A program made the translations under genes and the position numbers. DNA of 25,478 nt from a virus. Position 1 is the first letter of the stretch, and the number at the start of each line of letters is the position of its first letter. This document shows positions 1-25,478 of the stretch, one piece after another. The stretch lies in IMG/VR virus record IMGVR_UViG_3300042301_001793, positions 1 through 25,478 of that record; one strand, written 5' to 3'. The notes below the pieces were generated by a model. That model was not told where the DNA came from and searched no databases. It saw only the letters and a list, made by a program, of their open reading frames with translations.

Positions 1-1008
1 AACTCCAAGAACCTCCGGGACAAGCTCTGGTCCTGGTTCACGGAAGTGGCCATGACCCGATTGATGCCGGCGGGCCGCGTCGTTATCATCATGACGCGCT
101 GGCATGAGGACGATCTGATCGGCCGGCTGACTGACTCATCCAACCCCTGCTACAACGCCGAGGAAGCCAAGAATTGGAAGGTCCTGGCGCTGCCGGCTAT
201 CGCCGGCGACGACGACCCCATGAAGCGCAAGCCAGGGGAGGCCCTCTGGCCGGAGCGCTTCCCAATCCCGGCCCTGGAGCAGATCAAGCGCCTTAACCCC
301 ACCGGCTTCTCAGCTCTATACCAGGGAGCTCCCACCCCGGAGGACGGCGACTTCTTCCGCAAGGATTGGCTGCAGACGTATGACTCCCCTAGCGCGATCC
401 CTCCGAACCTCCGGAAGTATGGCGCCTCCGACCATGCCGTCTCGATCGCCCAGGACGCGGACAAGACGTGCATGGGCTGCGTCGGCATCGACGAGGAGGA
501 CAACATCTGGGTCCTGCCGGACCTGTTCTGGCGCCGGGCGCAGACGGACATTGTCTGCGACGCCATGCTAGATCAGTTCCGGCGCAACGCCCCTTTGCTC
601 TGGTGGGCTGAGAAGGGCCACATCTCCAAAGCCATCGGCCCGTTCCTGCGCAAGCGCATGCAAGAGGAAAAGATCTACTGCGCGATCGACGAGGTAACCC
701 CGTCCAAGGACAAGCAGACGCGCGCCCAGGCGATCCGCGGCCGCATGGCCATGGGCAAGGTGTTCTTCCCTAAGTTCGCGAGCTGGTGGCCGGCTGCGCA
801 GCTGGAGCTGCTCAAGTTCCCGGCGGCCAGGCATGACGACTTTGTCGATTGGATCGCGCACATCGGCATGGGCCTCAACCTCCAGGTAGGCGCGAGCGCG
901 CCGTCCAAGGCAGACACCGGACCTAAGACCGGCAGCCTGGCCTGGGTCAAACACTCCTCCAAGATGAGGGAGTATGCGGAAAACAGATTGCGCAATTTCT
1001 GGTCCTAA
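1..1008 (+). CDS. terL: Phage terminase large subunit, C-terminal part (5' truncated by window edge)
   Basis: The large terminase subunit is the ATP-driven motor and nuclease that packages DNA into the prohead through the portal. The frame is open from base 1, so the ATPase Walker A/B region lies to the left; 335 residues remain. Near the left edge is VVIIMTRWHEDDLIGRL (about 76-129), the conserved stretch at the end of the ATPase domain in many phage terminases. The RNase H-like nuclease domain follows, with candidate metal-binding acids in GASDHA (Asp at 430-432), WWAEKG (Glu at 610-612) and RHDDF (Asp at 835-840), spaced as expected for the family. The ATG at 46 is an internal methionine, because coding sense continues upstream of it. 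The portal gene starts 13 bases after the TAA stop, the usual packaging order. The assignment is firm; the subfamily cannot be set from this fragment. Confidence 0.93.
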   Translation, partial: NSKNLRDKLWSWFTEVAMTRLMPAGRVVIIMTRWHEDDLIGRLTDSSNPCYNAEEAKNWKVLALPAIAGDDDPMKRKPGEALWPERFPIPALEQIKRLNPTGFSALYQGAPTPEDGDFFRKDWLQTYDSPSAIPPNLRKYGASDHAVSIAQDADKTCMGCVGIDEEDNIWVLPDLFWRRAQTDIVCDAMLDQFRRNAPLLWWAEKGHISKAIGPFLRKRMQEEKIYCAIDEVTPSKDKQTRAQAIRGRMAMGKVFFPKFASWWPAAQLELLKFPAARHDDFVDWIAHIGMGLNLQVGASAPSKADTGPKTGSLAWVKHSSKMREYAENRLRNFWS

Positions 1009-1021
1009 CGACGATTTTTTT

Positions 1022-3145
1022 ATGGAAGCCAACGAACCTATCGAACCTATCGAAGCAGCGCCTTACCAGGCGCCACAGCAACCCCAGGGCATCAAGCGCG
1101 ACCCGGATCCTAACGCCAAGGACTCCATGAAGGCCCTGGTCAAGGAATGGCAGGGCAAGATCATGCGCGCCAAGAAGCATTGGGAGCGCCCGATCCAGGG
1201 CATGCGCGACGACATGGACTTCTACATGGGCAAACAATGGCCCGGCCACCGCGGCACCCAGGACGACCGGTATGTCGCGAACCTGGTGCAGCGCCACGTC
1301 CAGACGCGCGTAGCTGCGCTCTACGCAAAGAACCCGAAGGCGATCGCGAAGCGCCGCAACACCCTGGACTTCACCCTCTGGGAGGGCGATGCCAGCCAGC
1401 TGGAGTCCGGCAACGTAGCTAACCAGCAGTCATTAATGACGACCGGCATGCCGGATCCTCACGCCATGGCGCTCATGGCCGACGTCGAACAGGGTTTCGA
1501 GAAGCGCCGGCAGCTCGACAAGATCGGCAAGACGATGGAGATCATCTTCCATCACATCATCGAGACGCAGAACATCAAGACGCACATGAAGCAGCTGGTT
1601 AGGCGCACATGCGTCACCGGCGTCGGTTTTGTGAAGATCGGTTACCAGCGCGTCATGGAGATGCGCCCGGAGGACGTCGAGAAGCTCACGGACATTACCG
1701 AACAGGTTAAGACCCTGGATCGCCTGGAGCAGGATCTTAAGGATAACAAGTTTGATGAGAACAGCGCCAAGCGCGCGCAGCTTGAGCTCCTCAAGAAAGA
1801 GATCATGGAGAAGGAGGACGTGATCATCGACGAAGGTATCGTCTTTGATTTCCCTCAGTCTCAGAGCATCATCGTCGATACGCGCTGCCGGCAGCTCCAG
1901 GGCTTCATCGGCGCCGAATGGGTCGCCCAGGAGTTCATTCTCACCTGTGACGAGATCAAGGAGGTCTATAACGTAGATCTTGGAACGTCGTTCACGCGCC
2001 AGGAGAACAAGTATGCCGGGTCCGACGAAAAGAGCGAAGCCGACCTGGCTAAGGTCTGGGAGATCTATTCCAAGCGCGACGGCCTCAAGTATGTCATCGC
2101 GGACGGCTACCCGGACTTCCTGGTCGAACCCAGCTGCCCGGAGATCAAGCTCAAGCGCTTCTGGCCTTTCTTCCTCCTGGCCTTCAACGAGGTTGAGTCC
2201 GACCGGGACATTTACCCGGCGTCCGACGTCCGTCTGATCAAGCCGATCCAGATGGAATACAACCTGGCGCGCCAGCGGCTGCGCGAGCACCGGAACGCCA
2301 ACCGGCCGCTATACGTCACGCCGGTGGGCATGCTTTCCGAGGGCGACGTCAAGAAGCTCATGGATCGCCAGCCTAACGAGGTGATCCAGCTCATGTCTCT
2401 CCAGCCCGGCCAGGCGGTCAACCAGCTCCTGCAGCCGGTCCAGCCCATCCAGATCGACCCCTCCCTGTATGACACCTCCATGTTCATGGAGGATCTGTTC
2501 CGCGTCGTCGGCAGCCAGGAAGCCAACCTGGGCGGCGGCACCGGCAACACGGCGACCGAAGTCTCCGTAGCTGAGTCCAGCCGAATGAGCTCCATGGGCT
2601 CTAACGTGGACGACCTGGACGAATTCCTCACCGAGCTGGCCCGCGCAGCCGGCGCCGTCATGTTGACCATGATGGACCCGGCCACGGCTACCAAGATTGC
2701 CGGCCCTGGCGCCGCCTGGCCCACCCTATCCTCCCAGGAGATCGCCAATGAGCTGCTCCTGGAGATCGAAGCCGGCAGCTCCGGCCGCCCGAACAAGGCT
2801 GCGGACATAGCTGCGTTTGAGCGCCTGGCTCCGCTGCTGATCCAGATCCCTGGCATTGACCCGACCTGGCTGGCCAAGGAGGCCATCAAGCGCATGGATG
2901 ACGGTCTTGACCTTACGGAAGCCGTCCGAGCTGCGCTGCCGTCCATCGTCCAGATGAACGCTCAGAAGCAGATGGCTGAGATTGAGGCGTCCCAGGACCC
3001 CAACATGCAAGGCGCAGCCGGTGGTCAGCCGGCGGCCCCAGATCTAGCTCCTGGCGCCCCCGCCGGCGGCAACGTGAACGTCAACGCCCAGGTCCCGAAC
3101 ATCCCGCCGTCTAAGTCATACGGGCTACCCCAAAATGGGGTTTAA
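1022..3145 (+). CDS. Portal protein (P22-like size and layout)
   Basis: The portal is the dodecameric ring at one capsid vertex through which DNA enters and leaves and on which the neck assembles. From the ATG at 1022 the protein has 707 residues, close to the roughly 725 of the P22 portal and much longer than HK97-type portals. Near residues 60-72 it has the aromatic stretch DFYMGKQWPG, a pattern typical of P22-like portals, followed by RYVANLVQRHVQTRVAALYAKNP. The mid-region is helical and charged (EKEDVIIDEG). The C-terminus is Ala/Pro/Gly-rich, as in portals with a barrel or tail extension. Start choice is open: an in-frame ATG at 974 would overlap terL by 35 bases and has a GAGGGAG directly before it at very short spacing, while the ATG at 1022 follows a run of seven T and begins MEANEPIEP. 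I prefer 1022 because it avoids the overlap. Position between terL and scaffold supports the call. Confidence 0.88.
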   Translation: MEANEPIEPIEAAPYQAPQQPQGIKRDPDPNAKDSMKALVKEWQGKIMRAKKHWERPIQGMRDDMDFYMGKQWPGHRGTQDDRYVANLVQRHVQTRVAALYAKNPKAIAKRRNTLDFTLWEGDASQLESGNVANQQSLMTTGMPDPHAMALMADVEQGFEKRRQLDKIGKTMEIIFHHIIETQNIKTHMKQLVRRTCVTGVGFVKIGYQRVMEMRPEDVEKLTDITEQVKTLDRLEQDLKDNKFDENSAKRAQLELLKKEIMEKEDVIIDEGIVFDFPQSQSIIVDTRCRQLQGFIGAEWVAQEFILTCDEIKEVYNVDLGTSFTRQENKYAGSDEKSEADLAKVWEIYSKRDGLKYVIADGYPDFLVEPSCPEIKLKRFWPFFLLAFNEVESDRDIYPASDVRLIKPIQMEYNLARQRLREHRNANRPLYVTPVGMLSEGDVKKLMDRQPNEVIQLMSLQPGQAVNQLLQPVQPIQIDPSLYDTSMFMEDLFRVVGSQEANLGGGTGNTATEVSVAESSRMSSMGSNVDDLDEFLTELARAAGAVMLTMMDPATATKIAGPGAAWPTLSSQEIANELLLEIEAGSSGRPNKAADIAAFERLAPLLIQIPGIDPTWLAKEAIKRMDDGLDLTEAVRAALPSIVQMNAQKQMAEIEASQDPNMQGAAGGQPAAPDLAPGAPAGGNVNVNAQVPNIPPSKSYGLPQNGV

Positions 3146-3186
3146 GCTCTTATTGCCAGGGAGCCTGGAGCTGAAAGACTAACTTT

Positions 3187-4248
3187 GTGAGCGAGACGCT
3201 AAATAGCACCGGGTCGGAACCGTCGATCGACCCCACATCCACAACCCAGGCGCCTATCCAGGCGCCTGTTGAGCAGAACGCTGCGCCCCAGGTGAGCGCA
3301 GCGCCGGAAGCTCCGACGCTAAATGCAGATACCGCTGGTTCGTCACCGGCGGGCGACACGGACGCTAACAAGAAGATCAGCCTCTTAGACGTGATTAAGA
3401 CCGCGTCTGAAGGTAAATCTGACACGGCATCGTCCACCGTGGGGGATCAGAAGGTATCCGCGCAGGGATCCGCAGCCGATGACCAGGGCTTGGACAGCTC
3501 CGGTCAGAAGAAAGCCCCCGATGCGCAGGAGCTACCGTTCCATAAACACCCGCGCTGGCAGGAGATGGTGGCCGAGCGTGAGTCATTGAAACCGAAGGCC
3601 GAACAGTTCGAGAAGATTAACACCTTCATGACTACTAACGGCCTTTCGCCGCAGGAAATGGCTGAAGGCATGTATATCATGGCGCTCATGAAGAACAACC
3701 CCGCCGAAGCGCATCAGCGCCTCAACGGCTATGTTCAAGGCCTTGCTCGCTTCACGGGAGATGTTCTCCCGCCGGAAATCCAGAGCAGGGTTGATGAGGC
3801 GCTTATTGATAAAGAGTCAGCCAAGGAGCTCGCCAGGCTTCACGCCGAGCGTGACTTCATGATGGCTCGACAGGCCCAGCAATACCAGCGCGCGCAGGAG
3901 AATGACGAGTATGTCCGACAGCAGGAGATGCTCGCGCAGTCGCAATCAATGGTCAACGCGGTGAGTCAATGGGAACAGGTAGAACGATCCAGGGATCCGG
4001 AATGGTCCGCGAAATACGAGATGGTGCAGGACCGGGTGAAGGCCCTCCTGGCAGAACGGCCGGCAAGCAACGCGTCGGAAGCTATTGAGATCGCACGTCG
4101 CGCTCTCTCCGATGTGAACGCTCGCCTACGGCCCCTTGCCGGGAGAAATACGCCGCTTAAGGTTTCCACTAGCTCAATGTCGTCCGTCAACGCCTCGCCG
4201 GCGCCGCGCAGCCTAGCTGACGTGATCCGGTTAGGCCTTCAAACATAA
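3187..4248 (+). CDS. Capsid scaffolding protein (probable)
   Basis: The gene lies directly between portal and major capsid protein, the classic scaffold position; scaffolds organise the prohead and then leave or are degraded. The 353-residue product has a low-complexity Ser/Thr/Pro/Ala N-terminal third. A conserved-looking core around residues 115-180 contains HKHPRWQEMVAERESLKPKA, and a long Gln/Glu/Arg-rich, probably coiled-coil segment spans about 205-265. The tail is short and basic. The start is GTG (3187); the next in-frame Met would remove over a third of the protein including the core. A GGAG lies 16 bases upstream, too far to be a convincing ribosome site. No protease motif is seen, so a separate or host protease, or scaffold exit without cleavage, must be assumed. 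The call rests on position and composition. Confidence 0.72.
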   Translation: MSETLNSTGSEPSIDPTSTTQAPIQAPVEQNAAPQVSAAPEAPTLNADTAGSSPAGDTDANKKISLLDVIKTASEGKSDTASSTVGDQKVSAQGSAADDQGLDSSGQKKAPDAQELPFHKHPRWQEMVAERESLKPKAEQFEKINTFMTTNGLSPQEMAEGMYIMALMKNNPAEAHQRLNGYVQGLARFTGDVLPPEIQSRVDEALIDKESAKELARLHAERDFMMARQAQQYQRAQENDEYVRQQEMLAQSQSMVNAVSQWEQVERSRDPEWSAKYEMVQDRVKALLAERPASNASEAIEIARRALSDVNARLRPLAGRNTPLKVSTSSMSSVNASPAPRSLADVIRLGLQT

Positions 4249-4269
4249 CCCAACGAACCAGATAATACC

Positions 4270-5352
4270 ATGCCCTCCACGTTCTCCTCCCTCGACCACA
4301 TCGTCGCATCGGCTCTCGACTTCCACGTCAAGAGCGACGCGTTCGCCCAGACCATCCAGGAAAAGCCCCTGCTCGCGTTCATGAACAAGCGCAAGCAGAC
4401 CTTCCCCGGCGGTAAGGGTGACATCTCCCTCCCGATCACGTTCCATGACTCCCTCCCTGGGATCCACGGCTACGAAGGCGACGACCAGGTTGCCTACGAC
4501 AATCCCGGTAACACCAAGCGCGTTTTCTTCCCCTGGAAGGAAATCCATGCTGGCATCAAGGTCACGCTGACCGAGCTCAAGATCGACGGTATCTCCGTCT
4601 CTGACAGCACGACCGGCGAAAGCACCTCCAAGCACAGCAACCGCGACGTCACCGTCCTCACCAACATCCTCAAGGCCAAGCTCGACGACATGACCGAAGG
4701 CTGGGCCCGCGGCATGAACCAGATGTTCTGGAAGGACGGCTCGCAGGACGCCAAGGTTGTCGCCGGCTTGATGAACTTCCTCAAGCCCGGCCTCGCCATC
4801 ACCGGCGGCTCTACGGATCTGAACGCTACCGGCACCACCGGCGGCATCTCCCGCGCGACCAACGTCCTCTGGCGTAACCGCACGGATAAGTTCACCTACG
4901 CGTCCGGCCAGACCAACATCATCGACTCCCTCCGTAAGGAAGTGCGTCAGCTGAAGCGCTACGGCGGCAAGCCGAACGCGATCTTCTGCGGTTCTGGTTT
5001 CCTTGAGAAGCTTGAGAAAGAGATCCACTCCAAGGGTATCTACACTCAGACCGGCTTCACCGGATCCAACACCGTCGGTATGGGCATCACCAGCCTCCTG
5101 GGCATCGGTGAGTTCGTCTATGACCCGACCCTGGATGATCTCCCCGAAGCCAGCGGCTCCGGCACCCAGACGGATTACTGCTACATCATCGACTCCGATG
5201 CGCTGCAGCTCTACGTCATGGATGGCGAAGAAAACAAGACCCACAACCCGGCTCGCCCCGAAGATAAGTATGTTATCTACAAGGCCATGACCTGGACCGG
5301 TGGTCTTGTGACGAAGAAGCTCAACAGCTCCGGCGTCTATAAGGTCGCCTAA
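4270..5352 (+). CDS. Major capsid protein
   Basis: The 360-residue product begins MPSTFSSLDHIVASAL and follows the scaffold gene by 21 bases, the standard location for the major head protein. Its length suits an HK97-fold capsid subunit. The N-terminal part contains GGKGDISLPITFHDS (about residues 47-61) and a strongly beta-forming stretch. A WARGMNQMFWKDG segment near residue 147 and an LDDLPEASGSG loop lie in the middle. The last third has short hydrophobic strands typical of the A domain. Codon choice is strongly biased to C-ending codons compared with later genes, as expected for a very abundant protein. A strong intrinsic terminator lies 23 bases after the stop, another habit of major capsid genes. 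No proteolytic maturation site can be identified by eye. The call is confident from context; the fold assignment is inference. Confidence 0.85.
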   Translation: MPSTFSSLDHIVASALDFHVKSDAFAQTIQEKPLLAFMNKRKQTFPGGKGDISLPITFHDSLPGIHGYEGDDQVAYDNPGNTKRVFFPWKEIHAGIKVTLTELKIDGISVSDSTTGESTSKHSNRDVTVLTNILKAKLDDMTEGWARGMNQMFWKDGSQDAKVVAGLMNFLKPGLAITGGSTDLNATGTTGGISRATNVLWRNRTDKFTYASGQTNIIDSLRKEVRQLKRYGGKPNAIFCGSGFLEKLEKEIHSKGIYTQTGFTGSNTVGMGITSLLGIGEFVYDPTLDDLPEASGSGTQTDYCYIIDSDALQLYVMDGEENKTHNPARPEDKYVIYKAMTWTGGLVTKKLNSSGVYKVA

Positions 5353-5374
5353 GCGATCTTAGATCCTACAAACA

Positions 5375-5400
5375 GGGGGCCCAATACGGGCCCCCTTTTT
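5375..5400 (+). terminator. Rho-independent terminator after the capsid gene
   Basis: An 8-bp perfect G+C stem (GGGGGCCC at 5375-5382, loop AATAC, GGGCCCCC at 5388-5395) is followed by TTTTTGTTT. It sits 23 bases after the capsid stop and before the next gene. It probably stops or thins transcription after the capsid cistron, giving more capsid mRNA than tail mRNA. It is the only clear terminator in the window. Confidence 0.9.
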
Positions 5401-5411
5401 GTTTGCGCGCA

Positions 5412-5423
5412 CCAGGCGCCTGG
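5412..5423. repeat. 12-bp perfect palindrome between terminator and next gene
   Basis: CCAGGCGCCTGG is perfectly self-complementary and lies in the 87-base gap between the capsid gene and the small gene at 5440. It could be a protein-binding site, but its core occurs often as codons elsewhere (for example twice near 3250-3270 in the scaffold gene), so chance is a fair alternative. I see no convincing -10/-35 promoter around it. Confidence 0.3.
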
Positions 5424-5439
5424 ACAGATTACTAGCTCT

Positions 5440-5742
5440 ATGCAGACCGCTATCGTAGAGATCCTCCTTAACGGCAACATTCAGCATACGGTCACGCGCC
5501 GGGTCACCCCCGCGGAGATCGTCTTGCTCAAGCACATCCACGGCGATGACTCCGTCGTCGCGCCGATCGAGATCGAGTCCGTCAAGCGCAGCAATACCGA
5601 CGAGGTTAACCGCCTTAAGCAGCAATACGGCGACGACGTGTTCAAGGCCGTGTTCCCTGGCGCCATGCCCAAGGTGCCCACGGATCTATCCGAGGTCGGC
5701 GTCGATACCGGCGCCAAAGCCAAGGACGAACCCAAGGCCTAA
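5440..5742 (+). CDS. Small conserved phage protein downstream of capsid gene
   Basis: This 100-residue protein begins MQTAIVEILLNGNIQHTVTR. It has an apparent beta-rich N-terminal half with the phrase RRVTPAEIVLLKHIHGDDSV, then a helix EVNRLKQQYGDDVFKAVFP and an Ala/Lys-rich tail. Small proteins of this layout commonly follow the major capsid gene in podophages. Their function is generally unassigned; head completion or decoration would fit. It is the first gene after the terminator, so it must depend on read-through or an unseen promoter. The ATG at 5440 is the only reasonable start and has no Shine-Dalgarno sequence. It is six bases ahead of the adaptor gene, with which it is probably co-expressed. 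Confidence 0.7.
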   Translation: MQTAIVEILLNGNIQHTVTRRVTPAEIVLLKHIHGDDSVVAPIEIESVKRSNTDEVNRLKQQYGDDVFKAVFPGAMPKVPTDLSEVGVDTGAKAKDEPKA

Positions 5743-5748
5743 CCGGAC

Positions 5749-6447
5749 ATGGCCAGGAACACTAGTCTCCTTAGTCTGCGCGATCAGCTCAGAGCTGAGA
5801 TTGGTGCGTCCCCTAGCGTGGCCATGGGGGTTAATACGGTCGAGCAATTCGATCAGCTGCTGCGAAGGACGCAGGAGCGCCTGTGGCAGGACTTTGATTG
5901 GTCCTTTGGCGTGATCGACCGGGACGAGCCGCTGCTCGCCGGCCAGCGCTACTACACGTTCGACCCGGACATTGACTTTGACCGGATCTGCTGCGCCCAC
6001 GTCAAGTATAGCGACATTTGGCACCCGATCACCTATGGCATCGGGACCAACGAGCTGAACAACTATGACTCAGACCAGGACGACGCCACGGAGCCGGCCG
6101 TTCGCTGGCGTCATTATGAGGGTAACCAATTTGAGATCTGGCCGGTTCCGACGACAAACAACCAGATCCTCCGCTTCCGCGCGGTTCGCAAGCTGCCCCC
6201 GCTTATCGCCACTACTGACGTCGCCCTCCTGGACGACACTCTGATCATCCTGTTCGCTGCAGCCGAGCACCTGGCCAGGACCAAGGCCCAGGACGCGTCT
6301 GCCAAGCTCAGCCAGGCTCAATCCCATTTCAATCGTCTCAAGGGCATGGGCCTCAAGACGGACCGGTTCATCTACGGTGGCGGCCTTGATGGCGGCCAGC
6401 GTATCCGCTACATCGGCGGCCGGGCTGTCTGGGACGATCGACCATAA
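5749..6447 (+). CDS. Head-tail adaptor (T7 gp11 / P22 gp4-like neck protein)
   Basis: This 232-residue protein probably forms the ring beneath the portal that joins head to short tail. The N-terminal region has a helical pair ending in RRTQERLWQDFDWSFGVIDRD (about residues 44-64). An amphipathic helix with an RxQERLW..FDW signature is typical of podophage adaptor or tail-tubular-A-like proteins. The middle is beta-rich (YYTFDPDIDFDRICCAHVKY, VRWRHYEGNQFEIWPVP), and a C-terminal helical bundle follows (LFAAAEHLARTKAQDASAKL). The gene is six bases after the small gene, and the large tail protein begins three bases after its stop, as in podophage neck-tail clusters. The family call is from pattern and position. 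Confidence 0.72.
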   Translation: MARNTSLLSLRDQLRAEIGASPSVAMGVNTVEQFDQLLRRTQERLWQDFDWSFGVIDRDEPLLAGQRYYTFDPDIDFDRICCAHVKYSDIWHPITYGIGTNELNNYDSDQDDATEPAVRWRHYEGNQFEIWPVPTTNNQILRFRAVRKLPPLIATTDVALLDDTLIILFAAAEHLARTKAQDASAKLSQAQSHFNRLKGMGLKTDRFIYGGGLDGGQRIRYIGGRAVWDDRP

Positions 6448-6450
6448 GCC

Positions 6451-9336
6451 ATGCCATATATCGTCGTTGAAAATTTCAAGGGAGGCCTTGATACGCGGCG
6501 GCATAAGCTGTCCTCAGCTCCCGGCACATTGACCGGCCTGGTCAACGCGCACGTCACGCGCGGGGGCGAGATCGAGAAGCGCAAGGCCTTTCACCTAACC
6601 TACACGCTACCGGCCGGGACGTTCGGCCTGGAGACGAGCTCTGGTTCTGTCTATGTGTTCGGTTCCCTGGACCTGGCTAGCCAGATGCCGGCCGGCGTGA
6701 TCTACCAGCGCCTGGTTTCCCCGGACGGCGCCGGCAACGCCATGACCGACGTCGTCTATTCGACGGTATACGGAGGCAAGCCGTTCGTAATAGCTCAGTA
6801 TGCGAACGGATTGAAATACCCGTTCTGGGATGGCGCCTACATCAAGGACTTCAGCTCCGGCATAGTCACGGCAGCCATGATGAACAACGCCGGCATCGCT
6901 GCGCACCTGGCTTCCGTGTTCTCCTACACTAACGACGAGAACCAGCCCTATTCGATCCAGGTGATCAATGGGAATAAGCTGCGAATAGTCGGCCCTCCTG
7001 GCGTCGCGTTTGAGGGGCGCATGATCAAGAATTCAAACCCGGCTACTGACGGAGTCATTGTCCAGGCTAAGACTGATCCAACCCCGGACAAAAAAGCCAA
7101 GGGATCTTTCGTCGTCTTAAACGGATCGGCTTCAACGTCAGCGACGATGAGCTACGCGCTGCGCCAGCACAACTACCCAGGGCTCCCGCCTACCATCGGC
7201 GTCTGGGTGGCCTATGCTGACGGGTCTGCGAAAGAGCTGCTTGGCTTCCCGGCGCCACTCCCTCCTCCGATCATCCGCACATGTTCAACGGTTGACGGAA
7301 GCCTTACTGTTACGACTGCAGACACTACCGGCATATCCGTTGGAATGACTGTAACAGGGAACGGCATACCGGATCTTGCCAAGGTGGCAGCGCTCTGGGA
7401 CGACGGGACCAATAAGGGCTTCACCCTTACTGCCGGACATGAGGCTACCGAGGATCAGACGGACGTTTCTATTACTCTGCGAGAGCCGGTGATTGCTACG
7501 ATCCAGGGGTTTGGCGCCTGGAGCATGGCCGGTGGTATCGGGGGGGACCCTGGTCAGCGCTACGCAGCTGCGTTCTCTACTTACGTCAACGCGAACAGCG
7601 GGAATACCGGCTACACGGCAAGCTATTGGCATGGCGGTGGAGGCTGGAACAAGTGGGATCCGGGCTCATGGACGCTTTACGCTCCTCTTTCAGACTACGA
7701 GAGCGCCAATAACAGATCCGTTTGGGTTGAGTTTACAGCCCAGCCAGGATACCCAGGATCAACCGGCGGCAACCCTGGTGATAATTTCTTTAGTTACGCT
7801 GCCGATACAATCATGCCCAGCCCCTACTACAGGGTCGGCGAGGACAGGTCCCAACCTACCGGAAGATGGATCATGAAAACAATGGGATACACCGGCGGCG
7901 TCCTGGCCGGCGGCACGTTCAATGGCATTAGCAGCGTGACGGTTGACGGCGTCGAGGTCCTTGGATCTCGCGTTCCCTGGGCTAACTCAAACAGCTCGCT
8001 GGCTCTTAACGTCGTTAACCAGATCAACACATTTTTATCGACGACTGAATACACGGCTTCCGTGTCGAACAATACGACGATTAATGTCGAGACTTTGCCT
8101 GGAACGGGAACCTCTGGGAATGGACGTAGTATTTCAGCTACGCCCGTCGGCTCTGTCACGTTGTCCGCGTTCTCGTCGTTCTCCGGAGGAACGAACCTTG
8201 TCCAGGCTGCCCCGCAGATCATGGAGTTCACGATCTCCGACACGTTCACGCCTGGAGATAAGTATTCGATCATCCTGGTAGACCCAGCTTCCCCCAACCA
8301 GCCATATCAGTTCGGCTTCAACCGCGTAGGTGGCGTCCAGCCCAATTTCTCTGCCACATACAAGGGCAAGGAATACCTGGCTGCCGGATCTACCCTATAC
8401 TTTTCCAAGCTCAACGACGCGACCAAGTGGGGTGTCTATGAGCTAGGATCCGGCTTTATCGACATGTCCAATAACTTTGGCGGCCGTGAGGACATTACCG
8501 GGTTTGGCGCCTACCAGGGCTTTGTGGCCGTCTTTACCCGGCGCAACTGCCAGCTCTGGTTCTTTGACCCTAACCCGGCTCAGAACGCCCAGAAGCAGAT
8601 CCTGGACAACACCGGCTGCCTGGCGCCTGGATCGGTCGCTGCGGTCGGCGCCGTCGATATGTTCTACCTGGCTGACAACGGGATCAGATCCCTGCGCGCC
8701 CGCGAAAACACCGACGCGGCCTACGCCAACGACATTGGTTCCCCGGTAGATCAGATGGTCATAGACCACATGCGGACCATGACTGAGGCCGACAAGTATA
8801 ACGCCAAGGCGATCATCGAGCCGGAGGACGGCCGGTATTGGCTGGCTCTTGGCTCCAGGCTGTTCGTCCTGTCCAGCTTTGCCGGGTCCGGTATCAATGC
8901 CTGGTCGGAATATGAGCCAGGCTTCCAGGTCCAGGAGCTCGCGTCCATGGAGAACAAGGTTTACGCGCGCAGCGCCGGTAACCAGATCTTTGTCTACGGT
9001 GGCTTATCCGGCGGCGTATACGACAGCAGCCCGGTCACGGTTGAGATGCCTTACCTGGACGCCAATAAGCCGGCCACGTTTAAATCGGTCAATGGCCTGG
9101 ACGTAACCGTCGAGGGCAAGTGGACGGTTTACATGGGCTTTGACTACACCAACCCCACCGCCAGAGACGAGATCGCGACCATGGAGCAGCCGACGTTCGC
9201 CCTGGGTCGCATCCCGGTGACCGGCTACGGAACCCATATCGGCCTTAAGCTCACCAGCTCAGCCCCAGGCTACGCCAAGCTTGCCAACGCGATCGTCCAT
9301 TACGACGACCAGCACTCCAAGCATGAAGCTGGTTAA
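6451..9336 (+). CDS. Large tail nozzle / stabilisation-type protein with embedded beta modules
   Basis: This 961-residue protein probably forms the tail tube or nozzle below the adaptor (role of T7 gp12 or P22 gp10). It opens with VENFKGGLDTRR and GGEIEKRKAF (residues 4-50), a start pattern familiar from podophage tail proteins. Residues about 283-345 form a Thr/Val/Gly-rich beta module with ISVGMTVTGNGIP. Residues about 485-583 form another, with SVTVDGVEVLGSRV and NGRSISATPVGSVT. Both resemble beta modules inserted in many virion proteins. The C-terminal third (about 590-961) returns to propeller-like strands (VFTRRNCQLWFFDP, RYWLALGSRLFVLSSF). GC falls to about 45% in parts of the second insert (7981-8100) against 58% in the sampled C-terminal line, consistent with domain insertion. 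It ends inside the next gene. Receptor-binding function is not evident. Confidence 0.72.
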   Translation: MPYIVVENFKGGLDTRRHKLSSAPGTLTGLVNAHVTRGGEIEKRKAFHLTYTLPAGTFGLETSSGSVYVFGSLDLASQMPAGVIYQRLVSPDGAGNAMTDVVYSTVYGGKPFVIAQYANGLKYPFWDGAYIKDFSSGIVTAAMMNNAGIAAHLASVFSYTNDENQPYSIQVINGNKLRIVGPPGVAFEGRMIKNSNPATDGVIVQAKTDPTPDKKAKGSFVVLNGSASTSATMSYALRQHNYPGLPPTIGVWVAYADGSAKELLGFPAPLPPPIIRTCSTVDGSLTVTTADTTGISVGMTVTGNGIPDLAKVAALWDDGTNKGFTLTAGHEATEDQTDVSITLREPVIATIQGFGAWSMAGGIGGDPGQRYAAAFSTYVNANSGNTGYTASYWHGGGGWNKWDPGSWTLYAPLSDYESANNRSVWVEFTAQPGYPGSTGGNPGDNFFSYAADTIMPSPYYRVGEDRSQPTGRWIMKTMGYTGGVLAGGTFNGISSVTVDGVEVLGSRVPWANSNSSLALNVVNQINTFLSTTEYTASVSNNTTINVETLPGTGTSGNGRSISATPVGSVTLSAFSSFSGGTNLVQAAPQIMEFTISDTFTPGDKYSIILVDPASPNQPYQFGFNRVGGVQPNFSATYKGKEYLAAGSTLYFSKLNDATKWGVYELGSGFIDMSNNFGGREDITGFGAYQGFVAVFTRRNCQLWFFDPNPAQNAQKQILDNTGCLAPGSVAAVGAVDMFYLADNGIRSLRARENTDAAYANDIGSPVDQMVIDHMRTMTEADKYNAKAIIEPEDGRYWLALGSRLFVLSSFAGSGINAWSEYEPGFQVQELASMENKVYARSAGNQIFVYGGLSGGVYDSSPVTVEMPYLDANKPATFKSVNGLDVTVEGKWTVYMGFDYTNPTARDEIATMEQPTFALGRIPVTGYGTHIGLKLTSSAPGYAKLANAIVHYDDQHSKHEAG

Positions 9337-9805
9337 TCTCAACGAGCCGGATCTGCTGTTCATCTGCGACAACATGCGAGAGCTCGACAAGCGCGAGATC
9401 TACGCGACGCGCTGGACAGACAACCCGGAGCACCTGGTCGATAGCGTCATGATCGTCCCGGAGCTTGGCTGGATAGCTAAGACAGACGCCGGCGTTCCGG
9501 TGGCTGCCATCGGCGTCGTTCCCATGTGGGACGGAGTATGGTCTGTATGGATGTTCGCGACCGACAAATGGCCGGAGGTTTCATTCGCCATGACTAAGTT
9601 CATCAAGCGCGCGCTGCCACAAGGCATGGCTGACGCCGGCATACACCGCGCTCAATGCTACTCCTCCGCGGATCATAACGTAGCTCATGCCTGGCTGCGC
9701 ATGCTTGGCGCCGACAAAGAGTCGGACATTAAGTCGTATGGAAAAAACGGTGAGGACTTCATTCTTTTCAGCTGGATAAAACAACCAGCCAAAACACACT
9801 CCTAA
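9323..9805 (+). CDS. Gp13-like GNAT-fold protein (internal virion protein A-like)
   Basis: From the ATG at 9323 the product is MKLVNLNEPDLLFICDNMRE..., 160 residues. It overlaps the end of the tail gene by 14 bases. An upstream in-frame ATG at 9281 would add a Ser/Thr-rich leader wholly inside the tail gene and is less likely. The layout is that of the T7 Gp13 family, a GNAT acetyltransferase-like fold: an N-terminal helix, a central GVWSVWMFATDKWPEVSF strand-helix, and a C-terminal HNVAHAWLRMLGAD followed by GEDFILFSW. A canonical acetyl-CoA loop (R/Q-x-x-G-x-G/A) is not obvious, so it may be structural rather than enzymatic. In T7, gp13 is needed for virion assembly although it is not a major component. 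Placement directly before candidate ejection proteins matches T7 gene order. Confidence 0.6.
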   Translation: MKLVNLNEPDLLFICDNMRELDKREIYATRWTDNPEHLVDSVMIVPELGWIAKTDAGVPVAAIGVVPMWDGVWSVWMFATDKWPEVSFAMTKFIKRALPQGMADAGIHRAQCYSSADHNVAHAWLRMLGADKESDIKSYGKNGEDFILFSWIKQPAKTHS

Positions 9806-9807
9806 CT

Positions 9808-10428
9808 ATGTGCGGATCATCTGGACCAGACTACGGCGCCATGGCCCGCGCCGACGAACAAGCTCGCCAGGCGCGCATTAAGGAAGGCATGGGCTCGATC
9901 GACACTACGTTCAAGCAGTTCGACGACAGTTATTTCAAGAGGCGCGAGGAGGCCTACATGGCCGACGCCAAGCCTAAGATCGCGGACCAACGCGACCAGG
10001 TAGAGAGTAACCTGGCGTTTAACCTGGCGCGATCCGGCCTTACTGACTCCAGCGAAAAGACACGCAACGTAGCAGAGATCGACCGGCAGACCGGCGCAGC
10101 TCGCGTTGAAGCCAGGAACAAGGCGCTTGAAGCCTCGCAGCTCGCGCGCAACCAGATCGAGAGCGAGCGATCTGATCTGATCGGCCAGCTCAACATGACC
10201 GGCGACGCTCAGACCGCAGCCCAAGGCGCTTTGTCTAGGGCGGCCATCCAGGCTAACCAACCGACGACGTCGGCGCTGGGCCAGCTGTTCTCTAACACGA
10301 CCGGGCTCCTGGGAGCTGCTAACCAGGCCGGCATGATGGACCGCAACGCTCAAGGCCTCCGCGCTTTTGGGTTTGAGAATTCAACACTAAGAGGCGGTTC
10401 CAACAAGGAACGCACCGTTTCAACCTAA
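9808..10428 (+). CDS. Probable internal virion protein, Met-Cys start
   Basis: This 206-residue protein begins MCGSSGPDYGAMARADEQ. Residues about 15-140 are rich in Arg, Glu, Ala and Gln and look almost wholly helical; the phrase FNLARSGLTDSSEKTRNVAE is of a kind seen in podophage proteins encoded just after the tail genes. Residues about 150-190 are Ala/Gly/Thr-rich (SALGQLFSNTTGLLGAANQA) and could form a membrane-seeking or packing helix. There is no signal peptide, so the cysteine at position 2 is not a lipobox. The start is two bases after the previous stop, and the stop TAA overlaps the next ATG by one base, implying coupled translation. Role in the internal core or ejection is inferred from location and composition. 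Confidence 0.6.
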   Translation: MCGSSGPDYGAMARADEQARQARIKEGMGSIDTTFKQFDDSYFKRREEAYMADAKPKIADQRDQVESNLAFNLARSGLTDSSEKTRNVAEIDRQTGAARVEARNKALEASQLARNQIESERSDLIGQLNMTGDAQTAAQGALSRAAIQANQPTTSALGQLFSNTTGLLGAANQAGMMDRNAQGLRAFGFENSTLRGGSNKERTVST

Positions 10429-11279
10429 TGTGCGAACCTACCACAATTGTCGCTATGTCGGCTATGGCAGCCGGGACGGCCGCGTCTGTAGCTGGCCAAA
10501 AGAAAGCGCAGCGCGCCATGGGCAACGCCCAGGCTGCCGAGAATATCCGTCAATCTAAGCTGCGCGATGAAGCTAACGCTCTGTTCTCCCAATCGCTTAA
10601 CGCGAACACGGCAAAAAGCCGGTCTGAAGCTGAAGCTGCTGCGACGACCAGGCGAACCGATGCTTACAAGGGCGACCTGGCTTCCGTAAAGAGGGCCGAG
10701 GTTGGATCTGCCTATGGCTCACAGGCCCCCCAGGTAGTAGCTGATGAGTCAGCTGCGCGCGGCGAGGCTGGCAAAATGAGCTCCGTTATCGACTCCAGGA
10801 ACAAGGCTGCCCTGGCTAGCTTTGGAGACGTTACTCAGTCTACCGCGGTCAAGAACGCCCGCGCCCGGTCTGAGATCGGAACCACGGCTGACTTTATGCG
10901 CGGATCTGCCAGCGCCTTGGGCGCCGAAATGGACTACGCCAGCAAGGCCGGCGATAAACTTAAGACTATTGGGGACATTCTTCAGAAGGTCGGTATGGTC
11001 GCCGGCGCTTACGCGGCAGCAACGCCGTTAGCGGCAACCAGCAACGCGGTAACATTGACCGGCGCTTCCGGCGCCCAGGCTGCTGCAGGAGGTCTGGCTG
11101 CCGGCAAGGCAGCTGCTGCCGGCGCCACCAAGACCCTGGCTGCTAAAACCGCGGCAGCTACGGCAGCCCCAGGCTTAAGCGCAGCTCCATTGAGCGCCAT
11201 GCCTGGTTGGAACCTAACTCTGCCGACCTGGCAGCAGAAGGCCTTAACCACGGCCACCCGGTCTTTTACAGGCCTATAA
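10428..11279 (+). CDS. Internal virion protein B-like (T7 gp14-type) protein
   Basis: This 283-residue product begins MCEPTTIVAMSAMAAGTAAS, a short Met-Cys start followed by a hydrophobic small-residue helix. This resembles T7 gp14, an ejection protein found in the host outer membrane after infection. Residues about 20-180 are polar and helical (AENIRQSKLRDEANALFSQS; many Ala, Arg, Glu). Residues about 185-260 are an Ala/Gly-rich stretch (AYAAATPLAATS, ASGAQAAAGGLAAGKAAAAG) able to insert in or pack against membrane. Its ATG overlaps the previous stop (TAATG). The family is suggested by layout and neighbours rather than by strong sequence identity. Confidence 0.6.
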   Translation: MCEPTTIVAMSAMAAGTAASVAGQKKAQRAMGNAQAAENIRQSKLRDEANALFSQSLNANTAKSRSEAEAAATTRRTDAYKGDLASVKRAEVGSAYGSQAPQVVADESAARGEAGKMSSVIDSRNKAALASFGDVTQSTAVKNARARSEIGTTADFMRGSASALGAEMDYASKAGDKLKTIGDILQKVGMVAGAYAAATPLAATSNAVTLTGASGAQAAAGGLAAGKAAAAGATKTLAAKTAAATAAPGLSAAPLSAMPGWNLTLPTWQQKALTTATRSFTGL

Positions 11280-11282
11280 ATT

Positions 11283-12461
11283 ATGGCAGACTATTCTGGA
11301 TACGCACCAAGACAGCAGCGCCAGCCCCAGGATCCCTGGGCTGAGGGCGCCCTTGGCATGGCCAAGCTGTTTATGCCGGACCAGGAGACGCAGCTGGCTG
11401 CGCGCCGGTTTCAGCAAAACGAAGATCTTTTTCAAGCCCGGCTCTTGGACGCTGGAGCTGCTCGTGAAACCGCAGCGACCAGGGACGAATACGAAAAAAA
11501 GCGCCTAGCTCAGATCGACGAGCACAAGCTCCTCCATGAGGAACGCGGTCGGATCCTGGCTCGCGCAGCCAAGCAGAACCGGGACCTTACCCGCGCTGAG
11601 GCAGCCCGGCTTGCGGCGATCAACGGAACGATCCGAGGAACGGTAAGCCCTACTGAGGTTTCCGGGTTCTTTGCCTTGCCAGAGGCCACAAAGCGGGCCC
11701 AAGCCAAGGCTGCTGCCGGCGAACAAGAAAAAGCCACCAAGGCCACCCAGGACGCCCTAGCTGAAAAGGCCAAGGTTGAGGCAAGGCGCAGCGATGAGTT
11801 CAAGGGGCTGCACGGAGAGCACAGCAAGCGCATAGATACGGTTCGGCTTAAGAATAACATCCAGAACATGTTTAACAACACGGCTTACGCCAGGAGTGCA
11901 GGCTTTAAGCTTACCGACGAAGCCGCCGACGCCATAGCCGCCGCCGGCGCCGACCTTGGTTATACTGAAGCCGAGATGATCGACGCGGCTAGATCTCTGT
12001 TGTTGAAGATGGACACGGACACTACCGGCGCGCGTGTGCCTATTGTGGGAGCGACGGGCGATCAAGTTAGGTTCCAGGGCATAAGAAAATATAGCGAAGA
12101 ACAGATCGCCGCCATGAAACGAGATTTTAGAGGGGACGATGCTGCCTGGGCTGCTGAAGCGAAAAAATATAGATCTCTCGTTAACCTTAGTGATGCCGAT
12201 ATGACCACCCTTACGGGACTCACCAGGGACCCCAAGGTCCTCCGAGTCCGTGGGACGCCGGCGTTTATTCGCGCGTTCGCCATCAAGAACCCAGGCAAAA
12301 AGATCCTATTCTTGAACACCGAGACAGGTCAGTATGGCGGTGGCATCTCGTCTCAGCTTAGAGCGCCGGCAGATCAGCCAGAGCCAGAATATCAAAACCC
12401 GGAAGAAAGTGATGCCAATTTTGAGGGTGGCAGGGTTCTGCTTGATTGGGAGGATCAATAA
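11283..12461 (+). CDS. Putative virion-internal / ejection protein, unrecognised
   Basis: I do not recognise this 392-residue family. The start MADYSGYAPRQQRQPQDPW is followed by a long charged helical region (about 35-180) rich in Ala, Arg, Glu and Lys with coiled-coil character (AATRDEYEKKRLAQIDEHK, KAAAGEQEKATKATQDALAE). The central part (about 195-245) contains a helical AADAIAAAGADLGYTEAEMID. The C-terminal 100 residues look globular and end in an acidic tail. No catalytic motif or signal peptide is visible. It sits three bases after the gp14-like gene and six before the 761-residue gene, the place of the larger ejection proteins (gp15/gp16) in T7-like order. Confidence 0.55.
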   Translation: MADYSGYAPRQQRQPQDPWAEGALGMAKLFMPDQETQLAARRFQQNEDLFQARLLDAGAARETAATRDEYEKKRLAQIDEHKLLHEERGRILARAAKQNRDLTRAEAARLAAINGTIRGTVSPTEVSGFFALPEATKRAQAKAAAGEQEKATKATQDALAEKAKVEARRSDEFKGLHGEHSKRIDTVRLKNNIQNMFNNTAYARSAGFKLTDEAADAIAAAGADLGYTEAEMIDAARSLLLKMDTDTTGARVPIVGATGDQVRFQGIRKYSEEQIAAMKRDFRGDDAAWAAEAKKYRSLVNLSDADMTTLTGLTRDPKVLRVRGTPAFIRAFAIKNPGKKILFLNTETGQYGGGISSQLRAPADQPEPEYQNPEESDANFEGGRVLLDWEDQ

Positions 12462-12467
12462 TCAGTC

Positions 12468-14753
12468 ATGGCAAACATGTTGCCTGGTGATAGTTTCTGG
12501 GACGCTGATCAAAAACTTAAGCCTAATATAAATCTGGAGAACGGTGAAGCGGGTCAGCTCTTTCACCTGGGCAGGGGCCCTACCGTAAACCCAAATCCTA
12601 AGCTGGAAGGCGCTACCGCCGTTGGGACTGTTTATCTGCCGCCAGGCAAAATCGTTGACATGTTTAAAGGTATGGGGCGTCTGCCCAACAGGCAGGAGTT
12701 TAAGACGTTTGCCGGCGGCGCCGGCTGGAAGGAAGGAGCTGACTACCGTTTCTTGCCCTATGAATTGCCAACCGGAGTCCAGGCTGCTGACCGAAACCCT
12801 CCTGTAAGCGATGGCCGAGCTATGTGGAATGGTCTAGTTAGGGGCGGCACTAACCTGTTGTTTGGATATGAGTCCGGACAAATCCGCGACACTATGGTTG
12901 ATAGCCAGGTAACCAAGGCAGCTTACGACAAGGGTGGCGCCGGTGACCGTGTCATGGATCTGACAGCTGCGCTTACTGAAGCCGGCAGAGAAGATCTAAT
13001 CGGCATGACTGAGGCTGATCTCCTGGCCATGGCTCCTACTATCAAGCGCAAGGGCATCCCCCCAGGCCTTATGCCGGCAGAGGAGAGGCGTGTCATGGGG
13101 CACCTGTATAAAAACCATGAATATGAAGAAAAAGACCGGGAAGATCCCACGTTCTTGGCAGATAGAGAAGCCCTTAGGGCAGCGATAGCCAAGGTTGATG
13201 CGCAGAAGAAATTTAACGAGAGAACCGAACAAGAGAGACGCGCCATACAACAGCTTGAAGGTGTGTTCACGCGCCCACCGATTACCCTGGGTGGGGGTCA
13301 TGTAAGTGGTGACCCTCGTCTAGATAACCCAGACAGCTTTCAAATGGCTAAGTGGGTAAAGTCTATGACTCCGGAACAACGTGCTGCCACGACGCCGGAA
13401 ATGGTTACTGCCAAAGGCAAGGAGATCCGGACGGCGCGCAGGGCCAAGGAGATCGTCGATGCGTTTACGGCTAAGGCAAAAACAGAACGGTTCCTTAATG
13501 ATTACAGGGGAACATCTAAAGCTAGTAAGCTCTACTCAGAGGACGACTCCGGATATGGTCGTGTTTGGGATGAGATGGGGATTGGGGCAGTCGGAGTTCT
13601 TCTTGCGGAGCAAGGCCTAGAGTCTGCTCCCAGCACAGTCGCAACCATGGCTGCTACTGCCGTAGCCGGCGCCTTGACCGGCGGTTCTGCTGTAGCCGGT
13701 GCGGTCGCCATGGGCAGCAGCACGACTGCCATGGGTATGGGCGGCAACTTTACGTCTGCGTTCGGGAAGTGGATCACGGAACAAGATCGGGAAATTGAGC
13801 TTGATCAGCTGGGCGACCCGGACAGCCAGAGCTTCAAGAGGCTTCTTGCCCTGGCTGAAAAAGATCCCGTCGCGTTCATGAGTCAGATGGATCAGATGAC
13901 GGCCGAGGGCGACAAGCGCGCTATTATCGAAGGTATCACCGCGGTAGCCCTAAACAAGCTGGGAGACATGGGAATGGATAAGATCGACGACATAGCACCG
14001 AAAGGCCTGTTTAAGGAGGGCTCTCCGCTTTGGGCCATGAGAGGGACAATCCGGCGCCCCAAGCAGCTAGCCGACGGTTTTTTCTGGAGAAAATCACTTG
14101 GTCCCAAGCTGGCAAACGCAGCCAAGAACACGGGATGGGAAGCCGTCGAAGAAGGCCTTACCGAGATCATAACGAGCATAGCCTCCGGCGAGGAGGTTGA
14201 CATGAAAACAGCCCTATCGTCGTTCCTGGTTGGCGGCATGATGGGCGGCACATCTAACTTTGTCGCCGGCGTCCAGAACGTAGACGATCCCATGGCTTTG
14301 CTGCGCGAGAAGGTTCTTAATAATGAGGTTGGTGTAGATGAGGTAGCGAAGCAAATCGCCAGGAACACCGGCATGCCGGTTAAGAACGCCAAGGCTGCGC
14401 TGGTCAGAGCCCATGAGGTCATGAAGCACTTTGATGAGCTTAAGAAAAAGCACCCTCCCTTTGATTGGCCTAGATTAAGAACGGAATTTTTGAAGGGCAT
14501 GGCTGATAGCGCCGGGACGTTGAAGAATTACGACGCAGACAGACAGCAGATCTACATGGCAGACGCCCGCGCGGCGCGCGCAGCCCTAGAGGAGGAGCTC
14601 AAGATCAATCGTCTTGAGGCCTTTAGGCCTGGCAAGGTTAAGCCAGACCCCAGGATTAAGGGGATTGGTGACTATCTGATGATCCAGAACAGCAACCCGG
14701 CGCCAGGCTACGACCCGGCACGGTATAACCCGCCGGGGCCAACAAGCCCTTAA
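12468..14753 (+). CDS. Putative large ejection protein with Gly/Ala hydrophobic segments
   Basis: This 761-residue protein starts MANMLPGDSFWDADQKLKPN. The first 170 residues look globular, residues about 180-350 are charged and helical, and residues about 386-427 form a Gly/Ala/Met-rich hydrophobic segment (STVATMAATAVAGALTGGSA and onward). A second such segment follows EEGLTEIITSIASG near 560-605 (SSFLVGGMMGGTSNFVAGV). Paired Gly/Ala hydrophobic helices separated by a charged region, followed by 'EEGLTE', recur in large phage ejection and polyvalent proteins and suggest membrane insertion or channel formation after ejection. I see no lytic transglycosylase catalytic signature. A GGGAGG lies 14 bases ahead of the ATG, the nearest thing to a ribosome site among these genes. 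The next gene is the giant polyvalent protein. Confidence 0.55.
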   Translation: MANMLPGDSFWDADQKLKPNINLENGEAGQLFHLGRGPTVNPNPKLEGATAVGTVYLPPGKIVDMFKGMGRLPNRQEFKTFAGGAGWKEGADYRFLPYELPTGVQAADRNPPVSDGRAMWNGLVRGGTNLLFGYESGQIRDTMVDSQVTKAAYDKGGAGDRVMDLTAALTEAGREDLIGMTEADLLAMAPTIKRKGIPPGLMPAEERRVMGHLYKNHEYEEKDREDPTFLADREALRAAIAKVDAQKKFNERTEQERRAIQQLEGVFTRPPITLGGGHVSGDPRLDNPDSFQMAKWVKSMTPEQRAATTPEMVTAKGKEIRTARRAKEIVDAFTAKAKTERFLNDYRGTSKASKLYSEDDSGYGRVWDEMGIGAVGVLLAEQGLESAPSTVATMAATAVAGALTGGSAVAGAVAMGSSTTAMGMGGNFTSAFGKWITEQDREIELDQLGDPDSQSFKRLLALAEKDPVAFMSQMDQMTAEGDKRAIIEGITAVALNKLGDMGMDKIDDIAPKGLFKEGSPLWAMRGTIRRPKQLADGFFWRKSLGPKLANAAKNTGWEAVEEGLTEIITSIASGEEVDMKTALSSFLVGGMMGGTSNFVAGVQNVDDPMALLREKVLNNEVGVDEVAKQIARNTGMPVKNAKAALVRAHEVMKHFDELKKKHPPFDWPRLRTEFLKGMADSAGTLKNYDADRQQIYMADARAARAALEEELKINRLEAFRPGKVKPDPRIKGIGDYLMIQNSNPAPGYDPARYNPPGPTSP

Positions 14754-14815
14754 CCCCCAAAAAGTAGACCTTAAACTTGTTGAACATCAGCACCTAAAAA
14801 CGAAGATCCAAAACC
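14754..14815 (+). promoter_or_regulatory. A-rich leader of the giant gene (no recognised promoter)
   Basis: This 62-base gap is the second-largest in the window. It holds short A runs and an in-frame TAA at 14795, which makes the ATG at 14816 the first possible start of the giant frame. I see no convincing sigma70 boxes, terminator stem or Shine-Dalgarno sequence beyond a weak GAAG. Confidence 0.3.
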
Positions 14816-17800
14816 ATGAGCGCAAGAGGTTCTAGTAATTTCGAAGGAAACCAGGCTGCAAACCAAGCCAGGCAACAGGCAGCGCAGCTTGAAGCGCGCA
14901 AACAGGCTGAAGCAGCGCGCGCTGCAGCTATTGCTGGGGCGGCAGCTCCTCAGACTACCCCATCTTCCGGCGCTCCCGTAGCTAGCGAGATCGCGAAGCT
15001 AATGGTCGAGACGGCCCAGCGCCAAAAAGCGCAGCCGTCCCCACTTGCAGCCTCTGGCGTATCCCAGGCGCTGCCTCTTAGCCCGATTGCTCCGGGCCAG
15101 CCTGGCCTTCCTGCTGGCGCCCCCACTTCCCTGTCTGATTTATTCGGCGGCCCTGCTGCGTCCCAGGCTCAAGGCGGCCTTTCGGACTACGGTCTTTCTC
15201 CCGACCCGGAGATGATCACCAACGCCGGCGGTAACCCTAACGCGATCACCAGCGACATGCCGGCCGGCATGACCATGGAGCCGGAAGCTCCTATGCCTGG
15301 CCAGCCGGCGCCCCAGGGCGCAGCTCCTATCACCGGAGCCACCACCATTTCTGATCTCGTCGCCCGCGGCCTTGGCGTCAACCAGGCGCCCCAGGCTCCG
15401 GCCATAGCTCAGCCTGGCATGCCGGCGCCGCGCGTCCCTCAGCTGCCACCCATGCCTCAGCTGCCGACCCCCACAGGTCCGCAGATGTTGCCTCAGTATG
15501 CCGGCGCGGACTCTCGCGCTAACTTTGCTCCTGGCGGCACCCCTCAGCTCATGCCGGAAGCCCAGGCCCGCGTTGACCTGGCCAATGCCCCTACCTTTGC
15601 GGATTGGGCCAACCAGCTCCAACAGATGGGGATCGCCGGCAACCCGGCCGCCGCGACCTTTGGCACCGGTATGCCGTCGCCGCGTGTCCCGCAGCTGCCG
15701 CCTATGCCCCAGCTCCCGACGCCGTCGGGTATTCCTTCTGGTCTTGCAGCGCCCCAGCCGGCGCCCCAGGCTCCTGCTTATGCCAATCCCCAAGCCCAAG
15801 GTGGTGTTCAAGCACCCGCCGGACCTCAAGCTCCGGGCGTCGTTCAAGGCCAAGCAGCTCCGGCTCAGCAAGTCCAAGCCCAAGCCCAGCCTCCTGTCGC
15901 TCCTGCGCCCGTTGCTGGACCGGCTCCTGCGCCGGCGGTAGCCCCTGCTCCTGCCCCGGCCCCCGCGCCCCAGGCGCCCCAGGCTCAGCAGCCTCCGTCC
16001 ACCCAGGAACCGGCGCCGATCGACCAGCCGGCCGGCGAAGAAGGCCAGGCCGCCCCTGGCGGCGCGTTCAACGGCTCTCCCCTCCAGAACGCGAAGCCGG
16101 AAAAGCCGATGATCTCCGGCGGCCAGCTGACGCCTCCGACGACATTTGGCAGCATCTCCCCCAATCGTGTCGTCTCGCAGGACAGGCTAACCAAGGCCGG
16201 TCTTTCCGGCGCGCTCTTGTCTCAGTTCGTCGAAGAAGCTCAAATCGGCGCGGTCAAGTGGTATAAGCGCACCGTCGATAACGAGAGCGAGGCCGCCTCG
16301 CTGCTTTACGAATTTGCTAAGAACCGCGCCCAGGAGGAGGCCTTGATGCTCATCCTGGACGGACAGAACCGTCCGATTGCGATCCTGCGCCACCAGATGG
16401 GCGGCCCCGGAAGCACCAGCTTCGCGCCTAACATCCTTGCCGGCGTCGCTGCTGCCACGCCTGGCGCCAAGAAAGTTTATACCGCGCATAACCACCCTGG
16501 CCGGAGCATCGCGTTTTCCGATAAGGATCTCACCAGCCAGCACACCGTCGGGAAGATCCTTTCTTTCGTCGGCGTCGAGGTGAAGGGCGTCATGATCCTG
16601 GGTGATCCCAATTACGACATAGCCGGTATGGACAAGCCCAGGTTCTTGTTCACGGCCGGAAAGGATCTTCTTAAGGATCTTAATCGTTACGCGAACGGAC
16701 GTCCCGATGGTGATGATCCTGCGACCCAAGAGATCCCCATGGCCGCGGACATGGTCCCCCAGAGCGAGGGCTCCGACGACCGCGAAGGCTACGATCCTGG
16801 CCTTAGCGATGAGGACAACATCACGGCGTTTGGTCGCCGGTCGAACGCCGGACTGTATGACATTCCGATCGTTGAGCGCGTGTTTACTACGCGAGGCCGC
16901 GGCCTGGCTAGTGTCAAAATGTCGGCTTCCGGCGGTTACGCTGAGATCGCTCCGCTTCTTCAGAACGGATCTGGCCTGGCGTTTGTTGACGCCGGCCTTA
17001 ACCTTGTCGGCGTCCTGCCCATGTCTATCCGCGAGATGGGCATGCTCATGTCCTATGTCAGCCGTAACCACAAGCCGGGGCAGGGTCACCTGGTTGTGTC
17101 CTCCCGCAAGCTTGGTCCTGCCAGCCTCCGCATCGCTCCCGTAAGGGACGCCGACGGCAAGACCAACGGCAATAAGAACATTGGTCGCGGCAACCTAGAC
17201 TATAGCAATAGCCCGATGGCACGGATCATGGCCATGAACGCCAAGTCCAACGCCGGCCGCGTGATCATCCACCTGGGTGACGTTGACGCCGACCAGGTTT
17301 CCAACGGCGACGACATTTCCGGAACCGTGTCCGGTCGCAACATGACCGCCGACGATGTTATCGACGCAGTCCAGAACCTTAAGGAGGCCATTCAAGAGTC
17401 CGGCCTAGAGTTCCTTGAAGTGACCGGCAACGACACCGGATACGGTGCGTTCCCGTTTGGTCGCCGCCGCGATCTGCAGCCGGATCAATCCAAGGCTCCG
17501 ATCGACGAGGTTAGCCGCTACACCCCGGAAGGCGAAAAGGCCCTGGCAGACGATCAGCAGCCTGGCGCTATCCGCAATCTCCCGAACCCCAAGCTGCCTA
17601 CCGGAGATCGCGCCTCGTTCCGCGAAGAAGGCGAAGCCTATGGCGCCGAGGGTGAAGCCCAGGGTGGCGTCGAAGGCATCGTCCGAGAAGGCCTCCAGGG
17701 CCCGGCAAATGAGGACGCCGACGTCAACGAAACCAACCCGGACGATCCTAACGCCGGCGCAGAGTTTGCCCGCCAGGAGCGCGAAGCCGGCGCCAGGGTT

Positions 17801-20800
17801 AACAGAGATCTACCCAGCGGCCTGGAAAACGCGACTGACGTAACCCCCCTTCTTGGAGCTTACACCCCTAAGAACAAGCTTAGGATCAAGTCTGTCCCAG
17901 GAGAGATGGGAATGAATACCAGCGTCGAAGGAGAGCCAACCCCCTCGATGGAAAAGATTGGCCCTTCCCAGCGCGAGTCCGCTGCTGGCGCCTCCGTATT
18001 CCCACGCACCCTTAGCCCGGCTACCAAGTTTGGCCGATGGACCGGTGAGCAGCTTAAGGACTTTGGTTTGTCCCAGGCCATGCTCGATCAGTTCGTCGAA
18101 CATTCGACGATAGGTCACGTCATGTCCGGCGTCGAGTTCGTCAAGAACGCGGGCGACGCAGCTCACGTCGTGTCCTACATGCGCAAGAACCCGGTCGAGG
18201 AGATCGTCATTCTCGTCTGCGATAAGAACGGCAAGCCTCTCCAGGTGGCCAGGCATAGCACGGCCCATGAGGCCGCCGCTTGTGTCTTTAATCCTGCGAT
18301 CCTTGTTGGCGCCGCAGCCAGCACCCCTGGTGCTGACACGGTTTACTTCATCCATAACCACCCGTCCCGTAAGCCGCACCTTTCCGGTTCAGACGAAAAC
18401 GCCGACAGCAAGATCCGTGACTTAGTTAAAGCTGCCGGTCTAAAGTTTGGAGCTACCATCGCTATCGCCGGCGACAAGTTTGCTGCGCGAGTCAACGGTG
18501 GTATGTCTCAAGGAGCTGTTCCGATCAAGCCGGCTCCGCGTAAGTTTAAGATCCCTCTTACCGAACGTAGGTTTGCGTTCCATGTCGGATACAGCGGCGA
18601 AAGGATCTACGGAACCGCAGACAGCTCCACCCTGGGCGCTGAGGTCTTTGGGACGCAGCCAGGCGTGATCTTCCTGGATAACAACGAGCGCCCGGTTGCC
18701 ACTCTCCCTCTCAGCCTTGAAACCCTGGCTAAGATGCGCGAGCCGGACCCCGCCGGCCAGACGGGCTTTGGTAAATTCGTGGCCACGACCGACCGAGCCG
18801 GAGGTTTGCACATGATCCTATACCTGGGCGACGTCCAGAGGAACGATACCCAGAAATGGATGGGAGCTGCTAATAACTTCACCAAGACTGTCCGCGCAGC
18901 CGGCGGTGTTAAGATGAAGCACATCACCAACATGGATGGAGATACGCTTACCCCTACCCAGGAGTGGGGTGATTTTGACGAAACCGGCGAGGACTATAAC
19001 GCCGGCCAGGACAAGCCGGCCTCCCTGCGCGAAGCGGTAGAGCAAGCGGCTAAAAAAAAAAATGACCTAGAGGTTGGTGAGGGTGACCCGGATCCGGAAA
19101 GCATGGCCCAAATGGGCGAGCTTGAACGATCCTGGCGTGAGGACATGGCTGCTAAGAAGGAAGCTGCAGCCAGGGCGGCGGTAGCCCCTGGCGGCGTCCG
19201 CGCTAACCATGACAACCAGGCCCTGGCCGACAACGGTTTCATCACTCAGCGCGCAAGCCAGGACATGGCCAGGATCATGGAGCGCATCAACAAGCGCTTC
19301 CCTAACGGCTACAAGTTCTTCAAAGCCGGCATGATGGCCGCGCCGGAGTTCAAGAAGATCGCCAATCTCCGGCTGCGCTACGAGAGCCACAACGCCGGTT
19401 TTTCCGGCTTTGAAAGCCAGGACTACGTCTACATCGACGCCGTCTTTGAGGACGGTTCGACGCGCGAGATCGCCAGCCTGGATCTGATGCGCGGCTATGG
19501 CGGCTCCCCGGAGTTCCCAACGGTCGTCACCAAGGTGGGCATGAGCAGCGTAAACACCGATCTTCAGAAGCTTGGCCTGGGTAGCATCTTATATGTCGAG
19601 GGTGGCGAGCGCTTGCGCCGGATGGGCCAGCGAGAGCTGACCGGATCCGTCGTTAACCCGGCTGCCGTAGCTACCCGCGTTAGGGCCTTCCCGGCCGGTA
19701 GCACCGAGCTCGTTTCTATCCCTGGATCGTCTACCATGACCCAGCAGCACATGGCGCAGGAAGCGCTCTTGATCATCAAGAGTGGCATGGCTGCCTATAC
19801 GAGCACACGCCTGGATCCGAACGTCGCCCTGGAAGAAGGCCAGGCCTACGACGATGGCGAGAACACGGTGATCCCTGGCGGCGCCAGGGAAGCCAAGCTT
19901 AAGCAGCAGCCTACCCGGCTGCCGTTGACCTACCTCAATATCGGCCACGGCCCCGGCCCTAATGGCCAGGCTGGGTTCGACTCACCCGAAGCAAAGAAGG
20001 CCTATTACGACAACACCTACCTGTATTTCATAGATAAGAACGGCGAGGTCCATATCACGGAAAACCTGTCGGAGTTATCCCAGGTTAATGGTCCTTGGGC
20101 GAAGGGTAACCCCGACTCCGTAACCCACGGAATGGTGTTCTTGAACAGCAAGTTCGGCGGCATTGGCCGCGATCACAATGGCTTCATGGAAGCCGTCGCC
20201 ATGGGCCGGATCGAGAACCGTGACGGCAAGCTGGTCATGAGCCTAACGCCAGGACCGCAACGGCATCGGATGGGCAAGCCCGTCCTGGAGGACGGCAACC
20301 TGGCTGCGGATCTGACGGAAGCTATCGCTAACCTCAAGACCGAGGCCACCAAACACTTCAAGCTAAGATCGGAACGCAGCGCCAGCGTAGCGACGTTCGG
20401 CCGGACCGGCACCCTGGTCGAAGAAGCCGGCGCAAACTACGACGACGGCGAGAACATGCGCATCCCCGGCGGCGCGCGCGACAAGTTCCTGGACGACAAG
20501 GAGCAGCTGGTAAAGACCTTCAAGGAATACGGCTACATGACCCTTGGTCACGGGATCGACACGTTTGGTGAGCCTGTTGATAAGACCGGCGCCTGGAAGA
20601 AGAAGGCCTACATGTTCATCATCGACCCGGACGGCATGGTCCGCGTCAGCGACACGATCGACAAAGAAGAGGCCAAGTATATCCGAACGATGCAGAAGGA
20701 GTGGGTCGGCATGGCCGTCACCCTTAAGGACATGCTCAAGGCCCAGCCTAACACCAACGTGGTCATTCATAGGCAAGCCTTCCCTGGTCTGCGCAGCATG

Positions 20801-23800
20801 GCCGTCCAGGGGCGCGTCGAGATCCGCGACGGCGTGGCCTACGTTAGCGTCATCAAGAACAATAACCAGAACGAGAACACGGCCAAAGAGCGTCAGCAGC
20901 GCCTGGATCAGATCCGCAGCACGGTCCGTGAAAAGACCGGCGTTAGGGACGTCCGCATCGTGGACATGTCTGCACCGGCCGACGCAGATCCGACCAGGGA
21001 CGCGGACTCCGCGCGCGAACCGGCCATGCCCTACGACGACGGCGAGAACACCCGTATCCCCGGCAGCGAGCGAGACGAGCGCCTTAAGAAGCTTGAGGAA
21101 CGCGCCCGATACATGGAGCAGCTTGGATACATGCACATCGGCCATGGCTATGACGCCGGCATGTTTAGCGAGGACAAGACTCCTGGCGCCTGGAAGAAGA
21201 AGGCCAGGATGTGGGTCCTGTCTACTGAGACGGACCGGATCAAATTCAGCCAGACGATCGACAGGGTCGAAGCCCGTCAGCTTGCCAACATCAAGCGCAT
21301 GCTTCTTGAGGCCGAAGAAAAGGTTAAGCAGACCGACCCGAAGGACCCCATGCTTGGACACCGACAAAGCCTTGTGACCTATTACGCCAAGCGGGCCAAG
21401 GACTTGCAGCACGACATTGGAACGAACGAGTCAGACGTCACCCATAGCGACTCTGCTGCCTTTAGCAAAAATGACTACACCGGACGCAACCCCCAGGGGC
21501 GCGTCGAGATCACACAGGACGGAGTCCTGGTCAGCGTGACCAGGCTGCGCGGCAACATGGAGTCTGTAGCTGATGAAGATTTTGTCATGAGAGAGCTGCG
21601 CGAAGCTGTCGCGAAGGAGCTGGGAGTGTCTCCCAACGAGGTCCGCATCGTGGACATGGATGGGAACACGCCGCCGGTCACGGGGACCGAAACCGATGAT
21701 AGCGCCAGGGAAGCCGGCGCCGCCTACGACGACGGCGAGAACCAGGCTATCCCTGGCGGCGGCCGCCAGGCCTGGATTAAGAAACAGGCTGCGCTGCGCG
21801 CTAAGAACGAACTGCCTGGCGCCCGCCGGATCCAATGGTGGACGGACGTTGGCCATAAGGGGGGTAAGAAAAGCCGCGAGAAAACCTGGCTCTGGGCTTA
21901 CGACAAGCAGGGCAAACTCCAGGTGATCAACGCCGACGAGCTTAGAACCAAGATGATGGATGACGGAGACGCCCTGGGCGCCACCCCCACGCACCTGGAT
22001 TGGGAGGAGGCCTACTTCCCTGGACTCCTGTCCGGAACGGCGCATGGCCGGATCGACGCGAGCGAGGAAGTGATCCGCGTGTCACTTACCGGCCGGATTA
22101 AAGACTCCGCGTTTCGAGAACAGGTCAAGCAAGAGCTGGCCGAATACATCGGCGCCGACGTCGATAAGGTCAAGGGCTACGACTTCACCGGCGGCGGCAT
22201 GCCGGAAGTGTTTGAGCCTGGATCTGAATACGAGGTCCGCGACGACAATAACGAGATCGTCGTGATCAGCTGGGACGACATTGGCTACCCTAAGACTGAG
22301 GCCCCCGACGCCGAGCAGCGTGGCATCAGAAACAAGATGGACGACGCCACCCCTATGGGCCTGTTCTTCATCAATAAGCAGGGCCAGATGGTAACGATCA
22401 CCCAGAACGAGCTCGCGCAGAGATCCATTGACGCCGGCCGTTACATTGACCCGACCCAGGTTGACCATCACGATTGGGCTGACATTGGCCATGAAGGCCT
22501 CAAGGCCGCCGGCATCGAGGCCTGGGACGGAACCAACGACGTGGCCTGGGGCCGGTATGAGATGCGCCCGGACGGGTCCTACATCATGTCCTACCGCGGC
22601 CGGCGCGGTCATTACGGCAACCAGGACGCCAAGGCCAAGCTGGCTGTGATGCTTGAGGTCACCCCGTCACAGATCACCGGCTTTGATTTCCTTAAAAGGG
22701 ATAAGACCAAGGCCACCAGCAACGGCTGGCGCGCCAGCAACGGACGCAACTACAGGGCGGCCCCGATGTTCAACCAGAACCAGGCCGGCAGCGATGCCGA
22801 ATTCCGACAGCTTGCCAACGAGCTGAAGGGCATGAACGTCGATCAAGCCAAGGCCTACTTCAAGAACAACCCCGGCAAGGTTAAGCTCCTGTCCAACCGC
22901 AAGCTGCCGCCTCACCTGGAGAAGCTCATCCAGGCCATGCGCACCATCGGCTACAACGATGCCAAGGCCTGGCTGCAAGCTCACCCTATCGGCCGGAAGC
23001 TCATGGAAAACGGCCGGCTTATCCTGGTCAAGAGCCCCAGCGAGGTGCCCTTTATCAGTCCGCTTGATGCGGACACGGTGGACTTCAATGGCGTCGTCGA
23101 TGGGAACAATCGTGAAGCCACCTATTTCGTGGGAGATCGCATCTCCCAGGCAGAGCTTGACGCCCTAATCCTGCATGAGGTCGGAGTCCACATGGGCATC
23201 GGCAAGGATACGGACCTGGTCAACGACCTATTCGCGGAGCTGTATAGCCTGGCTAAGAACGGGTCCAAGTCAGACCCGGACGTAGCTATCCTAAACGACA
23301 CGTTTGCGCGCGCGTTTGATGCGGTTTGCAGCCTAACGTCCTATGGCCCGGAGATCATGAGGCTCATTAACCAGGGGCAGCTTAGCCCGGTTGAAAGACA
23401 TTCTCCGGAGCGCATCGCCCAGATCATCAAGCAAGTCCTTCAAGCCGACGCGGCTAAGAACAAAGAAACCATTGACGACGGCGACATAGCAGATTTCACG
23501 GCGCACATCATGCGCATGTATCACGAGGAAGCCCTTGGCTACCTCATGAACATGATCTCCATAGCTGAGAACGATGGCACCTATAAGGAGAAGGGCATCA
23601 TCGCCTCGTTGATCCAATGGATCAAGGCGACCATGATCCGCATGGCTTACGCCAATAGCCAGGGCGGCAACCGCCGCGTAGCCGGCGCTGTAATGGGAGC
23701 TCTCAAGGCCGGCCAGGTTATCTCCGGTGCCATCGGAATGTCCAATGTCGGTAACGCCCTTGGGTTTAACGAGCTGAGCAAGCTGCTGGCTATCACTCCA

Positions 23801-25478
23801 GGCGACGTCCGGGCGATCGCCCAGGGATACGCCAAGGTCTACGCCGCCGGCAAGGAAGTCCGCGTGGCCACGGCCAGGAATGGAACCTGGGAGCTGACTG
23901 CCCAGAGCCAGGCAAACATTAATCAGCGCATGCGTCCGAACGCCGGCAACACCGCGCTGTTCGCCCGGACCATGTCCGAGGAAACGCGCAAAAACGCATC
24001 CAGAGGAGGGCCCAACCAGGGGTTGGCGTTCCAGGCTTCAACTGAGGAGCAGATCAAGGCTGAAATAGACAGGATGAATAATGAGAACAAGGCGGCCGGA
24101 GCTAACGAAGTCATCACTAGATCTGATTTTGTCGGAGCAGAAAGCGAACAGGTTGGCAACGAGCAGCCCATGCCTACGGCACCTATTGGTCCGCTTGGAA
24201 CGCAGCTGCCTATCGGTCCTAATCAGCGCGATGCTTTTGCTCCCGTCCAGGGAGTCAGCTTCCCGTCTGTTAACCTTGATCTTCCAATTTCATTAAGATC
24301 GCGTGGCAAGCGCACGGACATCCGTAACGAAAAAATAACAGGGGCAAGGATCGTTCTCCGAGAGGGTATCCATAAACCCGCCAAAAAAGACGACAGATGG
24401 GAGGGAGGGGGCGGCTTTGGACTTGTTCACCTTATTGCAAAACATGGCGCCGAGCTGAGGGCTACAGGTTTATTTAATGGATTGACCGACACACAGATGG
24501 TTCAGAAGGCCGTCGATCTGATCCTTTCGTCTAATAACAAAGTCGTTAAGTTTAGCATGGGATCAATGGATACTGACAGGGCCTTGAAGGAACCAGGCAA
24601 GGGCACCGAAAGACTGTCTACCCAAGAGGCCAACGTAGTATTAATTAAGGATAATAATACGGGCCTTATCGTGGCCCTGCGTATCCACCAAAACGATCCT
24701 AGCTTTGCCGGCTATGATCCAGATGCAGGGACTAATTTCTTAACGATTGGATCTCTCTACACGCAAGATCCAGGCAAGACGTTTGAAAACCTTAAGGGTG
24801 GCATGGAACGATTGGTTAATGCTAATACAATCTCCGTTAACCAAGGTAGCAATAACGTGCAAGAAAGCAGCCAGGTTGAAGAAACCGGCGAACAGCTCCA
24901 GGCCAGGGAGCAGGATCAGATCCGCGACATACTATCACACCAGGGCGGCGGCCCGGCCGGCCCCGCGCTGCTTGCCTCGCTGCCTCCCACCCCGCCCCCG
25001 CCTACGCCTACCGCCCCGGCGGCACCCTTGCCGGCACCTCTGAACCCGCCGGCTTCCAACGACGATACGGCGCGCCGCGTAGGCGACGTGCTACGCGGTC
25101 GTTACTTTGACGGCATCAGCACCAAGGCGCACCAGAACGCGGAGCGCACCGGCAGCGCAGCCGTCCGGGCTATTGCGGACATTATCCACACCCGCCCAGG
25201 AACGGAGAACCCGTCCTCTGATCGCGACCTACCCAAGGCAATCATGACGGCGCGCGCCAAGTATCAGAACAAGTTTAACGAGATCATGCGCCCGCTGCGC
25301 GATCAGCTTGGTCGCATGACCAGCGAGCAGCGCGAGCAGTTCTACCGCGATCTCGTCGATCAGATCACCGGCCGGACCAACATCCAGCCTGGCGTCGCCG
25401 GCCACGCAGCCACGCAGCTGATCGCCCTGCTTAAGGAGCTGCACGATTACCGGACCGCAGCCGGCGAGGACCTGGGCC
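14816..25478 (+). CDS. Giant polyvalent virion-associated protein (3' end beyond window)
   Basis: One uninterrupted frame of more than 3,554 codons, read codon by codon to the right edge without a stop. Order of parts by residue: 1-60 Ala/Gln helical; 60-430 Pro/Ala/Gln-rich arm; 462-608 RadC-like JAB 1; 683-865 companion 1; 1084-1235 JAB 2; 1246-1375 companion 2; about 1472-1635 GNAT-like; 1678-2625 tandem modules; about 2670-2945 HExxxH zincin; about 3170-3330 BECR-RNase-like; 3377-3416 proline hinge; then helical to the edge. This mix of peptidase, acetyltransferase-like and nuclease-like domains is the hallmark of phage polyvalent proteins, thought to be co-delivered with DNA to counter host functions. 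The gene ends the ejection-protein block, consistent with packaging in the virion. No signal peptide is seen. Whether it is processed into smaller proteins is unknown. Confidence 0.9.
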   Translation, partial: MSARGSSNFEGNQAANQARQQAAQLEARKQAEAARAAAIAGAAAPQTTPSSGAPVASEIAKLMVETAQRQKAQPSPLAASGVSQALPLSPIAPGQPGLPAGAPTSLSDLFGGPAASQAQGGLSDYGLSPDPEMITNAGGNPNAITSDMPAGMTMEPEAPMPGQPAPQGAAPITGATTISDLVARGLGVNQAPQAPAIAQPGMPAPRVPQLPPMPQLPTPTGPQMLPQYAGADSRANFAPGGTPQLMPEAQARVDLANAPTFADWANQLQQMGIAGNPAAATFGTGMPSPRVPQLPPMPQLPTPSGIPSGLAAPQPAPQAPAYANPQAQGGVQAPAGPQAPGVVQGQAAPAQQVQAQAQPPVAPAPVAGPAPAPAVAPAPAPAPAPQAPQAQQPPSTQEPAPIDQPAGEEGQAAPGGAFNGSPLQNAKPEKPMISGGQLTPPTTFGSISPNRVVSQDRLTKAGLSGALLSQFVEEAQIGAVKWYKRTVDNESEAASLLYEFAKNRAQEEALMLILDGQNRPIAILRHQMGGPGSTSFAPNILAGVAAATPGAKKVYTAHNHPGRSIAFSDKDLTSQHTVGKILSFVGVEVKGVMILGDPNYDIAGMDKPRFLFTAGKDLLKDLNRYANGRPDGDDPATQEIPMAADMVPQSEGSDDREGYDPGLSDEDNITAFGRRSNAGLYDIPIVERVFTTRGRGLASVKMSASGGYAEIAPLLQNGSGLAFVDAGLNLVGVLPMSIREMGMLMSYVSRNHKPGQGHLVVSSRKLGPASLRIAPVRDADGKTNGNKNIGRGNLDYSNSPMARIMAMNAKSNAGRVIIHLGDVDADQVSNGDDISGTVSGRNMTADDVIDAVQNLKEAIQESGLEFLEVTGNDTGYGAFPFGRRRDLQPDQSKAPIDEVSRYTPEGEKALADDQQPGAIRNLPNPKLPTGDRASFREEGEAYGAEGEAQGGVEGIVREGLQGPANEDADVNETNPDDPNAGAEFARQEREAGARVNRDLPSGLENATDVTPLLGAYTPKNKLRIKSVPGEMGMNTSVEGEPTPSMEKIGPSQRESAAGASVFPRTLSPATKFGRWTGEQLKDFGLSQAMLDQFVEHSTIGHVMSGVEFVKNAGDAAHVVSYMRKNPVEEIVILVCDKNGKPLQVARHSTAHEAAACVFNPAILVGAAASTPGADTVYFIHNHPSRKPHLSGSDENADSKIRDLVKAAGLKFGATIAIAGDKFAARVNGGMSQGAVPIKPAPRKFKIPLTERRFAFHVGYSGERIYGTADSSTLGAEVFGTQPGVIFLDNNERPVATLPLSLETLAKMREPDPAGQTGFGKFVATTDRAGGLHMILYLGDVQRNDTQKWMGAANNFTKTVRAAGGVKMKHITNMDGDTLTPTQEWGDFDETGEDYNAGQDKPASLREAVEQAAKKKNDLEVGEGDPDPESMAQMGELERSWREDMAAKKEAAARAAVAPGGVRANHDNQALADNGFITQRASQDMARIMERINKRFPNGYKFFKAGMMAAPEFKKIANLRLRYESHNAGFSGFESQDYVYIDAVFEDGSTREIASLDLMRGYGGSPEFPTVVTKVGMSSVNTDLQKLGLGSILYVEGGERLRRMGQRELTGSVVNPAAVATRVRAFPAGSTELVSIPGSSTMTQQHMAQEALLIIKSGMAAYTSTRLDPNVALEEGQAYDDGENTVIPGGAREAKLKQQPTRLPLTYLNIGHGPGPNGQAGFDSPEAKKAYYDNTYLYFIDKNGEVHITENLSELSQVNGPWAKGNPDSVTHGMVFLNSKFGGIGRDHNGFMEAVAMGRIENRDGKLVMSLTPGPQRHRMGKPVLEDGNLAADLTEAIANLKTEATKHFKLRSERSASVATFGRTGTLVEEAGANYDDGENMRIPGGARDKFLDDKEQLVKTFKEYGYMTLGHGIDTFGEPVDKTGAWKKKAYMFIIDPDGMVRVSDTIDKEEAKYIRTMQKEWVGMAVTLKDMLKAQPNTNVVIHRQAFPGLRSMAVQGRVEIRDGVAYVSVIKNNNQNENTAKERQQRLDQIRSTVREKTGVRDVRIVDMSAPADADPTRDADSAREPAMPYDDGENTRIPGSERDERLKKLEERARYMEQLGYMHIGHGYDAGMFSEDKTPGAWKKKARMWVLSTETDRIKFSQTIDRVEARQLANIKRMLLEAEEKVKQTDPKDPMLGHRQSLVTYYAKRAKDLQHDIGTNESDVTHSDSAAFSKNDYTGRNPQGRVEITQDGVLVSVTRLRGNMESVADEDFVMRELREAVAKELGVSPNEVRIVDMDGNTPPVTGTETDDSAREAGAAYDDGENQAIPGGGRQAWIKKQAALRAKNELPGARRIQWWTDVGHKGGKKSREKTWLWAYDKQGKLQVINADELRTKMMDDGDALGATPTHLDWEEAYFPGLLSGTAHGRIDASEEVIRVSLTGRIKDSAFREQVKQELAEYIGADVDKVKGYDFTGGGMPEVFEPGSEYEVRDDNNEIVVISWDDIGYPKTEAPDAEQRGIRNKMDDATPMGLFFINKQGQMVTITQNELAQRSIDAGRYIDPTQVDHHDWADIGHEGLKAAGIEAWDGTNDVAWGRYEMRPDGSYIMSYRGRRGHYGNQDAKAKLAVMLEVTPSQITGFDFLKRDKTKATSNGWRASNGRNYRAAPMFNQNQAGSDAEFRQLANELKGMNVDQAKAYFKNNPGKVKLLSNRKLPPHLEKLIQAMRTIGYNDAKAWLQAHPIGRKLMENGRLILVKSPSEVPFISPLDADTVDFNGVVDGNNREATYFVGDRISQAELDALILHEVGVHMGIGKDTDLVNDLFAELYSLAKNGSKSDPDVAILNDTFARAFDAVCSLTSYGPEIMRLINQGQLSPVERHSPERIAQIIKQVLQADAAKNKETIDDGDIADFTAHIMRMYHEEALGYLMNMISIAENDGTYKEKGIIASLIQWIKATMIRMAYANSQGGNRRVAGAVMGALKAGQVISGAIGMSNVGNALGFNELSKLLAITPGDVRAIAQGYAKVYAAGKEVRVATARNGTWELTAQSQANINQRMRPNAGNTALFARTMSEETRKNASRGGPNQGLAFQASTEEQIKAEIDRMNNENKAAGANEVITRSDFVGAESEQVGNEQPMPTAPIGPLGTQLPIGPNQRDAFAPVQGVSFPSVNLDLPISLRSRGKRTDIRNEKITGARIVLREGIHKPAKKDDRWEGGGGFGLVHLIAKHGAELRATGLFNGLTDTQMVQKAVDLILSSNNKVVKFSMGSMDTDRALKEPGKGTERLSTQEANVVLIKDNNTGLIVALRIHQNDPSFAGYDPDAGTNFLTIGSLYTQDPGKTFENLKGGMERLVNANTISVNQGSNNVQESSQVEETGEQLQAREQDQIRDILSHQGGGPAGPALLASLPPTPPPPTPTAPAAPLPAPLNPPASNDDTARRVGDVLRGRYFDGISTKAHQNAERTGSAAVRAIADIIHTRPGTENPSSDRDLPKAIMTARAKYQNKFNEIMRPLRDQLGRMTSEQREQFYRDLVDQITGRTNIQPGVAGHAATQLIALLKELHDYRTAAGEDLG
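15419..15730 (+). repeat. Duplicated proline motif in the N-terminal arm
   Basis: A 20-residue phrase, MP-A/S-PRVPQLPPMPQLPTP-T/S-G, occurs at residues 202-221 and 286-305, 84 residues apart, within the Pro/Ala/Gln-rich arm. The DNA copies (starting 15419 and 15671) differ mainly at third positions, so the peptide has been kept while the codons drifted. It may be a polyproline-II arm or a binding motif; no function is known. Confidence 0.75.
16199..16640 (+). other. Domain: RadC-like JAB/MPN metallopeptidase 1 (in giant CDS)
   Basis: Residues 462-608. The zinc-site motif H-x-H-x7-S-x2-D is complete: His558 and His560 (AHNHPG), Ser568, Asp571, with Glu507/Glu508 upstream as the candidate catalytic glutamate. 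The helical lead-in is GLSGALLSQFVE at 462. RadC-like JAB domains are common in polyvalent proteins, where they are predicted peptidases or DNA-repair-like modules; the substrate here is unknown. Confidence 0.82.
16862..17420 (+). repeat. Companion domain 1, following JAB 1
   Basis: Residues about 683-865. It is related to the segment after JAB 2: IPIVERVFTT matches IPLTERRFAF, SGLAFVDAGLNLVGVLPMS matches PGVIFLDNNERPVATLPLS 35-36 residues later, and HLGDV matches YLGDV. Copy 1 carries about 47 extra residues between the last two motifs. I do not recognise the family; it appears alpha/beta. Confidence 0.65.
18065..18520 (+). other. Domain: RadC-like JAB/MPN metallopeptidase 2 (in giant CDS)
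   Basis: Residues 1084-1235. The same zinc motif is intact: His1180, His1182 (IHNHPS), Ser1190, Asp1193, with VEEIVIL upstream giving the glutamate. The lead-in GLSQAMLDQFVE begins 96 residues before the first motif histidine, exactly the spacing in copy 1, which shows a shared origin. Both copies keep every zinc ligand, so neither looks inactive. Confidence 0.82.
18551..18965 (+). repeat. Companion domain 2, following JAB 2
   Basis: Residues about 1246-1383, the shorter of the two companion copies, with IPLTERRFAF at 1246, PGVIFLDNNERPVATLPLS at 1282 and YLGDV at 1336. It always follows a JAB domain here, so JAB plus companion is the duplicated unit. Function unknown. Confidence 0.65.
19052..19062 (+). 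other. A11 homopolymer: possible transcriptional slippage site
   Basis: Eleven consecutive A encode KKKN at residues 1413-1416 of the giant frame. The next bases put TGA (19063-19065) in the -1 frame and TAG (19068-19070) in the +1 frame. Any one-base slip therefore ends the protein at once, after both JAB units. It may be a programmed slippage site or simply a tolerated run. Confidence 0.45.
19230..19720 (+). other. Domain: GNAT-like segment (in giant CDS)
   Basis: Residues about 1472-1635. The C-terminal part has LGLGSILYVEGGERLRRMG (1586 onward) followed by LTGSVVNPAAVATRVRAF. This strand-loop-helix-strand pattern, with a Gly-x-Gly loop and a late Asn-Pro-x-Ala, is common in GNAT acetyltransferases. 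The usual Arg/Gln before the glycine loop is not clear, so activity is uncertain. The call is from pattern only. Confidence 0.45.
19847..22690 (+). repeat. Tandem array of an unrecognised ~200-residue module (4 clear + 1 degenerate)
   Basis: The linker YDDGEN..IPG..R starts copies at residues 1678, 1875, 2073 and 2304 (bases 19847, 20438, 21032, 21725). In each, a strand with GHG (or VGHKGG in copy 4) follows within about 25 residues, then a W/F-rich strand ending in a D/K-G-x-V/L turn. After that come a His (TH, IH or VTH), a GR-V/I-E/D strand and a helix ending before a V-R/K-I/G-x-D strand. Copies 2 and 3 are closest, sharing exact DNA stretches of about 20 bases. A fifth copy without the linker lies at about 22249-22690 (MGLFFINKQGQ, VDHHDW, GRYEMRPDGSYIMSY). 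I cannot name the fold. Confidence 0.8.
22825..23655 (+). other. Domain: zincin-like metallopeptidase with HExxxH (in giant CDS)
   Basis: Residues about 2670-2947. ALILHEVGVHMGIG carries His2787, Glu2788 and His2792, an HExxxH variant of the zincin motif. HEEALGYL (Glu2904/Glu2905), about 112 residues later, is the likely third ligand, followed by a basic helix WIKATMIRMAY. This HEVGVH plus EEALxYL pairing matches the zincin-like peptidases of phage polyvalent proteins as I remember them. The substrate is unknown. Confidence 0.7.
24330..24810 (+). other. Domain: possible BECR-fold RNase (in giant CDS)
   Basis: Residues about 3172-3332. GGFGLVHLIAKHG (His3205, His3210) resembles the G-x-G-x-x-Hi-x-x-x-Hg signature of the phage Barnase-EndoU-ColicinE5/RelE-like nucleases. 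Strands VVKFSMGS, EANVVLIKDNNTG and LIVALRIHQND follow. By hand count GC is about 45% over 24421-24840 against 60-70% in sampled upstream lines, suggesting separate acquisition. If active it would cut RNA after delivery to the host. Confidence 0.5.

Follow-up and report, generated by a model that had tools for sequence, protein, structure and literature searches.

The gene at the end of the analysed stretch of viral DNA encodes a polyvalent protein on a chassis of the T7 gp16 type, a variant of a known protein kind. The stretch (the window, 25,478 bases) is an entire IMG/VR record and is itself a fragment, so that the contig ends inside the gene. We consider it likely, with a probability of roughly 0.7, that the product belongs to the T7 gp16 class of virion ejection proteins, and that in it an array of exchangeable cargo modules is carried by an ejectosome chassis, and that an A11 run within the gene is a slippage site. 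The sequence-only reading had described one giant open frame from the ATG at 14816 to the window edge, and this was borne out by the 3,554 codons, the giant orthologues and the coding constraint described below. That reading overlooked the A11 run and did not recognise what the C-terminal region is. The segments of the gene, with boundaries drawn by profile HMMs built on the window's own segments, are as follows.

14816..25477, + strand: giant open reading frame, 3,554 codons with an ATG start, open at the 3' end where the contig edge cuts it
14816..16105, + strand: low-complexity N-terminal region rich in Pro, Ala and Gln (aa 1-430; sequence, codon-position GC)
16106..16642, + strand: RadC-like JAB domain 1 (aa 431-609), HNHP...S..D at aa 558-571 (Pfam, HMM, PDB)
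16775..17458, + strand: domain X, copy 1 (aa 654-881; HMM)
17972..18517, + strand: RadC-like JAB domain 2 (aa 1053-1234), HNHP...S..D at aa 1180-1193 (Pfam, HMM, PDB)
18518..19015, + strand: domain X, copy 2 (aa 1235-1400; HMM)
19052..19062, + strand: A11 run that separates the RadC half from the remainder, candidate programmed slippage site
19223..19735, + strand: GNAT-like segment (aa 1470-1640), QKLGLGS motif (HMM)
19811..20344, + strand: module M, copy 1 (aa 1666-1843; E 1.5e-44)
20402..20962, + strand: module M, copy 2 (aa 1863-2049; AF2 model with mean pLDDT 78.7)
20996..21652, + strand: module M, copy 3 (aa 2061-2279; E 4.5e-55)
21689..22180, + strand: module M, copy 4 (aa 2292-2455; E 7.1e-58)
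22244..22681, + strand: degenerate fifth M copy (aa 2477-2622; E 5.1e-4), without the YDDGEN..IPGG start
22733..23515, + strand: candidate zincin-like metallopeptidase (aa 2640-2900), HEVGVH (HEXXXH) at aa 2787
23513..24055, + strand: post-zincin segment (aa 2900-3080; HMM), found solely behind this zincin type
24173..24715, + strand: candidate PBECR-like RNase (aa 3120-3300), assigned by the motif GLVHLIAKH only
25061..25477, + strand: start of the constant C-terminal region (aa 3416-3554), 92-93% identical to orthologues, gp16-type family

The frame is not a product of chance, because the codon-position GC (0.64/0.46/0.71, high at the third position), the pairwise dN/dS of 0.08-0.33 for regions of the giant among relatives and the complete giant orthologous frames found elsewhere all testify to coding. 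Related contigs were retrieved via the capsid protein and the zincin region. The complete orthologues comprise 3,690 aa (45.1-kb contig), 3,775 aa (45.7 kb), 3,321 aa (43.6 kb), 2,899 aa (39.7 kb), 4,209 aa (48.3 kb), 4,274 aa, 4,050 aa and 4,528 aa (47.7 kb), the last of these occupying about 28% of its contig. Extrapolation from the 3,690-aa orthologue indicates that the window protein is probably about 4,180 aa long in full, with about 630 residues missing. The middle of the gene found no match among cultured phages in a nucleotide search. The notion of one gene encoding one protein holds for the open frame but is possibly incomplete, as two separate products may arise at the conserved poly-A run.

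The genes upstream of the giant encode TerL, a portal of the P22/SU10 type, a major capsid protein (MCP) of the SU10 type and an SU10 adaptor. They also include the genes of a 961-aa protein, whose internal-virion match is weak, and of a 174-aa internal virion protein, for which the match is strong. This gene set (TerL, portal, MCP, adaptor and internal proteins) therefore indicates a short-tailed phage in which the giant closes the virion block. The same last position after TerL, portal, MCP, adaptor and internal proteins was found in the relatives and in Microcystis phage Mae-Yong1326-1. The placement of the giant at the end of this block in the earlier reading is supported. The gene preceding the giant showed no detectable relation to T7 gp15. 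A search of 84,980 bacterial and archaeal genomes with patterns from the chassis alignment produced no relative, and hence no host was found.

Some annotations in this neighbourhood deserve mention. The 174-aa protein (9281-9805) matches phrog_308, internal virion protein, with E 4e-16; around this position, Mae-Yong1326-1 and RHph_N65 have genes annotated as N-acetyltransferase/N-acyltransferase, which suggests a solo GNAT in the virion block. The 961-aa protein (6451-9336) is homologous (36-42%) to gene EVC08_005 of RHph_N65, whose annotation names a 6-phosphogluconate dehydrogenase protein despite the gene's place among virion genes.

The C-terminal part of about 765 aa is constant among the giants. 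The window covers its first 139 aa, and the rest of the chassis of the window phage is taken from the orthologues, which are 92-93% identical over those 139 aa. When the chassis family (27 sequences) was compared by hhalign with 11 gp16-type proteins, including T7 gp16 and phiKMV gp37, the match reached P 98.4% and E 8.6e-15 over 575-641 co-linear columns, and the controls gave 0.15 and 0.38 with reversed profiles and 0.01-0.84 with other modules of the giant. Single-sequence hhalign comparisons (T7, phiKMV and VP2 proteins) yielded hints only; the link became clear with the richer profiles. The match corresponds approximately to residues 600-1265 of T7 gp16, via the alignment to phiKMV, and the strongest hydrophobic peak of the chassis falls in the part that is aligned with the C-terminal putative membrane segment of T7 gp16. 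Judged by these profile comparisons, the chassis and the C-terminal half of gp16 (T7/phiKMV), a protein of the DNA ejectosome, are homologues.

The PHROG matches of the chassis are labelled 'virion structural protein', and the chassis was also seen in Mae-Yong1326-1 and in two Pseudomonas phages, KPP25 and R18, where it is called a 'structural protein'. Its structural model is all helical (mean pLDDT 69.7) and had no fold match in the PDB; among the 50 matches listed from a viral structure library, many were internal virion protein D/core, the KPP25 structural protein or 'large polyvalent protein'. A basic C-terminal tail was found in close relatives, not in all giants. A bare chassis in RHph_N65 (stretch 1-30,000) was considered and is not supported.

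A review (PMC8954989) describes T7 gp16 as having a transglycosylase at its N-terminus, a C-terminal domain that binds DNA in the cytoplasm and putative membrane segments, and points out that ejection proteins can swap the N-terminal domain. The transglycosylase is not conserved in the gp16 class (PMC8954989) and is an optional part, absent in P22 and Sf6; the Pfam scan of the open part of the giant in the window detected no lytic or transglycosylase domain either. The giant thus resembles a gp16-class protein in which the cargo slot at the N-terminus has expanded to about 3,400 residues. It shares with T7 gp16 and phiKMV gp37 the approximately 600 homologous C-terminal columns, the N-terminal cargo slot, the position as the last gene of the ejection block and the C-terminal hydrophobic segment. 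Unlike these proteins, it is three times longer, carries many exchangeable modules and a constant region of 765 aa, lacks a detected N-terminal transglycosylase and has a neighbour that is not recognisable as a gp15 equivalent. Membership in the family of the N4-type virion RNA polymerase, a protein of similar size (about 3,400-3,500 aa) with a zincin-like domain, is very improbable: recent work assigned the vRNAP of the N4-like phage DEV to the gp16 position within the ejection machinery (PMC10925440), but no polymerase domain appeared in the Pfam and PHROG scans of the giant, which left some segments unassigned, and the C-terminal region of the giant matches gp16.

The two JAB domains proposed at the outset were confirmed by Pfam PF04002, which matches the window protein in two stretches (E 2e-21), by PDB 2QLC (E 1.7e-8) and by the metal-site residues E ... 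HxH(x7)S(x2)D, which are invariant in 15 of 15 JAB copies. As sequence assignments, the RadC domains are solid. Domain X always follows directly after a JAB domain; its copy 2 had no convincing sequence relative in the PDB. Both ends of contig IMGVR_UViG_3300032307_000462 (one end in L072, the start in L073) lie in the repeated RadC-X unit, which suggests that a third RadC copy broke the assembly. In contig G001, the two ends lie in a repeated RadC-X unit without terminal overlap and are not simply joinable.

The invariance of the catalytic residues of RadC in these copies bears on whether the giant could instead be structural, serving as a DNA condenser or internal scaffold, with inactive modules as spacers in place of delivered effectors. 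The annotation of chassis homologues as virion structural proteins and the several modules without recognisable activity would fit such a role, but the invariant residues, the purifying selection on regions of the giant and the fast turnover of modules, as expected of effectors, make it quite unlikely.

The identities of the zincin-, GNAT- and RNase-like segments are plausible but unproven. These segments are indeed present, as claimed earlier, but their identity as enzymes found no significant library match in the window protein. The motif QKLGLGS fits the (Q/R)xxGxG/A motif of GNAT, and a homologous segment in a related giant (L106) overlaps a Pfam Acetyltransf_1 match just below the cut-off; the GNAT-like segment itself had no match in the PDB. 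Zincins are characterised by HEXXH or HEXXXH with a glutamate further downstream and by the zincin fold. A HEXXXH variant of zincins was described for polyvalent proteins (PMC5512222), and HEVGVH in the window fits it. The motif is invariant as HE(V/I)GVH among four close sequences; the zincin-like segment had no Pfam match and no convincing sequence match in the PDB. PBECR RNases are characterised by a BECR fold with a His in a helix and a Ser/Thr near the C-terminus. The RNase-like motif was seen in two sequences, the 3,690-aa orthologue is without the segment, and neither Pfam nor PDB gave a match to it.

The module noted earlier as present in five copies has four strong copies (E <= 1e-44, profile HMM), but the fifth is weak and degenerate and forms a very long branch in the M tree. 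In this tree, the window copies pair with their positional counterparts in other phages (identity 80% for M1, 71% for M2, 56% for M3 and 78% for M4) and are distant from their own neighbours within the window. The M copies are therefore old paralogues of which different phages kept different subsets, the 3,690-aa orthologue keeping M1 and M4 only, and the positional pairing rules out a recent tandem duplication. The exchange of modules implied by the suggestion of ongoing domain shuffling is thus real, but the tandem array is not a sign of ongoing duplication. The array had no relative among cultured phages by tblastn, and comparison of the M-module model with the PDB gave no trustworthy match (best E 0.01 with Foldseek, best Z 4.8 with VIA). 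A module inserted in another giant (L111, aa 3072-3310), with relatives in L090 (53%) and L106 (29%), has a WFDIGH motif reminiscent of M.

Module exchange was observed between two contigs whose flanking DNA is 94-99% identical. Their giants differ by five whole-segment replacements or insertions, and are 97% identical over the C-terminal 1,221 aa and 90% identical over the N-terminal 638 aa. Relatives in other giants were found for 4 of the 6 segments compared between these contigs, and the module order varies within the clade of the window. Homologous giants also contain LPD1 (Pfam, E 1.8e-12) and ART-PolyVal (E 7.5e-5, below the cut-off); in the window protein, the Pfam scan detected no catalogued polyvalent domain besides RadC. 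DUF7178 (PF23802) was seen as a cargo module in two distant giants, at aa 884-966 of the L068 giant (E 5.5e-28) and aa 1455-1661 of the L075 giant (E 1.7e-7). By sequence comparison alone, everything upstream of the chassis is exchangeable cargo. The polyvalent character ascribed to the protein is supported: RadC is present twice, the candidate zincin, GNAT and RNase activities are assigned by motif, and the gene lies among virion genes.

The A11 run is the only run of nine or more A residues in the window. At the same place, A11 occurs in five phages (the window, G001, G002, G004 and L086) and A10 in two (G005 and L093); a further contig (L128) ends just beyond an A10 run. In two relatives the gene is split between the RadC half and the remainder. 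The genomic frame fuses the halves in all five A11 genomes, in which A10 or A12 transcripts would stop within about 1-5 codons. In both A10 genomes the genomic frame stops, and an A11 transcript, with one A inserted, fuses the halves. Both states thus encode the same two products. In the window, the short product of 1,416-1,417 aa (A12 ends after aa 1416, A10 after aa 1417) comprises RadC-X-RadC-X without the chassis. A conserved run of at least nine A residues is therefore accompanied by a defined alternative product, a combination expected of a programmed slippage site. The run lengths come from metagenome assemblies, in which homopolymer errors are possible in single contigs, and the pattern recurs across seven. 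Taken together, these features make the run most likely a programmed transcriptional slippage site.

Another possibility is that the run leaves expression unaffected and is either a neutral KKKN linker or an artefact of assembly. Lys-rich linkers are common and the assemblies are metagenomic, but AAA accounts for only 7-29% of the Lys codons in these genes, and every further KKK triplet found is written AAG-AAG-AAG. Moreover, A9 matches in the window were expected 0.09 times and observed 3 times, the run recurs in seven phages, and stops follow immediately in both other frames, for which the background chance is 3.3% per codon position. We regard the neutral explanation as unlikely. A doubtful but less remote explanation keeps the gp16-type polyvalent protein and treats the run as a contingency locus at the DNA level, where replication slippage (phase variation) would leave the gene fused or split in each genome. 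That related phages differ by A10 versus A11 at one place, both states being coding-competent, is in agreement with this, but A10 and A11 each recur in separate contigs and look stable. Mixed products would be expected in any case, as slippage of RNA polymerase on A11 is documented at 15-25% (PMC4256274).

Transcriptional slippage as the preferred explanation of the run is analogous to that in tssM1 of Citrobacter rodentium and tssM3 of Yersinia pseudotuberculosis, where a poly-A run (A11 in tssM1) also yields a long and a short product and the two species have opposite states. In C. rodentium, about 20% slippage on A11 leads to the long form, whereas the opposite genomic state in Y. pseudotuberculosis yields the short form (PMC4256274). 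In contrast to the giant, for which slippage is predicted, it was proven experimentally for tssM, which encodes an unrelated protein.

By analogy with gp16, the giant as a virion ejection protein would be packaged in the virion, and its chassis would leave the capsid through the portal ahead of the DNA. The chassis might then insert at the inner membrane and serve there as the end of the DNA channel that faces the inner membrane and the cytoplasm, with the cargo exposed to the host. The cargo array would consist of RadC-X, RadC-X, the GNAT-like segment, the M modules and the zincin-like and RNase-like segments, where T7 gp16 has a single transglycosylase. According to the theory of polyvalent proteins, the modules would enter the host as infection begins, where they would weaken its defences or take over its machinery, and may be freed by the embedded zincin. 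Slippage in the A11 phages is predicted to supply a minority of free RadC-X-RadC-X of about 1,417 aa beside the full-length protein; the reverse ratio is predicted for the A10 phages.

Several known proteins are related to the giant. ORF38 of Mae-Yong1326-1 (UUJ74515.1, 2,441 aa) resembles the giant in gene position, MCP (40%), chassis and LPD1, and differs in being annotated as a peptidoglycan transglycosylase and in that no RadC, M or zincin module was found in it. This 2,441-aa 'peptidoglycan transglycosylase' (L079:10340-17665, OP028995.1) is itself a giant of the polyvalent type that carries LPD1 and ends in a gp16-type region. The structural protein ORF088 of Pseudomonas phage KPP25 has a homologous C-terminal chassis, but is shorter (at least 1,825 aa), and no cargo module of the window was found in it. 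The uncultured Caudovirales proteins A0A6J7XFQ9 (RadC-like JAB) and A0A6J5LZT3 (LPD protein), for which database annotations but no analysis were found, have chassis that are 49-52% identical.

Like the phage-type polyvalent proteins (PMC5512222), the giant is encoded beside virion genes and joins RadC with candidate enzyme domains of other kinds in one polypeptide, among them a putative HEXXXH zincin, and its homologues have LPD1 and ART-PolyVal. RadC was reported only in polyvalent proteins of conjugative elements (Iyer et al. 2017; PMC5512222), whereas here it occurs in phages, and usually twice. A link between polyvalent proteins and gp16 was not drawn in that study (PMC5512222), which mentions neither gp16 nor 'internal virion'.

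The giant joins two seemingly separate fields, the polyvalent injected proteins described in 2017 and the T7-type DNA ejectosome. Whether a podovirus lineage of about 45-48 kb uses a gp16-type protein as a general delivery chassis, with poly-A slippage releasing the RadC half at a set ratio, we judge to be an evenly balanced proposition. Slippage that controls whether an ejected protein is split would add a layer of regulation of which no report was found in the open-access literature searched and, if true, would mean recoded expression of an injected polyvalent protein. On this reading, the giants would furnish a collection of cargo modules, for many of which no fold is recognised, together with a natural delivery chassis. 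If the proposed reading is true, interchangeable effectors travel through the ejection channel on a chassis defined by its C-terminal region, and it becomes testable what a phage injects during the first seconds of infection.

Follow-up and report, generated by a model that had tools for sequence, protein, structure and literature searches.

A doubled pair of predicted zinc-bearing and zinc-less RadC-type JAB domains in a giant phage protein

Background

In eukaryotes, live and dead MPN subunits are paired as separate chains, as in BRCC36-KIAA0157, Rpn11-Rpn8 and CSN5-CSN6. We take Pfam family PF04002, E. coli YicR and PDB entry 2qlc to represent the RadC-like JAB family. BRCC36 activity is described as requiring a dimer of MPN+/MPN- pairs (PMC4579573) and the function of the bacterial RadC domain as unsettled (PMC11981726). 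Phage polyvalent proteins, as presented by Iyer et al. 2017 (PMC5512222), are giant multidomain ORFs. Transcriptional slippage in Thermus thermophilus dnaX is reported to give a short and a full product, and one nucleotide can reverse the default product at a slippage site according to the same review (PMC5009743).

The window analysed here, 25,478 nucleotides of DNA of an uncultivated bacterial virus, has features in common with each of these systems. The fold and sequence of the RadC family appear in both halves of a repeated phage unit, and its zinc motif and Glu are kept in two of the domains, JAB1 and JAB2. RadC has one JAB domain, whereas in the phage protein a predicted zinc-less second JAB is fused behind the first and the pair is doubled. 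As in the MPN+/MPN- heterodimers, a zinc JAB is paired with a zinc-less JAB, a likeness drawn from sequence and from a predicted model; the heterodimers are made of two chains and deal with ubiquitin-like tags, whereas the phage unit lies in one chain and would belong to the RadC branch. Among the literature matches listed there is no paper on a dead RadC partner or on slippage joined to polyvalent proteins.

The giant ORF and its duplicated unit

The ORF starts at position 14816 on the + strand (residue 1) and extends to 25477, giving 3554 residues in a frame that runs past the window end; a relative (locus L002) has an open frame of 3693 residues. It is a phage polyvalent-type protein. Several unrelated domains share one giant chain in its relatives, which carry RadC together with LPD38, InPase, ddrB-ParB and LPD39; LPD38, InPase, ddrB-ParB and zincin-like motifs are shared with the polyvalent proteins described in PMC5512222. 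In the window chain, cut by the window end, RadC is the sole domain named by Pfam and no LPD domain is matched in Pfam at E up to 1. The PF04002 match covers two stretches and scores 76.6 bits against a cut-off of 22.1.

A tandem duplication of a JAB domain with a companion domain had been proposed from motifs, all of which are recovered by a scan of the ORF. The helix motif GLSxAxLxQFVE occurs at residues 462 (GLSGALLSQFVE, 16199-16234, + strand) and 1084 (GLSQAMLDQFVE, 18065-18100, +), in both copies 96 residues ahead of H-x-H-x7-S-x2-D at residues 558 (HNHPGRSIAFSDKD, 16487-16528, +) and 1180 (HNHPSRKPHLSGSD, 18353-18394, +). The companion motifs IPxxER (residues 683 and 1246, with one further occurrence in the ORF at 2081), FxDxxxxxVxxLPxS (723 and 1286) and LGDV (820 and 1337) follow. 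JAB1 spans 16244-16606 and JAB2 18110-18472 (both +, HMM bounds), and the E...HxH-x7-SxxD metal/catalytic set is present in both; in JAB1 the conserved Glu column reads 'QE'. This set is nearly invariant among 70 units (Glu 69, His 69, His 69, Ser 67, Asp 69). The two zinc sites described as intact in the original prediction are indeed kept, the motif being found twice in each of the 9 loci that have both units complete. JAB1 and JAB2 are RadC-type JAB domains by sequence and are predicted to bind zinc.

The duplication is borne out for both parts of the unit. JAB1 and JAB2 match each other in BLAST (E 3e-24, 35% over 144 residues). A direct comparison of the two companions of the window scores 41, a value matched by 89 of 1000 shuffles and thus not above shuffled sequence. 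Companion 2 as query finds companion 1 of four of eight relatives (E 3e-5 to 1.5e-6), and the two companion profiles match in HHalign with a probability of 98% (E 1.8e-14). The companion duplication is real on this sequence evidence because the relatives' companions and the profiles match, though the window pair alone does not; it is demonstrated only with the help of relatives. The check proposed for the two companion segments stands as regards the profile-profile match; a fold model is available for companion 2 alone, to which companion 1 is linked by profile. On sequence and model evidence, the unit duplication in the window's clade is old.

The companion is a RadC-type domain without zinc ligands

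The original prediction left the companion without a name. Companion 1 (16862-17380, +, HMM bounds) has a long insert and is homologous to companion 2 (18548-18937, +, HMM bounds). A search of the companion 2 model with Foldseek places five chains of RadC 2qlc at ranks 1-5 (probability 1.00-0.92; next row 0.16). The VIA comparison aligns the model to RadC at Z 10.3 over 104 residues (2.7 A), with a next-best Z of 5.5 and the MPN proteins eIF3f, EMC and CSN6 among rows at Z 4.9-5.4. A profile of 70 companions matches RadC in HHalign at 97.5% (E 7.5e-12), while the reversed profile gives 0.1% and 0 of 60 block shuffles score as high. When 288 genomes are searched with the companion HMM, all 12 matches beyond phage-like copies are ordinary RadC proteins with HNHP.

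No residue of the catalytic set is found at the corresponding place in the companions of the 70 units. HxH occurs anywhere in the companion in 2 of 70, both times off-site in a hairpin turn, and in neither companion of the window. From sequence and model, the companion is a RadC-type JAB domain that lost its zinc site, and the chain order would therefore be RadC, dead RadC, RadC, dead RadC. The relation was settled only once distant relatives deepened the alignments; the initial shallow ones gave 0.3-13% probability between companion and JAB, which is not significant. That the companion arose recently from the adjoining JAB is disfavoured, since its profile matches its family's own JAB (68%, E 4.8e-5) more weakly than RadC.

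The model of JAB2 with companion 2 (18095-18958, 288 residues) has a pLDDT of 94 and a pTM of 0.90, and strands and helices follow each other alike in the JAB half and the companion half. JAB2 itself (model residues 13-138) aligns to RadC 2qlc_B with a VIA Z of 15.7. The pTM indicates that JAB2 and companion 2 are one predicted rigid body, in which a zinc JAB adjoins a zinc-less JAB. The dimer-like arrangement within one chain, suggested at first for the two units, is thus predicted to lie primarily within the single unit, between the JAB and its dead counterpart, because the companion is itself a dead JAB/RadC domain; the two units together make up a second level.

Occurrence of the unit

The JAB and companion pair is found in 67 of 68 sampled JAB ORFs, which are giant phage proteins and several of which are cut by contig or locus ends. 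This figure leans towards the pair because the sample, the best 80 of 106 loci, was collected by means of JAB patterns and its members were confirmed by a query of JAB plus companion. By these matches, giant phage proteins commonly carry the unit. Among the sampled loci, only the window's clade has the doubled unit with both sites intact. A search with the companion only had no matches initially. In tblastn against named phages, part of the queries find no match and others match 4, 7 and 24 records, in each case over less than 80% of the unit. Among GTDB genomes, one search gives no match and another gives two contigs of one Opitutae MAG.

A run of A behind unit 2

A run of 11 A, a candidate slippage site, lies behind the double unit at 19052-19062 (+), outside the coordinates covered by the original prediction. 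It is followed directly by TGACCTAG (19063-19070, +), which holds a stop in each of the two other frames (TGA at 19063-19065, TAG at 19068-19070). A run of 10-11 A with stops in the other frames is found behind unit 2 in all 9 loci extending that far, and the ORF is split in the loci with 10 A. Pattern scans for further loci with the run return six contigs, all already known. A long A run with close stops in both other frames is the arrangement of Thermus thermophilus dnaX (PMC5009743), with the difference that slippage in the phage would yield a JAB-only protein beside the polyvalent protein. On this likeness, the run is likely a dnaX-like slippage site yielding a JAB-only protein. Slippage on A is described as less ready than on T for E. 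coli polymerase (PMC6260861). Ribosomal frameshifting stimulated by a stem or pseudoknot past the run is not favoured: no RNA structure 3' of it is common to 6 loci (z -2.2 to +0.6).

Proposed working and alternative readings

We privilege the hypothesis, which we hold to be quite probable as a whole, that each unit is a fused RadC-type JAB pair in which a zinc-bearing, MPN+ like domain packs against a zinc-less, MPN- like one. The zinc-less JAB would serve as a built-in scaffold. The zinc domain would be a hydrolase, and the dead domain could position it, switch it on or bind the substrate, as KIAA0157 does for BRCC36. The protein would enter the host along with the DNA, a route proposed for polyvalent proteins, and one gene would give rise, through slippage at the A run, to the complete giant protein as well as to a JAB-only protein, as in Thermus dnaX. 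A nucleic acid or nucleotide is the somewhat likelier substrate, ahead of a peptide or ubiquitin-like tail, because we follow the RadC argument of Iyer et al. 2017.

A broader scenario, to which we give slightly less than even chances, is that phages evolved a fused RadC-branch equivalent of the MPN+/MPN- pairs found in the proteasome lid and COP9 signalosome, in one clade as a single-chain dimer of pairs, and that slippage at the conserved A run supplies the four-JAB protein in two forms, free and at the front of a giant polyvalent protein that is injected. The proposed short and long products with a common start can be likened to Gag and Gag-Pol. The pairing of a live JAB with a dead one, familiar from eukaryotic complexes, would with such a unit also occur in phages and in the RadC branch. 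If RadC is tied to a dead partner in a phage protein, the reaction of RadC may depend on a second JAB surface, an idea for which the well-predicted 288-residue unit provides a test construct. The A run points to slippage as a means of setting how much of each domain a polyvalent protein supplies. For annotation pipelines, a domain missed by Pfam in the JAB-companion family can now be given a name.

The likeness of the companion to RadC could instead be superficial, the companion being an unrelated alpha/beta domain and the unit an ordinary two-domain enzyme with a JAB. With HMMER the companion has no match among PDB chains and no convincing one in Pfam, hence no plain match to RadC, and the first companion model is moderate (pLDDT 73). 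We reject this reading and consider it very improbable: RadC stands far above all other folds in the fold searches, the profile match to RadC has clean controls, the hits of the HMM beyond phage-like copies are all chromosomal RadC proteins, and both halves of the unit repeat one strand and helix order. The idea that the A run arose by chance or in assembly and has no function, with homopolymer read errors behind the split ORFs of the 10-A loci, is less easily dismissed, as lengths of 10 and 11 are both found and such runs are error-prone in assemblies. It is nevertheless unlikely, since the 9 loci, of GC 0.58-0.62, all have the run in the same position and no second A run of at least 9, the window included, and a first-order Markov model expects 0.015 A/T runs of at least 10 per window length. 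The giant ORF also encodes Lys by AAG 146 times and by AAA 30 times.

Two further readings concern what the JABs act on. They might be processing peptidases of the giant protein that cut linkers between its domains, with the dead partner presenting the linker. A linker-like motif at 7 places resembling domain borders speaks for this; against it, RadC-type JABs are argued in PMC5512222 to be without a ubiquitin-tail groove, and HEx(2-3)H, typical of the zincin peptidases proposed for such a role, follows the companion within at most 500 residues in 36 of 66 units, the window protein containing HEVGVH. We regard self-processing as rather improbable, less so the second reading, that the two units are sub-functionalised copies acting on two different substrates, as the original prediction had also considered. 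This one has less than even chances. In its favour, the JABs of unit 1 group in a single starred clade (100/97) separate from unit 2, and unit 1 of the window is less conserved, with 30-38% identity to relatives compared with 44-48% for unit 2. Against it, the division of substrates is here inseparable from a single intramolecular dimer of pairs, and unit 2 groups also with single-unit relatives.

Two JAB-companion units in a giant phage protein

The DNA analysed here, the window, is an IMG/VR virus record of 25,478 bases. The ORF holding both units starts at 14816 and leaves the window at 25477, after 3554 residues; a terminase gene and those of a major head protein and a P22-like portal precede it. 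Both JAB domains (JAB1, 16244..16606; JAB2, 18110..18472; + strand) are called RadC-like by Pfam (76.6 bits, cut-off 22.1, two stretches) and share 35% identity over 144 residues (E 3e-24). The original prediction of a tandem duplication of a JAB plus companion domain (companion 1, 16862..17380; companion 2, 18548..18937), with both zinc sites intact, is real, conserved and better than guessed: all the motifs that it named are found in their places, and both zinc motifs are kept in 9/9 loci with two complete units.

Direct comparison of the two window companions gave no signal (89/1000 shuffles score as high). Relatives comprised eight IMG/VR loci fetched first and others joined later; window companion 2 matches companion 1 of 4 of these eight (E 3e-5 to 1.5e-6). 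A companion-1 profile of 12 rows matches a companion-2 profile of 10 rows at 98.3% (E 1.8e-14), a significant match of the kind by which the duplication had been proposed to be checked, and at 98.5% (E 1.5e-15) with 8 + 8 rows. These comparisons indicate that the two companion copies are homologous and, with the JAB match, uphold the tandem duplication of the whole unit.

The companion as a zinc-less RadC-type domain

The companion, left unnamed by the original prediction, is, by sequence profiles and models, a RadC-type JAB domain without a zinc site. An AlphaFold2 model of companion 2, built from 22 companion rows and zero JAB rows, is of moderate quality (pLDDT 73, pTM 0.68). Foldseek against the PDB places five RadC 2qlc chains at ranks 1-5 (probability 1.00 to 0.92, E 2.7e-3 to 3.3e-2), followed by row six at 0.16. 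VIA-align superposes the model on RadC with Z 10.3 (104 residues, 2.7 A), the next row having Z 5.5; rows at 5.4 to 4.9 include the zinc-less MPN proteins eIF3f, EMC and CSN6. A wider alignment added 80 loci, the best 80 of 106 matches. A 70-companion profile was matched to 8 RadC proteins of E. coli and plasmid origin (97.5%, E 7.5e-12), to the same set with the family's own JABs added (97.6%) and to those JABs alone (68%, E 4.8e-5); the reversed profile reached 0.1%, and 60 block-shuffled profiles scored at most 23.4 versus 70.1. A companion HMM offered an independent check: run over 288 genomes of Verrucomicrobiota, the phylum with the unit-bearing MAG, it hit 15 places in 13 genomes, three being phage-like copies and the other 12 ordinary RadC-type ORFs with the HNHP site. 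Counting against this identity, HMMER searches with the companion matched no PDB chain and gave no Pfam family that was convincing.

Among the JABs of 70 units, Glu is retained in 69, both His in 69, Ser in 67 and Asp in 69; the sole loss of Glu, His or Asp is in the second copy of one relative, L043. Any HxH is found in 2/70 companions, both times inside a hairpin turn, and inspection of the alignment by eye reveals a short loop in place of the HNHP segment. The conserved residues point to a live JAB, with a zinc site, and a dead companion, without one.

The model of JAB2 plus companion 2 (288 residues, 70 alignment rows) has pLDDT 94 and pTM 0.90. One order of strands and helices occurs in it twice, and its JAB half matches RadC with Z 15.7. 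Since pTM is this high in a two-domain chain of 288 residues, a fixed arrangement of the two domains is inferred. Four entries of a viral structure library cover both domains (TM 0.93, 0.91, 0.79 and 0.76, by query); two of them, from uncultured phages, are annotated 'RadC-like JAB domain containing protein'.

Distribution and origin of the unit

Among 68 ORFs, non-redundant by first JAB, 56 are JAB-companion, eight carry the pair twice and one is JAB-companion-JAB, cut by the contig end; of the remaining three, L043 has its second JAB dead, L114 an additional fragment of doubtful status and L100 only a JAB. The sample is tilted towards the pair because it was drawn with JAB-plus-companion queries. 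The dead JAB of L043 (5992-6435), in a two-unit protein, lacks HxH and the catalytic Glu. The L100 ORF, from 5657, is the second JAB ORF on a contig already bearing a unit, and behind its lone JAB is a stretch resembling a companion that has diverged strongly and escaped the HMM.

With 70 JABs on the tree, a single clade (100/97) unites the unit-1 copies. The unit-2 copies group with single-unit relatives L028 and L039 without a clean clade (changes 2; single origin in 12% of bootstrap trees), and the 18-row set that contains both is starred (97/92), in a bootstrap not yet settled. The duplication is thus old within the clade of the window. The units of L028, L029 and L137 sit in bacterial genome contigs, two of them in one uncultured Opitutae MAG; these are prophages or else viral contigs that were binned together with the host. 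L001 and L006 are two ends of contig IMGVR_UViG_3300032307_000462, each with a different version of unit 2, and this contig may join two related phages.

A candidate slippage site behind unit 2

An A run with nearby stops (window 19052-19070) separates the double JAB module from the giant remainder and is a candidate site of slippage. Runs of 10-11 A lie 115 to 180 nt behind companion 2 in 9/9 loci reaching this position: 11 A in the window, L002 (11018), L003 (11030), L006 (1077) and L007 (3235), and 10 A in L021 (10693), L023 (10621) and the close copies L004 and L005 (both 11025). The clade's five remaining loci stop short of the run. With 11 A the frame continues uninterrupted into the giant ORF, and each of the other two frames meets a stop within 8 codons. 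Three 10-A loci have a stop in frame no more than four codons after the run, with the giant remainder in another frame; the fourth 10-A locus, L023, extends no further than the run. None of the nine loci (GC 0.58-0.62) has another A run of at least 9, 0.015 A/T runs of at least 10 are expected by chance per window length, and Lys codons of the giant ORF are AAG 146 versus AAA 30. The run is absent from three single-unit relatives, L028, L029 and L039.

Folding revealed no RNA structure in common behind the run (z -2.17, 0.25, 0.61, 0.62, -1.39, 0.53), and for this reason slippage of the polymerase would fit better than structured ribosomal shifting. Passages of the review PMC5009743 describe the same layout in Thermus dnaX and add that a single nucleotide can switch the default product. 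Two sister single-unit loci, L071 (714-723) and L090 (1279-1288), have 10 A within the ORF that precedes the JAB-companion ORF; other-frame stops are close by.

Proposed mechanism

We privilege a live/dead architecture in which the dead partner serves as scaffold or activator, and hold it with good confidence. The zinc JAB would hydrolyze its substrate, the dead RadC domain would keep it in active shape or bind the substrate, and the two pairs would work side by side. Slippage as a step of this mechanism is likely, if a little less so; a nucleic acid or nucleotide is the slightly favoured substrate class. According to PMC4579573, BRCC36 is turned on by a dead partner and requires a dimer of such pairs; the likeness concerns the manner of working only, not membership in that family. 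The finding joins known kinds, namely RadC-type JABs, live-plus-dead JAB pairs, polyvalent proteins and dnaX-type slippage, a combination that our literature searches did not find in print.

Other features of the giant ORF

InPase, ddrB-ParB, LPD38 or LPD39, which are domains of phage polyvalent proteins, lie beside the RadC match in relatives L044, L056, L058 and L059. An HEx(2-3)H motif occurs within 500 residues behind the companion in 36/66 units with enough sequence, versus five upstream, a control likewise limited to units with enough sequence and given without denominator. HEVGVH at window 23174-23191 is similar to the HExxxH zincins that occur in polyvalent proteins, and the stretch GFGLVHLIAKHG... 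at ~24263-24775 may resemble PBECR nucleases. The phage ORFs described here carry further the first statement cited from passages of Iyer et al. 2017 (PMC5512222).

Four repeats at window ~19838-22220, matching no Pfam family, start with YDDGEN..IPG and have a GHG or GHK stretch in most. A short E-x-G-x-x-Y-(D/G/N) motif, also found in relative L002, recurs at apparent domain borders near window 17624, 18980, 19832, 20423, 21017, 21710 and 22214 (residues 937, 1389, 1673, 1870, 2068, 2299 and 2467) and is possibly a linker or processing signal.
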